Below are positions 1 to 64,000 of a stretch of DNA of 64,000 nucleotides, in pieces. Made by a program: the position numbers and the translations under genes. The notes under the pieces are model-generated. The model saw only the letters and a program-made list of their open reading frames with translations. It made no database searches and had not been told where the DNA came from. The stretch is from Ruegeria lacuscaerulensis. GTDB taxonomy: Bacteria; Pseudomonadota; Alphaproteobacteria; Rhodobacterales; Rhodobacteraceae. Numbering within the stretch: position 1 is the first letter of the stretch; every line of letters begins with the position of its first letter. The stretch is from contig NZ_WQGO01000004.1 in assembly GCF_013034685.1 (NCBI RefSeq), forward strand, positions 124,001 through 188,000. The letters run 5' to 3'.

Positions 1-582
1 GAAGATGCCGAAGTCTCAATGGCCCGTCCCCTCGCACCCCGCCAGATCACGCGGTTTCTGACCTTCGGCGCCATGCGCGGCAATCGTGAGTTGGACCGGC
101 TTCACCTCGCGGCCCGTAAACTCACCAATCGAGGGCACGCGTTTCACGTCTCGATCGCCGGGCGTGTATTTCGAAAGGGCCGCCGATTGGCGCGTCGGCT
201 GGATGGCATCGCCAATGTTTCGGTCATTGCCGATCGCATACCCGACACCGAAATACCCCAGCTATTTTCGCAGGCCCACGTCTATGTGCTACCATCGACA
301 ACCACCTTCACCTCGGGCACGGCGATGTTGGCGCAAACCTTCGGCTTGCCGATAATCGGACCAGATATAGAAGCCCATAAACAAACCACACCCGAAGACT
401 GCCACGATCTGCTTTACCCTGCGCAAAACCCCCGAGGGTTGATCCGTATGATGATGCGTATGATGGAGATGTCTGACGCGGAACTGAATGAGAAACGGCT
501 TGCCTGTTTCGAATTCGCCGTCCAACGCGATCCGATGCGTGTCTCGGGATTGTTAAAGAATGCGTTGTCAGAACTTGTTTGA
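1..582 (+). CDS. Glycosyltransferase, C-terminal part (partial at window edge)
   Basis: The frame is open from the first base, so the gene begins outside the window and about 193 residues are visible. A hydrophobic strand followed by LPSTTTFTSGTAMLAQTFG and then LPIIGPDI resembles the donor-nucleotide binding region of GT-B (group 1/GT4) glycosyltransferases, where a P-S/x-G...A-x-G-x-P pattern is usual. A likely role is transfer of a sugar to a surface polysaccharide or lipid; donor and acceptor cannot be read from this part. It converges on sdhA with about 60 bp between the stop codons. The first internal ATG is at 19, but nothing marks it as a start. Confidence 0.6.
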   Translation, partial: EDAEVSMARPLAPRQITRFLTFGAMRGNRELDRLHLAARKLTNRGHAFHVSIAGRVFRKGRRLARRLDGIANVSVIADRIPDTEIPQLFSQAHVYVLPSTTTFTSGTAMLAQTFGLPIIGPDIEAHKQTTPEDCHDLLYPAQNPRGLIRMMMRMMEMSDAELNEKRLACFEFAVQRDPMRVSGLLKNALSELV

Positions 583-600
583 TCCGCACACGCGCCAAAC

Positions 601-630
601 AAAAAAGCCACCCCAATCCGGGATGGCTTT
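601..630 (-). terminator. Intrinsic terminator after sdhA
   Basis: Read on the minus strand, AAAGCCATCCC pairs with GGGGTGGCTTT around a short loop (one wobble pair), and six T follow. It lies about 15 nt past the sdhA stop. On the plus strand the T-run is only three, so it mainly ends the sdh transcript. Confidence 0.75.
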
Positions 631-644
631 GACAGATCAACCGA

Positions 645-2450
645 TCAGAAGGTCCGCGCCTTCGGAGCGATTTTCTTAAGGCTGATGCCGCCTTCGGCTT
701 CGGTCGTCAGCGGGTCCGCAATCACAGGGCGATAGCTGAGCTCGACCTTGTTGCCCTCGACCCGGCTAACGGTGTGAACGCGCCAGTTCTCATCATCGCG
801 CTCGGCAAAGTCCTCATGGGCGTGGGCACCACGAGATTCCTTACGCGCTTCGGCTCCGACGATCGTCGCCAATGCGCTCGGCATCAGGTTGCCCAGTTCC
901 AGCGTCTCCATCAGGTCGCTGTTCCAGACCAGCGAGCGGTCGGTGACTTTCAGATCGTCCATCTTGGCTGCAATGGCCGTCATCTTTTCGACGCCTTCAG
1001 CCATGGTCTTGGCGGTACGGAATACTGCCGCGTCAGCCTGCATGGTTTTCTGCATCTCAAGTCGCAGGTCGGCGGTCGGGATCGAACCATTGGCGTTGCG
1101 TGCCGCATCGAACCGGTCAAACGCCTTATCGACCGACGCCTGATTCAGTACCGGATTCGCAGCCTCGGCATCTACAACCTTACCGGCCCGGATCGCGGCC
1201 GCGCGGCCAAAGACCACAAGGTCGATCAAAGAGTTCGAGCCCAAGCGGTTTGCCCCATGAACCGAGGCACATCCGGCCTCGCCGACAGCCATCAGACCGG
1301 GAACCACGGCGGTTGGGTTATCGGTAGTGGGGTTCAGAACCTCACCCCAGTAGTTCGTTGGAATGCCACCCATGTTGTAGTGAACCGTCGGCAGAACAGG
1401 GATCGGCTCCTTGGTAACATCGACACCGGCAAAAATCTTGGCCGATTCTGAGATGCCGGGCAGACGTTCTGCCAGTGCCTCGGCAGGCAGGTGCGACAGG
1501 TTCAGGTGGATGTGATCCCCTTCTCCGCCCACTCCGCGCCCTTCGCGGATTTCCATGGTCATCGACCGGCTGACATAGTCACGGGGCGCAAGGTCTTTAT
1601 ACTGGGGCGCGTAGCGCTCCATGAACCGCTCACCTTCCGAGTTGGTCAGGTATCCGCCCTCGCCCCGAGCACCTTCGGTGATCAGGCAGCCCGAGCCGTA
1701 GATACCGGTCGGGTGGAACTGCACGAATTCCATATCCTGCAGGGCCAGGCCCGCGCGGGCGACCATGCCACCGCCGTCACCGGTGCAGGTATGGGCCGAT
1801 GTGGCGCTGAAATAGGCGCGCCCATAGCCGCCGGTCGCCAGTACAACCATCTTGGCGTTGAAGACATGCATCGTACCGTCGTCCAGCTTCCAGCAGACGA
1901 CGCCCTGACACTGCCCGTCCTCGGACATGATCAAGTCGATGGCGAAATATTCGATGTAGAACTCGGCGTTGTTCTTCAGCGATTGCCCGTACAGTGTATG
2001 CAGGATCGCGTGGCCGGTCCGGTCAGCAGCCGCACAGGTACGCTGTACTGCGGGTCCTTCGCCGAATTCAGTGGTGTGGCCGCCGAAGGGACGCTGATAG
2101 ATCTTGCCTTCTTCGGTCCGGCTGAACGGCACACCATAATGTTCCAGCTCGTATACTGCCTTGGGGGCCTCACGCGCCAAGTATTCCATCGCGTCGGTAT
2201 CGCCCAACCAGTCAGAGCCTTTGACGGTGTCATACATGTGCCACTGCCAATGGTCCGGCCCCATGTTCGACAGTGATGCTGCGATGCCACCCTGCGCCGC
2301 AACCGTGTGCGAGCGGGTCGGGAAAACCTTGGTCACGCAGGCGGTGCGCAGCCCTTGTTCGGCCATGCCCAGGGTGGCCCGCAGACCCGCCCCACCGGCG
2401 CCGACAACGACCACGTCATATTCATGCGTTTCGTATTCGTATGCAGCCAT
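645..2450 (-). CDS. sdhA: Succinate dehydrogenase flavoprotein subunit
   Basis: Catalytic subunit of complex II, which oxidises succinate to fumarate and passes electrons through the iron-sulfur subunit to ubiquinone at the inner face of the cytoplasmic membrane. The 601 residues match the family length. Visible are the Rossmann motif [12 protein letters not shown] near residue 14, the covalent FAD attachment motif SHTVAAQGG with His48, the substrate-loop segment [11 protein letters not shown] with TEGARGEGG, and the C-terminal domain after about residue 450. It is the last gene of sdhC-sdhD-sdhA, 18 bp after sdhD. The iron-sulfur subunit gene sdhB does not follow; a terminator does. Confidence 0.97.
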
Positions 2451-2468
2451 TTCTTTCAGCTCCGGGAA

Positions 2469-2840
2469 TTAGAGGGCAATGCGGGCGATGGCGAACAGGC
2501 CCGCCGCAGCCGCGCCATAGGACAGGCAGGTTGTCAGGATGATCAGGACCTTCTCGGTCGTGCCGTGGGCATAATCCTCAAGCATCACCTGTGCGCCTTC
2601 GGCGAAGTGTTTCATACCGATCACCAATGTCAGCGCCGCAACAATCGCCGGGAACGGGCGCGAATAATAGTCCAGGACCACATCGTAGGGCTGCCCCAAC
2701 ACGGGACCAAAGGTGAAGATGAACAGCGGAACAAGGATCAGCAAAGCCACCGAGCTGACCTTCATCCGCCAAAAATGGGCTGTGCCCGCTTTGGCCGATC
2801 CCAGGCCAGTTGCGCGTTTGCGGTCTGTCAAATAACGCAT
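2469..2840 (-). CDS. sdhD: Succinate dehydrogenase membrane anchor subunit
   Basis: Small hydrophobic anchor of complex II; with SdhC it holds haem b and the ubiquinone site. The 123 residues contain three predicted membrane helices (about 28-46, 62-82, 96-118). HFAEGAQVMLEDYAHG carries the conserved His and the D-Y-x-H segment that lines the haem/quinone region in SdhD proteins. A strong AAAGGAGG ribosome-binding site precedes the ATG. It lies between sdhC and sdhA with gaps of 12 and 18 bp, as expected for one transcript. Confidence 0.93.
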   Translation of the reverse strand: MRYLTDRKRATGLGSAKAGTAHFWRMKVSSVALLILVPLFIFTFGPVLGQPYDVVLDYYSRPFPAIVAALTLVIGMKHFAEGAQVMLEDYAHGTTEKVLIILTTCLSYGAAAAGLFAIARIAL

Positions 2841-2852
2841 GGTTGGCCTCCT

Positions 2853-3239
2853 TTAAGCAACGATAATCAGGGTCAGAAGGGTCAGGACAACCGATCCGCC
2901 AACTACAGCCCAACCCAATTTAGTAGCAGTGGGAATATCCAGGCCCATCGCGTTGTCCCAAATCAGATGCCGAATACCGGCCAGCGTGTGATACCACAGC
3001 CCCCACAAAGACAGCGCCATGACCAGATCGCCCAAAACCGACGTCAGCCACCAGTTCGCGCGCTCGAATGCCTCGGGCGAGGTCGCAGCGGCCAGAAACC
3101 ACCAGACGATCAGCAAAGCAGCCACGATCATGGCGTTCCCGGTGATGCGTGTCAGGATGGATGTGACCGAGGTCAATTGCGGACGATAGATCGACAGATG
3201 CGGAGAAAGCGGGCGATTGCCCCGATTAACATCGGCCAT
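2853..3239 (-). CDS. sdhC: Succinate dehydrogenase cytochrome b556 subunit
   Basis: First gene of the sdh operon; membrane cytochrome b subunit of complex II. The 128 residues begin MADVNRGNRPLSPHLSIYRP, the typical SdhC amino end with the R-P-x-S-P-H-L-x-I-Y signature, followed by three membrane helices. HTLAGIRHLIWD holds the conserved haem-ligand region. A longer in-frame start exists at 3365, but the ATG at 3239 is preceded by AAAAGGAG and matches the family, so it was chosen. The long leader upstream contains the paired GTGATCAC operator at 3354-3382. Confidence 0.95.
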   Translation of the reverse strand: MADVNRGNRPLSPHLSIYRPQLTSVTSILTRITGNAMIVAALLIVWWFLAAATSPEAFERANWWLTSVLGDLVMALSLWGLWYHTLAGIRHLIWDNAMGLDIPTATKLGWAVVGGSVVLTLLTLIIVA

Positions 3240-3353
3240 GGCGGCTCCTTTTCGGTTGGCTACCGAACGTTTTACTGGTTTTTGCGACACTGTCACGTGC
3301 TGCACATGCAAAAAAGCCGCAAATTGACGCAATATGGCAGATATCGGCAAGTT

Positions 3354-3382
3354 GTGATCACGCAAAATAATGACGTGATCAC
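3354..3382 (-). promoter_or_regulatory. Paired GTGATCAC operator upstream of sdhC
   Basis: Two perfect 8-bp palindromes GTGATCAC lie at 3354-3361 and 3375-3382, starts 21 bp apart (two helical turns). In transcription orientation the outer flanks are TTTTGTGATCAC and GTGATCACAA. The nearest base is 114 nt before the sdhC ATG. The same arrangement with the same spacing lies before sucC. The binding protein is not known from the sequence. Confidence 0.7.
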
Positions 3383-3426
3383 AAAATTAATCACGCGCTC
3401 GGAATGTTAGCGCCCGAGCCTCGAAT

Positions 3427-4086
3427 CTATTCCAATCCAGCGGTTTGCTGCGTCACCTCGCGCAGCAGTTTTTTGCGGATGCGCTCGGGGTAATCTTCGA
3501 ACCCGGCGGCCGACACCACAAAGGCACCTTCACCCACGATGACGTTTTCGAAGAAATATGCCGTAAGGTCGGGTTCGCTTTCTTCGATGGCAATGGCATT
3601 CACAGTGACGCCGCGGCGGCGCAGGGTCTCGTGAATTTCGGTCGGCTCAACCCCTTCATTGGAAATTCCATCACCCGAGATGTCGATCAAATGCCGCTTG
3701 CAGGTGGCAACCTCGTCAAAATTTACCAGAGTCATCTCAAGTGCTTCTCCGATAGCTGTCGAGAAGTTGCGCCAGACCCGAGGATCAGCACCCACCTGAT
3801 CAGCAAACCGGTCGAGGGTTTCGAAACTGTCGATTTTGGTCCAGGGGATGGTTATTCTTTGCCGCGACGCGCCGGTCCACTGAACCAGCATCAGGCGCGC
3901 GTTTCCGCGCACCAAAGCTTCTGAGACGATGGGATCCCGCAATCCTTCCGCCAGCCCTTCCATCTGGATACGGTATTCCGACGAATCGACCGAACCCGAG
4001 ACATCCACCGCAAGCGCCAATGCCAAATCACACGCCCAGGCGGGCGGCGAAAGCAGAATGCAGGCAGCTAAGGATCGAAGCAACAT
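3427..4086 (-). CDS. Secreted DUF1194 (von Willebrand A-like) protein
   Basis: 219-residue protein with an amino-terminal signal peptide ending around AWA-CD. The MIDAS metal-binding motif D-x-S-x-S is intact as DVSGS at residues 28-32, and a later LIDISGDG segment supplies the rest of the VWA-like metal site. The DUF1194 family has no established biochemical role; proteins with this fold usually bind a partner through a divalent metal. It lies upstream of, and on the same strand as, the sdh operon, whose operator and promoter region separates them. A periplasmic location is inferred from the signal peptide. Confidence 0.8.
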   Translation of the reverse strand: MLLRSLAACILLSPPAWACDLALALAVDVSGSVDSSEYRIQMEGLAEGLRDPIVSEALVRGNARLMLVQWTGASRQRITIPWTKIDSFETLDRFADQVGADPRVWRNFSTAIGEALEMTLVNFDEVATCKRHLIDISGDGISNEGVEPTEIHETLRRRGVTVNAIAIEESEPDLTAYFFENVIVGEGAFVVSAAGFEDYPERIRKKLLREVTQQTAGLE

Positions 4087-4141
4087 GCGCGCAGCCTAGC
4101 ACGATTGTGCCGAGCTGCGATCACATGAATGTGCGCACGGA

Positions 4142-5170
4142 TCAGATTGGCATCAGCGCCCAATAATCGAGGTCTAAAAGCACGCCCGGCATGTATCGGC
4201 CGTCCTCATTTTTCAATTCAAATGGTTCGCCGCCTTTCGTAGCAACCAAACGCAGGCGGATGGCACCTACACCCGGCACACCGGTTTCGGCCTTGTCCAG
4301 AACCTCGGACCAGGCCTTGATCGTGTCACCCGCGAAACACGGGTTGGCGTGCGCACCGCCGTTCAGACCCACGATCATCTGCGCGTTGGCCAGGCCATTG
4401 AACGACAACGCCCGAGCCATCGAGATCACGTGCCCGCCATAGATCAGTCGCCCCTCGGGGCGGAAGGTCAGGTCGAAATGCACTTTGGCGGTGTTCTGCC
4501 AAAGGCGGGTGGCGAGCATATGCTCGGCCTCTTCTATGGTGACACCGTCCACGTGGTCGATCTTTTCGCCGATCTCATAATCGCCCCAGCGATGCGCCTC
4601 ACCGGCTTGGGCAAAATCGTAGTTCGAGAAATTCAAACCCTGCGGAATGACCAGATCACTTGGCTCCAACGCCTTTTTCAACTGCGGCACAACCGCTTCG
4701 GGCGCGGGGGCGGACAGGCCTGATTTGCGCACCATCACCCAGCGGACATACTCCATGACTGCCTCGTCGCGCTGGTTCAGGCCACGGGTGCGTACGTAAA
4801 CCACCCCGGTCTTCCCGTTCGAATTCTGCTTGACCCCAATCACCTCGGATTCTGACCGCAGCGTGTCACCAGCATAGACCGGTTTCAGCCAGCGCCCCTC
4901 GGCATAGCCCAGATTGGCAACTGCATTCAGAGAGACATCCGGCACTGTCTTGCCGAACACCACATGAAACGCCGCCAGATCGTCCAACGGGCTTTGTGGC
5001 AAGCCGGATGCCCGGGCGAACTCGTCCGAGGAATAGAGCGCATGACGCGCAGGATAGAGCGCGTGATACAGCGCACGCTCACCATCGGTAACGGTGCGCG
5101 GCACCGCATGCTGCAGCACCTGCCCGACGGAATAGTCCTCGAAAAAGCGGCCTGAGTTGGTTTTTGCCAT
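4142..5170 (-). CDS. mch: Mesaconyl-CoA hydratase (MaoC family)
   Basis: Hydrates mesaconyl-C1-CoA to beta-methylmalyl-CoA in the ethylmalonyl-CoA pathway, the route that replaces the glyoxylate bypass in many Rhodobacterales. The 342 residues form two MaoC-like hotdog halves; the first starts FFEDYSVGQVLQHAVPRTVT and the second contains GHVISMARALSFNGL with LNGGAHANPCFAGDT. Length and sequence fit Rhodobacter Mch. The start codon overlaps the preceding stop as TAATG, so translation is probably coupled to the DUF1737 gene. A malyl-CoA thioesterase-like gene lies two genes upstream, which supports the assignment. Confidence 0.88.
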   Translation of the reverse strand: MAKTNSGRFFEDYSVGQVLQHAVPRTVTDGERALYHALYPARHALYSSDEFARASGLPQSPLDDLAAFHVVFGKTVPDVSLNAVANLGYAEGRWLKPVYAGDTLRSESEVIGVKQNSNGKTGVVYVRTRGLNQRDEAVMEYVRWVMVRKSGLSAPAPEAVVPQLKKALEPSDLVIPQGLNFSNYDFAQAGEAHRWGDYEIGEKIDHVDGVTIEEAEHMLATRLWQNTAKVHFDLTFRPEGRLIYGGHVISMARALSFNGLANAQMIVGLNGGAHANPCFAGDTIKAWSEVLDKAETGVPGVGAIRLRLVATKGGEPFELKNEDGRYMPGVLLDLDYWALMPI

Positions 5171-5376
5171 TATTGTTGTCCCAGTTTCATATCGGGTGAA
5201 TAGTCGGCCGCGACCTCTTTGGTTACAGCCTGCGCACAGCGCATCACGTTATTGGCGGCGTCAAAGGCATAAGACGGGTCGCCATACAGCTCCCACCCTT
5301 TGGCCAGCGCGTCGGACACTTTGTGGCAAAAGGCCGAGGTGTCCTCTTCGGTCAGCAGACGATAGAGTTTTGCCAT
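5170..5376 (-). CDS. DUF1737 domain small protein
   Basis: 68 residues starting MAKLYRLLTEEDTSAFCHKV; the L-x-x-x-D...K-x-x-x-G-W-x-L-Y-G pattern is that of DUF1737, a small cytosolic family of unknown function. An upstream in-frame ATG at 5514 was rejected because the ATG at 5376 has a GAGGGGAAC ribosome-binding site and gives the family length. It overlaps the mch start by one base (TAATG) and follows nnrU by 10 bp, so it belongs to the ethylmalonyl-CoA transcript. Any function in CoA-ester metabolism is inferred from position only. Confidence 0.8.
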   Translation of the reverse strand: MAKLYRLLTEEDTSAFCHKVSDALAKGWELYGDPSYAFDAANNVMRCAQAVTKEVAADYSPDMKLGQQ

Positions 5377-5386
5377 CTTGTTCCCC

Positions 5387-5941
5387 TCACGATCCGAACG
5401 GCGATGGGCCGACCAGCCCATGGATATAGCCGATGAAACCCAGCAGAACGATCGAGGCCACAAAGAACATCGCGTCTTTGCCGTAAGTCCCGGGTTCGCC
5501 GGGGGTCCAGTCAAGTTCGGACTTGTTGATCACGATCACTTCGACCACGGCCCAGGCCAGCAATCCGCCGAACAGGATGATCGAGGCCAGATCGCCATTC
5601 ACCAGCAGATGCGCAAAGGCCCACAGCTTGAACCCGCCTAGCATCGGATGGCGCAGCTTGTTCAGCAGGCGGCCTTTCTTGGGTGCGGGGCTCATCAGGA
5701 AGATGGCAATCAGCACCAGCAGGTTGTTGACGTGGATCAGGAATGTGGGCGGCGCCCAGACATAGATGAAATCGGTCATGCGATAGCCGAAGATCATCAG
5801 CAAAATCGCCGCCACCAGCGCCAGTGCCACCGCACCTTTGCCGCCATCGCCCATGGCCGCCCGCCGTGCGGGCGCGACGCGTTTGAACAGATGTGCGGCC
5901 CACCAAAGCGCCACACCAAGGATCAGAAGAACGAAGCCCAT
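5387..5941 (-). CDS. nnrU: NnrU family membrane protein
   Basis: 184-residue integral membrane protein with about five to six hydrophobic segments. LRHPMLGGFKLWAFAHLLVN is the family signature, carrying the His residues shared with NnrU and isoprenylcysteine methyltransferase-like proteins. NnrU was named for its position in Rhodobacter denitrification loci, but its biochemical role is unresolved. Here it lies between the malyl-CoA thioesterase-like gene (6-bp gap) and DUF1737 (10-bp gap), which argues for co-transcription with CoA-ester metabolism rather than nitrogen oxide reduction. Confidence 0.85.
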   Translation of the reverse strand: MGFVLLILGVALWWAAHLFKRVAPARRAAMGDGGKGAVALALVAAILLMIFGYRMTDFIYVWAPPTFLIHVNNLLVLIAIFLMSPAPKKGRLLNKLRHPMLGGFKLWAFAHLLVNGDLASIILFGGLLAWAVVEVIVINKSELDWTPGEPGTYGKDAMFFVASIVLLGFIGYIHGLVGPSPFGS

Positions 5942-5947
5942 GCTGGC

Positions 5948-6805
5948 TTACCCCGCTTGCAAAGCTGAAATCGCCTCTGCTTTTGCCAGAATTTCGCGGG
6001 CGGTTGCAACGTGCAGGTTTTCAACGATCTTGCCATCCACGACAGCAACGCCCTGCCCCTGCGCTTCGACCGCTTCAAAGGCCGCGATCTGACGTTGCGC
6101 CAGATCAATTTCGCTGTCCGAGGGCGCATAGGCGGCGTTCGTGATCTCGACCTGAGCGGGGTGGATCAGCGTCTTGCCGTCAAAGCCCATATCGCGGCCT
6201 TGCGTGCATTCTGCGGCCAGACCTTCGTCATCCTTAAAGGCATTGTAGACACCATCCACGATGATCAGCCCCTCGGCCTTGGCGGCCAACAGGCACAGGC
6301 CCAGCGAGGTCATCAGCGGCAAGCGGTCGGGGCGGAACCGGGTCTGCAACTCCTTGGCCAAGTCGTTGGTGCCCATCACGAAACCCGCCATCAACGGATG
6401 TGCGGCGATATCGGCCGCGTTCAGCATCCCACGCGGGGTCTCCATCATCGCCCAGATCGGGATATCGCCGGTGATCGCAGCCAGCGCGTCTACATCAGCG
6501 GCCGAGTTCACCTTAGGCAGCAAAACCACGTCGGCATCCATGTCCCGCACGGCCTCGGCATCGGCGCGACCCCATTCGGTGTCCAGCCCGTTTATGCGCA
6601 CGATCTTGACCCGCGCGCCGTACCCGCCTGCGGCCAGAGCGGCCTTGAGCGTTTCACGCGCGTTCTCTTTTTCATCCGCTGCAACTGCATCCTCCAGATC
6701 AAAGATGATCGCGTCGATTGGCAAGGTGCGTGCCTTGTCCAGCGCCCGATCACGCGAGCCGGGGATATACAGTACAGAGCGATAGGGGCGCTGACGGGGG
6801 TCCAT
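5948..6805 (-). CDS. mcl2: CitE-like CoA ester lyase, probably (3S)-malyl-CoA thioesterase
   Basis: 285 residues of the HpcH/HpaI-CitE TIM-barrel family. SVLYIPGSRDRALDKA, IIFDLEDAV (metal-binding D/E), IWAMMETPRGM (conserved E), GTNDLAKEL and GFDGKTLIHPAQVE are all visible. The sequence is closer to the shorter Mcl2/CitE form than to the longer Mcl1 lyase, so hydrolysis of malyl-CoA to malate in the ethylmalonyl-CoA pathway is the best guess; a lyase role is possible. The start at 6805 (MDPRQ) has GGAGAGG upstream and was preferred over an ATG 14 codons earlier. It heads the mcl2-nnrU-DUF1737-mch transcript. Confidence 0.8.
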   Translation of the reverse strand: MDPRQRPYRSVLYIPGSRDRALDKARTLPIDAIIFDLEDAVAADEKENARETLKAALAAGGYGARVKIVRINGLDTEWGRADAEAVRDMDADVVLLPKVNSAADVDALAAITGDIPIWAMMETPRGMLNAADIAAHPLMAGFVMGTNDLAKELQTRFRPDRLPLMTSLGLCLLAAKAEGLIIVDGVYNAFKDDEGLAAECTQGRDMGFDGKTLIHPAQVEITNAAYAPSDSEIDLAQRQIAAFEAVEAQGQGVAVVDGKIVENLHVATAREILAKAEAISALQAG

Positions 6806-6938
6806 TGGCCTCTCCAAAAAGAAATAAAGTTGCGCAGAATGGGGCATTTTTTTTCGGAAAGTTCAAGAGCAAAATCGCCGCATCGCAGCATTCGCGACGC
6901 AACGTGCGTTGGTTTAACCGGATTTCGGTGCCTGATCC

Positions 6939-6972
6939 GCACCCTTTGGGACAGATGGATTCGAAAGGGTGC
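6939..6972 (+). promoter_or_regulatory. Inverted repeat covering the ribosome-binding site
   Basis: GCACCCTTT (6939-6947) and AAAGGGTGC (6964-6972) are perfect 9-bp arms around a 16-nt loop. The right arm contains the AAAGGG Shine-Dalgarno of the secreted protein starting at 6977. The hairpin could hide the ribosome-binding site in the mRNA, or be a DNA operator. Confidence 0.5.
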
Positions 6973-6976
6973 ACGT

Positions 6977-7276
6977 ATGAAGAAGACGCTGTTCAAGATG
7001 ACAATGGGGCTGAGCATCATGGTTCTGGCCGCCCAACAGGTGCAAGCAAGAACCTGCGCTCCGCGCGAAGACGTGGTCAAGCGGTTGGCCGAAACCTATG
7101 GCGAGACCCGACGGAGCATCGGAATCGCGAGTCAGGGCGCGGTGATGGAGGTCTATGCCTCGGCCACTAGCGGCAGTTGGACGATCACGGTTACACTCCC
7201 GGACGGGAAAACCTGCTTGATCGCCTCCGGTCAGTCCTATGAGAATTTGGCCGAGGCGCTTCCGCCCAACATCTAG
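6977..7276 (+). CDS. Small secreted protein of unknown function
   Basis: 99 residues. A Lys-rich amino end (MKKTLFK), a hydrophobic core and VQA-RT form a standard signal peptide cut near residue 24, so the mature protein of about 75 residues is probably periplasmic. Two cysteines remain in the mature part (one in RTCAPRE, one in GKTCLIAS) and could form a disulfide. No family is recognised with certainty. A longer open frame runs upstream antisense to mcl2 and is not coding. The ATG at 6977 follows AAAGGG in the right arm of an inverted repeat. The stop overlaps that of the convergent TauE gene in a CTAG. Confidence 0.72.
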   Translation: MKKTLFKMTMGLSIMVLAAQQVQARTCAPREDVVKRLAETYGETRRSIGIASQGAVMEVYASATSGSWTITVTLPDGKTCLIASGQSYENLAEALPPNI

Positions 7277-8028
7277 GTCAGCGCATCCCAAATCAGCTTG
7301 CTGCCTGTCAGGGTCAGAAGCACATAGGCAATGCTAAAGAACAGGCGCTCGGACATCATGAAATGTGCCCGGACGCCCAACCACGCGCCAAGAATGGCGA
7401 AAGGGGTCAGTAGTAAATCCGCCAGCGCGGTGTGCCAGGTGAACAGGCCCAGATAGGCGAAAGGCACAAATTTCGCCGCGTTGATCACCCAGAAGACCAG
7501 CACGGTGCTGGCCTGAAACTCGGTCTTCGACAGGCGCTGCGACAGCAGGTAGACGGCGGCGGGTGGGCCGCCAGCATGGCTGACAAAGCTGGTGAACCCG
7601 GCCACCAGCCCCGCAAACAGCCCGGCCGAGGGCGGCAACCGGTTGGCAAATCCGCGAATCCAGCCCTTGCTTTGCGCCATATGCCAGATCACGAACCCAA
7701 CCGAGATCCCTCCGATCAGCAGGCGCAGCAAATCGTCATCTGTCACGCGGTACAGCCACGCGCCCAGCGCGATGCCGGGCACAGCGCCAAGGATTAACAG
7801 GCGCGAATCCGGCCAGCTCCAGCGCTTCCAATAAGGCTTCAACGTGGCAACATCGATCACCATCAGGATGGGCAACATCAGCGCCAGCGCCTGTCCCGGC
7901 GTCAGGATCAGTGCCAGAATCGATGAGGATGCAAAGGCCACACCCGACCCGAACCCGCCCTTGGAAATGCCTGCAAAGATCACCGCCGGGATCGCCACCG
8001 CAAAAAACACAAAATTCAACTCAAACAT
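7273..8028 (-). CDS. Sulfite exporter TauE/SafE family permease
   Basis: 251-residue polytopic membrane protein with about seven to eight hydrophobic segments. GISKGGFGSGVAFASSSILA near the amino end and GFTSFVSHAGGPPAAVYLL in the second half are the paired repeats of the TauE/SafE (DUF81) fold. Members export sulfite, sulfoacetate or other organic anions; the substrate here is unknown. It stands alone on the minus strand, divergent from mdh with 158 bp between, and overlaps the stop of the small secreted protein by four bases. Confidence 0.88.
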   Translation of the reverse strand: MFELNFVFFAVAIPAVIFAGISKGGFGSGVAFASSSILALILTPGQALALMLPILMVIDVATLKPYWKRWSWPDSRLLILGAVPGIALGAWLYRVTDDDLLRLLIGGISVGFVIWHMAQSKGWIRGFANRLPPSAGLFAGLVAGFTSFVSHAGGPPAAVYLLSQRLSKTEFQASTVLVFWVINAAKFVPFAYLGLFTWHTALADLLLTPFAILGAWLGVRAHFMMSERLFFSIAYVLLTLTGSKLIWDALT

Positions 8029-8141
8029 GCGGCGGTTCCGAAAAAGCGTATCTCAAAGGCCGTTTAGCGCAATCAAAGCGCCCCAGCAACGGTATGCGGT
8101 TGTATGCCGCGTCGTGAAACCCTTGCGTATTGCCGCTTTAG

Positions 8142-9149
<1,008 letters not shown>

Positions 9150-9171
9150 GCTGCAGACCCAATCTAAATTG

Positions 9172-9204
9172 AAACCGGTCCAATTCTGGGCCGGTTTTCT
9201 TTTG
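9172..9204 (+). terminator. Intrinsic terminator after mdh
   Basis: AAACCGGTCC pairs with GGGCCGGTTT (one wobble), followed by TTTCTTTT. It begins about 22 nt after the mdh stop and separates mdh from the suc operon. Confidence 0.8.
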
Positions 9205-9464
9205 GTCGCGTGTCGTCGCATATCGGTCGCACATGTTGGCGCAAACAGAGTAAATACCGGTTTCTGAATGCGTTACCTATCGCGAAGATGGCGCGCTCGA
9301 ATCACTTTCCACATCAGTTTATTTTTGTGATCACACCTGAAAATACTGTGATCACAAATAGTGAAAATCTTCGTGAAATACCGCTTTGCTATCAAAAAAG
9401 CCTTTAAACTTGTCCCCTACACACCCCTATAAAAGGTCAATCGTAGTCAGACGGGACAATTTCG
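9205..9464. other. Intergenic regulatory region between mdh and sucC
   Basis: The gap between mdh and sucC is 315 bp and holds no gene. After the mdh terminator it carries the GTGATCAC operator pair (9327-9355), an AT-rich stretch with a candidate -10 element TATAAA near 9428, and an inverted repeat TTGTCCC (9410-9416) / GGGACAA (9453-9459) whose right arm ends 5 nt before the sucC start. Confidence 0.6.
9327..9355 (+). promoter_or_regulatory. Paired GTGATCAC operator upstream of sucC
   Basis: Perfect palindromes GTGATCAC at 9327-9334 and 9348-9355, starts 21 bp apart, flanked outside by TTTT and AA. The nearest base is 109 nt before the sucC ATG. Spacing, flanks and distance to the gene nearly duplicate the site upstream of sdhC, so a common regulator of both TCA operons is likely. 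Confidence 0.72.
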
Positions 9465-10658
9465 ATGAACATTCACGAATACCAAGCCAAGGCGCTTCTT
9501 CGCAGCTATGGCGCCCCGGTCTCCGACGGTCGCGCGGTTCTGCGCGCCGAGGAAGCCAAAACCGCAGCCGGTGAACTGGATGGCCCCCTTTGGGTCGTAA
9601 AGGCACAAATCCACGCGGGCGGCCGCGGCAAGGGCAGCTTCAAAGAGGCTGATGCCGGTGAAAAGGGCGGTGTCCGTCTGACCAAATCGGTCGAAGAAGC
9701 CGCCGAAGAGGCCAAAAAAATGTTGGGCCGCACGCTGGTCACGCATCAGACCGGCCCTGCAGGCAAACAGGTCAACCGCATCTATATCGAGGCCGGTTCC
9801 GGCATCGAGACTGAGATGTATCTTGCCCTGCTAGTAGATCGACAGACCAGCCGTATTTCCTTCGTCTGCTCGACCGAAGGCGGCATGGATATCGAAGAAG
9901 TGGCTGCAGCCACGCCCGAGAAAATCCTGTCCTTCTCGGTTGATCCGGCCACCGGCTATCAACCTTATCACGGCCGCCGCATCGCATTTTCGCTGGGTCT
10001 GCAAGGCGCACAGGTCAAACAATGCGTCAAACTGATGAGCCAGCTTTACACCGCCTTCGTCGAGAAGGACATGGAGATGCTGGAGATCAACCCACTGATC
10101 GTCTCGGACAAGGGTGATCTGAAAGTGTTGGACGCCAAGGTTGGTTTCGACGGCAACGCGGTCTACCGCCACCCCGATATCGCTGAACTGCGCGACGAGA
10201 CCGAAGAAGACCCCAAGGAACTCGAAGCCTCGAAATACGACCTGAACTACATCGCGCTGGATGGTGAGATCGGGTGCATGGTGAACGGTGCCGGTCTGGC
10301 GATGGCCACGATGGACATCATCAAACTGTACGGGGCCGAGCCTGCCAACTTCCTCGACGTGGGTGGCGGTGCCACTAAAGAGAAAGTGACCGAGGCGTTC
10401 AAGATCATCACCTCGGACCCGAACGTCAAAGGCATTCTGGTCAACATCTTCGGCGGCATCATGCGCTGTGATGTGATCGCCGAGGGCGTTGTGGCGGCCG
10501 TGAAAGAGGTCGGCCTGCAGGTTCCGCTGGTCGTGCGTCTGGAAGGCACCAATGTCGAGAAAGGCAAAGAGATCATCAATACCTCTGGCTTGGACGTGAT
10601 CGCGGCAGACAACCTGAAAGACGGGGCCGAGAAGATCGTGAAGGCGGTTAAGGGGTAA
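9465..10658 (+). CDS. sucC: Succinyl-CoA ligase (ADP-forming) beta subunit
   Basis: With SucD it interconverts succinyl-CoA and succinate with substrate-level phosphorylation. The 397 residues start [20 protein letters not shown], the canonical SucC amino end; an ATP-grasp domain fills the first 240 residues ([14 protein letters not shown] binds the nucleotide; [10 protein letters not shown] is the metal-binding segment), and the CoA-ligase domain ends with [16 protein letters not shown]. The ribosome-binding site is weak (GGGAC) and lies in the arm of an inverted repeat. sucD does not follow directly: a palindromic element and a 133-codon ORF intervene. Confidence 0.97.
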
Positions 10659-10664
10659 GGGCCG

Positions 10665-10733
10665 CTCCGGGGCCTTTGCTCCGGCAAACGCTCCGGCGGA
10701 GCGTTTGAGGCACGAACGGGCGGAGCCCCGGAG
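10665..10733. repeat. Nested palindromic element between sucC and the inserted ORF
   Basis: Outer arms CTCCGGGGC (10665-10673) and GCCCCGGAG (10725-10733) enclose a perfect inner hairpin AAACGCTCC-GGC-GGAGCGTTT (10686-10706). The element starts 6 nt after the sucC stop and its last bases GGAG serve as Shine-Dalgarno for the next ORF. It looks like a dispersed REP-like palindromic unit; no second copy was seen in this window. Confidence 0.6.
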
Positions 10734-10739
10734 AATGTG

Positions 10740-11141
10740 ATGCAATATGTAGAAGCCTTCAATTCCCTCGGTTACGACGTGCCCAATCCTCGTCAAGATT
10801 GGAGTGCCGAGAAAAATGACGGTATTTGCATCACGCTCTGGAAATCCGAAGTTCAATGGACGCCTGTACCTCCGCGCCTTGATCTTTGGAAACGGGCAAC
10901 ACCTGGCACGACCGATTGGGAATTCCTACCCGGTCACAAAAAACGCACCGCCCACTTGGAGCGAGCTGTGTCGGAGTTTGATGGTTGGGTCGACGTAGTC
11001 GTCGTGAATGGCACCCCTGGACAAGGATATGGCGCCGCCGACCCTTGGCTGCCGAAACAACGCGCTGAATATGGTTGGCGCGTTCAAGAATTCGATAAGG
11101 CGACGGGCTTCTTTTCTGTCGCCGCAGAGAAACTGAAATAG
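10740..11141 (+). CDS. Hypothetical protein inserted between sucC and sucD
   Basis: 133 residues (134 if GTG at 10737 is used). No family was recognised. It is rich in Trp (about eight), lacks a signal peptide or membrane segment, and has a [15 protein letters not shown] segment, suggesting a small cytosolic alpha/beta protein. Its base composition is less GC-rich than sucC or sucD. A GGAG from the upstream palindrome sits 6 nt before ATG 10740, and the stop overlaps the AGGAG of sucD. Because sucC and sucD encode subunits of one enzyme and are normally adjacent, this gene looks like a later insertion that keeps the transcript intact. Confidence 0.7.
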
Positions 11142-11153
11142 GAGACTCCTAAA

Positions 11154-12035
11154 ATGGCAGTCCTCATCGACGAAAATACCAAAGTGATCTGTCAGGGCTT
11201 TACCGGCTCCCAGGGCACATTCCACTCTGAACAGGCCATCGCTTATGGCACTAAGATGGTCGGCGGTGTGACGCCGGGCAAAGGCGGGATGACCCATCTT
11301 GACCTGCCCGTGTTCAACTCGGTCCACGAGGCAAAGCATGTGACCGAGGCGAACGCCTCGGTGATCTATGTTCCGCCGCCCTTCGCAGCTGACTCGATCC
11401 TCGAAGCGATTGATGCCGAGATGGAAGTGATCGTCTGCATCACCGAAGGCATCCCGGTTCTGGACATGATGAAGGTGAAACGCGCGCTGGAAGGCTCCAA
11501 ATCGCGCCTGATCGGCCCGAACTGCCCCGGTGTCATCACGCCCGACGCCTGCAAAATCGGCATCATGCCCGGCCACATTCACAAGCGCGGCTCGGTCGGT
11601 GTTGTGTCGCGTTCGGGCACTCTGACCTATGAGGCCGTCAAACAGACCACCGATGTGGGTCTGGGCCAATCCACCTGTGTGGGCATCGGCGGCGACCCGA
11701 TCAAAGGCACCGAGCATATCGACGTGCTGGAATGGTTCCTGGCCGATGACGAGACTCACTCGATCATCATGATCGGTGAGATCGGTGGCTCGGCCGAAGA
11801 AGAAGCCGCGCAATTCCTGGCGGATGAGGCCAAGAAGGGCCGCAAAAAGCCCGTCGCAGGCTTCATCGCAGGCCGCACCGCCCCTCCGGGCCGCCGCATG
11901 GGCCACGCGGGCGCGATCGTCGCCGGCGGCAAAGGTGGCGCCGAGGACAAGATCGAAGCCATGCGCTCGGCCGGTATCGTTGTGGCAGAAAGCCCCGCGA
12001 CGCTGGGTGAGGCCGTGCTGGAAGCGATTGGCTGA
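11154..12035 (+). CDS. sucD: Succinyl-CoA ligase (ADP-forming) alpha subunit
   Basis: Partner of SucC. The 293 residues start [20 protein letters not shown]; the CoA-binding Rossmann domain includes GGVTPGKGG, and [11 protein letters not shown] and GEIGGSAEE are family motifs. The phosphorylated catalytic histidine is His251 in [12 protein letters not shown] clear AGGAG lies 8 nt before the start. It is preceded by the orphan ORF and followed by a repeat-rich spacer and two DUF805 genes before sucA. Confidence 0.97.
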
Positions 12036-12068
12036 TGACAAACCGACTCTCCACAGGCGCTGAGGGCA

Positions 12069-12156
12069 GCGCCCGACCCTGGGTGGGTGCTGCAAGCGCC
12101 CTCCCGGGGGGAGGGTCGGGCGCTACCCGGCGTTGCCGCCGGGCGGGTGGGTGCTG
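12069..12156. repeat. GC-rich repeat cluster between sucD and the DUF805 genes
   Basis: Three structures are packed together: a perfect 12-bp inverted repeat GCGCCCGACCCT (12069-12080) / AGGGTCGGGCGC (12112-12123) with an inner CCCTCCC/GGGAGGG hairpin; a second hairpin CCCGGCG (12126-12132) / CGCCGGG (12137-12143); and a 12-bp direct repeat GGGTGGGTGCTG at 12081-12092 and 12145-12156. The second direct copy abuts the next start codon. This looks like a dispersed intergenic repeat rather than a simple terminator, because no T-run follows. Confidence 0.6.
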
Positions 12157-12687
12157 ATGGGACCAAAATGCGCTATATCGTTGGGTTTTCGAAAGGTCTT
12201 TGATTTTTCGGGACGCGCCTCTCGATCCGAATTCTGGTGGATGTTTCTCGCGAGTTTGGTCGTCACTCTGATCTTCCAGATTTTCTCGGCAAGCCTCATA
12301 GTCGCGTCACTGGGGTCAAGCGCTTTGGCATCCGGTCCGCTAACGGCGGAAAACCTTCCGCTTGGCTTGATGGTCTCAGCTTCCGTTTTTCTCTTTTGTT
12401 TTCTAATGCTCCCGACGGTATCCCGAAGGTTCAAAGACCATGGCTGGCGAGGTGGCTGGTTCTACATTGCTGCATGGATAAACGGCGTTTCAGGTGCTGC
12501 CCTCACGATTTGCGCGATGCTTTTCCTGGCTGGGCGTGCAGAAACTGCCGTGCAAATCCTTGTTCCCGCCATGCTATTGGGCTTCATCCCCTACGGAAGC
12601 GTATTGTGGTGTTTCTGGATTGGGTTTGTAAAACCTGAGAACAGCTCGAATCGATATGGTTTGAACCCTGTTGGAGCGATCCCATGA
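12157..12687 (+). CDS. DUF805 family membrane protein (first of a tandem pair)
   Basis: 176 residues. RKVFDFSGRASRSEFWWMFLA near the amino end is the DUF805 signature (F-x-F-x-G-R-A-x-R-x-E-F/Y-W), followed by about four hydrophobic segments; RRFKDHGWRGGW matches the family's R-R-x-x-D-x-G motif. Function is unknown. The ATG at 12157 was chosen because it begins the DUF805 alignment; its Shine-Dalgarno is poor and lies in a repeat. Its last four bases overlap the next DUF805 gene as ATGA. GC is lower than in the neighbours, suggesting faster divergence or later acquisition. Confidence 0.78.
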   Translation: MGPKCAISLGFRKVFDFSGRASRSEFWWMFLASLVVTLIFQIFSASLIVASLGSSALASGPLTAENLPLGLMVSASVFLFCFLMLPTVSRRFKDHGWRGGWFYIAAWINGVSGAALTICAMLFLAGRAETAVQILVPAMLLGFIPYGSVLWCFWIGFVKPENSSNRYGLNPVGAIP

Positions 12688-13226
12688 CCTTCTCTGACGC
12701 CATCCGCACCTGTTTCTCCAAGTTCTTCACCTTCTCGGGTCGCGCCTCGCGGCCTGAATACTGGTTCTTTTTCCTGTTCATCGTGATCTGGAGCCTCATC
12801 GCCGGGATCATCGACTGGCAATTCTTCACTCAGGTCGCCGTGACCGAAACCGAGACATCCAAATCCGTCACGGCCTCCTCCTCGGGGCCGGTGCAGACCA
12901 TCGTCAGCCTGATCGTGTTCTTCCCGCATCTGGCGGTCGCGTGGCGGCGGATGCATGACAGCGGACGCAGCGGTCTTTATGCTCTGTTTCCGCTGCTCCT
13001 GATGGCCGGAGCCGTTGCTGTGCTGGTGTTCGGCATTGGAATGGCGTCCAGCTTCCAGCATGGCGGCAATCTGGATATCCTGTTCACCCGCGCGACTTTA
13101 CTGATTGTTATACCCACACTTCTAGTCCTGATGATCTCGCCCCTCCTGGTGCTGTGGTGGCTGACCCGCCCCAGCCAGCCAGGCACCAACCAATACGGTC
13201 CCAACCCATATGAGGTAACCCAATGA
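12684..13226 (+). CDS. DUF805 family membrane protein (second of a tandem pair)
   Basis: 180 residues with the signature FTFSGRASRPEYWFFFL, then WRRMHDSGRSGL and a C-terminal NQYGPNPYEV tail that is typical of DUF805 proteins. About four membrane helices. A GGAG lies 7 nt before the start; the start overlaps the previous gene by ATGA, and its own stop overlaps the sucA start by ATGA. Both DUF805 genes are therefore translationally coupled to sucA. Why an inner-membrane protein of unknown role should be coupled to a TCA enzyme is unclear. Confidence 0.85.
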   Translation: MTFSDAIRTCFSKFFTFSGRASRPEYWFFFLFIVIWSLIAGIIDWQFFTQVAVTETETSKSVTASSSGPVQTIVSLIVFFPHLAVAWRRMHDSGRSGLYALFPLLLMAGAVAVLVFGIGMASSFQHGGNLDILFTRATLLIVIPTLLVLMISPLLVLWWLTRPSQPGTNQYGPNPYEVTQ

Positions 13227-16180
13227 CCGAGCACTCGCCCAACTCCGCCTTTCATGCCTCAAGCTTCATGCAGGGGCACAATGCCGAATATCTGGAACAG
13301 CTATACACTCAATACACGCGGGACCCGAATGCAGTAGATGCGGCCTGGGTCGAGTTCTTTCGCGCCATGGGCGATGCTTCGCCGGATGTGCAGCGCGAGG
13401 CCGAGGGCCCGTCCTGGGCGCGCACTGACTGGCCGCCGATGCCTGCGGATGACCTGACGGGCGCGCTTACCGGTGAGTGGGTCGAGATCGACGCCAAGGC
13501 GGCGGGCAAAAAGATCAAGGACAAAGCAGCGGACAAGGGCGTTGCGGTCAGCGAAGATCAGATCAAGCGCGCGGTTCTGGACAGCCTGCGCGCACTAATG
13601 CTGATCCGGGCCTATCGTATCCGGGGTCATCTGGCCGCCAATCTGGACCCGTTGGGGATGCGTGCTGCGACCAACCACCCCGAATTGGACCCCAAGACCT
13701 ATGGCTTTACCGAGGCCGACATGGACCGGCCGATCTTTATCGACAACGTGCTGGGCCTGCAGATGGCCTCGATGCGGCAGATCGTCGATATCGTGAAGCG
13801 GACCTATTGCGGCACCTTCGCGCTGCAATACATGCATATTTCCGATCCCGAACAGGCCGCGTGGCTGAAAGAGCGGATCGAAGGCTATGGCAAGGAAATC
13901 GCGTTCACCAAGGAAGGCCGCAAGGCGATCCTGAACAAGATGGTCGAGGCCGAGGGTTTCGAGAAATTCCTGCACGTCAAATACATGGGCACCAAGCGGT
14001 TCGGTCTGGACGGCGGTGAGGCTCTGATCCCCGCGATGGAACAGATCATCAAGCGCGGCGGCGCGCTGGGTGTGCGTGACATTGTTATCGGGATGCCGCA
14101 CCGAGGCCGTCTTAACATTCTGGCCAACGTGATGCGCAAACCCTATCGCGCGATCTTCAACGAATTCCAGGGCGGCAGCTTCAAGCCCGAGGATGTGGAT
14201 GGCTCAGGCGATGTAAAATACCACCTGGGTGCGTCCAGCGACCGGGAATTTGACGGCAACAATGTCCACCTGTCGCTGACCGCCAACCCCAGCCACCTTG
14301 AGGCTGTGAACCCGGTGGTTCTGGGCAAGGTCCGCGCCAAGCAGGACCAGCTGAAGGATGACGAGCGTACGGCGGTGATGGGCATTCTGCTGCACGGCGA
14401 CGCGGCCTTTGCAGGTCAGGGCGTTGTGGCCGAAGGGTTCGGTCTATCCGGCCTTCGGGGGCATAAGACCGGTGGCACCATGCATATCGTGGTGAACAAC
14501 CAGATTGGTTTCACCACGGCGCCTCATTTCAGCCGCTCCAGCCCCTATCCCACCGATATCGCGCTGATGGTTGAAGCGCCGATTTTCCACGTGAACGGTG
14601 ACGATCCCGAGGCGGTGGTTCACGCCGCAAAAGTGGCGACCGAATTCCGCCAGAAGTTCCACAAGGACGTGGTTATCGACATCTTCTGCTATCGCCGGTT
14701 TGGTCACAACGAGGGCGATGAGCCCATGTTCACCAACCCGATCATGTACAAAAAGATCAAGACGCATAAGACCACGCTGTCGCTTTATACAGAACGTCTG
14801 GTCAAGGATGGCCTGATCCCCGAAGGCGAAATCGAGGATATGAAAGCCGCTTTCCAGGCCCACCTGAATGACGAGTTCGAGGCCGGGAAAGATTACAAAC
14901 CCAACAAGGCCGACTGGCTGGACGGGCGCTGGTCACATCTGGACAAAAACAAAGAAGAGTATGTCCGGGGCGACACGGCGATCTCGCCGGAAACCATGGC
15001 CGAGGTCGGCAACGCTCTGACCCATGTGCCCGAAGATATCGCGCTGCACAAAACCGTCGGCCGACTTTTGGACCACAAGAAAAAGATGTTCGAAAGCGGC
15101 AAAGGGTTCGACTGGGCAACCGGCGAAGCGCTGGCGTTTGGCTCGCTTCTAACCGAGGGCTATCCGGTCCGCTTGTCCGGTCAGGATGCAACGCGAGGGA
15201 CATTCAGCCAACGCCACTCGGGCTTTGTGCATCAGGAGACCGAGGCACGATACTATCCGCTCAACAACATCCGGGCCGGACAGTCGCACTATGAAGTGAT
15301 CGACTCGATGCTGTCGGAATATGCGGTGCTGGGTTTTGAATACGGCTATTCGCTGGCCGAACCCAATGCCCTGACCTTATGGGAGGCGCAGTTCGGCGAC
15401 TTTGCCAACGGCGCGCAGATCATGTTTGACCAGTTCATCAGCTCGGGTGAAAGCAAATGGCTGCGTATGTCCGGTTTGGTCTGTCTGTTGCCGCACGGGT
15501 TTGAAGGTCAGGGGCCTGAACACTCGTCCGCGCGTCTGGAACGCTTCCTGCAGATGTGCGGGCAGGACAACTGGATCGTGGCGAACTGCACGACGCCGGC
15601 GAACTATTTCCACATCCTGCGCCGCCAGCTGCACAGGACTTTCCGAAAACCGCTGATCATGGTGACGCCAAAATCACTGCTGCGTCACAAATTGGCCGTC
15701 AGCACCGCAGATCAATTCACCACCGGATCCAGCTTCCACCGGGTGCTGTGGGATGACGCGCAGCATGGCAATTCTGACACCAAGCTGGTCAAGGATGACA
15801 AGATCAAGCGAGTCGTTCTGTGTTCTGGCAAGGTCTACTATGACCTGTTGGAAGAACGCGACGCGCGCGGCATCGACGACGTCTATCTGATGCGGATCGA
15901 GCAATATTATCCTTTCCCCGCGCATTCGCTGATCAACGAGCTTGAGCGTTTCAAGGGCGCCGAGATCGTCTGGTGTCAGGAAGAGCCCAAGAACCAAGGT
16001 GCCTGGACCTTTATCGAACCCAACATCGAATGGGTTTTGACCCGGATTAAAGCCAAACATACACGGCCCCGCTATGTCGGTCGCGCCACTTCGGCCTCGC
16101 CCGCGACGGGTCTGGCCAGCCAACACAAAGCCCAACAAGAAGCGCTGGTAAACGAAGCGCTGAGCATTGAAGGAAAGTAA
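13223..16180 (+). CDS. sucA: 2-oxoglutarate dehydrogenase E1 component
   Basis: Thiamine diphosphate-dependent decarboxylation of 2-oxoglutarate and transfer of the succinyl group to the lipoyl arm of SucB. The 985 residues are full length. The amino end carries the E2-binding segment ([19 protein letters not shown]); [27 protein letters not shown] and FGHNEGDEP are the catalytic His and ThDP/Mg motifs; [14 protein letters not shown] and the C-terminal EEPKNQGAW complete the fold. It overlaps the second DUF805 gene by 4 bp and sucB by one base (TAATG). Confidence 0.97.
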
Positions 16181-17691
16181 TGATGACCATTGAAGTTCGT
16201 GTTCCCACGCTGGGCGAGTCGGTCACTGAAGCCACGGTTGCCACCTGGTTCAAGAAACCCGGTGACGCCGTCGCCGTTGACGAAATGCTCTGCGAGCTAG
16301 AGACCGACAAGGTCACTGTTGAAGTGCCCGCCCCCGCCGCAGGCGTGATGGGAGAGATTGTGGCGGCCGAAGGTGAAACCGTCGGCGTTGACGCGCTTTT
16401 GGCTACGATTGCAGCTGGCGAAGGCGCTGCCCCTGCCCCGGCGGCGGCAGCCCCGGCCGCAGCAGCAGAAGCTCCGGCAGCGAATGCTGCCAGCGTTGAC
16501 GTTATGGTCCCAACGCTGGGCGAATCCGTGACCGAGGCGACCGTGTCCACATGGTTCAAGCAAGTGGGCGACGCCGTCGCGCAGGACGAAATGCTATGTG
16601 AGCTGGAGACCGACAAAGTCTCGGTCGAGGTTCCGGCCCCCGTCGCTGGTGTTCTGGCCGAAATCACCGCACCCGAAGGCACCACTGTGGACGCTTCGGC
16701 GAAACTGGCCGTTATCTCGGGCGCAGGTGCTGTTGCGGTTCCGGCGGCTGCTCCGGCAGCGGCGGCCCCTGCAGCTGCGGCCACGGGCAAGGACGTGTCC
16801 AACGCACCTTCGGCTGAGAAAGCGATGGCACAAGCCGGTCTGTCGGCTGATCAGGTCACCGGCACCGGCCGCGACGGCCGCATCATGAAAGAGGACGTGG
16901 CCCGCGCCGTGGCAACGGCTGCCGCACCCGCGCCTGCTGCCTCTCCGGCACCTGCCCCTGCGCCGCGCGCGCCTGTGGCCGCCGATGACGCTGCGCGCGA
17001 GGAACGGGTCAAGATGACTCGCCTGCGCCAGACCATCGCCAAGCGACTGAAAGACAGCCAGAACACCGCCGCCATGCTGACCACCTATAACGAGGTGGAC
17101 ATGACTGAAGTGATGGCACTGCGCAGCCAGTATAAGGACCAGTTCGAGAAGAAGCACGGCGTGCGTCTGGGCTTTATGTCCTTCTTCACCAAGGCCTGTT
17201 GCCACGCGCTGAAAGAAGTGCCCGAGGTGAACGCCGAGATCGACGGCACCGACATTGTCTACAAGAACTTCGTTCATATGGGCGTGGCCGCCGGCACGCC
17301 GACCGGTCTGGTGGTTCCGGTCATCCGCGATGCTGATAGCATGTCTTTTGCTGCGATCGAGAAAGCCATTGCCGAAAAAGGTAAGCGCGCCCGTGACGGC
17401 AAGCTGTCCATGGCTGAGATGCAGGGCGGCACCTTCACCATCTCGAACGGTGGTGTTTACGGCTCGCTGATGTCCTCGCCGATCCTCAACCCCCCGCAGT
17501 CGGGTATTCTGGGCATGCACAAGATTCAGGACCGCCCGATGGCGATCAATGGTCAGGTGGTGATCCGCCCGATGATGTATCTGGCGCTGTCCTATGACCA
17601 CCGGATCGTTGACGGCAAAGGTGCGGTGACCTTCCTGGTTCGCGTCAAAGAGGCGTTGGAAGATCCGCGCCGCCTGCTGATGGATCTGTAA
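16180..17691 (+). CDS. sucB: Dihydrolipoyl succinyltransferase (E2) with two lipoyl domains
   Basis: Core of the 2-oxoglutarate dehydrogenase complex. The 503 residues hold two lipoyl domains (about 3-78 and 105-180), each with the ETDKV lipoylation motif at Lys44 and Lys146, separated by Ala/Pro linkers. They are followed by a peripheral-subunit-binding domain (about 205-242, [13 protein letters not shown]) and the catalytic domain ending with [10 protein letters not shown] (His474, Asp478). Most E2 succinyltransferases have one lipoyl domain of about 400 residues total, so this is a lengthened form. ATG codons occur at 16180 and 16183; the first overlaps the sucA stop. Confidence 0.96.
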
Positions 17692-17693
17692 TC

Positions 17694-17963
17694 ATGGCAA
17701 CCCATGTTCTCTGGCAGGCCGATGTGGCTGATTTCAACGCCTGGCTGACCGTGTTCCGCGAAGATCAGCCAATGCGCAAGGCGGCAGGTATCCATGACCT
17801 GCACGTCTGGCGCGATCCTGATCAGCGCGATCACGCCATCGCCATGTTTGAGGTGCGCGATCTGGACAAGGCCCGTGCTTTTCTGGATTCGCAGGAACTG
17901 GCGATGCACCACGAACGCGGCGGCGTGGCCCATATTCAAGTGAAACTGCTGAAACCAGTCTGA
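17694..17963 (+). CDS. Small hypothetical protein downstream of sucB
   Basis: 89 residues, no signal peptide or membrane segment. The pattern of alternating strands (HVLWQADVADFNAWLTVF, HDLHVWRDPDQ, VAHIQVKLLKPV) resembles a ferredoxin-like dimeric alpha/beta barrel, as in ABM-type or cyclase-like small proteins, but this is structural inference. It starts 2 nt after the sucB stop, so it is almost certainly co-translated with the E2 gene. A GC-rich hairpin follows at 17975-18001. Confidence 0.68.
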   Translation: MATHVLWQADVADFNAWLTVFREDQPMRKAAGIHDLHVWRDPDQRDHAIAMFEVRDLDKARAFLDSQELAMHHERGGVAHIQVKLLKPV

Positions 17964-17974
17964 TCTGAAAAAAA

Positions 17975-18001
17975 CCGTGTGCGGGGTCAACTCGCACACG
18001 G
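17975..18001. other. Strong hairpin after the sucB-89aa segment
   Basis: CCGTGTGCG (17975-17983) and CGCACACGG (17993-18001) are perfect 9-bp arms with a 9-nt loop. A run of seven A precedes it on the plus strand, so only the minus strand reads as an intrinsic terminator (stem then T-run). In the operon direction it may stabilise or process the upstream mRNA. Confidence 0.55.
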
Positions 18002-18091
18002 GCACGCAAATACCCGTGAACCCAGCCTGCCTTCGCGCCCGGTGAATGGTAGTCGCAAGACCGGACTGAGATTGACAAAAGGATACCTATC

Positions 18092-18484
18092 ATGTCTTCC
18101 GAGCTTTCGATTCTTGCCCTCTATGGCCTGGTGGTCATTATTGTGGTTTTGCTGAATATCCTGACTGCAATGTCTCAGGTCGGGTTGATGACGCTGGGCG
18201 GCGCACGCGATGACATGCCGCCGCTGACCGGCGCCGCAGGTCGGGTGGAGCGCGCTTTGGCCAATTCAGTCGTCGCTATGGCACTGTTTGCACCTGCCAT
18301 TCTGATCCTGTCCGCCAAGGACGCTTTTACCGGCGGTACGTTGTTTGCCGCGCAGATATTCCTGATCGCGCGGATCGTTTTTGTTCCGATCTACGCGTTT
18401 GCCATTCCCGTACCGTTCCTGCGCACAACCGTCTGGCTGGCCGGATTTTTCGCAACGGCCTATCTATACCTCCAGGCGCTTTGA
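18092..18484 (+). CDS. MAPEG family membrane protein (first)
   Basis: 130 residues with four predicted helices, the size of the MAPEG superfamily (membrane-associated proteins in eicosanoid and glutathione metabolism). The GRVERALANSVVAMALFAPA segment matches the family helix-2 signature (R-x-x-R-A-x-x-N). Eukaryotic members are glutathione transferases; bacterial substrates are mostly unknown. An AAAGGA ribosome-binding site lies before the ATG. It is followed by a second MAPEG gene and then lpd. Confidence 0.85.
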   Translation: MSSELSILALYGLVVIIVVLLNILTAMSQVGLMTLGGARDDMPPLTGAAGRVERALANSVVAMALFAPAILILSAKDAFTGGTLFAAQIFLIARIVFVPIYAFAIPVPFLRTTVWLAGFFATAYLYLQAL

Positions 18485-18549
18485 GGCGTTTTCGGCCGCG
18501 GCTTTGGCAACGCGGCCACTCTCAGGCCCTGCTAAAATCGGATAACCAA

Positions 18550-18939
18550 ATGACCCCCGAAATCACAGTTCTGACCCTGGCCGCCTTGCTTTGGGCCGTT
18601 CAGTTCATTGCCTATCTTGCCGTCAGCCACGGCAAAATGGATGTGAACAAGGCGATCGGGCCCCGCGACACGGAAATTGAACGGCCCGGAGCCTCGGGGC
18701 GGATGCATCGTGCGCTCAGCAACCTGACCGAAGGGCTGACCCTGTTTGCCATCGCCGCCCTTGTGATTGCCGTGACAGGACAATCGACCTCATTCACCGC
18801 CGCTGCTGCCTGGATTTTTTTGATTGCACGCGTCATCTATGTCCCCGCCTATGCGCTGGGTTGGACACCATGGCGCACAATTGTCTGGCTTGTCAGCTTT
18901 TTCGCAACTGTCGCAATGCTGCTTGCGGCGCTGATTTAA
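18550..18939 (+). CDS. MAPEG family membrane protein (second)
   Basis: 129 residues, four helices; GRMHRALSNLTEGLTLFAIA is the MAPEG helix-2 signature, and ARVIYVPAYALGWTPWRTI matches the C-terminal helix region of its neighbour (ARIVFVPIYAFAIPVPFLRTT). The two genes are tandem paralogs about 66 bp apart. A longer frame runs back to 18481, but the protein family begins at MTPEITVL (18550). No good Shine-Dalgarno is visible. A quinone- or glutathione-related role is possible but not shown. Confidence 0.83.
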   Translation: MTPEITVLTLAALLWAVQFIAYLAVSHGKMDVNKAIGPRDTEIERPGASGRMHRALSNLTEGLTLFAIAALVIAVTGQSTSFTAAAAWIFLIARVIYVPAYALGWTPWRTIVWLVSFFATVAMLLAALI

Positions 18940-19018
18940 TCTTGCACCTCACGCTGGTATAAGAAGCCTACGGACCCGGGCGCATGCCCTCCCCCGAGAA
19001 CAACAAAGGACCATTTGA

Positions 19019-20407
19019 ATGGCAAACTATGACGTCATCGTAATCGGAGCCGGCCCCGGCGGCTATGTCTGCGCCATCCGTTGCGCCCAGCTGGGCCTGA
19101 AAACCGCCGTTGTCGAAGGGCGTGAAACGCTGGGCGGCACTTGCCTGAATGTGGGCTGCATCCCGTCCAAGGCGCTGCTGCATGCCAGCCATCAGCTGCA
19201 CGAGGCAGAACATAACTTTGCCAAGATGGGTCTGAAGGGCAAAAGCCCCTCGGTCGACTGGAAACAGATGCAGGCCTACAAGGACGAGGTGATCGACGGC
19301 AACACCAAGGGCATCGAGTTCCTGTTCAAGAAGAACAAGATCGACTGGCTGAAAGGCTGGGGCTCGATCCCAGCCACCGGCCAGGTGAAGGTGGGTGACG
19401 AGGTTCACACTGCCAAAAACATCATCATCGCATCAGGGTCCGAACCGTCCTCGCTGCCCGGTGTTGAAGTAGACGAAAAAGTCGTCGTGACATCGACCGG
19501 CGCGCTGTCGCTGGGCAAGATTCCAAAAAAGATGGTTGTAATCGGCGCGGGCGTGATCGGGCTGGAACTGGGCTCGGTCTACAGCCGTTTAGGGGCCGAG
19601 GTGACAGTGATCGAATTCCTCAAGGAGATCACGCCGGGCATGGACCCCGAGGTTCAGAAAACCTTCCAGCGTATCCTCAAGAAACAGGGTCTGAATTTTG
19701 TCATGGGGGCTGCGGTTCAAAAGACCGAAGCCACCAAGACCAAGGCCAAAGTCACCTATAAGCTGTTGAAAGATGACAGCGAGCATATGATCGAGGCCGA
19801 CACCGTGCTGGTCGCCACCGGGCGCAAACCCTTCTCGGACGGGCTGGGGCTGGACGCGCTGGGGGTTGAGATGACACCGCGCGGTCAGATCAAGGTCGGC
19901 AGTGACTGGCAAACCAACGTGCCCGGCATCTACGCCATCGGTGACGTGACCGAAGGCCCGATGCTGGCCCATAAGGCCGAAGATGAAGGCATGGCCGCAG
20001 CCGAACAGATCGCAGGCAAGCATGGCCATGTGAACTATGGTGTCATTCCGGGCGTGATTTATACTTGGCCCGAAGTCGCGAATGTAGGCGAAACCGAAGC
20101 CACGCTGAAAGAGGCAGGCCGCGCCTACAAAGTTGGCAAGTTCATGTTCATGGGCAATGGCCGCGCCAAGGCAAATTTTGCCGCCGACGGGTTTGTGAAA
20201 ATTCTGGCCGACAAAGAGACTGACCGCATTCTGGGTGCCCATATCATCGGCCCCGCAGCGGGCGACCTGATCCACGAGGTCTGCGTTGCAATGGAATTCG
20301 GAGCCTCGGCCGAAGATCTGGCCCTGACCTGCCACGCGCACCCAACCTATTCCGAGGCCGTGCGCGAAGCGGCTCTGGCTTGTGGCGACGGTCCAATACA
20401 CAGCTAG
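19019..20407 (+). CDS. lpd: Dihydrolipoyl dehydrogenase (E3)
   Basis: FAD enzyme that reoxidises the dihydrolipoyl arms of SucB with NAD. The 462 residues show the FAD motif [13 protein letters not shown], the redox-active disulfide GGTCLNVGC (Cys42, Cys47), the NAD motif [13 protein letters not shown], the second FAD contact [20 protein letters not shown] and the C-terminal [10 protein letters not shown] with the active-site His. It ends the suc cluster, completing the 2-oxoglutarate dehydrogenase complex, and a hairpin follows. Confidence 0.96.
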
Positions 20408-20412
20408 GAACC

Positions 20413-20449
20413 AAAAGCGCGACTTGTTCGTACAGCGTCGCGTTTCGTT
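20413..20449 (+). terminator. Probable terminator after lpd
   Basis: AAAGCGCGAC and GTCGCGTTT pair with one bulge and are followed by CGTTT. It lies between convergent lpd and the sterol-desaturase gene. The stem is short, so efficiency is uncertain. Confidence 0.45.
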
Positions 20450-20461
20450 TCAGCGTAAATC

Positions 20462-21505
20462 CTATTCAGCAGGCTCGCGATTGTGAGGCTGCTGAGTTTC
20501 CTGCCCGGCGTCTTGTTTACGTCGAATAAGATTCCATGCATCCCGGAAAGGCACGAAATACAGTCTCATACACGTATTTAATTCCTGGCCATTATCTTTC
20601 TCGGTTACACCAAATTTCACGTCACGATTATCATCCGGCATGACATATGTGCCGAACAACACGTCCCAAACCGGGAACATGAAGGCAAAGTTCTTGTCTA
20701 GATGATCCGGGTGACAACTGTGATGCACATGATGATGCGCCGGGGATGGGAAGACTTTGGACCAGACGCCCGGCCAACGCAGCCAAATATGGGAGTGCCG
20801 CAGATTGTAGCCCACGGCATTGAACAGGAACATCAAAAGCGGCACCCCAAGAACAACTGGGATATTCGGGTGATATCCCAATATACGGAAGGTAAAACCC
20901 GTTACGGCGCCACCCCCCAGACCAATAGCCACAAGGTAGAACAGATTGTCGATGGGGTGTTCGCGGAAGTTCGAGATTGGATGCATGACCTCGGCGCTGT
21001 GATGAACTTTATGAAACTGCCACAACAGTGGAATTTTGTGCTGTAGGTAGTGGCAGTAAAAGCCAATGAAATCCAACACCAGAAAGAGCACAAACATATA
21101 GACTATGGTGATAGTGGCCCCCACCCAACCTGTGAGGTGTTTGCCATCCTCAACGGTGGAAGGGTCAAACCCACCACTGGCCCAATAATAGGATACCGCC
21201 GCAGAGCCGGCCAGAAGACCTAGCAACAGGAAATGCCCAATCAGCATGTGGAAGAAGAAATATCTTACGTCCAGCCAAGCTGACGGATGTCGCCAGACTT
21301 TCTTTGGAAACAGAAACCCGAAGAACGTCGTTTCTCCGTCAACCTCTGAAGACACACGCCTTTTCCGGGCATAGATCCAGAACGCGATGAGGAAAGAAGT
21401 TGCCAGATATAGGACATAAACTCGGTTATCTGGGTTAAGCGGATACAACAACACGCTTTTTGCGTGAATTAGGAACTCTTGCCAATATGTTTGCAACTGC
21501 TGCAT
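20462..21505 (-). CDS. Sterol desaturase/fatty acid hydroxylase family protein
   Basis: 347-residue membrane di-iron protein. Several hydrophobic helices alternate with histidine clusters: GFYCHYLQHKIP (HxxxH), FHKVHHSAEVMH (HxxHH) and HHHVHHSCHPDH (HxxHH), the eight-His metal site of the fatty acid hydroxylase superfamily. The substrate (fatty acyl, sterol, hopanoid or carotenoid) cannot be read. It stands alone, is less GC-rich than its surroundings, and converges on lpd; a second, more compact member lies at 32400. Possibly acquired separately. Confidence 0.85.
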   Translation of the reverse strand: MQQLQTYWQEFLIHAKSVLLYPLNPDNRVYVLYLATSFLIAFWIYARKRRVSSEVDGETTFFGFLFPKKVWRHPSAWLDVRYFFFHMLIGHFLLLGLLAGSAAVSYYWASGGFDPSTVEDGKHLTGWVGATITIVYMFVLFLVLDFIGFYCHYLQHKIPLLWQFHKVHHSAEVMHPISNFREHPIDNLFYLVAIGLGGGAVTGFTFRILGYHPNIPVVLGVPLLMFLFNAVGYNLRHSHIWLRWPGVWSKVFPSPAHHHVHHSCHPDHLDKNFAFMFPVWDVLFGTYVMPDDNRDVKFGVTEKDNGQELNTCMRLYFVPFRDAWNLIRRKQDAGQETQQPHNREPAE

Positions 21506-21588
21506 CTAAGCCTCCGGTTTCGCTCATCCTATTTTTGCGTCCGTATTTGTCCACCCGTGTGGCGATACCGTGAAATATTGTGGGCTGA

Positions 21589-22203
21589 TCACCACATCGT
21601 TTTCTCGGCGCGCGCGCCCCATTCGGCGTCATAGCGCGCGCCGCCTTCGTCTCCGTTCGAAGCTTCGGCCAGGATCTCCCCCATCGTCGGAAGGGTGGCG
21701 CTTTCGTCACCACTGCGCCAAGTACGGGCCCGCATCAACGCACGGGCGCATTGGGTGTAGACCTCAGCGATGTCGATAACGATCACCGTGGCGGGGTGCT
21801 TGCCCTTTTTGTCAAACCGGGCGGTCAAGCAGGGATCCGCAGTCACGCGGGCCGTTCCGTTCACGCGCACCACGTTGTTGGAACCGGGCACTATGAACAT
21901 CAGCGCCACGCGCGGGTCACGGACGATATTACGCAGGCTGTCCAACCGGTTGTTTCCACGCCAATCCGGCAGGGCAAGTGTCCTGTCGTCCAGCTCCAGA
22001 ACCACCGGACCATCGTCGCCACGCGGGCTGCCATCCACACCTTCCGGCCCAACCGTGCTGAGGATGCACAGCCGCGAAGCCATGATCCATTGCCGGTAAA
22101 GCGGAGTCAGACGAGGCGCAACTTTGCGCAAAGATGGTGCCGCTGGCGTGCCATAGAGTGCCTCGAGCGTTTCGATATCGTCAATGTACTGCATCCAGGT
22201 CAA
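21589..22203 (-). CDS. PPOX-type FMN-dependent flavoprotein (MSMEG_1061-like)
   Basis: 204 residues of the pyridoxamine 5'-phosphate oxidase split-barrel fold. ASRLCILSTVGPEGVDGSPRG is the FMN-binding strand pair, followed by LALPDWRGNNRLDSLRNI and VALMFIVPGSNNVVRVNG. Such proteins reduce or bind flavin-linked substrates; specificity is unknown. Its start overlaps the end of plsC by 23 bp, so it is the last gene of the ftsE-ftsX-plsC operon. Confidence 0.82.
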   Translation of the reverse strand: MTWMQYIDDIETLEALYGTPAAPSLRKVAPRLTPLYRQWIMASRLCILSTVGPEGVDGSPRGDDGPVVLELDDRTLALPDWRGNNRLDSLRNIVRDPRVALMFIVPGSNNVVRVNGTARVTADPCLTARFDKKGKHPATVIVIDIAEVYTQCARALMRARTWRSGDESATLPTMGEILAEASNGDEGGARYDAEWGARAEKTMW

Positions 22204-22921
22204 ACCCCACTTCCTGCATCAACGCGTTCGAGCGCGTCTCGATCACCTCTTCTAGGCGGGCCAGAAACGGATCGCGGTCAACGCCGGGCTCGATCTGGTC
22301 AAGGAAATCGACGATCGCAAGGCCCGGCTTGCGCATAATGCCCGTGCGGGGCCAGAAAACACCCGCATTGGTCGCCACAGGAATGCACGGAAAGTTAAGC
22401 CCCTCATACAGCACGGCGGTTCCAACCTTATAGGGTTTGCGCGCGCCGGGCGCGACGCGCGTTCCTTGCGGGTAGATCACCAACTGGCCGGGTTCGGAAA
22501 ACTCTTTGGCCACATCCTTGACCATCTTGGCCACCGCCGCGCCACGCTTGCCACGATCCACCGGGATACAGCCCAGCCGACGCGCATATATCCCGATGAT
22601 CGGTGTCCACATAAGCTCGCGTTTCATGATGAACTTGGCCTGCGGCATGGCATTGAAGATCATCATAATATCAAGAAACGACTGGTGTTTTGCCCCAACA
22701 ACCACTTCATCAACCGGTGGCGTGCCACGCACTTCACAGCGGATACCGACCATCCAGCTAGCCAGCCACATGGTGCTGCGCGCATAGGTCTTGCACGCCC
22801 GTCGCGCACCTTGTTTGGCAAAGATTGCATAGGGGGCGAACACGATCCCAAGAATCAGCATCCACACATAGATCACGATCATGAAGATAAGTGACCGAAC
22901 CCATTGAACTGCCGCCATCAC
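22181..22921 (-). CDS. plsC: 1-acyl-sn-glycerol-3-phosphate acyltransferase
   Basis: Acylates lysophosphatidate to phosphatidate in membrane phospholipid synthesis. The 246 residues begin with a membrane helix (about 9-32); the catalytic H-x4-D motif is HQSFLD (His79, Asp84), and YPQGTRVAPG and PCIPVATN are motifs III and IV. It overlaps ftsX by 4 bp, linking lipid synthesis to a cell-division ABC system. Confidence 0.9.
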   Translation of the reverse strand: MMAAVQWVRSLIFMIVIYVWMLILGIVFAPYAIFAKQGARRACKTYARSTMWLASWMVGIRCEVRGTPPVDEVVVGAKHQSFLDIMMIFNAMPQAKFIMKRELMWTPIIGIYARRLGCIPVDRGKRGAAVAKMVKDVAKEFSEPGQLVIYPQGTRVAPGARKPYKVGTAVLYEGLNFPCIPVATNAGVFWPRTGIMRKPGLAIVDFLDQIEPGVDRDPFLARLEEVIETRSNALMQEVGFDLDAVH

Positions 22922-23817
22922 GAAAGCTCCTTCAATTTGCGCGTTGCCGCCGTCCAGGTCGCCAGAAAAGCCACGGCTGCACCGAGGATCGGGATCAGCG
23001 CCGGCAACAACCAGCCCAAACCGCGAAATCCCAGACCGGTCAGAAACCCTCCCTCATCCGAGGCTTCGGGCAATAGCAACACCCCGATCATACCGAACAG
23101 AACACCGACCACAGCCCCAAAGAAAGCGCGATAGGTGAAACGGCGCACAAAAGCATGGGCGATGAACCGGTCGCGGGCACCGACAAGCCGCAGAACCTCG
23201 ATAATCTGGGCATTGGCCGCAAGCGACGCATTAGCCGCCAGAGTAATCATTGCCGCCGTTGCCCCTCCGATCAGCAGGATCGAGATCCAACCCAAACGCC
23301 GCAGTGACATGGCCGCATCGATCAGCGGAGCGCGCCAGCGGGTGTGGTCGTCCAGAACGGCGCCCGGTGCCTCGGCCCCCAGACGCAGGCGCAGACCGGC
23401 CACATCCATGCCGGGCTCGCCCTCGATAATCTCGATCAATTGCGGTACGGGCAGCGTGTCCAGTGGCAGGTCGGACCCGAACCAGGGGGACAACAACGCG
23501 ATCTGTTCCTCGGCAGTCAACGCGCGCGCCGAAGCCACACCCGGTGTTTGTGACAACACATCCAACGCGGCCTTAGTCTGGGCCGCCATCTGATCAGCCG
23601 GGGCATTAATACGCAGGGTGGCCGCACCAGCCAGTTCCGTTGCCCATCGTTCGGCCAATCGGTCAGAGGCAAGCGACAGTGCCAGTGCAAACACCGCCAG
23701 AAAGGCCATCGCGCCGGACACGAACAGGGTCAGATGCGCCGTATACCCGGTCGGGGGCACCACCCGGTCGGCCCTGCTATCGGGCAACAGCATGTTGCGA
23801 AGACTGTCTTGCGTCAC
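22918..23817 (-). CDS. ftsX: Cell division protein FtsX-like permease
   Basis: Membrane partner of FtsE; FtsEX links divisome constriction to activation of cell-wall hydrolases. The 299 residues have a cytosolic amino end, a first helix (about 28-48), a large periplasmic loop (about 50-170) and three C-terminal helices, the FtsX topology. The loop includes ASARALTAEEQIALLSPWFG, typical of alphaproteobacterial FtsX. Start and stop overlap ftsE and plsC by 4 bp each. Confidence 0.88.
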   Translation of the reverse strand: MTQDSLRNMLLPDSRADRVVPPTGYTAHLTLFVSGAMAFLAVFALALSLASDRLAERWATELAGAATLRINAPADQMAAQTKAALDVLSQTPGVASARALTAEEQIALLSPWFGSDLPLDTLPVPQLIEIIEGEPGMDVAGLRLRLGAEAPGAVLDDHTRWRAPLIDAAMSLRRLGWISILLIGGATAAMITLAANASLAANAQIIEVLRLVGARDRFIAHAFVRRFTYRAFFGAVVGVLFGMIGVLLLPEASDEGGFLTGLGFRGLGWLLPALIPILGAAVAFLATWTAATRKLKELS

Positions 23818-24512
23818 AGATCAGCCCCCGCCAGTTGCACGTTGCGGTGCGAAATCCGCAGAACCCGTGCCTGCACCTGGCTTTTGGCCGCCCGGATCAG
23901 GCTAAGATCATGGGTCGCGATCAGCACAGTTTTGCCCATCTTGTTCAACTCGACCAGCAGCCGCAAAAGGCGCTGCGACATGTCCCAATCGACATTTCCG
24001 GTGGGTTCGTCGGCCAGAACCACATCTGGCGACAGGATAACCGCCCGTGCCAGGGCGGCGCGTTGCCGTTCGCCGCCGGACAGCTCGGGGGGCAAAGCAT
24101 CCTGCCGTGCGCCCAGCCCGACCCAGTTCAGCAACTCGTCCATATCCTCTTTCTGCGCTTTTTCACCTTTGCCGGACACCATCAGTGGCAGAGCAATGTT
24201 TTCCGCCAATGTCAGGTGATCCAGAAACCGGCAATCTTGGTGGACGACCCCAATCCGCCTCCGTAACAGAGCCATCTGATCCCGATCCAATTCCGCAACA
24301 TTCTGATCGCAGGCAGTCAACCGTCCCGAAGTTGGCAACAATGCGCCATAGCAGAGCTTCAGTAACGTGGTTTTGCCCGCGCCAGACGGGCCGGTCAGAA
24401 AGTGGAAGGACCCCGGTTGCAGATGCAGGGACACATCGCTCAGCAATGCGTCACCACCATAGGTATAGCTGACATTTTCCAGCTCGATCACAGGGGCCCC
24501 CAGGTTGTTCAC
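23814..24512 (-). CDS. ftsE: Cell division ATP-binding protein FtsE
   Basis: ABC ATPase of 232 residues. Walker A is GPSGAGKTTLLKL, the Q-loop is VVHQDCRFLDHLTLAENIAL, the signature is LSGGERQRAALARA and Walker B is DVVLADEPTGNVD; a His switch (ATHDLSLI) follows. FtsE energises FtsX at the septum. It is the first gene of ftsE-ftsX-plsC-PPOX, divergent from the zinc-ribbon gene with 162 bp between. Confidence 0.9.
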   Translation of the reverse strand: MNNLGAPVIELENVSYTYGGDALLSDVSLHLQPGSFHFLTGPSGAGKTTLLKLCYGALLPTSGRLTACDQNVAELDRDQMALLRRRIGVVHQDCRFLDHLTLAENIALPLMVSGKGEKAQKEDMDELLNWVGLGARQDALPPELSGGERQRAALARAVILSPDVVLADEPTGNVDWDMSQRLLRLLVELNKMGKTVLIATHDLSLIRAAKSQVQARVLRISHRNVQLAGADL

Positions 24513-24674
24513 CGCCCTTCTTGCCCGAGCGCGGTTTATGTTTCAATCTCTGCACCGGGTCGAATTGGCGACACTTGTCGTGTGAAACCGAAAACACCCT
24601 TTGCGGTCAGGTCTTAACGGAATATCATTCCTGAAAAAACTATTATCGGGCCAATATTGTGGCCAGGAGGCAGT

Positions 24675-25574
24675 ATGCGTCTTACATGTCCGAATTGCAG
24701 CGCCCAGTATGAGGTTCCGGACGAGGTGATCCCGGCAGAAGGCCGCGATGTGCAATGTTCGAACTGCGAAAAGACCTGGTTTCAGGCCAAGACCACCGAA
24801 CCCGAACCTGACCCGGTTGTACCCGAGGTAGAGGCAAGCGAACAAGCGTCCGAGCCTCAACCGGCTCCGCAACCCGCGCCGCAGCCAGAACCCGAGCCGC
24901 AGCCTGCACAACAACCTGCGCCGCAGCCAGAGCCAGAGTCAGCGCCACCACAGCCAGAACCAAAGCCCGCGCCGTCGCCTCAGCCAGAACCGGAACCCCA
25001 ACCCACACCTCAGGCGGCGTCCGTACCTGCGGATACCCCCACCGGCAGCCATGTCGACCCATCGGTCTCCAGCATCCTCAAGGAAGAGGCCGCGCGCGAG
25101 GCCGATCTGCGGGCGCAAGAGGCAGAAAGCCTTGAAACGCAGACCGATCTGGCCCTGACCCCGCCAGAACCCAAACCTACGCCGGAGCCTGAACCTGAAC
25201 CCGATCCGGAGCAGGCGATCCGCGAACTGACCGCCACCGAGGCCGCCAAAGACCCTGCGAAAAAAGAAGATTTGCCGGACGTGGAGGCCATAAATTCAAG
25301 TCTGCGCAGCGACGAACCTGTTGCGAAAAAGAAGCCCAAGAAAAAGAAGAAAGAACAGGTTCAGCCTTTGCCCCGCAAGGCCCCCAGCGGCGGGTTCCGC
25401 CGCGGATTCCTGCTGATGGTCGTCATTGGCGTGATCCTGTTTCTGATCTACGGCAACGCGCAACAGATTTCCGAAGCTGTCCCTCAAGCCGATCCGGTGC
25501 TGGACAGCTATGTCTCGTTAGTTGATCAGGCGCGGCTGTGGCTACAAGCGCAGACCAGTTCAGGCGCGCAGTAA
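24675..25574 (+). CDS. Zinc-ribbon (MJ0042-type) membrane protein
   Basis: 299 residues. The amino end CPNCSAQYEVPDEVIP...CSNCEKTW is a zinc ribbon of the MJ0042 type (two C-x2-C pairs). Residues of about 45-190 are a low-complexity Pro/Glu/Gln linker, then a Lys-rich stretch and one membrane helix (RGFLLMVVIGVILFLIYG) near 245, with a short tail outside. The topology implies a cytosolic ribbon on a long flexible tether. Function unknown; the family is common in alphaproteobacteria near ftsEX. AGGAGG precedes ATG 24675. Confidence 0.82.
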   Translation: MRLTCPNCSAQYEVPDEVIPAEGRDVQCSNCEKTWFQAKTTEPEPDPVVPEVEASEQASEPQPAPQPAPQPEPEPQPAQQPAPQPEPESAPPQPEPKPAPSPQPEPEPQPTPQAASVPADTPTGSHVDPSVSSILKEEAAREADLRAQEAESLETQTDLALTPPEPKPTPEPEPEPDPEQAIRELTATEAAKDPAKKEDLPDVEAINSSLRSDEPVAKKKPKKKKKEQVQPLPRKAPSGGFRRGFLLMVVIGVILFLIYGNAQQISEAVPQADPVLDSYVSLVDQARLWLQAQTSSGAQ

Positions 25575-25590
25575 ATCAGACCTTGAGAAA

Positions 25591-28128
25591 TCAGAACCGT
25601 TCGAGCAGACGTTTGAGGTATTCAAGCTCAAGCTGCGGGCGGTCTGGTTCACCGGTCCGGCGGCGGATTTCATCCAGAAGCTCGCGCGCGCGGCGATAGA
25701 CGTCCTCGCCTTGAAGCATGCCTTCATCGGTCGAGATTGACCCAGACGACCCCGGACTGCGCCCCAGCGGATCGCGGTTATTGGCCTGCATATCACCGTC
25801 CTGCGTGCCTTGACCCGGTTGGTTCTGCTGGTTTTGCGCCAATGCTTCGCCCAATGAGCGCATCCCTTCGCGCAGGGCCTCCATCGCCTCGGACTGACGG
25901 TCAATCGCCTCGGCCAGATCATCGCCGCGCAGGGCCTGTTCTGCATCATCCATGGCACGACCCGCGCGGTCCAATGCGTCACGTGCGGCATCCCCTTCGG
26001 GCGTTCCGCCACCCGGCAGGTTCTGCTGCTGGCGGCCCAATTCATCGCGCAGGGCCTGTTGCCGGTCCGCCAGCGATCCCTGACCCTGCTGGCCCTCGCC
26101 CGCCTGATCCGAGCCCTGACCCTGGCCGCCTTGTCCTTCATGGCTTTCGCCGCGCCCCTGACCACCGTTGCGGCCTTCATTGCCTTGGTTTTCACCAGCC
26201 TGCGCGCCCGGATTGAACTGTTCCTGCAAGTCTCGGAACGCCTGATCGCTCAGCCCCTGCTGTTCGCGCAGCGTCTCGGCCAGCCCTTCCATGGCCTGTT
26301 GGCCTTCGGATTGTTGGCCCTGACCCTGTCCCTGGGTGACGCGCATATTCTCCATCATCTGCTGGAATTCCTCCAGCGCCTGTTGGGCTTCGGCCATCCG
26401 GCCCTGTTCCATCAGCTCCTGAATGCGGTCCATCATGCGTTGCAGGTCGTCCTGCGTCATTTGCATGCTTTCGCCATTCTGGCCGGACTGCCGCTCTTCG
26501 CTATCCCCTTCCTGCGCTAGGCGCTGAAGCTGACGCATGTACTCGTCCGTGGCCTCGCGCAGCTCTTGCATCAACTCCGCGATTTCCTCATCTGTCGCAC
26601 CATTCTGCATCGCTTCGGTCAGGCGTTCTTGCGCGCGCCGCATCCGTTCCAGCGCATCGGCCAGCGTTCCATCTTCGATCTGCACCGCCAGATCCCACAG
26701 GGCCTGCGCAATCTCGGCCTGCTGCTGAGGTTTCAGACCGTATTCATTGAAGGTCTCAAGCCGCCGCAATGTCACGCGCAGCCGCAAGTATGCGGTATCC
26801 GAGCGGAAGAAGCCTTCGGGAAGGTGCGACACCGCGCGCAACAGTTGGGAGACTCGCGTTGCGTTGTCCCGTGTCCAAAGCAGGTCGCGACGTTGTTCGA
26901 TGATTGCCGCCGCCAGCGGGTCAAAGAACCTGCGCGCCGGCAAAGCGGTCATGTGGGGCTCAGACTGCGTTTCCTGATCAGCCGCATCCCGCGCTGTCAG
27001 GGTGATCTTGACCGGCAAATGCGCCCAAGGGTGCTCCGAGAAGTCTTCGATCAGGTCTTCGATGAAATCAGACCGGTCGCCGGTGATCGGCATCGGTAGT
27101 TCCACCGCAATCGCCTCGCGCGGTTCGGGGTCAAGCGTCAGGCCATAGCGGCGATCGACCGAGGCCAGATCAAGTTCGATCAGGGCCGAGCCCGATTCGA
27201 CCCCATAATCATCCCCCGCCGCGAAAGGCAGCTTCATCCGGCCGCCCGCCTCGGACTCAGCGACGTCCGCGACGGCGATGTGGGGCGGCGTGTCCGCGAT
27301 GATATCCAGCGCCCAGTCCCGGCCCGAGGGGCCGTCGATCTTCAGAACGCCCGATTTGTCGACAACGATTTCTTGTTCCGGTTCGGTCGCGCCTTCGGTG
27401 CCCAGAGGCGTGGTGGTTTCAGTCAGGCTATGCGCACCGACTTCACCATAAAACCGCAGAGTAATTCGGCTGCCCTGAGGAATCGACAAGGACGGGTCGG
27501 ACTGATCGGCCAGATACAATGTCGGCAAACCGGTATAACGCGGAGGCTCGACCCAGCCTTCCCAACTCGGCCCTTGTCCTGCGACAGCGGCGCCGGGGGT
27601 CATCTCGGCTACCGAACCAATGCGCCAGAACGACCCGAAGAGGGTTGCGATCACCAGCGCCAATAGGGCCGAGTAGCGCAGGGCATAGGGATCACGATCC
27701 GCAAGCCGCAGGTTGGGCTTCACCGGCTCAGCCTGTGCGGCACGTGCGGCCATGCGGGATTGGTGCGCCTGCCACAACGCCACAGAATCAGCATCCATCG
27801 CACCAATGACCTGATCATCCATCAGGGCCTGAATCGGACGCCCCGGCAGGGTCTCATCCAACCGCATCAGCGCCTCGGCGCGGCTGGGGATATGGAATCG
27901 CCTTGCGCCAATGACCAGCGAGCCCAGCAGACTCAGCAAAGCCAGTGCGCCGACGATCCAAACGGTTTCAACCGTCACGAAATCCTGCAATCCCAGCATC
28001 AAAGCAGCCAGAATCGCCATCAGGATCGAGAAAAATGGCCAGAAAGCCCGCCAGACTTGCTCGGCCAACATCCCTGCATGGGTCAGCCAAAGGGACAGTC
28101 TAGGGATCGGCAGGGTCTGTTTAGCCAT
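25591..28128 (-). CDS. TIGR02302/DUF4175 family large membrane protein
   Basis: 845 residues. Three hydrophobic segments lie in the first 170 residues, then a long hydrophilic region follows. From about residue 510 it is Gln/Glu/Met-rich with predicted coiled coil (QELREATDEYMRQLQRLAQE), and from about 640 to 740 it is a Gly/Gln low-complexity tract. TIGR02302 proteins are restricted to alphaproteobacteria and lack a known role. It lies downstream of lysA on the same strand with a 40-bp gap; the order argH-lipoprotein-lysA-TIGR02302 is typical of Rhodobacterales. Confidence 0.88.
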   Translation of the reverse strand: MAKQTLPIPRLSLWLTHAGMLAEQVWRAFWPFFSILMAILAALMLGLQDFVTVETVWIVGALALLSLLGSLVIGARRFHIPSRAEALMRLDETLPGRPIQALMDDQVIGAMDADSVALWQAHQSRMAARAAQAEPVKPNLRLADRDPYALRYSALLALVIATLFGSFWRIGSVAEMTPGAAVAGQGPSWEGWVEPPRYTGLPTLYLADQSDPSLSIPQGSRITLRFYGEVGAHSLTETTTPLGTEGATEPEQEIVVDKSGVLKIDGPSGRDWALDIIADTPPHIAVADVAESEAGGRMKLPFAAGDDYGVESGSALIELDLASVDRRYGLTLDPEPREAIAVELPMPITGDRSDFIEDLIEDFSEHPWAHLPVKITLTARDAADQETQSEPHMTALPARRFFDPLAAAIIEQRRDLLWTRDNATRVSQLLRAVSHLPEGFFRSDTAYLRLRVTLRRLETFNEYGLKPQQQAEIAQALWDLAVQIEDGTLADALERMRRAQERLTEAMQNGATDEEIAELMQELREATDEYMRQLQRLAQEGDSEERQSGQNGESMQMTQDDLQRMMDRIQELMEQGRMAEAQQALEEFQQMMENMRVTQGQGQGQQSEGQQAMEGLAETLREQQGLSDQAFRDLQEQFNPGAQAGENQGNEGRNGGQGRGESHEGQGGQGQGSDQAGEGQQGQGSLADRQQALRDELGRQQQNLPGGGTPEGDAARDALDRAGRAMDDAEQALRGDDLAEAIDRQSEAMEALREGMRSLGEALAQNQQNQPGQGTQDGDMQANNRDPLGRSPGSSGSISTDEGMLQGEDVYRRARELLDEIRRRTGEPDRPQLELEYLKRLLERF

Positions 28129-28168
28129 AAAGGCGGGCCTCCGTCAGCAGGCCCGCGCGCCTATCGCG

Positions 28169-29434
28169 TCAGAGCCATTCGGGTATGGTATCGCGGTTTA
28201 TAATTTCGTCAAAGCTCGGGCGTTCACGAATTACGGCGAATTGATCTTCGTGCACCAGAACCTCGGGGATCAATGGGCGCGTATTGTACTCACTGGCCAT
28301 CACCGCACCATAGGCCCCGGCGCTGCGGAAAGCGACCAGATCACCGGCTGCAAGCGGCGGCATGTTGCGCTGTTTGGCAAAGGTGTCGCCAGTTTCGCAC
28401 ACGGGGCCCACAATGTCATAGGGACGTTGTTCCACGCCCGGCGCGGGCTCGGTCACGGCGACGATATCATGATGCGCCTCGTACATCGCAGGTCGGATCA
28501 GATCGTTCATGGCCCCATCCAGGATCAGGAAATCGCGTCCCTCGCCCGATTTCACATAGATCACCTTACTGACCATCAGGCCCGCATTGCCCGCGATCAG
28601 ACGGCCCGGTTCGATTTCAATCTCGCAGCCCAGATGGCCCAGCGTTTTCTGGATCAAAGCTCCATATTCCACCGGCAGCGGTGGCGCGTCGTTGGCGCGT
28701 GTATAGGGAATGCCGAGACCGCCCCCCAGATCAAGACGGCGGATATTGTGCCCTTCGGCGCGCAGTTGCTCGGTCAGCTCGGCAACCTTGGTATAGGCCA
28801 GCTCGAACGGAGCCAACTCGGTCAGTTGCGAGCCGATATGGACGTCGATGCCAATCACATCCAGCCCCGGCAGGGTGGCCGCATGGGCATACACCTCGGA
28901 CGCGCGGGCGATCGGGATGCCGAATTTGTTTTCCGACTTGCCGGTGGCGATCTTGGCGTGGGTCTTGGCGTCTACATCCGGGTTCACCCGCACGGTGATC
29001 GGCGCAATCACGCCCAAGTCCAGTGCAACCGCGTTGATCACCTCCATCTCAGGTTCGGATTCCACGTTGAACTGGCGGATGCCGCCGGCAAGCGCAGTGC
29101 GGATTTCATCCGCTGTCTTGCCAACGCCCGAGAATACGATCTTTTCGCCAGGCACGCCCGCGGCCTTTGCCCGCAGGTATTCCCCGCCCGAAACCACGTC
29201 CATCCCCGCGCCCGCCTGCGCCAACGTCTTCAGAATCGCCTGATTGCTGGCCGCCTTCATTGCGTAGCAGACAAGGTGATCCATCCCGTTCAGCGCGTCA
29301 TCGAACAGCTTGAAATGCCGCAGCAAGGTCGCCGTCGAATAGACATAGAACGGGGTTCCGACCGCGGCTGCGATTTCGGAGATTGGGACATCCTCGGCGA
29401 AAAGCGCGCCGTCGCGGTAGAGAAAGTGATCCAT
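28169..29434 (-). CDS. lysA: Diaminopimelate decarboxylase
   Basis: PLP enzyme making lysine from meso-diaminopimelate, the last lysine step. The 421 residues form the alanine-racemase-like barrel plus C-terminal beta domain. Lys60 in CYAMKAASN binds PLP; DVVSGGEYLRA, DVHIGSQL and EPGRLIAGNAG are cofactor contacts; GPVCETGDTFAKQR carries the active-site Cys from the partner subunit. A small lipoprotein gene lies just upstream. Confidence 0.95.
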   Translation of the reverse strand: MDHFLYRDGALFAEDVPISEIAAAVGTPFYVYSTATLLRHFKLFDDALNGMDHLVCYAMKAASNQAILKTLAQAGAGMDVVSGGEYLRAKAAGVPGEKIVFSGVGKTADEIRTALAGGIRQFNVESEPEMEVINAVALDLGVIAPITVRVNPDVDAKTHAKIATGKSENKFGIPIARASEVYAHAATLPGLDVIGIDVHIGSQLTELAPFELAYTKVAELTEQLRAEGHNIRRLDLGGGLGIPYTRANDAPPLPVEYGALIQKTLGHLGCEIEIEPGRLIAGNAGLMVSKVIYVKSGEGRDFLILDGAMNDLIRPAMYEAHHDIVAVTEPAPGVEQRPYDIVGPVCETGDTFAKQRNMPPLAAGDLVAFRSAGAYGAVMASEYNTRPLIPEVLVHEDQFAVIRERPSFDEIINRDTIPEWL

Positions 29435-29499
29435 ACAAGCGCGCTTAGACCAAAAGAGGTCTGCGGATCAATGGATTCCGTACACGGCTGCGCGGGCCG

Positions 29500-29649
29500 T
29501 TACTTGCGAACGCCGACGCCGACCCGACCATAGCCCGAAAGCGAGATACCGGACCCGCTGGATTGCGCTTCAGGCTCGGGGTGCGGTGTGTAGGACGGAT
29601 CACAGGCGGCCAGGAAAAGAACGGGCAGTAACAGTGCGATGAATTTCAT
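29500..29649 (-). CDS. Very small lipoprotein upstream of lysA
   Basis: 49 residues: MKFIALLLPVLFLAACDPSY begins a signal peptide with the lipobox LAAC (Cys16), so the mature peptide of about 34 residues would be lipid-anchored. A Pro/Glu/Ser linker ends in a Gly-rich tail (SLSGYGRVGVGVRK). The tail resembles that of the neighbouring lipoprotein at 29726. It lies 65 bp before lysA, where similar small lipoproteins are found in related genomes. Role unknown. Confidence 0.68.
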   Translation of the reverse strand: MKFIALLLPVLFLAACDPSYTPHPEPEAQSSGSGISLSGYGRVGVGVRK

Positions 29650-29725
29650 ATTTGTCTCATGTATTTCGATCCGATCCTGCTGATCGGGTCAGGTTTGAAA
29701 GTGCCGAATAGGGATTGACGATTAA

Positions 29726-29908
29726 TTACAGCCCCAGGAACACGCCCAGACCGCCTTTACGCAACCCGACACCAACGCCGCCATAGGTGCCGCTGCTGCC
29801 GACGCCGATATTGGCGCTCATGGTGGGTTGGATCGGCTCGCCATCCGCACCGCACCCGGCCAGCACCGCACCAGCCGAGACCAAAAGCACCACACGTAAA
29901 ATCCGCAT
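29726..29908 (-). CDS. Small lipoprotein coupled to argH
   Basis: 60 residues: [20 protein letters not shown] has a lipobox LAGC (Cys19). The mature part has GTYGGVGVGLRKGGLGVFLG, close to the tail of the lipoprotein at 29500. Its start overlaps the argH stop as TGATG, so translation is coupled to argininosuccinate lyase. An upstream in-frame ATG at 29926 lies inside argH and gives a poor signal peptide. Function unknown. Confidence 0.75.
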   Translation of the reverse strand: MRILRVVLLVSAGAVLAGCGADGEPIQPTMSANIGVGSSGTYGGVGVGLRKGGLGVFLGL

Positions 29909-31296
29909 CACACCAGCGCCTTCCACCGCTTGATCTGGGCACGCACCTGATCGGGTGCCGTGCCGCCAAAGGATTGACGCGAGTTTACCGAATTTTCGAC
30001 CGTAAGGACAGAATAGACATCGTCGGTGATATCAGCGTGAACCGATTGCATGTCCTCAAGGGTCAGATCAGGCAGGTCGCAGCCCTGGGCTTCGGCCATG
30101 GCAACAAGCGATCCGGTGACGTGATGCGCATCGCGGAACGGCAGGCCCAGCACCCGTACCAGCCAGTCAGCCAGATCGGTCGCCGTCGAGAAACCTGACC
30201 CTGCCGCAGCCGCCAAACTGTCGCGGTTGGCGGTCATGTCCTTGACCATGCCCTCCATCGCGGCCAGCGCCAGCATCCAGTTGTCGGCGGCGTCAAAGAC
30301 TTGTTCCTTGTCTTCCTGCATGTCCTTGGAATAGGCCAGCGGCAAGCCCTTCATCACCATCATCAGCGCGGTGTTCGCGCCGTAGATACGGCCAACTTTG
30401 GCGCGGATCAGCTCGGCCGCATCGGGGTTTTTCTTTTGCGGCATGATCGACGAACCGGTCGAGAAGCGATCCGACAGCGTCACAAACCGGAACTGGGCCG
30501 AGGACCAGATCACCAGTTCCTCGGCAAAACGCGACAGGTGAACTGCGCAGATCGAGGCGGTGGACAGGAATTCCAAAGCAAAATCTCGGTCGCTGACCGC
30601 ATCAAGCGAGTTCGCGGCTGGTCGGTCAAAGCCCAGCGCCTGGGCGGTCATGTCCCGATCGATAGGGAAAGACGTGCCCGCAAGCGCAGCAGCGCCCAAG
30701 GGAGATTCGTTCATCCGCGCGCGGGCGTCACGGACACGGGAAAGGTCGCGGCCAAACATCTCGACATAAGCCATCATGTGGTGGCCCCATGTGACGGGCT
30801 GCGCCGTTTGCAGGTGGGTGAAACCGGGCATGACCCAATCGGCCCCAGCCTCGGCCTGTGTCAGCAGCGCGCGGATCAGCGCCAACAGACCGGTTTCCGC
30901 CGCGTCGAACTGATCACGCACCCACAGTTTGAAATCGGTCGCCACTTGGTCATTGCGGCTGCGCCCGGTGTGCAAACGACCCGCAGGTTCGCCGATGACT
31001 TCTTTCAGGCGCGCCTCGACATTCATATGGATATCTTCCAGCGCGGTCGAAAACTGAAACGAACCAGACTGGATTTCTGACAAGACTGTGAGCAGCCCTT
31101 CCCGAATAGCCTGCGCATCACTATCACTTATGACGCCTGTGGCCGCTAACATGGCGGCATGGGCGCGCGAGCCTGCGATGTCCTGGGCTGCCATCCGCTG
31201 ATCGAACCCGATCGAGGCATTGATTGCCTCCATGATCGCGTCTGGACCGGCGGCAAAGCGGCCGCCCCACATCTGGTTCGAGGATTGATCGGTCAT
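29908..31296 (-). CDS. argH: Argininosuccinate lyase
   Basis: Last step of arginine synthesis: argininosuccinate to arginine and fumarate. The 462 residues are full length and start [39 protein letters not shown] and the fumarase/lyase signature [12 protein letters not shown] with the catalytic Ser are present. It starts only 21 bp from the divergent TlpA gene, so its promoter must overlap that gene. Confidence 0.97.
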
Positions 31297-31317
31297 GTAA
31301 GAAAACCCGGAGTTGAT

Positions 31318-31884
31318 ATGCGCCTATTTCGTCTGATCCCCCTTTATATGGCCCTTGCGCTGGGTGCAAATGCGGCTTTGGCCGCAGATATAGAAACTCT
31401 TAAGCCATTGCGCGAAGGCACGTTGAAACGGCTGATCCTGCACAAAGAGCCCAAGCCCAAGGCCGCTGTTGAGTTTCAGTTGGAAGATGACGGCGGTACA
31501 GCGACACTGGCCGACTACAAAGGCAAATACGTTCTGGTGAACTTCTGGGCCACGTGGTGTGCGCCTTGCCGAAAGGAAATGCCCCAGATCGCTGAGCTTC
31601 AGGAAGAGTTCGGCGGCGACAAGTTCGAGGTTGTGACACTTGCCACCGGCCGTAACTCACCTGCCGGTATCAAGAAGTTCTTCGACGAAACCGGTATCGA
31701 CAACCTGCCCCGCCATCAGGATCCCGGTTCGGCTGTGGCGCGGGAATTCGGCGTGATTGCCCTGCCGATTACTGTGATCCTTGATCCCAACGGAGACGAG
31801 ATTGCCCGTCTGATCGGCGATGCCGAATGGAACTCGGACAGTGCCAAGGCGATTGTCGGCGCATTGGTGGGCGGCGAAAGCTGA
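31318..31884 (+). CDS. tlpA: TlpA-like thioredoxin family protein
   Basis: 188 residues. A signal sequence or anchor ([20 protein letters not shown]) leads to a periplasmic thioredoxin fold with [17 protein letters not shown] (Cys81, Cys84) and the cis-Pro region [10 protein letters not shown]. TlpA/ResA-type proteins reduce disulfides in the periplasm, for example in cytochrome oxidase or cytochrome c maturation. GGAG lies 9 nt before the start. It is divergent from argH, as in other Rhodobacterales, and a terminator follows. Confidence 0.88.
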
Positions 31885-31910
31885 TCGCAGTCGACTTTAA
31901 AAATGCAGTA

Positions 31911-31942
31911 ACCGGTCCGTGCCTCGCGGGCCGGTCGTTTTC
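31911..31942 (+). terminator. Intrinsic terminator after tlpA
   Basis: ACCGGTCC pairs with GGGCCGGT (one wobble) across a 9-nt loop, followed by CGTTTTC. It starts 26 nt after the tlpA stop. Confidence 0.65.
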
Positions 31943-32016
31943 TGCGAAAGGCTTACGCAACGCCACCTTTGACACTGCCGCAGCCGACTTGCACTCTGCC
32001 CTGCGGGAGGATGGTC

Positions 32017-32403
32017 ATGCCGCTTGGAATATTGCTGGTTCTGGTGATCGGGGGGATCGCGGGGATCACCTTGATGATGCATCTTGCGGGCAAGTCTCGT
32101 GTCACGCAGCTAACCCCGGACGTCGCAAAAGCCGCTTGGTTGCGACATGTACCCGGCGACAAGGTTGTTGATGTAACAATCACCAATGACGGCCATACGG
32201 CTTTGATCCGCACACCTGCGGGCAACGGTCTTGTTTGGTCTTTCGGCGCCGACACGGTCGCGCGACACCTTCAGGATTTCGATTGGATGGACCACCCCAA
32301 AGGGTTCGAGGTCCGCTTTCACGACTTCGGCACGCCCCGCGTCCTGATCCACCTCGATGACACCGAGCGCCAGCACTGGCACAACCTGATGGAGCCCGCA
32401 TGA
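32017..32403 (+). CDS. Hypothetical membrane-anchored protein
   Basis: 128 residues: one amino-terminal helix (MPLGILLVLVIGGIAGITLM) and a soluble domain of about 100 residues with strand-rich segments (VVDVTITNDGHTALIRT, FEVRFHDFGTPRVLIHL). No family recognised. ATG 32017 is preceded by GGGAGG at a good distance; an ATG two codons earlier is too close. Its last four bases overlap the start of the sterol desaturase (ATGA), suggesting that the two act together. Confidence 0.7.
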   Translation: MPLGILLVLVIGGIAGITLMMHLAGKSRVTQLTPDVAKAAWLRHVPGDKVVDVTITNDGHTALIRTPAGNGLVWSFGADTVARHLQDFDWMDHPKGFEVRFHDFGTPRVLIHLDDTERQHWHNLMEPA

Positions 32404-33371
32404 CCGACCAAGTCACCTTTCCGGATGCCGTTCAGTGGGCCGTCCCCTTTTTCATCGCTGCGATTCTGGCCGAGTTTCTTTGGATAGCCGTCAAAGGCAA
32501 AGGTGGCCGGTACGAGACACGCGATGCTGTAACCTCGTTGATCATGGGCGCGGGGAATATCGCTTCGGGCCTGCTGCTGGGGTTCATCGCCTATGCGTTC
32601 TTCATGTGGCTGTGGCAGATCACTCCGTTGGATCTGGGTACCTCGATCCCCGTCATCGTCCTGTGTTTCGTGCTGGATGATCTGCGGTATTACTGGGTGC
32701 ATCGGTTCGGCCATCGCATCCGCTGGGTCTGGGCCAGCCATGTGAACCACCACAGCTCGCAGCATTACAACCTGACGACCGCGCTGCGACAGACCTGGAC
32801 CTATACCTTCACTTTCATGATGGTCGTGCGCGCACCCTTGATACTGCTGGGGTTCCACCCGGCCATGGTGCTGTTCGTGGGCGGTCTGAACCTGATCTAT
32901 CAGTTCTGGATTCACACCGAAGCCATCGGCAAGATGCCCCGCTGGTTCGAGGCGGTGATGAACACCCCCAGCCACCACCGCGTCCATCATGGCCGCAATG
33001 CGCGCTACTTAGACTGCAACTATGCCGGTGCCTTTATCATCTGGGACAAGATGTTCGGTACCTTCGTCCCCGAGCAAGAGGATGATCGCGTCGATTTCGG
33101 ACTGGTCCACAATATCGGCACGTTCAATCCGTTGCGCGTGGCGTTTCACGAATGGGTCGGGATCTGGCGCGATGCCTCGCAACCGGGCCTGACCCTGCGC
33201 CAGCGTCTGGCCTATTGCTTTGCCCCGCCCGGCTACAGCCATGACGGCAGCCGGGACAATTCCCAACAGATCAAAGCCAAGCACATCGCCCTGCACCCTG
33301 AAGATCGCGGAACGCCCGGATTCGAGCATTTCCGGGCCGACCTGCCCAAATCGCAGGCAGAACAGGCTTAA
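32400..33371 (+). CDS. Sterol desaturase/fatty acid hydroxylase family protein
   Basis: 323 residues, membrane di-iron hydroxylase superfamily. Helices in the first 100 residues lead to DLRYYWVHRFGHRI (HxxxH), WASHVNHHSSQHYN (HxxHH) and PSHHRVHHGRNARYLD (HxxHH), with CNYAGAFIIWDKMFGTF typical of the family. Substrate unknown. It is coupled to the preceding small membrane protein. It differs strongly from the second member at 20462. Confidence 0.9.
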   Translation: MTDQVTFPDAVQWAVPFFIAAILAEFLWIAVKGKGGRYETRDAVTSLIMGAGNIASGLLLGFIAYAFFMWLWQITPLDLGTSIPVIVLCFVLDDLRYYWVHRFGHRIRWVWASHVNHHSSQHYNLTTALRQTWTYTFTFMMVVRAPLILLGFHPAMVLFVGGLNLIYQFWIHTEAIGKMPRWFEAVMNTPSHHRVHHGRNARYLDCNYAGAFIIWDKMFGTFVPEQEDDRVDFGLVHNIGTFNPLRVAFHEWVGIWRDASQPGLTLRQRLAYCFAPPGYSHDGSRDNSQQIKAKHIALHPEDRGTPGFEHFRADLPKSQAEQA

Positions 33372-33462
33372 ATCCGCCGATCCACCCGGTTTCGTTTCTT
33401 GAATACCGATCCGAGCGGTCCATATCACATTGATACGCAGCCGCTTAACCCGGAGATCTGAT

Positions 33463-33651
33463 ATGACCCGCATCACGACCCTTTCGACCTTTCTGGGATT
33501 GGCGGGTCTGGTCGTGGCCATGTTGTCCGCGCTCAGCGGCGGTGCAGCGCCTCTTATCGCGTTTGGTTTCATTATGATGGCTCTGGGATTTGCAGGCGCA
33601 GTCATCGGGGCGGCGATTACGGTCGGTCGTGCCTGGGAGGTTGCCCGTTAG
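33463..33651 (+). CDS. Small two-helix membrane protein
   Basis: 62 residues made almost wholly of two hydrophobic helices (about 6-27 and 30-54). No recognised family. GGAG lies before ATG 33463; an earlier in-frame ATG at 33430 has no ribosome-binding site and adds a charged stretch. It is a single gene between the sterol desaturase and the EAL gene. Confidence 0.65.
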   Translation: MTRITTLSTFLGLAGLVVAMLSALSGGAAPLIAFGFIMMALGFAGAVIGAAITVGRAWEVAR

Positions 33652-33738
33652 TCGGCAATCGCACCCTCATTAACCTCAAATTCACAAGTTTCGTCTGAAA
33701 TCCAACCTTGACCTAAAGCGACAAAAGGCAAGGCAATC

Positions 33739-34572
33739 ATGGCGGACAAACACCTGGCAGATTTGCCCGAAGGGTCGGACAGCCCTTTGGACGCGGCTGT
33801 GACATCGCGCGATGCCTCAACGGTTCAAATGGCCTCGGACGCCGTGAAGCACAGACAATGCAAGCTGGCCTTTCAGCCGGTGATGCAGGCCAACGCGCCG
33901 CACGGCGTCGCCTTCTACGAAGGGTTCATCCGGGTACTGGACGAAACCGGCCGGGTAATTCCCGCGCGAGATTTCATGCCACAGTTGGAAAACACGCCTA
34001 TCGGTCGGGAACTGGACTGTATTGCCTTAGAGATGGGGTTGCGCACACTGGCCCGACACCCCGATATCCGCCTGTCCATCAACATGTCCGCGCGCTCGAT
34101 CGGCTTCGCGCGATGGTCCCGCGTGCTGGAGCGGTTCTTGAAGAAAGACACCAGCATCGGCGACCGCCTGATCCTTGAGATTTCGGAAAGCTCGGCGATG
34201 ACCCTGCCCGATCTGGTGATGGATTTCATGGATCGGATGCAACCGCGCGGTATTGCCTTTGCGCTGGACGACTTCGGCGCCAGCAATTTCAGTTTCCGCC
34301 ATTTCCGAGAGTTTCTGTTCGATGCCGCCAAGATCGACGGCCAGTTCGTACGCGGCATTGCCGCCAACCGGGACAATCAGGCCCTGGTCCGCGCCCTGAT
34401 CGCCGTCGCCCGCGAGTTTGAGATTCTTGTCACTGCCGAATCGGTCGAAAGGAAAGAAGACGCAGAGTTTCTTGTCGCAAATGGCGTCGATTGCCTTCAG
34501 GGTTTCTTGTTCGGCGCACCCAGCGTATCGGCGCCATGGACAGCAAAGAACATTGAACAATCAGCGGGTTGA
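33739..34572 (+). CDS. Stand-alone EAL domain protein (c-di-GMP phosphodiesterase-like)
   Basis: 277 residues, one EAL domain after about 40 residues, with no GGDEF, PAS or membrane part. The EAL motif itself is changed to EGFIR, but the metal and catalytic positions are kept: Glu61, Asn115 (NMSA), Glu147, Asp177/Asp178 (DDFG), Lys198 (KID), Glu234 and Glu237 (AESVE) and Gln254 (QGFLFG). Hydrolysis of c-di-GMP is plausible; a binding role cannot be excluded because of the altered motif. Confidence 0.85.
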   Translation: MADKHLADLPEGSDSPLDAAVTSRDASTVQMASDAVKHRQCKLAFQPVMQANAPHGVAFYEGFIRVLDETGRVIPARDFMPQLENTPIGRELDCIALEMGLRTLARHPDIRLSINMSARSIGFARWSRVLERFLKKDTSIGDRLILEISESSAMTLPDLVMDFMDRMQPRGIAFALDDFGASNFSFRHFREFLFDAAKIDGQFVRGIAANRDNQALVRALIAVAREFEILVTAESVERKEDAEFLVANGVDCLQGFLFGAPSVSAPWTAKNIEQSAG

Positions 34573-34616
34573 CCCGCGCGGCATTACCCAACTTCGGCCT
34601 GAGACAAGCTGACCGT

Positions 34617-34632
34617 TGCTGCATGTGCAGCA
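34617..34632. promoter_or_regulatory. TGC-rich palindrome upstream of phaA
   Basis: TGCTGCATGTGCAGCA has perfect 7-bp arms around TG. It contains CTGC-N4-GCAG and lies 123 bp before phaA. PhaR repressors of Paracoccus and Rhodobacter bind TGC-rich sites of this general kind, so PhaR control of phaAB is a reasonable guess. Confidence 0.45.
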
Positions 34633-34755
34633 TTGCGCTATTCCATGGACAGTTGGAGCGGGGGATCATGAGGCGCTCTGAACCGATAAGGGCCTTTCCC
34701 TATCGCCTGCGCCGTCACGTTTCCCACAGAACCTTGACGGTAAAGGATTGTCTTA

Positions 34756-35931
34756 ATGACCAACGTAGTAATCGCATCCGCAGCACGCACAGGCGTCGGC
34801 AGTTTTGGTGGCTCGTTCGCAAACACACCCGCGCATGATTTGGGTACCGCCGTTCTCGAAGCCGTCGTCGAACGCGCTGGGATCGAAAAGGGTGAGGTCA
34901 GCGAGACCATCATGGGCCAGGTTCTGACTGCGGCACAGGGTCAGAACCCAGCGCGTCAGGCGCATATCAATGCGGGTCTTCCACAGGAAAGCGCGGCCTG
35001 GGGGATCAACCAAGTCTGCGGTTCGGGCCTGCGCGCGGTTGCACTGGGTGCGCAGCATATCCAACTGGGCGATGCGGAAATCGTCGCTGCTGGTGGTCAG
35101 GAAAACATGACCATGTCTCCTCACGCTGCCGCGCTGCGCGCCGGTCACAAGATGGGTGACATGAAATATATCGACACCATGATCCGCGATGGTTTGTGGG
35201 ATGCGTTCAACGGCTACCACATGGGTCAGACAGCCGAGAACGTAGCCGAGAAATGGCAGATCAGCCGCGATATGCAGGATGAATTTGCCGTCGCCAGCCA
35301 AAACAAGGCCGAAGCCGCACAAAAAGCTGGTAAGTTCGCAGATGAGATCACGCCCTTCACCATCAAAACCCGCAAGGGCGACATCGTGATGGACAGCGAC
35401 GAATATATCCGGCACGGCGCAACGATGGAGGCGATGGCCAAGCTGCGCCCCGCTTTCACCAAGGATGGCTCGGTCACGGCGGCCAACGCATCCGGCCTGA
35501 ATGATGGCGCAGCGGCGACCCTGTTGATGTCGGCAGAAAACGCCGAGAAGCGTGGGATTGAACCTCTGGCCCGGATCGCCTCCTATGCGACGGCGGGCCT
35601 GGACCCGTCGATCATGGGCGTTGGCCCGATCTACGCCTCGCGCAAAGCGCTGGAAAAAGCGGGCTGGTCAGTCGACGACCTGGATTTGATTGAGGCCAAC
35701 GAAGCCTTCGCTGCGCAAGCTTGCGCCGTGAACAAGGACATGGGTTGGGACCCGTCGATCGTAAACGTGAACGGAGGCGCAATTGCCATCGGCCACCCGA
35801 TCGGCGCCTCGGGCTGCCGCGTTCTGAACACGCTTCTGTTCGAAATGAAACGCCGCGACGCGAAGAAGGGTCTGGCGACCCTTTGCATCGGCGGCGGCAT
35901 GGGCGTCGCCCTCTGCGTGGAGCGCGACTAA
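34756..35931 (+). CDS. phaA: Acetyl-CoA acetyltransferase (beta-ketothiolase)
   Basis: Condenses two acetyl-CoA to acetoacetyl-CoA, the first step towards poly-3-hydroxybutyrate and the entry to the ethylmalonyl-CoA pathway. The 391 residues are the biosynthetic thiolase length. Cys88 in [11 protein letters not shown] is the acylated nucleophile, His347 lies in GHPIGASG, and Cys377 in TLCIGGGMG is the catalytic base. phaB follows after a terminator. Confidence 0.95.
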
Positions 35932-35952
35932 GCTATTAAGCACTGAACATAG

Positions 35953-35981
35953 AAAGGGCGCCCCGCAGGCGCCCTTTTTTG
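35953..35981 (+). terminator. Intrinsic terminator after phaA
   Basis: AAAGGGCGCC and GGCGCCCTTT form a perfect 10-bp stem with a 5-nt loop and a run of Ts. It lies 21 nt after the phaA stop, before phaB, so phaB probably needs its own promoter or read-through. Confidence 0.85.
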
Positions 35982-36116
35982 TTACATTGGGGCTGACCCA
36001 AAGATGCGACGATATTGCCCTATGGGTTTCGATGATTCTCGACGAAACAATATTGCGTAAGATCACCTATCAAAGTAACAGCATTACCAAGACGACTTAA
36101 ATTGGAGGAAGCCTAA

Positions 36117-36839
36117 ATGGCACGTACAGCACTCGTCACCGGCGGTTCCCGCGGCATCGGCGCAGCAATTTCCAAGGCGCTGAAAGCCGAAGGGTACAAT
36201 GTTGCAGCCACCTATGCCGGCAACGACGAAGCAGCCGCAAAATTCACCGAAGAAACCGGCATCGCCACATACAAGTGGAACGTGGCTGATTATGACGAAT
36301 CCAAAGCGGGTATCGAAAAAGTAGAGGCCGAGGTCGGCCCCATCGACATCGTGGTCGCCAACGCGGGCATCACCCGCGACGCTCCGTTCCACAAGATGAC
36401 CCCGGAACAGTGGCATCAGGTGATCGACACCAACCTGACCGGCGTGTTCAACACCGTCCACCCCGTCTGGCCCGGCATGCGCGAGCGCAAGTTCGGCCGC
36501 ATCATCGTCATCAGCTCGATCAATGGTCAGAAAGGTCAGTTCGCACAGGTGAACTATGCCGCGACCAAGGCCGGTGATCTGGGCATCGTGAAGTCGCTGG
36601 CACAGGAAGGCGCGCGGGCTGGTATCACCGCAAACGCCATCTGCCCCGGCTACATCGCAACCGAGATGGTCATGGCTGTGCCTGAAAAGGTACGCGAGTC
36701 GATCATCGGCCAAATCCCGGCGGGACGTCTGGGTGAGCCCGAAGAAATCGCACGCTGCGTGGCCTTCCTGGCATCGGACGATTCGCAATTCATCAATGGC
36801 TCGACCATTTCGGCCAACGGTGCGCAGTTCTTCGTCTGA
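36117..36839 (+). CDS. phaB: Acetoacetyl-CoA reductase
   Basis: NADPH-dependent reduction of acetoacetyl-CoA to (R)-3-hydroxybutyryl-CoA. The 240 residues are a short-chain dehydrogenase: TGGSRGIGAAI (cofactor), NAGI, Ser134 (ISSING), and Tyr147-x3-Lys151 (NYAATKAG). NAICPGYIATEMV is typical of PhaB. GGAGG precedes the start. The polymerase gene phaC is not in the window. Confidence 0.94.
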   Translation: MARTALVTGGSRGIGAAISKALKAEGYNVAATYAGNDEAAAKFTEETGIATYKWNVADYDESKAGIEKVEAEVGPIDIVVANAGITRDAPFHKMTPEQWHQVIDTNLTGVFNTVHPVWPGMRERKFGRIIVISSINGQKGQFAQVNYAATKAGDLGIVKSLAQEGARAGITANAICPGYIATEMVMAVPEKVRESIIGQIPAGRLGEPEEIARCVAFLASDDSQFINGSTISANGAQFFV

Positions 36840-36855
36840 TCCCAAATTCAGAATC

Positions 36856-36890
36856 AAAAAAGGGCTGGTCACTATGACCGGCCCTTTTTT
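36856..36890 (+). terminator. Intrinsic terminator after phaB
   Basis: GGGCTGGTCA and TGACCGGCCC pair (one wobble) around a 3-nt loop, followed by six T. The stem starts 23 nt after the phaB stop. Confidence 0.85.
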
Positions 36891-36916
36891 ATCCCGTAAG
36901 AACGCGCGCGCTGCGC

Positions 36917-37027
36917 TCAGCGGGAACCAAATAGCCACTTCACCAAGTCACCGATCGCGCGGGACCGTTCGAAATGGGCACGCCGAAAGGCGCGGGCGAC
37001 AGAGGGGCTGGAGGTAGCCTCGATCAT
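36917..37027 (-). CDS. 36-residue basic protein divergent from the LysR gene
   Basis: Encodes MIEATSSPSVARAFRRAHFE followed by RSRAIGDLVKWLFGSR. AAAGGA lies 8 nt before the ATG, and the stop is 27 nt from the phaB terminator. The basic, amphipathic R-A-H-x-E-R-S...W-L-F-G-x-R ending resembles short arginine-rich proteins frequent in Rhodobacterales (DUF1127-like in character). Coding is inferred from the ribosome-binding site, the composition and the position facing lysR across a paired repeat. Confidence 0.6.
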   Translation of the reverse strand: MIEATSSPSVARAFRRAHFERSRAIGDLVKWLFGSR

Positions 37028-37060
37028 GACAAGTATCCTTTCAGTTCAGCTTTGTTTGAC

Positions 37061-37119
37061 TTGAGATCAATATGAGGCTTATTTTCTAGCGCGACAAACG
37101 AGCTTTTTTCTGATCTCAA
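37061..37119. promoter_or_regulatory. Paired inverted sites between the 36-aa gene and lysR
   Basis: TTGAGATCA (37061-37069) and TGATCTCAA (37111-37119) are perfect inverted copies with a 50-bp offset. They sit in the 110-bp divergent region between the 36-aa gene and the LysR-type gene. Tetrameric LysR-type regulators bind two such sites, so they may be autoregulatory operators. Confidence 0.5.
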
Positions 37120-37137
37120 TTTAGAATTTCTTGCCCT

Positions 37138-38085
37138 ATGAGCGACTACCTTCCGCCGCTGACCGCCTTGCGCGCCTTTAATGCCGCCGCCCGTCACATG
37201 TCCTTTGCCAAGGCTGCTGAGGAACTGCATGTCACGCCCGCAGCCCTGTCCTTTCAGATTAAGTCGTTGGAGGAACATCTGGGACGCCCCCTGTTTCGTC
37301 GCCTCAATCGGGCGGTGGAATTGACAGAGGCTGGGCGCGCCTTAGCCCCTGGCGCGGCAGACGGGTTCGCCACATTGCAAGCCGCGTGGCAGGCCGCCCG
37401 GCGGCAAGGGAATGATACCAGTCTGACCGTTACGGCGGGCCCGGCGTTGACGGCCAAATGGCTAGCTCCCCGACTATATGACTTTGCCCGGGCGCATCCT
37501 GAGATCGACCTGAAGTTCTCGGCCACATTACGTAACATGGACCTCGAACGGGACGATGTGGATGTGGCGATCCGCTTTGGCTATGGCGGGGATGAGGGCC
37601 TGTATTCCGTGCCCGTCCGCAAGGAATGGCTGACCCCGGTGATGACCCCGGATTTGGCCGAACAATTCCCAACGCCTGAAAGCCTGCGGGAGGCGCCATT
37701 GATCTTTGACGACTCGATTGCGTTTCTGCGGCCCCCGTCTGACTGGCCCACCTGGTTTCGGGCCGTCGGGGTAGACTTCAACCCACAGCACGGCGCGCAT
37801 TTTTCCAACGCGGATCATGCGATTGACGCGGCAGTTGCCGGAGTGGGCGTCGTGCTCGGTCGAAGGGCTATGATTATCAAGGACCTGGCAGAGGGCCGGT
37901 TGGTCGCCCCCTTCAAGGTCGCAATCGAGACCATGGGACGATTCCGGTTCCTGTGTCTGAAAGGGGCCGAAAGCAGACCTCAGATTGCGGCATTCCGCGA
38001 TTGGTTCATGTCCGAGATTGAAAAGACTGCGCATTTGTCGGATGAGTTCGAAATCGTTCCGGTGGAAGAGGTACCCGCACCGTGA
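37138..38085 (+). CDS. LysR-type transcriptional regulator (GcvA-like)
   Basis: 315 residues. The amino-terminal winged helix is classic for the GcvA/AmpR-like subgroup: LPPLTALRAFNAAARHMSFA, KAAEELHVTPAALSFQIKSL. The effector domain follows (about 90-300). No Shine-Dalgarno is visible before the ATG at 37138. Its stop overlaps the EamA gene by four bases, so the transporter is probably co-transcribed and may move the effector molecule. Confidence 0.9.
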   Translation: MSDYLPPLTALRAFNAAARHMSFAKAAEELHVTPAALSFQIKSLEEHLGRPLFRRLNRAVELTEAGRALAPGAADGFATLQAAWQAARRQGNDTSLTVTAGPALTAKWLAPRLYDFARAHPEIDLKFSATLRNMDLERDDVDVAIRFGYGGDEGLYSVPVRKEWLTPVMTPDLAEQFPTPESLREAPLIFDDSIAFLRPPSDWPTWFRAVGVDFNPQHGAHFSNADHAIDAAVAGVGVVLGRRAMIIKDLAEGRLVAPFKVAIETMGRFRFLCLKGAESRPQIAAFRDWFMSEIEKTAHLSDEFEIVPVEEVPAP

Positions 38086-38948
38086 CAAGAACGCACGCAA
38101 CAGGAATCGGTTTTGTCGCCGTCCTGCTTTGGGCCCTGCTGGCCCTCTTTACGGTTGGGTCCGCGCCCACGCCGCCTTTGCTGCTGAACGCCCTATGCTT
38201 TTCCATCGGGGGGACGCTGGGATTGGTTTGGACATGGGCCACAGGCAGGTTGAGTCAGCTTCGAGAAATCCCCTGGACCACCTATCTGTTCGGGACAATC
38301 GGTCTTTTTGGCTATCATGCGCTGTATTTCTCGGCTTTGCGAATGGCCCCTGCCGCAGAGGCCGGGCTTATCGCCTATCTGTGGCCTCTGCTGATCGTCC
38401 TGCTCTCGGGGCTATTGCCCGGAGAACAATTGCGCATCGGCCACCTGATCGGGGCCTGCCTGGGTTTCGCCGGGGCCGCCGTGATCATCGCGGGTGGCGG
38501 TAGCAGCGGTTTTCAGGCCGAACACCTGCCGGGGTATGGCTTGGCCTTGATGTGCGCGCTGACATGGTCGGGCTATTCCGTGCTGTCGCGTCGTCTGGGC
38601 GACACGCCAACCAGTTCGGTCGCTGTGTTCTGTGTGGCCACGGCTGTTGCCTCGGGCCTTTTGCACATCGCTGTTGAAGAGACCGTCTGGCCAGAAACCA
38701 TTCTGGGCTGGGGATCGGTCATAGCTCTTGGGCTGGGGCCCGTTGGCTTGGCGTTTTATGTCTGGGATATCGGGGTCAAGCAGGGAGACATTCAAATTCT
38801 GGGCACGTCATCTTACGCGGCCCCGCTTCTGTCTACGCTTGTTCTGGTGGTCGCCGGGATCGCCGCCCCAAGCTGGGGTCTGGCGATCGCGGCCGTTTTA
38901 ATCACTGGCGGCGCTTTGATCGCCGCCCGGGCCAGTATGCGTCGTTAA
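38082..38948 (+). CDS. EamA/DMT family transporter
   Basis: 288 residues with ten predicted helices in two EamA repeats (first about 8-140, second about 150-285). GLIAYLWPLLIVLLSGLLPGE and YAAPLLSTLVLVVAG are the repeat signatures. Members export amino acids or other metabolites. Start overlaps the LysR gene (GTGA at 38082-38085, GTG start). Its stop shares TTAA with the convergent DUF465 gene. Confidence 0.88.
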   Translation: MTRTHATGIGFVAVLLWALLALFTVGSAPTPPLLLNALCFSIGGTLGLVWTWATGRLSQLREIPWTTYLFGTIGLFGYHALYFSALRMAPAAEAGLIAYLWPLLIVLLSGLLPGEQLRIGHLIGACLGFAGAAVIIAGGGSSGFQAEHLPGYGLALMCALTWSGYSVLSRRLGDTPTSSVAVFCVATAVASGLLHIAVEETVWPETILGWGSVIALGLGPVGLAFYVWDIGVKQGDIQILGTSSYAAPLLSTLVLVVAGIAAPSWGLAIAAVLITGGALIAARASMRR

Positions 38949-39109
38949 CTCGACAATCGCTCAATCTCTTCCTTGAGCTTTAGTTTCTGTTTTTTGAGCT
39001 GAGCAATGTGAAGGTCGTCGATACCAGGCGAGCGTTGTGCTTGTTCAACTTCAAGACCGAGGTTTTCGTGCTTTTTCTTAAGTTCGGTCAGGTGTGCGCT
39101 CACGCTCAT
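38945..39109 (-). CDS. DUF465 (YdcH-like) small coiled-coil protein
   Basis: 54 residues, nearly all charged helix (LTELKKKHENLGLEVEQAQ then LKKQKLKLKEEIERL), the two-helix hairpin of DUF465. An upstream in-frame ATG at 39190 was rejected because AGAGGAG precedes ATG 39109 and the family begins there. Function unknown; the family is widespread in proteobacteria. Confidence 0.85.
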   Translation of the reverse strand: MSVSAHLTELKKKHENLGLEVEQAQRSPGIDDLHIAQLKKQKLKLKEEIERLSS

Positions 39110-39233
39110 GGCGGTACTCCTCTGTTGATGTCTGAGTTTCACGTAAGAAGTTGAGCACATCGTTTCCACCCTGTCACGCTGCGGGTGCATAGAAAATATA
39201 ACAAATCCGACAAAATCGGCTGGTTAATGCCTG

Positions 39234-40004
39234 TCAGCTGGAAAATCCGGGCAAGCCAGCCCCTTCGCGCAATACGGCCGAAACTGGCGGAGTGTAGCTG
39301 TCGCCGTCTACCTCATGGCGCTCACCTGAATGGAGAACCAGCGGGGCATGCAGTTGAAACGCGGCTTTTCCGCCCTTTCTAGCCCTCAGAATAACCAGTT
39401 CAGCACGTCGACCAACACGGGCGGATAATGGCAATACTTCGACAGACCCCAAGCACCCCTCGCAGGCGGCCAGCATATCTGGTAACCGGTCCGCTTTCTG
39501 AATCATGTGCAGATAACCCCGGGGGGCAAGGCGTTTGGCCGCAGTCTCGATCCAAAGGTTCAACGGCGTGTTTTCACCCAATGCGGCGCTACGGCCTTCA
39601 TCCGCCGCAGGGCTGTGCGCTCCGGCCCGATAATAGGGCGGGTTCGCAATAACGTGATCGAACTGGCGCTGTTTGAGATCGGACGGCAAAGCGGTCAGAT
39701 CAGCCTCAAAAACCTCAAGCGTGGTGCCGTTCTCAGCGGCATTCCGACGCGCCAGATCAGCATAAGCAGGCTGCAATTCGACCCCCACAGCCTGCAGGTC
39801 TGGCACCCGCGCCAGCAGGCATAAAACGGCGGCCCCAGCACCACACCCCAATTCCAGAACCGTCTGGCCGGGCATTGAGGGTACAGATGCGGCCAATAAA
39901 ACAGGGTCCACGCCTGCGCGGTACCCCTTACGGGGTTGCCGCAGGCGCACACGTCCTCCCAAAAAGTCATTTCGGGTCAGGTCGGCGTCAGCAAACAGTG
40001 TCAT
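39234..40004 (-). CDS. trmN6: tRNA1(Val) (adenine37-N6)-methyltransferase-like protein
   Basis: 256 residues of the COG4123 class. VLELGCGAGAAVLCL is the SAM-binding motif I, GVELQPAYADLARRNA follows, and the catalytic NPPYYR motif marks an amino-group methyltransferase. KGYRAGVDPVLLAAS is typical of TrmN6. Target specificity is inferred from family only. Its start overlaps the DUF2007 gene by 4 bp. Confidence 0.8.
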   Translation of the reverse strand: MTLFADADLTRNDFLGGRVRLRQPRKGYRAGVDPVLLAASVPSMPGQTVLELGCGAGAAVLCLLARVPDLQAVGVELQPAYADLARRNAAENGTTLEVFEADLTALPSDLKQRQFDHVIANPPYYRAGAHSPAADEGRSAALGENTPLNLWIETAAKRLAPRGYLHMIQKADRLPDMLAACEGCLGSVEVLPLSARVGRRAELVILRARKGGKAAFQLHAPLVLHSGERHEVDGDSYTPPVSAVLREGAGLPGFSS

Positions 40005-40216
40005 CGACCCAAAGGGATATCATTGTCGTGCATGACACGTTCGGCGCGGGTCAGGTCATCCGCGCGCACCATCAAGCGGCGAGGGAAGATTCCGATACCA
40101 CCTTCGAGGATGCTCATATTTACGTCCATCTGAAAGCAGTCTATATCCTCGCCCTCAAGAAGAGCGGATGCAAAGGCCAGAATCGTCGGATCAGTGCTGC
40201 GCAAAAGTTCTTTCAT
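40001..40216 (-). CDS. DUF2007 domain protein
   Basis: 71 residues: MKELLRSTDPTILAFASALL then a region ending in PRRLMVRADDLTRAERVM, the DUF2007 pattern, a ferredoxin-like fold annotated as putative signal transducing protein. Coupled to the methyltransferase by an ATGA overlap and divergent from ispB with 56 bp between. Confidence 0.85.
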   Translation of the reverse strand: MKELLRSTDPTILAFASALLEGEDIDCFQMDVNMSILEGGIGIFPRRLMVRADDLTRAERVMHDNDIPLGR

Positions 40217-40272
40217 GGGGATGGATGTAAGGGCAAGGCGGCCGCGATGTCGAGCCTTGTATCAAGGGTGTG

Positions 40273-41271
40273 ATGAATATCGACACGGTCACAAAACCGC
40301 ATGAGCGTTTGGCGGAAATCCTGACGGGCGAGATGGGCGCGGTCAACGAGTTGATCCGCACGCGCATGGCGTCAGAACACGCGCCGCGCATTCCCGAAGT
40401 CACCGCGCATCTGGTCGAGGCAGGCGGCAAACGCCTGCGCCCGATGCTGACCTTGGCGGCGGCGCGGCTGTTTGGTTATGCCGGAGATCACCACGTGCGT
40501 CTGGCCGCGACGGTCGAGTTTATTCACACCGCAACCCTGCTGCATGATGATGTGGTCGACGAAAGTGCCCAGCGGCGCGGGCGGCCTACTGCGAACCTTC
40601 TGTGGGACAACAAATCCAGCGTTCTGGTCGGTGATTACCTGTTCTCCCGCAGCTTTCAGTTGATGGTTGAGACAGGATCGCTGCGGGTCCTGGATATCCT
40701 GGCCAATGCCTCGGCCACGATTGCCGAAGGCGAAGTGCTGCAAATGACCGCCGCGACCGATCTGGGCACGACCGAGGCGATTTACCTGCAAGTTGTGCGC
40801 GGTAAGACGGCGGCGCTGTTCTCGGCCGCGACCGAGGTGGGTGGCGTAATTTCCGGCGCTACCGAGGAACAGGTCAAGGCGCTTTATGACTATGGCGACG
40901 CGCTGGGGATTGCGTTCCAGATTGCGGATGATCTGCTGGATTACCAAGGCGACAGCGCAGCCACAGGTAAGAATGTGGGCGATGATTTCCGCGAGCGTAA
41001 GCTGACCCTGCCAGTGATCAAAGCTGTGGCACAGGCCACGCCCGACGAACACGCCTTCTGGGAACGCACCATTGGGCGCGGTCGTCAGGAAGAGGGCGAT
41101 CTGGACCATGCCCTTGGCCTAATGGCCAAGTACAGTACGCTTGAAGCGACGCGAGCGGATGCCTTTGGCTGGGCGAACAAGGCCAAAGAATCGCTGGACG
41201 CCCTGCCCGACCACGAGATCCGCACGCTGTTGCGTGATTTGGCCGACTACGTGGTTTCGCGCCTCAATTAA
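40273..41271 (+). CDS. ispB: Polyprenyl diphosphate synthase (ubiquinone side chain)
   Basis: Builds the all-trans polyprenyl tail of ubiquinone (probably decaprenyl in this group). The 332 residues have both aspartate-rich Mg sites: LLHDDVVDES and QIADDLLDYQGD, plus GGKRLRPML and the KTAALFSAATEVGG region. A GTG one codon earlier could also start it. It converges on ispE, and the two isoprenoid genes overlap by 8 bp at their ends. Confidence 0.93.
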   Translation: MNIDTVTKPHERLAEILTGEMGAVNELIRTRMASEHAPRIPEVTAHLVEAGGKRLRPMLTLAAARLFGYAGDHHVRLAATVEFIHTATLLHDDVVDESAQRRGRPTANLLWDNKSSVLVGDYLFSRSFQLMVETGSLRVLDILANASATIAEGEVLQMTAATDLGTTEAIYLQVVRGKTAALFSAATEVGGVISGATEEQVKALYDYGDALGIAFQIADDLLDYQGDSAATGKNVGDDFRERKLTLPVIKAVAQATPDEHAFWERTIGRGRQEEGDLDHALGLMAKYSTLEATRADAFGWANKAKESLDALPDHEIRTLLRDLADYVVSRLN

Positions 41272-42085
41272 GCTGAGTCGCGCGGCACCACCAATTGGGA
41301 TGGGCTGCGCCAATCTCATAAGCGGCGAAATGCGCGTCTTTCATCGTGGGATAAAGCGCAAAACAGGTCGAACCCGACCCTGACATGCGGGCCATAAGGG
41401 CCGCTTTGGTGCCATCAAGTTCATCCAAAACGCGGGCGACTTCGGGAGCCAAGCCCGTTGTTGGCGGTTCAAGGTCGTTGCGTTGATTCCGCAACCAATC
41501 GGCGCAGGGCTCGACAGTCTCAAATTCAGGGATCTCTGCGGGCATTGGCAGGTTGTCGCGGCTTTCCAATGCCGCGAACACGCGCCCGGTGGGGACTTCG
41601 ACGCAAGGGTTAACCAACAGGGCTGGCAGAGAAGGCATCGAAGCGGGTGTCAGATCGTCCCCAATGCCCCGCATCCGCATGGCCTGAGCCGCGACGCAGA
41701 CCGGGATATCGGCCCCCAGCGACAAGGCCACGTCGGGCGAGACTGTCCTGCCCTGCTTTGCCGCCATCCGAAGCGTCGCCGCCGCGTCCGAGGACCCGCC
41801 CCCAATGCCGCCTCCATGCGGCAGCACCTTGTTCAGGTCGATATGCCCGGTCCAGCCCGCTGCCTGTGCGGCCTTCCAGGCCAGATTGCGGTTGTCCGTG
41901 GGAACGCCATCGGCGTGTTCACCCGTCACAGCAATCGACAAATCGTTGCCCGGGGTGAACTGCAGCCTGTCGCCCACATCGGCAAAGACCACCAGCGAAT
42001 CCAGCAGGTGATAACCATCCGCTCGGCGGCCAGTCACATGCAGGGTCAGGTTGATCTTGGCAGGGGCAAATGCCTCAGCCTTCAT
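41264..42085 (-). CDS. ispE: 4-diphosphocytidyl-2-C-methyl-D-erythritol kinase
   Basis: ATP-dependent kinase of the MEP isoprenoid pathway. The 273 residues start EAFAPAKINLTLHVTGRRAD (Lys/Asn substrate contacts), carry the GHMP ATP loop LPHGGGIGGGSSDAAATL and the C-terminal MSGSGSTCFAL. Overlaps the upstream TPR gene by 11 bp. It feeds the isoprenoid pool used by the convergent ispB. Confidence 0.94.
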   Translation of the reverse strand: MKAEAFAPAKINLTLHVTGRRADGYHLLDSLVVFADVGDRLQFTPGNDLSIAVTGEHADGVPTDNRNLAWKAAQAAGWTGHIDLNKVLPHGGGIGGGSSDAAATLRMAAKQGRTVSPDVALSLGADIPVCVAAQAMRMRGIGDDLTPASMPSLPALLVNPCVEVPTGRVFAALESRDNLPMPAEIPEFETVEPCADWLRNQRNDLEPPTTGLAPEVARVLDELDGTKAALMARMSGSGSTCFALYPTMKDAHFAAYEIGAAHPNWWCRATQLN

Positions 42086-43787
42086 TGGCGACCTTCAGCG
42101 GCTCGGCCCCTTCTTCGACAAGAACCGCGTCCAGCCCGATTTCCAGCTTGCGGCGTATGCGATCCGGGTCAGCCTCACCATCGGTGTCTTCGGGGTCGAT
42201 GAAGGACAGGGCGCGTTTCCACTGGAACTCAGCCTCGCGCGCGCGGCCAACAGCCCAGTAAACATCGCCCAAATGGTCGTTGACCACCGGATCAACCGGC
42301 ATCAGCTCGACCGCGCGTTCCATATGGCCCACGGCTTCGTCATAGCGGCCTAGACGGAACAGAACCCAGCCCAGGCTGTCAACGATATAGCCACTGTCCG
42401 GGCGGGCTGCCACGGCGCGTTCGATCATGTCCAGCGCCTCATCCAGCTTTTCCTGCCGCTCGACCAGCGAATAGCCCAGATAGTTCAGCACCTGCGGCTG
42501 GTCCGGGTTCAGTTCCAACGCGCGGCGGAAGTCGGCCTCGGCCTGATCCCATTGCTTGAGACGCTCATGCGAGATGCCTCGGGCGTAGTGCAGGAACCAA
42601 TTGCTGCCCGCACCTTCCTCGATCAGTTCGATGGCCTTGTCATAAGTCTGAACGGCCTCAGCGTAATCCTCTTGCCGCCGCTGCAAATCAGCCAATGCCA
42701 CATGCACGCTGGGCAAATCCGGGCTTTGCGCGGCGAGGGATTGCAACACTTCGGCCGCGGCATCGGTTTTGCCTGCCCGGCTTAGAACCTCGGCCCGACC
42801 CAGTTCGGCGGCATGGTAGTCGCTGCTGTCAGCAGGAACCCGGCGATAAGCTTGAACCGCCAGATCATATTGCTCCAACGCATCCAGCAGTTCAGCCGTC
42901 AGCAAGATCGCGTCGACATGGTCTGTGCGCAGGAACGCGGCGACCTGCGCATATAGCAGTACATAGGTTTGGGCGGCTTCGCTGCTAAGCGCGGCACCGA
43001 CGGAAAAGAACACCTCGGCCATGCCATCCTGCGGGGTACGGACATGGGTAAATGGCAAGGTCTCGCCCGCGGCCAATCGCGCCTCATACCCTTCGATGGA
43101 CGGATCGCTTCCGGCGGCAAACACTGTGCTGAGGAAAAGCAACGCATCTTCGTTGCGGTCCAATTGCGACAATACTTCGGTTCGGGCCAACGCGGCACGG
43201 CGGGTGAACCGCGCGACCGCATCGTTATCCGCCGAAAAGATCGCCTCGGCCCCTTCGAAGTCCCCGACTGAAGCCAGCGCCAGTGCCTTGTGGTACATCG
43301 CGAATTCGCGCAGGCCTTCCTGGGTCGAGACCCGGTCGAACTGTTCCATCGCGTTGGTCATCGCGCCCTGACCCATATGGGCCCAACCCATCATCAGACC
43401 ATCGACCAGCGGCCCAACACCCTGCGTTTCCGGGTCGCGCTCCAGGAATTCGTCCAACGCGCCATCTGCGACCATATTGGCAGCGATCACCATGCGCGCC
43501 GCCTGGCTCGGCATGCCACGCTCCTCTATCGCCTCAGCGACAGGCAGGGCACGCTTGATCTCGCCCAGCGACAAGCGGGCCACGACCACGCTTTCAAGAA
43601 GTTGATTGTTTTCGGGATCAGCCTGCAGCGCTTCGGAATAATACTGCTCGGCCGCCGCGTAATCGCTTTGGAAAATTGCCTGACGCCCGGCAAGATACGC
43701 CCCGGACCCCGTGTCTGCGAGTGACGGAATGGCAAAGGTAGAAGTAAACAGCACAGCCAGTGCTGCGCGACGTAAACGGGATGCCAC
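42075..43787 (-). CDS. Secreted tetratricopeptide repeat protein
   Basis: 570 residues with an amino-terminal signal peptide cut near SLA-DT. Multiple TPR units are spread through the protein, clearest at 340-530 (for example LRRAALELNPDQPQVLNYLG-like units and SGYIVDSLGWVLFRLGRYDE). Such periplasmic TPR proteins act as scaffolds for envelope or export complexes; the partner here is unknown. Its stop lies inside the ispE start region, so the two are translationally linked. Confidence 0.85.
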   Translation of the reverse strand: MASRLRRAALAVLFTSTFAIPSLADTGSGAYLAGRQAIFQSDYAAAEQYYSEALQADPENNQLLESVVVARLSLGEIKRALPVAEAIEERGMPSQAARMVIAANMVADGALDEFLERDPETQGVGPLVDGLMMGWAHMGQGAMTNAMEQFDRVSTQEGLREFAMYHKALALASVGDFEGAEAIFSADNDAVARFTRRAALARTEVLSQLDRNEDALLFLSTVFAAGSDPSIEGYEARLAAGETLPFTHVRTPQDGMAEVFFSVGAALSSEAAQTYVLLYAQVAAFLRTDHVDAILLTAELLDALEQYDLAVQAYRRVPADSSDYHAAELGRAEVLSRAGKTDAAAEVLQSLAAQSPDLPSVHVALADLQRRQEDYAEAVQTYDKAIELIEEGAGSNWFLHYARGISHERLKQWDQAEADFRRALELNPDQPQVLNYLGYSLVERQEKLDEALDMIERAVAARPDSGYIVDSLGWVLFRLGRYDEAVGHMERAVELMPVDPVVNDHLGDVYWAVGRAREAEFQWKRALSFIDPEDTDGEADPDRIRRKLEIGLDAVLVEEGAEPLKVANEG

Positions 43788-43844
43788 CGAAATCCTGCCT
43801 TGCTATTGTTGACTGCCACACAAGCTAGGGCTTCGGTCGGAAAG

Positions 43845-43887
43845 AGGCAATGGCCACGCCTTCACGACGCCGCCATTGCCTGTTTTT
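43845..43887. terminator. Hairpin between etfQO and the TPR gene
   Basis: AGGCAATGG (43845-43853) and CCATTGCCT (43873-43881) are perfect 9-bp arms. A run of six T follows on the plus strand, while on the minus strand, the direction of both neighbours, only CTCTTTCC follows. It may end etfQO weakly or block antisense transcription. Confidence 0.5.
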
Positions 43888-43890
43888 TGC

Positions 43891-45537
43891 TTACATGTTG
43901 GGATAATTCGGCCCGTCACCGCCCTGCGGCGTGGTCCAGGTGATGTTCTGGCTGGGATCCTTGATATCGCAGGTCTTACAGTGAACACAGTTCTGGAAGT
44001 TGATGACGAATCGCGGGCCGTTCTCGTCTTCGACCATTTCGTAGACACCCGCCGGGCAGTAGCGCTGTGCCGGTTCATCGAACTTGGGCAGGTTGACGCT
44101 GACTGGGATCGCCGGGTCTGCCAGCTTCAGGTGGCAGGGTTGGCTTTCTTCGTGGTTGGTGGCCGCGAAGGAGACGTTAGTCAGACGGTCGAAAGACAGC
44201 ACACCATCGGGTTTGGGATAGTCGATGGGCTTGTGTTTGCTGGCGTCCTCAGTCGCCTCGGCGTCGTTCTTGCCATGGCCCACGGTACCGAACAGCGAAA
44301 AGCCCAGCGTATTGGTCCACATGTCCAGACCACCCAGCATCAGCGATGCGGTCAGGCCCCATTTCGACCAGATCGGTTTGACGTTGCGCACCTTCTTCAG
44401 GTCTGCACCGATAGCGCCGTCGCGTACGTCGGTCTCATAAGCGGTCAGTTCGTCACCCGAGCGGTCGGCTTTGATGGCGTCAAAGGCGGCCTCGGCTGCG
44501 GCCTTGCCCGACAGCATCGCGTTGTGGTTGCCCTTGATGCGCGGCACGTTGACCATGCCCGCCGAACAGCCCAGCAGCGCCACGCCCGGTGCCACCAGCA
44601 TAGGCATCGACTGATAGCCGCCCTCGGTGATCGCACGGGCACCGTAGGCCACGCGCTTGCCGCCTTTCAGCAGTTCGGCCACCATCGGGTGATGCTTGAA
44701 GCGCTGGAACTCCATGTAGGGATACAGGTGCGGGTTTTTGTAGTTCAAGTGCACCACGAAACCGACATAGACCTGATTGTTTTCCAGGTGATAAATGAAC
44801 GATCCGCCACCCGCATTGCTGCCCAAGGGCCAGCCCATGGTGTGGGTCACGGTGCCTTCCTTGTGCTTGGCCGGGTCGATCTCCCAGATCTCTTTCATGC
44901 CGACGCCGTATTTCTGCGGCTCTTTCCCAGCTTGCAGGTCGTATTTGGCGATCACTTCCTTGGACAGCGAGCCACGGACGCCTTCCGACAGGAAGACGTA
45001 TTTGCCGTGCAGTTCCATCCCCGGTTCGGTGTTGGGGCCATAGGAACCATCCGCTTCCAGACCGAAGACACCGGCGACCACGCCTTTGACTTCGCCATTC
45101 TCACCATAGACCAGCTCCGAGCAGGCCATGCCAGGGAAGATTTCCACGCCTAGCTCTTCGGCCTGTTCGGCCATCCAGCGACAGACATTGCCCATCGAGA
45201 CGATGTAGTTACCGTGGTTGTTCATCAGCGGCGGCATGGGGAAGTTTGGGATACGTATCTGACCGGCTTCACCCAGCATATAGAAATTGTCTTCATGCAC
45301 CGGCACGTTCAGCGGCGCGCCCTTTTCTTTCCAGTCCGGGATCAAGGCATCCAGGCCGCACGGGTCCAGCACCGCGCCCGACAGGATGTGCGCGCCCACT
45401 TCCGAGCCTTTCTCAAGCACCACGACGTTCAGATCGGCATCCAGTTGTTTCAGACGGATGGCCGCCGACAGGCCCGCAGGACCTGCGCCCACGATCACCA
45501 CATCATATTCCATCGCTTCGCGTTCAATATCGGCCAT
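43891..45537 (-). CDS. etfQO: Electron transfer flavoprotein-ubiquinone oxidoreductase
   Basis: Passes electrons from ETF, hence from acyl-CoA dehydrogenases, to ubiquinone at the membrane. The 548 residues show the FAD motif VIVGAGPAGLSAAIRL, the membrane-associating region and a C-terminal 4Fe-4S site with Cys494 (RYCPAGVYE), Cys517, Cys520 and Cys523 (NCVHCKTCDI). Downstream of the acyl-CoA dehydrogenase at 57928 in function, not in position. Stands alone. Confidence 0.96.
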   Translation of the reverse strand: MADIEREAMEYDVVIVGAGPAGLSAAIRLKQLDADLNVVVLEKGSEVGAHILSGAVLDPCGLDALIPDWKEKGAPLNVPVHEDNFYMLGEAGQIRIPNFPMPPLMNNHGNYIVSMGNVCRWMAEQAEELGVEIFPGMACSELVYGENGEVKGVVAGVFGLEADGSYGPNTEPGMELHGKYVFLSEGVRGSLSKEVIAKYDLQAGKEPQKYGVGMKEIWEIDPAKHKEGTVTHTMGWPLGSNAGGGSFIYHLENNQVYVGFVVHLNYKNPHLYPYMEFQRFKHHPMVAELLKGGKRVAYGARAITEGGYQSMPMLVAPGVALLGCSAGMVNVPRIKGNHNAMLSGKAAAEAAFDAIKADRSGDELTAYETDVRDGAIGADLKKVRNVKPIWSKWGLTASLMLGGLDMWTNTLGFSLFGTVGHGKNDAEATEDASKHKPIDYPKPDGVLSFDRLTNVSFAATNHEESQPCHLKLADPAIPVSVNLPKFDEPAQRYCPAGVYEMVEDENGPRFVINFQNCVHCKTCDIKDPSQNITWTTPQGGDGPNYPNM

Positions 45538-45673
45538 CGTGGGCTCCTTAGCTAACTTTCCGAATTGGCGCTGTTTCAGCTTGGCTGGCGCAATTTTGTT
45601 TCACGGCTGATTACATGCTGAGAAAGACATAGGTCAATCGAAACACGGCGTAACAATGCCGCTATTCGACACT

Positions 45674-46129
45674 TCAGCCCTCAGGAGTGTCCCCCATGAG
45701 GTATCTGGGGCCGCTTCCTTTGGATTTTGCCCGGTCATCGGGATTGTAGAGCGCGCATTTGGGCAAGCTCAGACAGCCACAGCCGATGCAGCCATCCAGA
45801 TTGTCCCGCAGCCGGGTCAACGTGTCGATTCGCTGATCCAGATGCGCGCGCAGCCCGACGCTGATCTCTTTCCAATCCTGCGGCGTGGGAGTGCGGTTTC
45901 CGGGCAGGCCCGACAGCACCTGACGAATTTCCGGCAGGGACAGACCGAATTGCTGGGCGATCATAACAAAACTTAACCGCCGGATATCGGCACGCTGATA
46001 GCGCCTTTGCCCGCCCGCATTGCGCCACGGTGTGATCAGACCCTGCGCCTCATAGTAGCGAATGGCCGACACCGCTAATCCTGTGCGCCGGGCCAAAGCT
46101 CCAATTGCCAGTCCTTCGGATACCGCCAT
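45674..46129 (-). CDS. soxR: Redox-sensitive transcriptional activator SoxR
   Basis: 151 residues, MerR family. Winged helix LAIGALARRTGLAVSAIRYY, dimer helix, and the C-terminal 2Fe-2S cluster motif CIGCGCLSLPKC with Cys114, Cys117, Cys119 and Cys125. Oxidation of the cluster by redox-cycling compounds or superoxide activates transcription. It is divergent from a VOC protein across a candidate SoxR box. Confidence 0.93.
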   Translation of the reverse strand: MAVSEGLAIGALARRTGLAVSAIRYYEAQGLITPWRNAGGQRRYQRADIRRLSFVMIAQQFGLSLPEIRQVLSGLPGNRTPTPQDWKEISVGLRAHLDQRIDTLTRLRDNLDGCIGCGCLSLPKCALYNPDDRAKSKGSGPRYLMGDTPEG

Positions 46130-46148
46130 TTCAACCTCTATAAATATC

Positions 46149-46179
46149 TTGACCTAAAGTTAGGTTTAGAAATTACGGT
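46149..46179 (+). promoter_or_regulatory. Candidate SoxR-controlled promoter
   Basis: TTGACC (46149-46154) can serve as -35. It overlaps CCTAAAGTTAGGTTTAGA (46153-46170), which matches the SoxR box CCTCAAGTTAACTTGAGG at 13 of 18 positions. A 19-bp spacer, long as in MerR-family promoters, leads to a possible -10 TACGGT at 46174-46179. It lies in the soxR/VOC divergent gap. Confidence 0.6.
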
Positions 46180-46215
46180 GAGTCGGGACAAGCCTCAATT
46201 CGCAAAGGAGATCCC

Positions 46216-46596
46216 ATGATGGCGACGCTTGAACACACCAACTTTACCGTCCGCGACCCGCAGGCTTCGGCCAAGTGGATGCACGACGTCTTTGGCTGGA
46301 AAACCCGGTGGGAGGGACCGGCCATTGCCGGAGGATACACCGTCCATGTTGGCAGCGCGCACACCTATCTGGCGCTTTATGCGCCCAGCGATCCGAAACC
46401 GTCGTCCGAAAGCAGCTATGACATCGTGGGCGGGCTGAACCATGTGGGTGTTCTGGTCGAAGATATCGACGAAACCGAGGCCAAAGTCGTCAAGGCCGGA
46501 TTCACGCCAAAATCCCACGCGGATTACGAACCGGGCAAACGATTCTATTTCGACGATGACAATGGCATCGAATTCGAGGTGATCAGCTACGCCTAG
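46216..46596 (+). CDS. VOC family (glyoxalase/bleomycin resistance-like) protein
   Basis: 126 residues, one VOC module of two beta-alpha-beta units: LEHTNFTVRDPQASAKWMHD with a metal-ligand His, GGLNHVGVLVEDIDETEAKV with a second His, and a C-terminal DDDNGIEFEVISYA Glu. Function likely detoxification or metabolism of a small molecule. AAGGAG lies before ATG 46216. It faces soxR across the candidate operator. Confidence 0.85.
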   Translation: MMATLEHTNFTVRDPQASAKWMHDVFGWKTRWEGPAIAGGYTVHVGSAHTYLALYAPSDPKPSSESSYDIVGGLNHVGVLVEDIDETEAKVVKAGFTPKSHADYEPGKRFYFDDDNGIEFEVISYA

Positions 46597-46611
46597 GCTG
46601 TAATCCGCATC

Positions 46612-46634
46612 GGGGCGATTTAGCCCCCTTGCAT
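46612..46634 (+). terminator. Weak hairpin after the VOC gene
   Basis: GGGGC (46612-46616) and GCCCC (46623-46627) form a 5-bp stem with a 6-nt loop, followed by CTTGCATTTT. It is a possible weak terminator before greA. Confidence 0.35.
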
Positions 46635-46735
46635 TTTCCACGCCATTTGGGTCAGTTAATTGACGACCCATTCATTCGCCCCGGCGCCTATTTCGTGCGG
46701 CGGGGCTAATCACTTTACGCGTGGACGACAAGAAT

Positions 46736-47206
46736 ATGGAAAAAATTCCAATGACGCCTGCGGGCAATGCCGCGCTCGCAGCCGAGCTCAAAAACCTCAA
46801 ATCTGTCGAGCGCCCTGCGATCATCGAGGCCATCGCCTCGGCCCGAGAGTTGGGCGATCTGAAGGAAAACGCCGAATACCACTCGGCCCGCGAAAAACAG
46901 GGCTTTATCGAAGGCCGGATCAAAGAGCTGGAGGGCATCCTGTCGCTGGCCGACGTGATCGACCCGGCAAAGCTGTCCGGTGCTGTGAAATTCGGCGCCA
47001 AGGTCACGTTGGTTGATGAAGATACCGACGAAGAAAAGACCTGGCAGATCGTGGGCGAGTATGAGGCCAATATCGAAGCGGGTCTGCTGAACATCAAATC
47101 CCCTATCGCCCGCGCGCTGATCGGCAAGGATGAAGGCGACAGCGTCGAAGTGCGCACCCCCGGCGGTGTGCGTTCGTATGAGATCCTGACCATCGAATAC
47201 GCCTGA
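46736..47206 (+). CDS. greA: Transcription elongation factor GreA
   Basis: Rescues backtracked RNA polymerase by stimulating transcript cleavage. The 156 residues start [20 protein letters not shown]; the coiled-coil finger has the tip acidic residues in [16 protein letters not shown], and the C-terminal domain ends [20 protein letters not shown] five codons earlier is possible but does not fit the family. The ribosome-binding site is weak. The next gene begins 15 bp downstream. Confidence 0.95.
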
Positions 47207-47221
47207 CCCCGGAGCGCGCGC

Positions 47222-48214
47222 ATGTCCGACCCCACGACAGAGCAGGAAGCCGAACAGCCAACCTCGCTGGGTATCTATGACAAGCCCGCCTTGCCCGCCC
47301 TGACCGAGATTGAGATCGCGGCCATCGCGCTCAGCGTGGTTTGGTTGATTGTTTCGGTCGTGTTTCTGGTGCTGCCCGACAAGGTCGAAGGCGGCGGTTT
47401 TGTGGTGACATTGCTGGCGGTGTTCATGCCCGTTGCGATGATCTGGGTTGCGGCGACCGCGATGCGGGCCAGCCGTATCATGCGCGAGGAAAGCACGCGG
47501 CTGCAAACCTCGATCAATGCGTTGCGCAATACGTTCATCGCCCAGCAACAGCGCAGCTCCAGCGGGTATGAGCCTGCGGTCACGCAAAAGCTGGACCAGA
47601 TCGCCGAGACCGCGAAGAAGACCGAAACCGCGCTGGCCACATTCTCGACCCAACGTACTGAGCCGGTGCGAGGGAAATCGCCCAACGCAAACGGGGATCA
47701 GACCACGCTGGAACTGGGTACGCAGGCCGAAGATATCGCGCCCCCGCTCAGCAATGATGTGTTTATTCGCGCACTGAATTTCCCGGAAACCCAGGAAGAT
47801 ACCGAAGGGTTCAACGCCCTGCGGCTGGCGCTGAAGGATCGCAAGGCGGCGCAACTGGTACAAGCGTCTCAGGATGTTCTGACCTTGCTTAGCCAGGAAG
47901 GCATCTACATGGATGACCTGCGCCCCGACATGGCGCGCCCCGAGATTTGGCGGCAATTTGCGCAAGGCGCGCGGGGCCGATCCGTGGCGGCCTTGGGCGG
48001 CATCCGGGACCGCTCCTCTCTGGCGCTGACCTCGGCCCGGATGAAGCAAGACCCGATTTTCCGGGACGCAGCCCACCATTTCCTGCGCCGGTTCGACCAT
48101 ATGATTATCGAGTTTGAACCCGAAGCCAGCGATGCTGATCTGACCGCCTTGGGCGATACACGCACCGCGCGGGCGTTCATGCTGCTGGGACGGGTTGCCG
48201 GGACCTTCGATTAA
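47222..48214 (+). CDS. Conserved membrane protein downstream of greA
   Basis: 330 residues. After a charged amino end there are two helices (about 31-52 and 60-80), a helical region rich in Arg/Ser/Gln (RASRIMREESTRLQTSINAL), a linker, and a soluble domain from about 175 to 330. No Pfam family was recognised; similar proteins occur next to greA in related genomes. Function unknown. Its stop overlaps the convergent moeA stop by 4 bp. Confidence 0.75.
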   Translation: MSDPTTEQEAEQPTSLGIYDKPALPALTEIEIAAIALSVVWLIVSVVFLVLPDKVEGGGFVVTLLAVFMPVAMIWVAATAMRASRIMREESTRLQTSINALRNTFIAQQQRSSSGYEPAVTQKLDQIAETAKKTETALATFSTQRTEPVRGKSPNANGDQTTLELGTQAEDIAPPLSNDVFIRALNFPETQEDTEGFNALRLALKDRKAAQLVQASQDVLTLLSQEGIYMDDLRPDMARPEIWRQFAQGARGRSVAALGGIRDRSSLALTSARMKQDPIFRDAAHHFLRRFDHMIIEFEPEASDADLTALGDTRTARAFMLLGRVAGTFD

Positions 48215-49476
48215 AGACCGAAACTGCCATACGGGATGAACCGGACGAGGTCGCCCGGCTGAATATGGCGCGCGCCATCCTCAATCTCGACCAGACCCTC
48301 TGCCCAACTCAGCCCGCTGATCCGGCCTGATCCTTCGGATGCAAAGACCTCGACCCGTCCATCGCGCATACGGGCGCGCAGGTATTCGCGGCGGCCCGGT
48401 TTCTTACGTTTCTCGAAGGCGGCGGGCAGGTCGAATCCTTGCGGCTCCAGCCAACCCTCGCCCGCCATCAAGCCCAAGGCCGGGCGCGCAAAGATCAGCG
48501 TGCAAACCAACGCGGCCACCGGGTTTCCCGGCAGGCCGAACACAGGCGTTCCGTCCCACATCCCAAGCGCCAGAGGCCGACCCGGTTTCAGTGCAATCCG
48601 CCATTCCTGCATCGCCCCTGCCTGCCGCAACAGGGCCGAGACATGGTCCTCATCCCCGGCAGACGCGCCGCCACTGGTCAGGATCACATCCGTTCGTTCA
48701 GCGGCTTGGTTCAGACAAGTCCGCAACGCCTCGCGGTCGTCGGGCACCCGGTCCATATCGACCGCCTCAAACCCCATGCGTTCCAACAAGGACAACAGCA
48801 TCGGACGGTTGGCATCGTAAATCTGGCCCGGACCGGCCGATTCACCGGGTTCGACCAGTTCATCCCCCGTGGACAGAACCGCCACGCGCAGCACTTTGCG
48901 CACCGGAACCTCGGCCAGACCGGTGGCCGACAACAGCGCCAGATCGGCCGGGGTCAGGCGACGTCCGGCGGGCAGAACCGCGTCGCCCTCAGCCACATCC
49001 TCGCCTGCCTTGCGGGTATTTGCGCCGCGTTTCAGGGGTCCGTGAAATGCAATGTGCCCGTCCTGAACGGTCACGTCCTCTTCCAAAATGACGGTATCAA
49101 CGCCCGCAGGCAGCGCTGCCCCGGTCAGCACACGCAGCGCATGGCCTGCGGGCACCAAGCCGTCAAACGGTATCCCAGCCGCCGCGCGCCCCGGATGCAG
49201 CGGCATCACTTGCGGCCCGTCAGGCGCGGCCCCGGCAAAGCCATAGCCATCCACCGCCGTATTGGGCTGCGGCGGATTCGAACGTTGGGCGATAACCTCC
49301 TGCGCGAGAATACGCCCTGTGGCCTGCGCCAAGGGCACGGTTTCCACGCCCGCAACCACAGTCAGCCGGTCGCGCAGCAAGGACAGCGCGTCCTCGACCG
49401 GGGTCCAGTTCACCCCGGCGGGCAAAGCAAAACAATCGTTGCGCAAGGGCGGAGGTGCGATGTCGGGTTTGGTCAT
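48211..49476 (-). CDS. moeA: Molybdopterin molybdotransferase
   Basis: Inserts molybdate into adenylated molybdopterin to form the molybdenum cofactor. The 421 residues show NPPQPNTAVDGYGFAG, VLRVAVLSTGDELVEPGE and the MoaB-like region TDVILTSGGASAGDEDHV, with GLPGNPVAALV near the C-terminus. It is last in fdhD-(YcxB)-mobA-mobB-moeA and overlaps mobB by 4 bp. Confidence 0.93.
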   Translation of the reverse strand: MTKPDIAPPPLRNDCFALPAGVNWTPVEDALSLLRDRLTVVAGVETVPLAQATGRILAQEVIAQRSNPPQPNTAVDGYGFAGAAPDGPQVMPLHPGRAAAGIPFDGLVPAGHALRVLTGAALPAGVDTVILEEDVTVQDGHIAFHGPLKRGANTRKAGEDVAEGDAVLPAGRRLTPADLALLSATGLAEVPVRKVLRVAVLSTGDELVEPGESAGPGQIYDANRPMLLSLLERMGFEAVDMDRVPDDREALRTCLNQAAERTDVILTSGGASAGDEDHVSALLRQAGAMQEWRIALKPGRPLALGMWDGTPVFGLPGNPVAALVCTLIFARPALGLMAGEGWLEPQGFDLPAAFEKRKKPGRREYLRARMRDGRVEVFASEGSGRISGLSWAEGLVEIEDGARHIQPGDLVRFIPYGSFGL

Positions 49477-49964
49477 AGCCCCACCTCTTGCAGGATGAAA
49501 TCGGCAATCGCCGCCGTGTCGTTCAGGTCAAAAACCGGTTGGTCGGCCTTTAGCGGCGTGTCGCTGGCCACGGCGCGGATCGTCGGGTTTCCAGGGGCCA
49601 TCAGAGCGTTCCCGGCTTCGGCCCGGAAAGCCTCAATCTTGGGGTGATCCTCGCGTTTGAACCCTTCGATCAGCACCAGATCGATCGGAGACAGCCGGGC
49701 CAGCAGATCCGCCATCGAAGGCTCGGGCGCACCGCGCAGTTCTTGCATGATCGCGAGACGCTGACCCGAGGCCAGCAGCACCTCGGACGCGCCCGCCGTT
49801 CGGTGGCGATAGCTGTCGGTGCCGGGTTGATCCACATCGACGCTGTGGTGCGCGTGTTTGAGCGTCGACACCGAGAACCCCCGCCCGGTGATCTCGGCAA
49901 CCAAACGCTCCATCAACCCGGTTTTGCCAGCATTTTTCCAGCCGGTGACGCCGTAAACCCTCAT
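49473..49964 (-). CDS. mobB: Molybdopterin-guanine dinucleotide biosynthesis protein MobB
   Basis: 163 residues, GTP-binding accessory protein of MobA. GWKNAGKTGLMERL is the P-loop (residues 8-15), followed by STLKHAHHSVDVDQPGTDS, the MobB signature, and LVLIEGFKREDHPKIE. Overlaps both mobA and moeA by 4 bp, so the three are translationally coupled. Confidence 0.92.
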   Translation of the reverse strand: MRVYGVTGWKNAGKTGLMERLVAEITGRGFSVSTLKHAHHSVDVDQPGTDSYRHRTAGASEVLLASGQRLAIMQELRGAPEPSMADLLARLSPIDLVLIEGFKREDHPKIEAFRAEAGNALMAPGNPTIRAVASDTPLKADQPVFDLNDTAAIADFILQEVGL

Positions 49965-50605
49965 GCCTGCTCCAGCAGTTGTTCGGCCCGCGCCAGATCG
50001 TCGGGCGTGTTGACGTTAAAGAACGGATCAAACGGCTCAGCCGGGAACAGCGCCTCGCGCCCGTCATGCTGGTCGGTCCAGATCACCACCTTGCGCAAAC
50101 CGTCCTGCAACGCCGCCCGCAGATCATCGCGCAGCGCCACCGGCCAGAGGCCAAAGGTCGGGTGCCGGTTGACCCGCTTACCGCCGCCGGATTTCAACGC
50201 CTCATCCCCGGTGCGCGGCGTGGTGGCCAGCACAAGCGGATGGGACTGCCCTTCGGCGGCGTCTACCAGTCTGGCCACCAGATCGCGCGGAAAAAATGGC
50301 GTGTCGGCAGCGGCGGTGACGATGCAATCGGCCCCTTCTTCGGCGGCCCAGTCCAGCCCAGCCAGAACACCGGCCAGAGGACCCGCGAACCCTTCGACCG
50401 TGTCCGCGACCACCGGCAGGTTCAGGTCGGAAAACCGCGCGGGATCGCCATTGGCGTTCAGCGCCAGACTGTCCACCTGCGGGGCTAAGCGGTCGATCAC
50501 ATGACCAAGCAGGCTTTGTCCGCCGATTTGCAACAGGCCCTTGTCACCGCCGCCCATCCGGGTGGCCAGACCGCCTGCGAGGATGATGCCGAGGGGGCGG
50601 GTCAA
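49961..50605 (-). CDS. mobA: Molybdenum cofactor guanylyltransferase
   Basis: Adds GMP to molybdopterin to give the MGD cofactor of formate dehydrogenase and related enzymes. The 214 residues carry IILAGGLATRMGGGDKGLL (nucleotide-binding loop), TAAADTPFFPRDL and FFNVNTPDDL. Overlaps mobB by 4 bp; a YcxB-like gene overlaps its start by 4 bp. Confidence 0.93.
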   Translation of the reverse strand: MTRPLGIILAGGLATRMGGGDKGLLQIGGQSLLGHVIDRLAPQVDSLALNANGDPARFSDLNLPVVADTVEGFAGPLAGVLAGLDWAAEEGADCIVTAAADTPFFPRDLVARLVDAAEGQSHPLVLATTPRTGDEALKSGGGKRVNRHPTFGLWPVALRDDLRAALQDGLRKVVIWTDQHDGREALFPAEPFDPFFNVNTPDDLARAEQLLEQA

Positions 50606-51153
50606 GCTGCCCTCTCCGCAGAACGCCAGTTTTCAACCGTTTCAAGGAAGTTCTGAGCGTCCCCTGTGCTCAGAAGTTTCTTGGGCGGCACATAGACGAA
50701 AGCACCAGCGTAAAAGAAGAACCCAGCCTTATCTTCGATAACTTTCCCAACAGCACGCCAAGAAACATTCCAAGTTACATAGGGCGACCGCATATCCAAA
50801 CCGTCTGGTGTGAATGTAAAGTCAGTTCCGCCGTTGTAAATCGGCGATGCCATCATCTGCCTGACTTTCAGCCTTCTGGAAAAACGTTCCGCAAAAAAAA
50901 GCACGCCAGCTCCAATTATCCCTCCGGATACAGGTGCAAAAAGACCTTGTGTCAGAGGGAGAGCGCCAAGCGCACGAAACGCTATGAAAGCGACAACAAT
51001 TCCGCCAACAACAGCCAAAATTCCTCTTATTGAATCCAATGCCACGTAGCCCCAGTAAGCGCCTTTTCCGGTGTTACTTTGCCTGTACTTACACATGGCT
51101 CTAACGAGGATCTTGTCGTCAATTTGTTCTGACAAGTGATATTTGTAAGTCAA
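50602..51153 (-). CDS. YcxB-like membrane protein inserted in the molybdenum operon
   Basis: 183 residues. Two helices (about 42-62 and 70-92) lead to a C-terminal domain (about 105-175) with YNGGTDFTFTPDGLDMRSPY and VSWRAVGKVIEDKAGFFFY, the YcxB-like C-terminal pattern. Base composition is clearly more AT-rich than in neighbouring mobA and fdhD. It overlaps mobA by 4 bp and ends 4 bp from fdhD. It is probably an inserted gene unrelated to cofactor synthesis. Confidence 0.75.
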   Translation of the reverse strand: MTYKYHLSEQIDDKILVRAMCKYRQSNTGKGAYWGYVALDSIRGILAVVGGIVVAFIAFRALGALPLTQGLFAPVSGGIIGAGVLFFAERFSRRLKVRQMMASPIYNGGTDFTFTPDGLDMRSPYVTWNVSWRAVGKVIEDKAGFFFYAGAFVYVPPKKLLSTGDAQNFLETVENWRSAERAA

Positions 51154-51156
51154 TGT

Positions 51157-52038
51157 CTACTCCGCACTCTTCCGCCTGTTTTTCTTATCCTCAACCGCCA
51201 CGCTGGCCGGGTCGATGTCGCGCAGCAGGCGGTCCTCGCCGGAAAGGCACACGAACCGCTGGCCGCGCATTCGACCGATCAGGGTCAGGCCGACCTCGCG
51301 TGCGATCTCGACGCCCCACGCCGTAAACCCGGACCGGGACGCCAGCACCGGAATGCCCATCATCGCCGTTTTAATCACCATCTCGGACGTCAGGCGCCCG
51401 GTGGTATAGAGGATCTTGTCCCCAGCCTCTGCGCCTTCGGACAGCATCCAGCCCGCGATTTTGTCGACGGCGTTGTGGCGGCCGACGTCCTCCATATAGA
51501 CCAGAGGGCGATTTTCGCAGCACAGCACCGTGCCGTGGATCGCCCCGGCCTCAAGATACAACGACGGTGTGCGGTTGATCTTGGCGGCCAGATCATACAG
51601 CCACGAGGTCCGCACCTGAACCTGCGGCAGGCGCACGTCCTCAAGCCCTTCCATCATGTCGCCAAAGACGGTGCCTACGGCGCAGCCACTGGTGCGGGTC
51701 TTTTTCTTGAGCTTGTCCTCATACGAGGTTTCACGCGCGGTCCGCACGACCACGGTTTCCAGATCGTCGTCATAGTCAACGCGGGTGATGTCATCATCGG
51801 CCAGCAGCATCCCCTGATTGCGCAGGAAGCCCAGTGCCAGATATTCGGGATAATCACCAATTGTCATCGCCGTCACGATTTCCTGCGAGTTGAGGAAAAT
51901 GGTCAGCGGGCGCTCCTCGACCACCGAGATGTGGCTGACCTCACCATTCTGATCCACGCCCTCGACCGCGCGGGTCAGGCGGGCGGCGCCCGGATCAGGG
52001 GCAATGAGATAGTCTGACAGGTTCTGTTCGGTGGCCAA
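51157..52038 (-). CDS. fdhD: Formate dehydrogenase accessory sulfurtransferase FdhD
   Basis: Carries sulfur from a cysteine desulfurase to the molybdenum site of formate dehydrogenase. About 293 residues from a TTG at 52038, chosen because AAAGGG precedes it and the family length fits; an ATG at 52095 would overlap the divergent azlC start. VVEERPLTIFLNSQEIVTAM, MTIGDYPEYLALGFL, MEDVGRHNAVDKIAGW and TTGRLTSEMVIK are family motifs. The sulfur loop reads TSGCAVG, with one cysteine where the E. coli protein has C-x2-C. Confidence 0.85.
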   Translation of the reverse strand: MATEQNLSDYLIAPDPGAARLTRAVEGVDQNGEVSHISVVEERPLTIFLNSQEIVTAMTIGDYPEYLALGFLRNQGMLLADDDITRVDYDDDLETVVVRTARETSYEDKLKKKTRTSGCAVGTVFGDMMEGLEDVRLPQVQVRTSWLYDLAAKINRTPSLYLEAGAIHGTVLCCENRPLVYMEDVGRHNAVDKIAGWMLSEGAEAGDKILYTTGRLTSEMVIKTAMMGIPVLASRSGFTAWGVEIAREVGLTLIGRMRGQRFVCLSGEDRLLRDIDPASVAVEDKKNRRKSAE

Positions 52039-52093
52039 TTGCAACCCTTTCCCAAGACCGCTACTGCTGCGGATAACACCATAGGATTTAGCC

Positions 52094-52804
52094 ATGGCAG
52101 ACACCACATCCAAGTCATACTTCTGGAAGGGTTTTCGCGACGGGACGCCGTTCATCTTTGTTGCGATCCCCTTTGGTACCCTGTTCGGCGTCTTTTCGAC
52201 CGAAGCCGGGCTGAACGTCGTACAAACGCTGGCTTTTTCCGCCACCGTCTTTGCCGGGGCCGCCCAGTTCACCGCCTTGCAGCTTTTGCAGGACAATACA
52301 CCCACTGCGATCGTGCTGGCCTCGGCTTTGGCGGTGAACTTGCGGGTTGCGATGTATTCCGCCTCGCTGACGCCGTATCTGGGGGCGGCACCGCTGTGGC
52401 AGCGGGCCTGTGCGGCTTATCTGACAGTGGACCAGACCTATGCCTGCTCGATCATGCGGTTCGAAAAAGAGCCGGACATGACCATCCCGCAACGCATGGT
52501 CTATTTCTTTGGCACCGCAACGCCGCTGACCCCGTTGTGGTTGTTGGCGACCTATCTGGGGGCGGTTCTGGGCACGCAAATTCCCGAAAGCTGGGCGCTG
52601 GACTTTGCGCTACCGATCACCTTTCTGGCCATGATCGGCCCGATGATGCGCACGCTAGCGCATGTAATCGCCGCTCTGGTTGCCATCGTGGTCGCGCTGT
52701 TGACCGTGGCTGTGCCCTTTAATCTGGGTCTGTTGATTGCTGGTACGGCGGGCATGATCGCAGGTGCGCAGGCCGAGCTGTTTCTGGAGCGTAGGAAATC
52801 ATGA
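52094..52804 (+). CDS. azlC: AzlC family branched-chain amino acid exporter, large subunit
   Basis: 236 residues, about seven helices. FIFVAIPFGTLFGVFSTEAG and FAGAAQFTALQLL are the AzlC signature, and YLTVDQTYACSIMRFE follows. With AzlD it exports branched-chain amino acids or their analogues. AGGA lies 7 nt before the ATG. The stop overlaps azlD by 4 bp. Confidence 0.9.
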   Translation: MADTTSKSYFWKGFRDGTPFIFVAIPFGTLFGVFSTEAGLNVVQTLAFSATVFAGAAQFTALQLLQDNTPTAIVLASALAVNLRVAMYSASLTPYLGAAPLWQRACAAYLTVDQTYACSIMRFEKEPDMTIPQRMVYFFGTATPLTPLWLLATYLGAVLGTQIPESWALDFALPITFLAMIGPMMRTLAHVIAALVAIVVALLTVAVPFNLGLLIAGTAGMIAGAQAELFLERRKS

Positions 52805-53133
52805 CTCACATCGACACGACCACCATCTGGATCATCATCCTCGGGTTGGCCGTGGGCAGCTTTGCCCTGCGCTTTACTTTTATCGGCATCGTTGGCGACC
52901 GCCCGATGCCCGCATGGCTGCTGCGGCACCTGCGTTACACGGCGGTGGCTATAGTACCGGCCCTGATCGCGCCCTTGGTGGTCTGGCCCACCGCGACCGA
53001 AGGGCAGCCAGATGTCCCAAGAATGACCGCCGCTGCGGTCACGCTGGCCGTCGGGATTGTCACCAAGAACGTGATCGCAGCCATCTTCAGCGGGGCCGCA
53101 ACGCTTTACGGACTGCTCTACCTATTGGGCTGA
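52801..53133 (+). CDS. azlD: AzlD family branched-chain amino acid exporter, small subunit
   Basis: 110 residues with four helices; FALRFTFIGIVGDRPMPAWL and RHLRYTAVAIVPALIAPLV are the AzlD pattern. Coupled to azlC (ATGA overlap). It converges on the lipoprotein gene with 12 bp overlap. Confidence 0.9.
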   Translation: MTHIDTTTIWIIILGLAVGSFALRFTFIGIVGDRPMPAWLLRHLRYTAVAIVPALIAPLVVWPTATEGQPDVPRMTAAAVTLAVGIVTKNVIAAIFSGAATLYGLLYLLG

Positions 53134-53754
53134 GCTAGCCTCCAACTGGTTCAAACGCGCATTGTTGAAGGCGAGACCGGTTTGCAGATCGGCGTCGTCG
53201 TTTTCCCGGTACTCGGCGGTTTGAACACCCGGTAGCTGGGCAAATTGGTCCGACAGCTTGACGGGATAAAAGGTGGTTTCGATCTGCTCGAACCCCGGCA
53301 CCTGCTGCAGCAACTGAGCCGTCGAATTGGCGCAAAACGCACCTGCAACCGGCCCTGACTGCTTGGCAAGCTGCAGGGCAATCTCGGCCTGCTGGGGGGT
53401 CACTTCGACGGTTTGGATGCGCGCATAATGCGTTTCGCGCGCATGGCTGCTGCGATAAGCGCGTTCCACGTTGGGGGTGATTCCGTACAGGACGTCGTCC
53501 TTGATCGGCACCACATCCGCCCGGAATGATCCCGCAGGGTCAAAGATCACCCTTTCACTGCCACTGATCATTAGCGACGTGTGGGCACCCGAACCCGTCC
53601 GGGTGCTGATCATCGTGTAAAGGGTCAAGGTCGACGGTCCGGGATCACGATAAGATCGCGACACGATCTCGGCCTGCTCGGCTTGCGGGCGTTGCGATCC
53701 TGTGCAGCCGGCCACTGTCACTGCCAGCAGGCAGGCCATTAAAATCCTGATCAC
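53122..53754 (-). CDS. Lipoprotein with a possible permuted NlpC/P60-like domain
   Basis: 210 residues; MIRILMACLLAVTVAGCTGS has a lipobox VAGC (Cys17). AHTSLMISGSERVIFDPAGS places a His at residue 58, and GAFCANSTAQLLQQVPGF places a Cys at 141 followed by a helix. This His-then-Cys order is that of the circularly permuted NlpC/P60-like papain fold, but the match is by eye only. Function unknown; it may be an envelope hydrolase. Confidence 0.6.
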   Translation of the reverse strand: MIRILMACLLAVTVAGCTGSQRPQAEQAEIVSRSYRDPGPSTLTLYTMISTRTGSGAHTSLMISGSERVIFDPAGSFRADVVPIKDDVLYGITPNVERAYRSSHARETHYARIQTVEVTPQQAEIALQLAKQSGPVAGAFCANSTAQLLQQVPGFEQIETTFYPVKLSDQFAQLPGVQTAEYRENDDADLQTGLAFNNARLNQLEASSAQ

Positions 53755-53775
53755 AACCGACCCCGATTCTTGAAT

Positions 53776-53910
53776 TTAAGAGGCGAAAACCGCCAAGAAG
53801 AGGCACAGGAAGGCAATCGCAACCACGCACCAGGTGGTGGCCTTGATAAAGCCGTCAAAGGTTTTTTCCTGAACTTTGATGTCCATTTCGCCGTGCTTGT
53901 GTTCAGCCAT
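53776..53910 (-). CDS. aa3-type cytochrome c oxidase subunit IV
   Basis: 44 residues: [20 protein letters not shown] then a single helix [20 protein letters not shown]. This is the short subunit IV of bacterial aa3 oxidases (as in Paracoccus and Rhodobacter), with a Lys/His-rich amino end before one membrane helix. GGGAA precedes the ATG. In Rhodobacterales it is often encoded away from the ctaCDE subunits, as here. Confidence 0.85.
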
Positions 53911-53976
53911 CTGAAAGATTCCCAATTCGCGTATTTGAAATGTTGGATAATCGAAAATCCAAGGGCTGTCACCACG

Positions 53977-54537
53977 TCATTCGCGCGCAGGTGCAAGAGA
54001 CGGAAACACCGAACATCCCGGATACCCAAACCCCCAACGCCAGGGCAGCCCCGAGCATGGCGCACCCCCAAACCGGACCGCTGCATACATCGCCTCGGCC
54101 GTGACCGAATGGGCGGTGCGAATCTGGTCGGGTGTCATATCGTAGAGAACAGCATATTCTTCCGCGTGATCCGCGCCATGCTGCTTGACGCAGGCGCGCA
54201 GCGTATCATCGGCGGACAAGCGCGCGGTATAGCTGTCCTCGGCAAAAAGCCCGGCCCCTGCATTGTGATATGCGCGGTCATGTGTCACGCAGCAATACTC
54301 CCACGGCGGGTGGGCTTGATAAAGCGCAGCAAACTTGGGAAAGGTATCAGCCACGAAACGCCAGCTTGCTGATAGACCGCCAGAACAACCGTCGGTTTCA
54401 AATGGCGTCAGCGGGGCATCAGTCGCGACTGAAATCAACGCGCGGTGGGCGGGCATTTCAAGATTGCGCAGGATGTCCTGTGCTGCCGCAGGTCCCGCCA
54501 TCAATATCACAAGGATGGCTAACTTAAGGGCTTTCAT
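53977..54537 (-). CDS. Secreted phospholipase A2-like protein
   Basis: 186 residues. Signal peptide MKALKLAILVILMAGPAAA. PPWEYCCVTHDRAYHNAG contains the phospholipase A2 core C-C-x2-H-D (Cys82, Cys83, His86, Asp87), and FETDGCSGG resembles the Ca-loop; a second Asp (LSADDTLRACV) fits the catalytic dyad partner. Cysteines 51, 82, 83, 116, 161 and 175 could form disulfides. The start lies inside the end of the glycerophosphodiesterase gene (14-bp overlap). Substrate not shown. Confidence 0.68.
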   Translation of the reverse strand: MKALKLAILVILMAGPAAAQDILRNLEMPAHRALISVATDAPLTPFETDGCSGGLSASWRFVADTFPKFAALYQAHPPWEYCCVTHDRAYHNAGAGLFAEDSYTARLSADDTLRACVKQHGADHAEEYAVLYDMTPDQIRTAHSVTAEAMYAAVRFGGAPCSGLPWRWGFGYPGCSVFPSLAPARE

Positions 54538-56362
54538 CGCGCATCGTCTCGGTATCGACAGACATTCCGAAGGTGGTGGCGAACCACAACAGCAGGCGTT
54601 CAGCCGGGCCCATCTCGGCGCGAACGCGCAGGACCTCATTTGCCATCGCGGGGCGGTCGGTGATTAACCCGTCCACACCCATCGAGGCCATAGCCGACAT
54701 TTGCAGTGGATCGTTTACAGTCCAGACATAGATATCCTTGCCTGCCGCCTGAACGCTGCGCACCAATCCCGGCGTTGCCATCGCTGCGTTGACGGCGACA
54801 AACTCACCCTCCAACCCGGACAGATCGCCGACAGCAGTCGCCGCCAGAACACCAGCGCGCCAATCTGGGCGCAGCTTTTTCATCTTTTGCACGGCGGGGT
54901 ATTTCAGCGACATGGTGGCGATGTCGTCCTGCATCTCGAACTCTTCCACCAGCGCGGCGACGCGGTTTTCCAGATCAACGTCGTGGCCGTAATATTTCAA
55001 CTCAATAATAACCTTGGATCTGCCTTTGGCTGCCTCCAGAACCTGTCGCAGGGTCGGGGTGCGTTCATCGGCGTATTCAGAATCGAACCAACTGCCGATG
55101 TCGATCTCGGCCACGTCTTCCATCGTGGCATCCCAAACCTTGGTGGGCACACCGGCCAGTTTCATGAAATCACTGTCATGGGCCACGATTACAACACCAT
55201 CCGCCGATTCTTGCACGTCGATCTCGACCCAATCCGCGCCATCCTCGATCGCTTTTTCAACAGCAGCCATGGTGTTTTCGGGCCGCAACGCCGCCGCGCC
55301 CCGGTGTCCAATAACCTCGGCCCGGTCTGGGGCCTGAATGTTCTCAAGCAGGCCTTGCCCCAGCCATAGCCCGATCAGCACCGCTACAGCGGCCGCACCG
55401 ACGGCGCCCAAAAGCGGCACACGCAGGTTGCCCGGCTCTGGGTGCGGCGGTTCCGAGGTCTTGATCTCGAAAAACCCATCCAGCAACACGGCCAGAGCGC
55501 CCAGTGCAGTTGCCGCCAGGATCAGCCCGGCCAGCGACCACAGACCCGCAACGATCAGGCTATAGATCAGTGCCAGCCGCAGATGCGCCGCTCCTTGCAA
55601 CGGAACCAGATCGAACAGAAGCCCTGCAACAGTTGCGATCAAACCGGCAATGACAAGGCGCAGGACAAGCCAAATCGCCAGCTCAATTTTCAACCGCCCG
55701 CGTTTACCCTCCATCCGGTTGGCGCTGATGTTAAAGGCGCTAGCCGGAGCAACCCCTTCGAACAGGACCAGATGCAGACCCAGCGCCCAGGCCGACAGCC
55801 GGCGGATCAACACCCATGCCATCGCCAACATAACCGCCCCGATCAGCCCTACCGCAATCCAGAAGGACGGAGGCTGAAAGGTCAGGTAGTAGTTGATGTC
55901 ATATTCCGTCAGCGTCCACCACGCGATCAGGGCCGAGACGGCCGCGAAAGGCAGAATCAACAGCAAAACCCGCAAAATAAACCGCGCGGCAAAACTAAAG
56001 AGCGCAGGCAAGCGCGACAGGATCAAACGGATCGCGGAACTGCCCGCCCGCCACGCGTCGCTTTCCCCCATCCGCAGCGATCCGGCCATGACGGAAAACA
56101 CCAACACTTCAGCCAGCAGAAAGATGCTGAGCACTGCGATCGCGACCACGAAGCCGACGGGAGACAGGATGAAAGCCGCGATATCCTGATCGGTCAGGGC
56201 GGTCTGATCGGACAGCGAGACCGCCAAGTTCACCGCAATTGCCACGCCGGGCGCAATCAGGGCCACCAGCAGCAGTCGTACGGCGATGTATACCGGCACA
56301 AAAACGTGCCATCGCGCCCATGCCCCCCTGTAGGCATTTGTAACGTCAACGAAAGTCGTCAT
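54524..56362 (-). CDS. Membrane glycerophosphodiester phosphodiesterase
   Basis: 612 residues. Residues 1-340 form an eight-to-nine-helix membrane domain (GPDPase_memb type), and 350-600 are the catalytic GDPD barrel: GHRGAAALRPENT (His353, Arg354, Glu362), VEIDVQ (Glu380, Asp382) and AHDSDF (His395, Asp396). It hydrolyses glycerophosphodiesters to glycerol-3-phosphate and alcohol. ATG 56362 was chosen over one 11 codons earlier because AGGAGG precedes it. It overlaps the PLA2-like gene. Confidence 0.88.
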   Translation of the reverse strand: MTTFVDVTNAYRGAWARWHVFVPVYIAVRLLLVALIAPGVAIAVNLAVSLSDQTALTDQDIAAFILSPVGFVVAIAVLSIFLLAEVLVFSVMAGSLRMGESDAWRAGSSAIRLILSRLPALFSFAARFILRVLLLILPFAAVSALIAWWTLTEYDINYYLTFQPPSFWIAVGLIGAVMLAMAWVLIRRLSAWALGLHLVLFEGVAPASAFNISANRMEGKRGRLKIELAIWLVLRLVIAGLIATVAGLLFDLVPLQGAAHLRLALIYSLIVAGLWSLAGLILAATALGALAVLLDGFFEIKTSEPPHPEPGNLRVPLLGAVGAAAVAVLIGLWLGQGLLENIQAPDRAEVIGHRGAAALRPENTMAAVEKAIEDGADWVEIDVQESADGVVIVAHDSDFMKLAGVPTKVWDATMEDVAEIDIGSWFDSEYADERTPTLRQVLEAAKGRSKVIIELKYYGHDVDLENRVAALVEEFEMQDDIATMSLKYPAVQKMKKLRPDWRAGVLAATAVGDLSGLEGEFVAVNAAMATPGLVRSVQAAGKDIYVWTVNDPLQMSAMASMGVDGLITDRPAMANEVLRVRAEMGPAERLLLWFATTFGMSVDTETMRDESP

Positions 56363-56427
56363 GCCGCGCCCCTCCTGAATGGTGCACTCATTCAAGGCTG
56401 CGCAAACGTGAATTGCAAGTCAGGTAA

Positions 56428-56877
56428 TCAGCTATCTTCCAGATCAGCCGCCAGCCTGAACCCGATCCGGTTGGCCGGTTTATCCTCGACCGATTTGGGT
56501 AGGGCGCGCAGTATCACGTTCAACTGACTGACGTGTTGCACCAGTTGCGTCCGCGCGCCCGTCGCATCCGATCCATAAAACGTGATCATATCCGGGTCGA
56601 AATAGCCCATCCCTTCGATCCGCATCACGCCAGCGTCGCCACCGGTAAAGCCCATGGCAACTTCGTGATCGGCATCCAGCGTCTTTTCGAAATTCTGGAT
56701 ATAGAGGATCAACCGCTCGTAAGCCCATTGCGCGGGGCTTTTGGTCTCGACCGGTTTCTGCAGCGTGTTGGGCAACTCCTGTGCCCCGGATTGAGCGTCA
56801 GGATTGGCATGGACCTCGTAGCATCGGGGAAGGGCTGCGGATTCTGCCGCCTCGGCCGAGGTATCGATCTTGTCCAT
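56428..56877 (-). CDS. DUF6173 family protein
   Basis: 149 residues. SPAQWAYERLILYIQNFEKT and EVAMGFTGGDAGVMRIEGMG then FDPDMITFYGSD are the conserved core of DUF6173, a short cytosolic family of Rhodobacterales of unknown function. No signal peptide. It ends a transcript with the MBL hydrolase and the acyl-CoA dehydrogenase (4-bp gap from the MBL gene). Confidence 0.82.
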   Translation of the reverse strand: MDKIDTSAEAAESAALPRCYEVHANPDAQSGAQELPNTLQKPVETKSPAQWAYERLILYIQNFEKTLDADHEVAMGFTGGDAGVMRIEGMGYFDPDMITFYGSDATGARTQLVQHVSQLNVILRALPKSVEDKPANRIGFRLAADLEDS

Positions 56878-56881
56878 GGTT

Positions 56882-57928
56882 TTACCCTTTGCGCTGAAAC
56901 TCCCACGCCCCGTCTGCGCGCCGCGTCCGGGTCACCGCTCCAATGTGATAGAGATGGTTCAGATGTGCAACTGACTCGACCAGCGCTAGCCCATATTCGC
57001 CGTCGCCGATCTCGCGTTTGAACAGGGGCGGAAAACACTCGGCGGCGGTTTTAGGCGTGTTCAGAAAATCGGTCAGACGTTCCAGCGCGCTGTGATGGTT
57101 GTTGATCAGTTGCTTCATCCGCAACGGCAGCCCGGTAAAGGGCAGTTTGTGCCCGCCCAGCGCCAGATGATCGGGCTGCGCGAGGCCCTGCAAACGCTCG
57201 CACGCGTCCAGCCATTCGGCCACCGGGTCGGCCAGCGGCTCGGTGACGTAGACCCCCAGATTGGGGCTGATCGAGCTGAGGATCTGATCGCCGGTGATCA
57301 CCAGATTGTCGTCGCGGCTCCAGAAGGTGGCATGTTCGGGCGCGTGGCCATTGCCGATATGCACGTCCCAGTCGCGCCCACCCATGCGGATCACGCTGCC
57401 CTGCTTGATCCGGGTAAAGCCCAGTGGCATCGGATAGACCGTGTCGCAGAAGTTAAAGGGTCGTTCGGTCATTCGTTTGGCCAGGAAATCCGAATCCATG
57501 CCGGCGCTGCGGTAATAATCCAGCGTCTCGTTCGGCCAAGTTTCCTGGACGTCCAGTTGCAGCATTCGGGAAAACAGCCAGGCGGTGCGGGTCGTGACCA
57601 GTTCGGCCCCGTGTTCGGACTGAAACCACCCGGCGTTGCCTACGTGATCAGGATGGTGATGTGTGACGACCACCCGTTTGACTGGCTTGCCAGCCAACGG
57701 ACCGGCCATCAGGCCGGTCCAGATGCGCCGGGTCTTGTTCGAGGACAGCCCCGTGTCAATCAGCGTCCACCCATCGCCGTCATCCAGCGCATAGACATTG
57801 ACGTGATCCAGCGCCATAGGCAGCGGCAGGCGCATCCACAACACGCCTTCGGCAATCTCGATCGCTTCACCTGGTGCCGGAGGCTCGGGCCAAGGATAGC
57901 GGATCGTCAGCGCGGTATCTCCGTCCAT
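56882..57928 (-). CDS. MBL fold metallo-hydrolase
   Basis: 348 residues. THHHPDHVGN (His90, His92, Asp94, His95) is the zinc motif of the metallo-beta-lactamase fold, with IGNGHAPEHATFW and GGHKLPF as later ligands, and a C-terminal helical region. The substrate is unknown; the position next to an acyl-CoA dehydrogenase suggests a CoA thioester or lactone. The start overlaps the dehydrogenase stop by one base. Confidence 0.88.
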   Translation of the reverse strand: MDGDTALTIRYPWPEPPAPGEAIEIAEGVLWMRLPLPMALDHVNVYALDDGDGWTLIDTGLSSNKTRRIWTGLMAGPLAGKPVKRVVVTHHHPDHVGNAGWFQSEHGAELVTTRTAWLFSRMLQLDVQETWPNETLDYYRSAGMDSDFLAKRMTERPFNFCDTVYPMPLGFTRIKQGSVIRMGGRDWDVHIGNGHAPEHATFWSRDDNLVITGDQILSSISPNLGVYVTEPLADPVAEWLDACERLQGLAQPDHLALGGHKLPFTGLPLRMKQLINNHHSALERLTDFLNTPKTAAECFPPLFKREIGDGEYGLALVESVAHLNHLYHIGAVTRTRRADGAWEFQRKG

Positions 57929-59631
57929 CAGGCCACCAGTTCATCTACGTCCATTGCGTAGATGTCGTCAGCGCCATTCTGCGCCTGCGCCAACAAACCG
58001 GCACATTCAGGCAGCAGCGCGTTGATATAATAACGCGCCAGCTTGAACCGAGGTCCATCGGCCGCAGCCAGCGCCGCCTTGAGGTGAAAATGTCCGCCCA
58101 ACACGCGCGCAAACGCATGAAGATAGGGCACCGCACCGGCAAAACGGGTGTTCATATCGCTCTGCGAAACCAGCCATTCGGTGGTTTCACGCAAGCTTTC
58201 GGTCGCTTCCCAAACCGGGCCCGCAAGTTCGGGCATGGTAGAGCGGGCCTTTTCGGCGTGATCTTCGATCTCGTCCAGCAGGCGACCCGCCGACTCGCCG
58301 CCATCCATCATCTTGCGCGCGACAAGGTCCATCGCTTGAATGCCGTTCGTGCCTTCGTAAATCGCGGTCACGCGCACATCGCGATAGAACTGCGCCGCGC
58401 CGGTTTCCTCGATAAAGCCCATGCCGCCATGCACCTGAACCCCTGTTTCCGAAACCCGCATTCCGGTTTCAGTGCCAAAGACCTTGCTGATTGGCGTCAG
58501 CAGCGCTGCGCGCGCCACCCAATCAGCATCCCCGGTGGCTGTGGCCATGTCGATGGCCGCAGCGTTGGCCAGCATGATTGCACGCGCCGCAAAAACATCG
58601 GCACGCATACCCATCAGCATCCGGCGCACATCCGCATGGTCGATGATGGTGCCCGAGGGGGTCTTGCCCTGCTTACGTTCCTGCGCATAGGCCAGTGCGT
58701 GCTGATAGGCCCCTTCGGCCGCACCCACGCCCTGCCCACCGACACCCAGACGAGCGTTGTTCATCATGGTGAACATCGCGGCCATACCGCCATGTTCCTT
58801 GCCCACCAGCCAACCGGTGGCCCCGTCATACTGCATTACACAGGTCGGCGAGCCGTGCAGACCCATTTTATGCTCCAAAGAAACCACTTTCAGGTCATTG
58901 GCCACGCCGGGGTTCCCATTCTCATCCGGCAGGTACTTGGGCACCAGGAACAGCGAAATCCCTTTGGTTCCGGGCACACCGTCGGGCAGACGCGCCAGCA
59001 CCAGATGGCAAATGTTTTCGGCAAAATCGTTATCGCCCCACGAGATATAAATCTTTTGGCCCGAAACCGCATAGGTGCCATCACCGTTGGGCTCGGCTTT
59101 GGAGGTCAGAGCACCCACATCTGAACCGGCCTGCGGTTCGGTCAGGTTCATTGTGCCCGACCATTCACCTGCGATCATCTTGGGCAGATACAGTTCTTTC
59201 AAGCTGTCGCTGGCGTGATGTTCCAACGCCTCGATTTGGCCCTGGGTCATCAAAGGGGCAAGTTGCAGCGACAGACAGGCGGCCGACATCATCTCGTTAA
59301 CAGCCGTGGTCAGGGTCATCGGCAGGCCCATACCACCATATTCCGGGTCAGCGCTCATCCCGATCCAGCCGCCTTCGGCAATTGCTTTCCAACCGTCGCC
59401 ATAGCCCGGCGAGGTGCGCAGAACGCCGTTTTCCAGGCGCGCGGGCTCCAGATCGCCGGGGCGTTGTAGCGGGGCCATAACCTCTTCGCACATCTTGCCC
59501 GCTTCGGTCAGAATTGCGCTCACCACATCTTCGCTGGCTTCCGAAAACCGGTCCGTCGCCGCGATCTGATCGAACGCGACGCCGTGGCGGAACAGGAACT
59601 CATAGTCGGAAACGGGAGCGCGATAGGGCAT
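57928..59631 (-). CDS. DmdC-like acyl-CoA dehydrogenase
   Basis: 567 residues, longer than standard acyl-CoA dehydrogenases because of an extra C-terminal domain, as in DmdC (methylthiopropionyl-CoA dehydrogenase). GTMNLTEPQAGSDVGAL and YISWGDND line the FAD/substrate site, and Glu426 in IYEGTNGIQA is the catalytic base. Substrate specificity cannot be fixed; several paralogs occur per genome in this group. Electrons would pass via ETF to the EtfQO in this window. Confidence 0.88.
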   Translation of the reverse strand: MPYRAPVSDYEFLFRHGVAFDQIAATDRFSEASEDVVSAILTEAGKMCEEVMAPLQRPGDLEPARLENGVLRTSPGYGDGWKAIAEGGWIGMSADPEYGGMGLPMTLTTAVNEMMSAACLSLQLAPLMTQGQIEALEHHASDSLKELYLPKMIAGEWSGTMNLTEPQAGSDVGALTSKAEPNGDGTYAVSGQKIYISWGDNDFAENICHLVLARLPDGVPGTKGISLFLVPKYLPDENGNPGVANDLKVVSLEHKMGLHGSPTCVMQYDGATGWLVGKEHGGMAAMFTMMNNARLGVGGQGVGAAEGAYQHALAYAQERKQGKTPSGTIIDHADVRRMLMGMRADVFAARAIMLANAAAIDMATATGDADWVARAALLTPISKVFGTETGMRVSETGVQVHGGMGFIEETGAAQFYRDVRVTAIYEGTNGIQAMDLVARKMMDGGESAGRLLDEIEDHAEKARSTMPELAGPVWEATESLRETTEWLVSQSDMNTRFAGAVPYLHAFARVLGGHFHLKAALAAADGPRFKLARYYINALLPECAGLLAQAQNGADDIYAMDVDELVA

Positions 59632-59767
59632 GGCTTCACCTCGGGGCTTTCAATGGGTCTCAAACGGCAGGGTTGGAAAACCCGGCACCCGCCGTTATTC
59701 ATCTGGATTTAGACGATTAGGTACCTGTCCCCATGATACAAGCAATCGAAACGCGGCGTCACCCCTC

Positions 59768-60718
59768 ATGATCCCCAACGGAACCCTCGAACTGTCCGCC
59801 GACCCGACCGGAATTGCGCAGGCGGCGGACCTGCTGCGGCAGGGTCTGCTGGTCGCCTTCCCGACCGAGACTGTCTATGGGTTGGGTGGCGATGCTTGCA
59901 ACGGTGAGGCGGTCGCAAACATCTACGCGGCCAAGGGACGGCCCAGTTTCAATCCTCTGATCGCGCATGTCGCCTCGGTTGAGGCGGCACAGCGCTTCGT
60001 GCGGTGGTCGGATCAGGCCGAAGCACTTGCGCATGCCTTCTGGCCCGGCCCGCTTACGCTGGTGCTGCACCTGCGCGCAGATCATGGCGTGTCGTCGCTG
60101 GTCACGGCCGGGTTGGATACGTTGGCGGTGCGGGTTCCGGCCCATCCTACAGCGCGCGCCATTTTGACGGCGTTTGACGGCCCCGTGGCCGCCCCATCTG
60201 CCAACCCTTCGGGCCAGATCAGCCCAACCACCGCCGACCACGTACGCGCCGGTCTCGACGGGCGCATCGCGGCCATTTTGAATGATGGTCCCTGTGGCGT
60301 AGGCCTGGAGTCCACAATTGTCGGGCTTGCAGGTGAGCCAACCCTGCTGCGCCCTGGCGGCGTGGCCCTGGACCAGATAGAACATGTCTTGGGCACTGAG
60401 CTTCACCACCATCAACCCGTTGGCATCTTGACGGCGCCGGGTCAGCTGCAATCGCATTACGCGCCGGATTCCCCGGTTCGCCTTGAGGCTGATCAGGCGC
60501 AGGGGGATGAGGTTTTGCTGGGTTTCGGCGCGGTGGATAGCGATCTGAATCTGTCGCCCACTGGCAATCTGACCGAGGCCGCCGCCAACCTGTTTGCCGC
60601 CCTGCACAAGCTGAACGATACCGGACGCCCGATTGCGGTGTCGCCGATCCCCTCTGTCGGGCTGGGTGTAGCCATCAATGACCGCCTGCGCCGCGCCGCC
60701 GCGCCGCGAGATAGCTGA
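59768..60718 (+). CDS. tsaC: L-threonylcarbamoyladenylate synthase (Sua5/YwlC type)
   Basis: Makes threonylcarbamoyl-AMP for the t6A37 modification of ANN-decoding tRNAs. The 316 residues include FPTETVYGLGGDACN, KGRPSFNPLIAHV, FWPGPLTLVL and VAAPSANPSGQISPT in the YrdC domain, then a C-terminal Sua5 domain. ATG 59768 starts the family alignment; a longer frame upstream is not supported. It converges directly on yqgE (TGA next to TCA). Confidence 0.92.
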   Translation: MIPNGTLELSADPTGIAQAADLLRQGLLVAFPTETVYGLGGDACNGEAVANIYAAKGRPSFNPLIAHVASVEAAQRFVRWSDQAEALAHAFWPGPLTLVLHLRADHGVSSLVTAGLDTLAVRVPAHPTARAILTAFDGPVAAPSANPSGQISPTTADHVRAGLDGRIAAILNDGPCGVGLESTIVGLAGEPTLLRPGGVALDQIEHVLGTELHHHQPVGILTAPGQLQSHYAPDSPVRLEADQAQGDEVLLGFGAVDSDLNLSPTGNLTEAAANLFAALHKLNDTGRPIAVSPIPSVGLGVAINDRLRRAAAPRDS

Positions 60719-61273
60719 TCAGGCGCGCCCGGCGCTGGCCGACAGAGTCAGCGGATCAACACCAAGGGTCGCCAGCGCGGCCTCCCATTTGTCATCATCG
60801 GGCACGTCGAACACCAGTTTCGAGGTCGCATCCGTGGTCAGCCAGCCATTCATAGCGATCTCATCCTCAAGCTGACCCGGACCCCAGCCGGAATAACCCA
60901 ACGCCAGGGTCGAATTCAGCGGCCCACGCCCCGAGGCCAGATCTTCGAGCACATCCAGCGTCGCCGTCATACTGAAATCATCCGAGATCTTCATCGAATG
61001 CAGATTGGCGTCATAATCCGCGCTGTGCAGGACAAAGCCACGCGACATCTCAACCGGACCCCCGAAATGCACCAGACGTTCGCCGACAATCGGAATACGG
61101 CAGGGGATATTTAGCTGGCTCAGCAGGGTCTTGATCCGCAGGTCTGCCGGTTTGTTGATAATCAGGCCCATCGCCCCGTCATCGCCATGGCTGCACATAA
61201 ACACCACCGAATGATCGAAACGCGGATCGCCCATGCCAGGCATCGCAATCAACAGTTTTCCGGTTAGGTCCAT
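60719..61273 (-). CDS. yqgE: YqgE/AlgH family protein
   Basis: 184 residues; LTGKLLIAMPGMGDPRFDHS and GAMGLIINKPADL, then LALGYSGWGPGQLEDEI are the YqgE/AlgH core motifs. The family is broadly conserved but lacks a defined biochemical role; AlgH was first noted in alginate regulation. Single gene, convergent with tsaC and divergent from the DsbD-N gene. Confidence 0.92.
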   Translation of the reverse strand: MDLTGKLLIAMPGMGDPRFDHSVVFMCSHGDDGAMGLIINKPADLRIKTLLSQLNIPCRIPIVGERLVHFGGPVEMSRGFVLHSADYDANLHSMKISDDFSMTATLDVLEDLASGRGPLNSTLALGYSGWGPGQLEDEIAMNGWLTTDATSKLVFDVPDDDKWEAALATLGVDPLTLSASAGRA

Positions 61274-61418
61274 AAAACGACATCTCTTGCTGAGTCACCT
61301 TCAACAATGGCCCCTGCGGACGGGCATTGGCAAGGGATCACAGCAGTTTTCCGCAGATTTCATTCAGGTGACCGGAACGTGACTTGGAATCTGCGCTGCA
61401 ACCGCGCATTTATATATT

Positions 61419-62231
61419 ATGAACGCGCATATGACATTTTCAGCGGTCGCTTTGACCCTCATCCTCGGCGCGGCCGGTGCGGCCACGGCCGAGGTCAATG
61501 GCCCTGTGGCTGAACTGGACATTCTGGATGGTGGACGCACCGCCAAGGGCACCTATCTGGGCGCCGTGCGGGTGACGTTGCAGGACGGATGGAAAACCTA
61601 TTGGCGCGCGCCAGGTGATGCGGGTATCCCGCCTCAGTTCGACTGGACCAGTTCGGAAAATGTTGGGGATGTGTCGATCACGTGGCCCGCACCGGATATC
61701 TTTGACCAGAACGGCCTGCAATCTATCGGCTACGAAGACCAACTTGTCCTGCCTGTCGAGATCACGCCTGCAAATCCGGCAAAGCCCGTGCAGCTGAAAG
61801 GCACAATGGACTTGGGCATATGCAAGGATGTCTGCATTCCCGAACGGCTGGGCTTTGACCATACGCTGAACGCTGATGCCGGGCGCAACCCCACTATCGC
61901 CGCAGCGCTGGCTCAGCGCCCTTATTCGGCGAAAGAGGCACGGGTGTCCGGTGCGCATTGCAGCCTGACCCCCACCTCGGACGGGATCAAGATAGAAGCA
62001 CGCGTGACCATGCCCTCGGCCGGAGGGCAGGAGATCGCGGTTATCGAGCCCGGCGACCCAACGCTCTGGGCTTCGCAGCCCGACACTTCGCGTCAGGGCG
62101 ATACGCTGGTTGCGACCTCTGAAGTCGTCAGCGCCTATGGGGCCGCTTTTGCTCTGAACCGGTCTGCAATTCGGATCACCGTTCTGGGCGAAAACCATGC
62201 CGTCGACATTCAGGGGTGCAGCGCAGGCTGA
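61419..62231 (+). CDS. Protein with DsbD N-terminal-like domain
   Basis: 270 residues, signal peptide cut near ATA-EV. The mature protein resembles the periplasmic alpha domain of DsbD, with KTYWRAPGDAGIPPQFDW and DLGICKDVCIPE (Cys135, Cys139) as candidate redox cysteines. It lacks the membrane and gamma domains of full DsbD, so it probably receives electrons from a separate CcdA-type protein. A NUDIX gene follows after 6 bp. Confidence 0.82.
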   Translation: MNAHMTFSAVALTLILGAAGAATAEVNGPVAELDILDGGRTAKGTYLGAVRVTLQDGWKTYWRAPGDAGIPPQFDWTSSENVGDVSITWPAPDIFDQNGLQSIGYEDQLVLPVEITPANPAKPVQLKGTMDLGICKDVCIPERLGFDHTLNADAGRNPTIAAALAQRPYSAKEARVSGAHCSLTPTSDGIKIEARVTMPSAGGQEIAVIEPGDPTLWASQPDTSRQGDTLVATSEVVSAYGAAFALNRSAIRITVLGENHAVDIQGCSAG

Positions 62232-62237
62232 CCCCGC

Positions 62238-62657
62238 ATGACCCAAACCCCCAAAATCGGTGCGCTGGCTGTTGTCGTGCATGCCGGGCAGGTTCTGTTG
62301 GTCCAGCGTGGCAAACAGCCTGATGCCGGGCTGTGGGGGTTTCCCGGGGGTCATGTCGAATGGGGAGAAACCGTTCTGGAAGCCGCCCAGCGGGAATTGC
62401 GAGAAGAAACCTCAGTCAACGCCCGCCCATTGCACTATCTGGACAATCTGGACTTGTTGCGCAGGGATGCCCGAGGCTTTGTTCTGAACCATTATCTGCT
62501 GGTCGGTGTGGCCTGTGAGTATATCTCCGGTCAGCCTGCCGCAGGTGATGATGCGCGGGATGCGCGGTGGTTTCCGCTGGATCAAATCCAACGCGGCGAC
62601 CTGCCGATGAGCAACCGGGTCCCAGACCTTCTGGCAACCGCCCTGCGCCGAGGCTAG
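62238..62657 (+). CDS. NUDIX hydrolase
   Basis: 139 residues. The Nudix box G-x5-E-x7-R-E-x2-E-E is present as [14 protein letters not shown] then [10 protein letters not shown]. Members hydrolyse nucleoside diphosphate linkages (for example oxidised dNTP or ADP-ribose); this one cannot be narrowed. It is co-transcribed with the DsbD-N gene, and its stop overlaps the RND gene stop (CTAG). Confidence 0.88.
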
Positions 62658-64000
62658 GCCATGCGCCCCTTGAGCCGCGCATAGAGCAGGCCGGACAGCG
62701 CGATACTTATCACTAAAATCATAGCAGCCCCTGCGACAAAGGCCCCTAGCCCCATATTCAACGCCGCGATTCCATCTTCGGCCCCGTAAAGACCAGTCAA
62801 CATCGATATCGGTGCCCCAGTGGCGACGGGCCAGACCATGGTCAGCCCGAACCAGACCAGCAACACAAACCCCGTTGCCGTCAGCATCGCCTGTACGACC
62901 CGATCCGGGGCACGCAGGGCGCGGCGCATGGCGGTCATCGGGCGCGACAGGTCGTTCAGAATCGCCAGCAGCGCCGGAACCAACAGCAGCACCAACAGCA
63001 TCCCGAAGGCCAGCCCATAGACCAGCGTGATGACAGTCGGCTTCAGGAACTGCGCCTGTTGCGAGCCCTCATACAGCAAGGGTGTCAAACCCAGAACCGT
63101 GGTCAGCGTCGTCAGCATGACCGGTCGCAACCGGTCGGCGGTGCCTTCGATGATCGAGGGCACAAGCCCCCTGTCCTGCTGATAGGCATCAATGGTCGTA
63201 ACCAGAACAATCGAGTCGTTGATGATGATCCCGGTCATTCCCAACAGACCGACAACCGTAAACATGCTCAGCGGGACATCCCAGATGTAATGCCCCCAAA
63301 TGGTGCCAACCAGGCCGAACGGAATGATCGCCATGACCACCAGTGGGCGCGTCCAACTGGCAAAGACCCAGGCCAGAACCAGATAGATGCCGGTCAGGCA
63401 CAGGATCAGACCGGTGCGCGCCTCGGTCAGGAATTCATTTTCTTGTTCGCTGAGGCCAGCCATGGTCCATTCCACCTGCCGTTCAGCGGCGATATTGGGC
63501 AGGATCTCTTCTTGCATGGCGCGCGCGATCTCGGCTGCTTGGGCCGGATCGTCTTCCGATATATCTCCGTTGACCGAGATCACCCGCAATCCATTCTCAC
63601 GCCGCAGGGTGGAAAAGCCAGACTTGCGCTGGACCGAGACGATATCGGCCAGCGGCACGTAAACCCCATCCGGGGTACGCATCAGCGTGCGCTCCAGAAA
63701 ATCGGCGGTTAGCTCGCCTTCAGGCAGTTCAACTCTGATCTCAGCGCTGCGAGGGCCATCGGGGAAGGTCGCGGCCTCGATCCCGTTTAGCCGGTCGCGC
63801 AGAACACGGCCAAGCGTTTCGATGCGGAAACCCAACGCCTGCCCCTGTGCCGTCAGATCGAGGATGTATTCTTCCTTGTCATAGGCCAGATTGTCTTCCA
63901 GCGCGGACACTTCGGGGTATTTCGACAATTCAAGCTGAAGGTCCTCGGACGCGGCCTTGAGCGTGTTCACATCCGCACCAGAAAACTGCACGTCGATTGC
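62654..64000 (-). CDS. Efflux RND transporter permease, C-terminal part (partial at window edge)
   Basis: About 448 C-terminal residues are visible; the frame is open to the last base, so the gene begins outside the window. Porter-domain segments lead to five or six membrane helices, including [20 protein letters not shown] and [18 protein letters not shown], the conserved RND helix-11 region. Full-length RND pumps have about 1,000 residues. The substrate is unknown. Confidence 0.9.

What the first reader, a model, noticed from the sequence alone, without database searches (positions are those of the whole stretch)
9327..9355. Twin GTGATCAC operators with identical 21-bp spacing at two TCA operons
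Seen directly: GTGATCAC at 9327 and 9348 upstream of sucC, and the same pair, at the same 21-bp offset, at 3354 and 3375 upstream of sdhC. Outer flanks (TTTT.../...AA) and distance to the start (109 and 114 nt) also agree. Chance placement of two such pairs only before sdhC and sucC is unlikely. A dimer-of-dimers regulator bound on one DNA face and co-controlling succinate/2-oxoglutarate metabolism is inferred; I cannot name the protein.
Basis: partly seen in the sequence, partly recalled or inferred. Interest (0 to 1): 0.78.

Follow-up and report, generated by a model that had tools for sequence, protein, structure and literature searches.

The report
Paired AkgR switches at TCA-cycle genes
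Two matching pairs of an 8-letter palindrome sit in front of the succinate dehydrogenase and succinyl-CoA synthetase genes, are kept across most of the Rhodobacteraceae family, and are most likely where the known regulator AkgR docks, at distances from the promoter that change almost only in whole turns of the DNA helix.

Summary
GTGATCAC-N13-GTGATCAC occurs exactly twice in the 4.6-Mb genome, 114 nt before sdhC and 109 nt before sucC. The pair (spacer 0-30) is in 267 of 295 family genomes, the reversed control in 1. In 80 loci fetched by Mdh alone, it precedes sdhC in 61 of 64 and sucC in 68 of 68 readable promoters, allowing one mismatch.

The regulator can be named. GTGATCAC is reported among binding sites of AkgR, an activator of Rhodobacter sphaeroides (PMC6365646); RSP_0981 (AkgR, recalled), a GntR regulator, was predicted to control sdh and suc (PMC4344238). 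The genome encodes a protein 76% identical to the one beside the TCA genes of a sphaeroides-type genome. Pair and AkgR co-occur (Fisher P = 1e-15).

New here, as far as my searches reach: the distance from pair to -35-like box falls on a 10.5-bp comb in 188 of 193 scored promoters, and 16 of 18 tree-inferred changes are whole helical turns. A/T tracts repeat about every 10 bp in between. This suggests AkgR dimers on one DNA face activating RNA polymerase from upstream. Binding and activation were not tested here.

The parts
3354..3382 (.). twin operator GTGATCAC-N13-GTGATCAC upstream of sdhC (gene on minus strand)
   Evidence: conserved before sdhC in 61 of 64 readable promoters of the Mdh-fetched set (59 exact, 2 with one mismatch)
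9327..9355 (.). twin operator GTGATCAC-N13-GTGATCAC upstream of sucC (gene on plus strand)
   Evidence: conserved before sucC in 68 of 68 readable promoters of the Mdh-fetched set (66 exact, 2 with one mismatch)
3291..3296 (-). -35-like box GTGACA of sdhC, 57 nt after the pair
   Evidence: in related promoters GTGAC[AT] is followed, 22 nt after its first base, by TATnAA
3269..3274 (-). -10-like box TAAAAC of sdhC, 16 nt after the -35-like hexamer
   Evidence: position +22 of the consensus anchored on GTGAC[AT]
9403..9408 (+). candidate -35 box TTTAAA of sucC, 47 nt after the pair
   Evidence: conserved TTT at offset 47-49 after the pair; position
9428..9433 (+). candidate -10 box TATAAA of sucC (weak assignment)
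   Evidence: read in the sequence; no transcription start data
2853..3239 (-). sdhC, first gene of the sdh operon
   Evidence: Pfam Sdh_cyt
2469..2840 (-). sdhD
   Evidence: Pfam Sdh_cyt
645..2450 (-). sdhA
   Evidence: Pfam FAD_binding_2 and Succ_DH_flav_C
9465..10658 (+). sucC
   Evidence: Pfam ATP-grasp_2 and Ligase_CoA
11154..12035 (+). sucD
   Evidence: Pfam CoA_binding and Ligase_CoA
13223..16180 (+). sucA, downstream of sucCD; no twin operator of its own
   Evidence: Pfam E1_dh and OxoGdeHyase_C; no pair within 400 nt upstream

Best explanation
The two pairs are operators for AkgR, a GntR/FCD-family regulator encoded outside the window (G000:C33:26719-27363). Each GTGATCAC palindrome would take one AkgR dimer, and the two dimers sit two helical turns apart on one face of the DNA. 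From there AkgR activates the sdh and suc promoters from upstream of the -35 box. The distance to the -35 box may change by whole turns but hardly by fractions of a turn, as expected if AkgR touches RNA polymerase (for example its alpha C-terminal domain) on one face, helped by A/T tracts repeated about every turn between operator and promoter. A single GTGATCAC close to the start of akgR in part of the family suggests autoregulation. Shown: the sites, their conservation, the AkgR-like protein, the co-occurrence, the comb. From papers: the link of motif to AkgR, and the targets predicted for RSP_0981. Recalled: that RSP_0981 is AkgR and that it activates these genes directly. Inferred: one dimer per palindrome, pairing of dimers, contact with polymerase, autoregulation.
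For: Exact pair (spacer 0-30) in 267 of 295 family genomes against 1 for the reversed control; exact pair with spacer 13 in 2 of 285 genomes of the class outside the family. Set chosen by Mdh only: 61 of 64 sdhC and 68 of 68 sucC readable promoters carry it with at most one mismatch, 0 of 62 sucA. [quoted passage not shown] RSP_0981, a GntR regulator, predicted to control sucCD, sdh and the 2-oxoglutarate dehydrogenase genes (PMC4344238, passage). Co-occurrence over 295 genomes, counted by hand from the lists: pair and strong match to the AkgR DNA-binding domain 261, pair only 6, domain only 11, neither 17; Fisher P = 1e-15. GTGATCAC within 70 nt upstream of 13 of 20 akgR relatives with a readable start (not a random sample); none of the 18 other FCD genes of this genome has it in the 500 nt before its open frame. 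sdhC: the first GTGAC[AT] 20-100 nt after the pair is at 47-48 in 18, 57-60 in 67, 68-70 in 6, 78-79 in 2 of 93; R(10.5) = 0.89, against 0.10 for pair-to-ATG and 0.08 for -35-to-ATG. Joint comb: fitted step 10.50 bp, 188 of 193. Fewest class changes on trees: 10 for sdhC, 8 for sucC; 16 of the 18 fall on the comb; P = 3e-4 or 2e-6 by window width.
Against: Five genomes (G096, G114, G256, G264, G273) keep exact pairs but show no close AkgR relative (best 28-39% identity); four are 73-93% complete, but G114 is rated 100% complete, in 320 contigs. Of the 28 genomes without an exact pair, 11 have a strong AkgR domain match; G040 (two) and G291 (one) have one-mismatch pairs before suc or sdh, G155 and G166 have one-mismatch matches whose place I did not check, the other 7 none. 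Among the 17 with neither, G004 and G102 have one such match each, place not checked. G051's akgR has no GTGATCAC within 200 nt upstream. The sdhC promoter lacks the pair in 3 of 64 Mdh-fetched loci. Four sucC promoters of one clade score best at 51 nt and one at 16 nt, off the comb. 15 of 113 sucC and 7 of 102 sdhC promoters scored under 5 bits and are not in the 193. R is slightly higher at 11.0 than at 10.5 (joint 0.875 against 0.856). The sucC model was started at 47 nt, which favours that class. No binding or expression data were examined.
Confidence: 0.82

Rival explanations
1. The sites are AkgR operators, but the pair serves repression (a roadblock, or looping between dimers), not activation.
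For: Many GntR/FCD regulators repress (general knowledge); the single site close to the akgR start looks like a repressor site. Helical phasing also fits DNA looping.
Against: In the 193 scored promoters the pair ends upstream of the -35-like box, at 36-79 nt in 192 and at 16 nt in one, so it does not cover the promoter. PMC6365646 calls AkgR a transcriptional activator; direct activation of TCA genes is recalled from Imam 2015.
Confidence: 0.1
2. Another regulator with the same palindrome, for example a second GntR/FCD protein, binds the pairs.
For: This genome has 19 FCD proteins. A Pseudomonas GntR-like protein is proposed to bind the same GTGATCAC (PMC6365646), and outside the family a twin pair stands 167 bp before the matched part of a GntR/FCD gene only 29% identical to AkgR (L253). 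Five genomes have pairs without a close AkgR.
Against: Strong co-occurrence with AkgR, AkgR-like genes near the TCA genes in G051, L092, L094, L095 and L099, and a GTGATCAC at akgR but at none of the 18 other FCD genes here.
Confidence: 0.07
3. The distance comb reflects shared ancestry and chance, not a mechanical need for one DNA face (a rival to that part of the reading only).
For: All promoters descend from one ancestor; 67 of 93 sdhC and 83 of 98 sucC promoters share one distance class. Paracoccus supplies 16 of the 18 sdhC promoters at 47-48 nt.
Against: Pair-to-ATG varies freely (107-191 nt, R = 0.10). 16 of 18 tree-inferred changes are whole turns. sdhC and sucC share one comb.
Confidence: 0.08
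4. The palindromes mark GATC/TGATCA methylation or another non-regulatory signal.
For: They contain GATC and TGATCA.
Against: Placement only at two promoters, fixed spacing, and absence together with AkgR in 17 of the 28 pairless genomes.
Confidence: 0.01

Closest known systems
AkgR regulon of Rhodobacter (Cereibacter) sphaeroides (Imam et al. 2015, mBio 6:e02461-14, not held, recalled; PMC4344238 and PMC6365646, passages)
   Same: Palindrome GTGATCAC, targets sdh and suc operons, GntR/FCD regulator, 76% identical protein, pairs present in the sphaeroides-type genome too.
   Different: Nothing functional that I could see; akgR here lies on another contig than the TCA genes. I could not read whether the original paper described the twin spacing or the distance to the promoter.
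Class I activators such as E. coli CRP (recalled)
   Same: Activator site upstream of -35 with distances allowed in steps of one helical turn.
   Different: Different protein family, different site (TGTGA-N6-TCACA against TGTGATCACA), a pair of sites here, and a spacing series read from natural promoters.
E. coli McbR (PDB 4p9f), nearest solved relative of the AkgR sequence
   Same: Matches AkgR residues 20-212; AkgR has a GntR DNA-binding domain plus FCD domain.
   Different: Sequence relative only (E = 6e-19); targets not compared.

Membership tests
AkgR regulon | operator contains the palindrome GTGATCAC | tested here: met
   motif named in PMC6365646
AkgR regulon | targets are sdh, sucCD and 2-oxoglutarate dehydrogenase operons | tested here: met
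   pairs before sdhC and sucC; predicted targets in PMC4344238. Whether sucA is in the sucC transcript was not tested.
AkgR regulon | genome encodes an AkgR ortholog | tested here: met
   76% identity to the protein beside sdh in G051; the next best match in the own genome is 37% identical to the query. That G051's gene is RSP_0981 rests on position and on the sphaeroides-type identification, not on the RSP_0981 record itself.
AkgR regulon | AkgR binds the site | not testable with these tools
   needs gel shift or ChIP-seq
AkgR regulon | AkgR activates the targets | not testable with these tools
   upstream position and helical comb fit; no expression data
GntR/FCD (FadR-subfamily) regulators | GntR winged helix plus FCD domain | tested here: met
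   PF00392 and PF07729 above cut-off
CRP/FNR regulators | TGTGA-N6-TCACA or TTGAT-N4-ATCAA site (consensus recalled) | tested here: not met
   read in the sequence: the TGTGA and TCACA halves overlap within TGTGATCACA, without the spacer

The most novel reading that the evidence does not exclude
AkgR activates the sdh and suc operons of a whole bacterial family as a pair of dimers on one DNA face, and evolution has run the classic helical-phasing experiment many times: on the trees here the operator moved by one or two full turns relative to the promoter at least 16 times and by a part turn at most twice, with A/T tracts in each turn bridging operator and polymerase. This would be a natural spacing series for a GntR-family activator.
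Probability: 0.7. Interest if true: 0.55.

Novelty: new member of a known kind. Interest (0 to 1): 0.42.

Why it matters
It ties a raw-sequence observation to a named regulator and shows that one control circuit of the succinate / 2-oxoglutarate steps is kept across most sampled genera of Rhodobacteraceae. The distance comb is a case in which comparative sequence alone points to face-of-helix activation, and it makes predictions that a simple spacing-insertion experiment can test.

Tried and rejected
mdh as a further target: no site with fewer than 2 mismatches in window 7900-8190. Degenerate pairs elsewhere in the genome (86 places at up to 3 mismatches) were not sorted. sucA as an independent target: pair in 1 of 42 family-sample loci (L082, where no sucC was found in the locus) and 0 of 62 Mdh-fetched loci. 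CceR-like sites (TTAGCGCTAA, at most 1 mismatch; my own choice of letters, fitted to the GTT-N6-8-AAC text of PMC4344238) are in 13 of 102 sdhC and 8 of 113 sucC promoters, at scattered positions, so I do not build on them. CRP/FNR was rejected on site form. A paper search for the letters GTGATCAC gave 397 papers; I saw the listing of 40, took them to be mostly oligonucleotides and used none. Structure prediction was not run: domain assignment sufficed.

Caveats on counts: the 40 regions come from 36 genomes and were chosen because they carry pairs; the 11 regions of TCA loci were chosen mainly as exceptions; only the 80 loci are chosen without regard to the pair. Promoters with under 250 nt upstream were dropped from the counts. 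One search used only the first 60 residues of AkgR, so G091, whose akgR is cut by a contig end, counts as weak although its remaining 182 residues are 82% identical. One search printed 13 of 21; one of the 21 (L122, the cut G091 gene) has no readable start, hence 13 of 20. In one search GTGAC[AT] also occurs at 15, 86, 87 and 136 nt in single promoters; the distribution given uses the first occurrence at 20-100 nt. 9 of 102 sdhC promoters have no GTGAC[AT].

Full report
Observation. GTGATCAC is at 3354, 3375, 9327 and 9348 of the window, and once more at 57294 (5 found, 1.13 expected). The pairs have a 13-nt spacer and stand 114 nt before the sdhC ATG (minus strand, gene 2853-3239) and 109 nt before the sucC ATG (9465). 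Across the 4.6-Mb genome the exact pair with any spacer of 0-30 nt is found only at these two places; the reversed pattern is not found.

Conservation. In 295 genomes of the same family, drawn evenly (294 genera), 267 have at least one exact pair and most of the listed counts are two; the reversed control is in 1. Of the class, 289 genomes were scanned with the 13-nt spacer: 3 of 4 genomes of the family and 2 of 285 of other families have a match. One of those two lies inside open frames (L254), the other stands before a different GntR/FCD gene (L253). In 40 regions from 36 genomes chosen for their pairs, the 67 pairs lie upstream of sucC (35), sdhC (31) or, in L082 where no sucC was found in the locus, sucA (1). 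In a set chosen by Mdh only (80 loci, best match Cereibacter johrii), readable promoters carry the pair before sdhC in 59 exact plus 2 one-mismatch of 64, before sucC in 66 plus 2 of 68, and before sucA in 0 of 62. The spacer is 13 or, rarely, 12.

Regulator. [quoted passage not shown] sphaeroides. [quoted passage not shown] The primary paper (Imam 2015) is not held; that it names RSP_0981 AkgR and shows direct activation is from recall. The window's genome has 19 FCD proteins. One of them, L019 (G000:C33:26719-27363, 215 aa from its ATG), has relatives of 47-70% identity near the suc genes in L092, L094, L095 and L099. To find a sphaeroides-type genome I searched the family with the reaction-centre M subunit typed from recall; only G051 is 100% identical (next 87%), with 7 contigs and 4.6 Mb. 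G051 has exact pairs before sucC and sdhC, and a 76%-identical relative of L019 4.9 kb from the sdhC-side pair (L161), a place that fits the numbering of RSP_0981 after RSP_0974-6. Its Mdh is 100% identical to that of Cereibacter johrii.

Co-occurrence. Taking a match to the first 60 residues of L019 at E below 1e-10 as AkgR present, the 295 genomes split into 261 with both, 6 with the pair only, 11 with AkgR only and 17 with neither (counted by hand from the lists; Fisher P = 1e-15). This does not correct for kinship. Of the exceptions I looked at, G091's akgR is cut by a contig end, and G040 and G291 have one-mismatch pairs before suc or sdh; G096, G114, G256, G264 and G273 remain as pairs without a close AkgR.

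akgR itself. A GTGATCAC lies within 70 nt upstream of 13 of 20 relatives with a readable start, in this genome with 8 nt between it and the ATG, and doubled with a 5-nt gap in G187. The other 18 FCD genes here have none in the 500 nt before their open frames. G051 has none within 200 nt. Autoregulation is therefore likely in part of the family only.

Promoter geometry. In sdhC promoters a GTGAC[AT] box follows the pair; aligned on it, TATnAA begins 22 nt after its first base (16 nt between hexamers), so it is taken as the -35 box (no start-site data). Its distance from the pair's end, in the 93 of 102 promoters that have it at 20-100 nt, is 47-48 in 18, 57-60 in 67, 68-70 in 6 and 78-79 in 2, with nothing between these groups. 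The mean resultant length for a 10.5-bp period is 0.89, against 0.10 for pair-to-ATG and 0.08 for -35-to-ATG. A weight-matrix search without the exact box gave the same picture for the 95 of 102 promoters scoring at least 5 bits. In sucC promoters a CGTTT ... TGTGCCA composite gave 36-37 in 7, 45-49 in 83, 68-69 in 3, 51 in 4 (one change on the tree) and 16 in 1, of 98 scoring at least 5 bits out of 113. Together 188 of 193 lie on a comb with a fitted step of 10.50 bp; the resultant length itself is marginally higher at 11.0. On protein trees the fewest changes of class are 10 for sdhC (one-against-rest: 47: 3, 69: 5, 79: 2) and 8 for sucC (37: 4, 69: 2, 51: 1, 16: 1), so 16 of 18 are whole turns; binomial P = 3e-4 if 5 of 10.5 positions count as hits, 2e-6 if 3.5 do. 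The window widths were set after seeing the data, and the trees are FastTree trees.

A/T tracts. Averaged over promoters, A/T content peaks about every 10 bp between the pair and the -35 box (near 1, 11, 21, 31 and 41 nt), amplitude 0.156 in sucC and 0.140 in sdhC against a largest value of 0.039 in 500 rotations. Upstream of the pair the effect is weak (0.033 and 0.032, largest null 0.020 and 0.021), and 100-200 nt upstream it is within the null. The null does not remove shared ancestry.

Mechanism. The simplest reading is activation from upstream by AkgR dimers on the pair, contacting polymerase on one face. If the -35 hexamer starts near -36, the proximal palindrome would centre near -87 in most sucC and near -98 in most sdhC promoters (inferred). 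Activation, cooperative binding and the effector molecule remain untested.

Status. Motif, regulator and targets were known from R. sphaeroides. The twin spacing kept across the family and the whole-turn comb were not found in print in my searches (listings and passages only), but the one paper most likely to describe the spacing was not readable.

Noticed in passing
L253:992-1020 and 1187-1819 (genome G440, another family of the class): An exact GTGATCAC-N13-GTGATCAC pair stands 167 bp before the matched part of a GntR/FCD gene only 29% identical to AkgR, so the twin layout may not be unique to AkgR.
   Followed up: partly
L082 (genome G177), 6933-6961: No sucC was found in this locus, and the pair that normally precedes sucC stands before sucA.
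   Followed up: partly
G187:C1:3357949-3357969: Two GTGATCAC only 5 nt apart (13-bp offset) upstream of akgR, unlike the 21-bp offset at the TCA operons.
   Followed up: partly
G265 (2.6-Mb genome): Ten exact pairs (spacer 0-30) where most genomes have two.
   Followed up: no
17 family genomes including G004, G014, G083, G101: Both the exact pair and a strong AkgR domain match are missing; what controls sdh and suc there is unknown.
   Followed up: no
window 57294-57301: A single GTGATCAC away from the TCA genes, in GC-rich sequence; gene context not examined.
   Followed up: no
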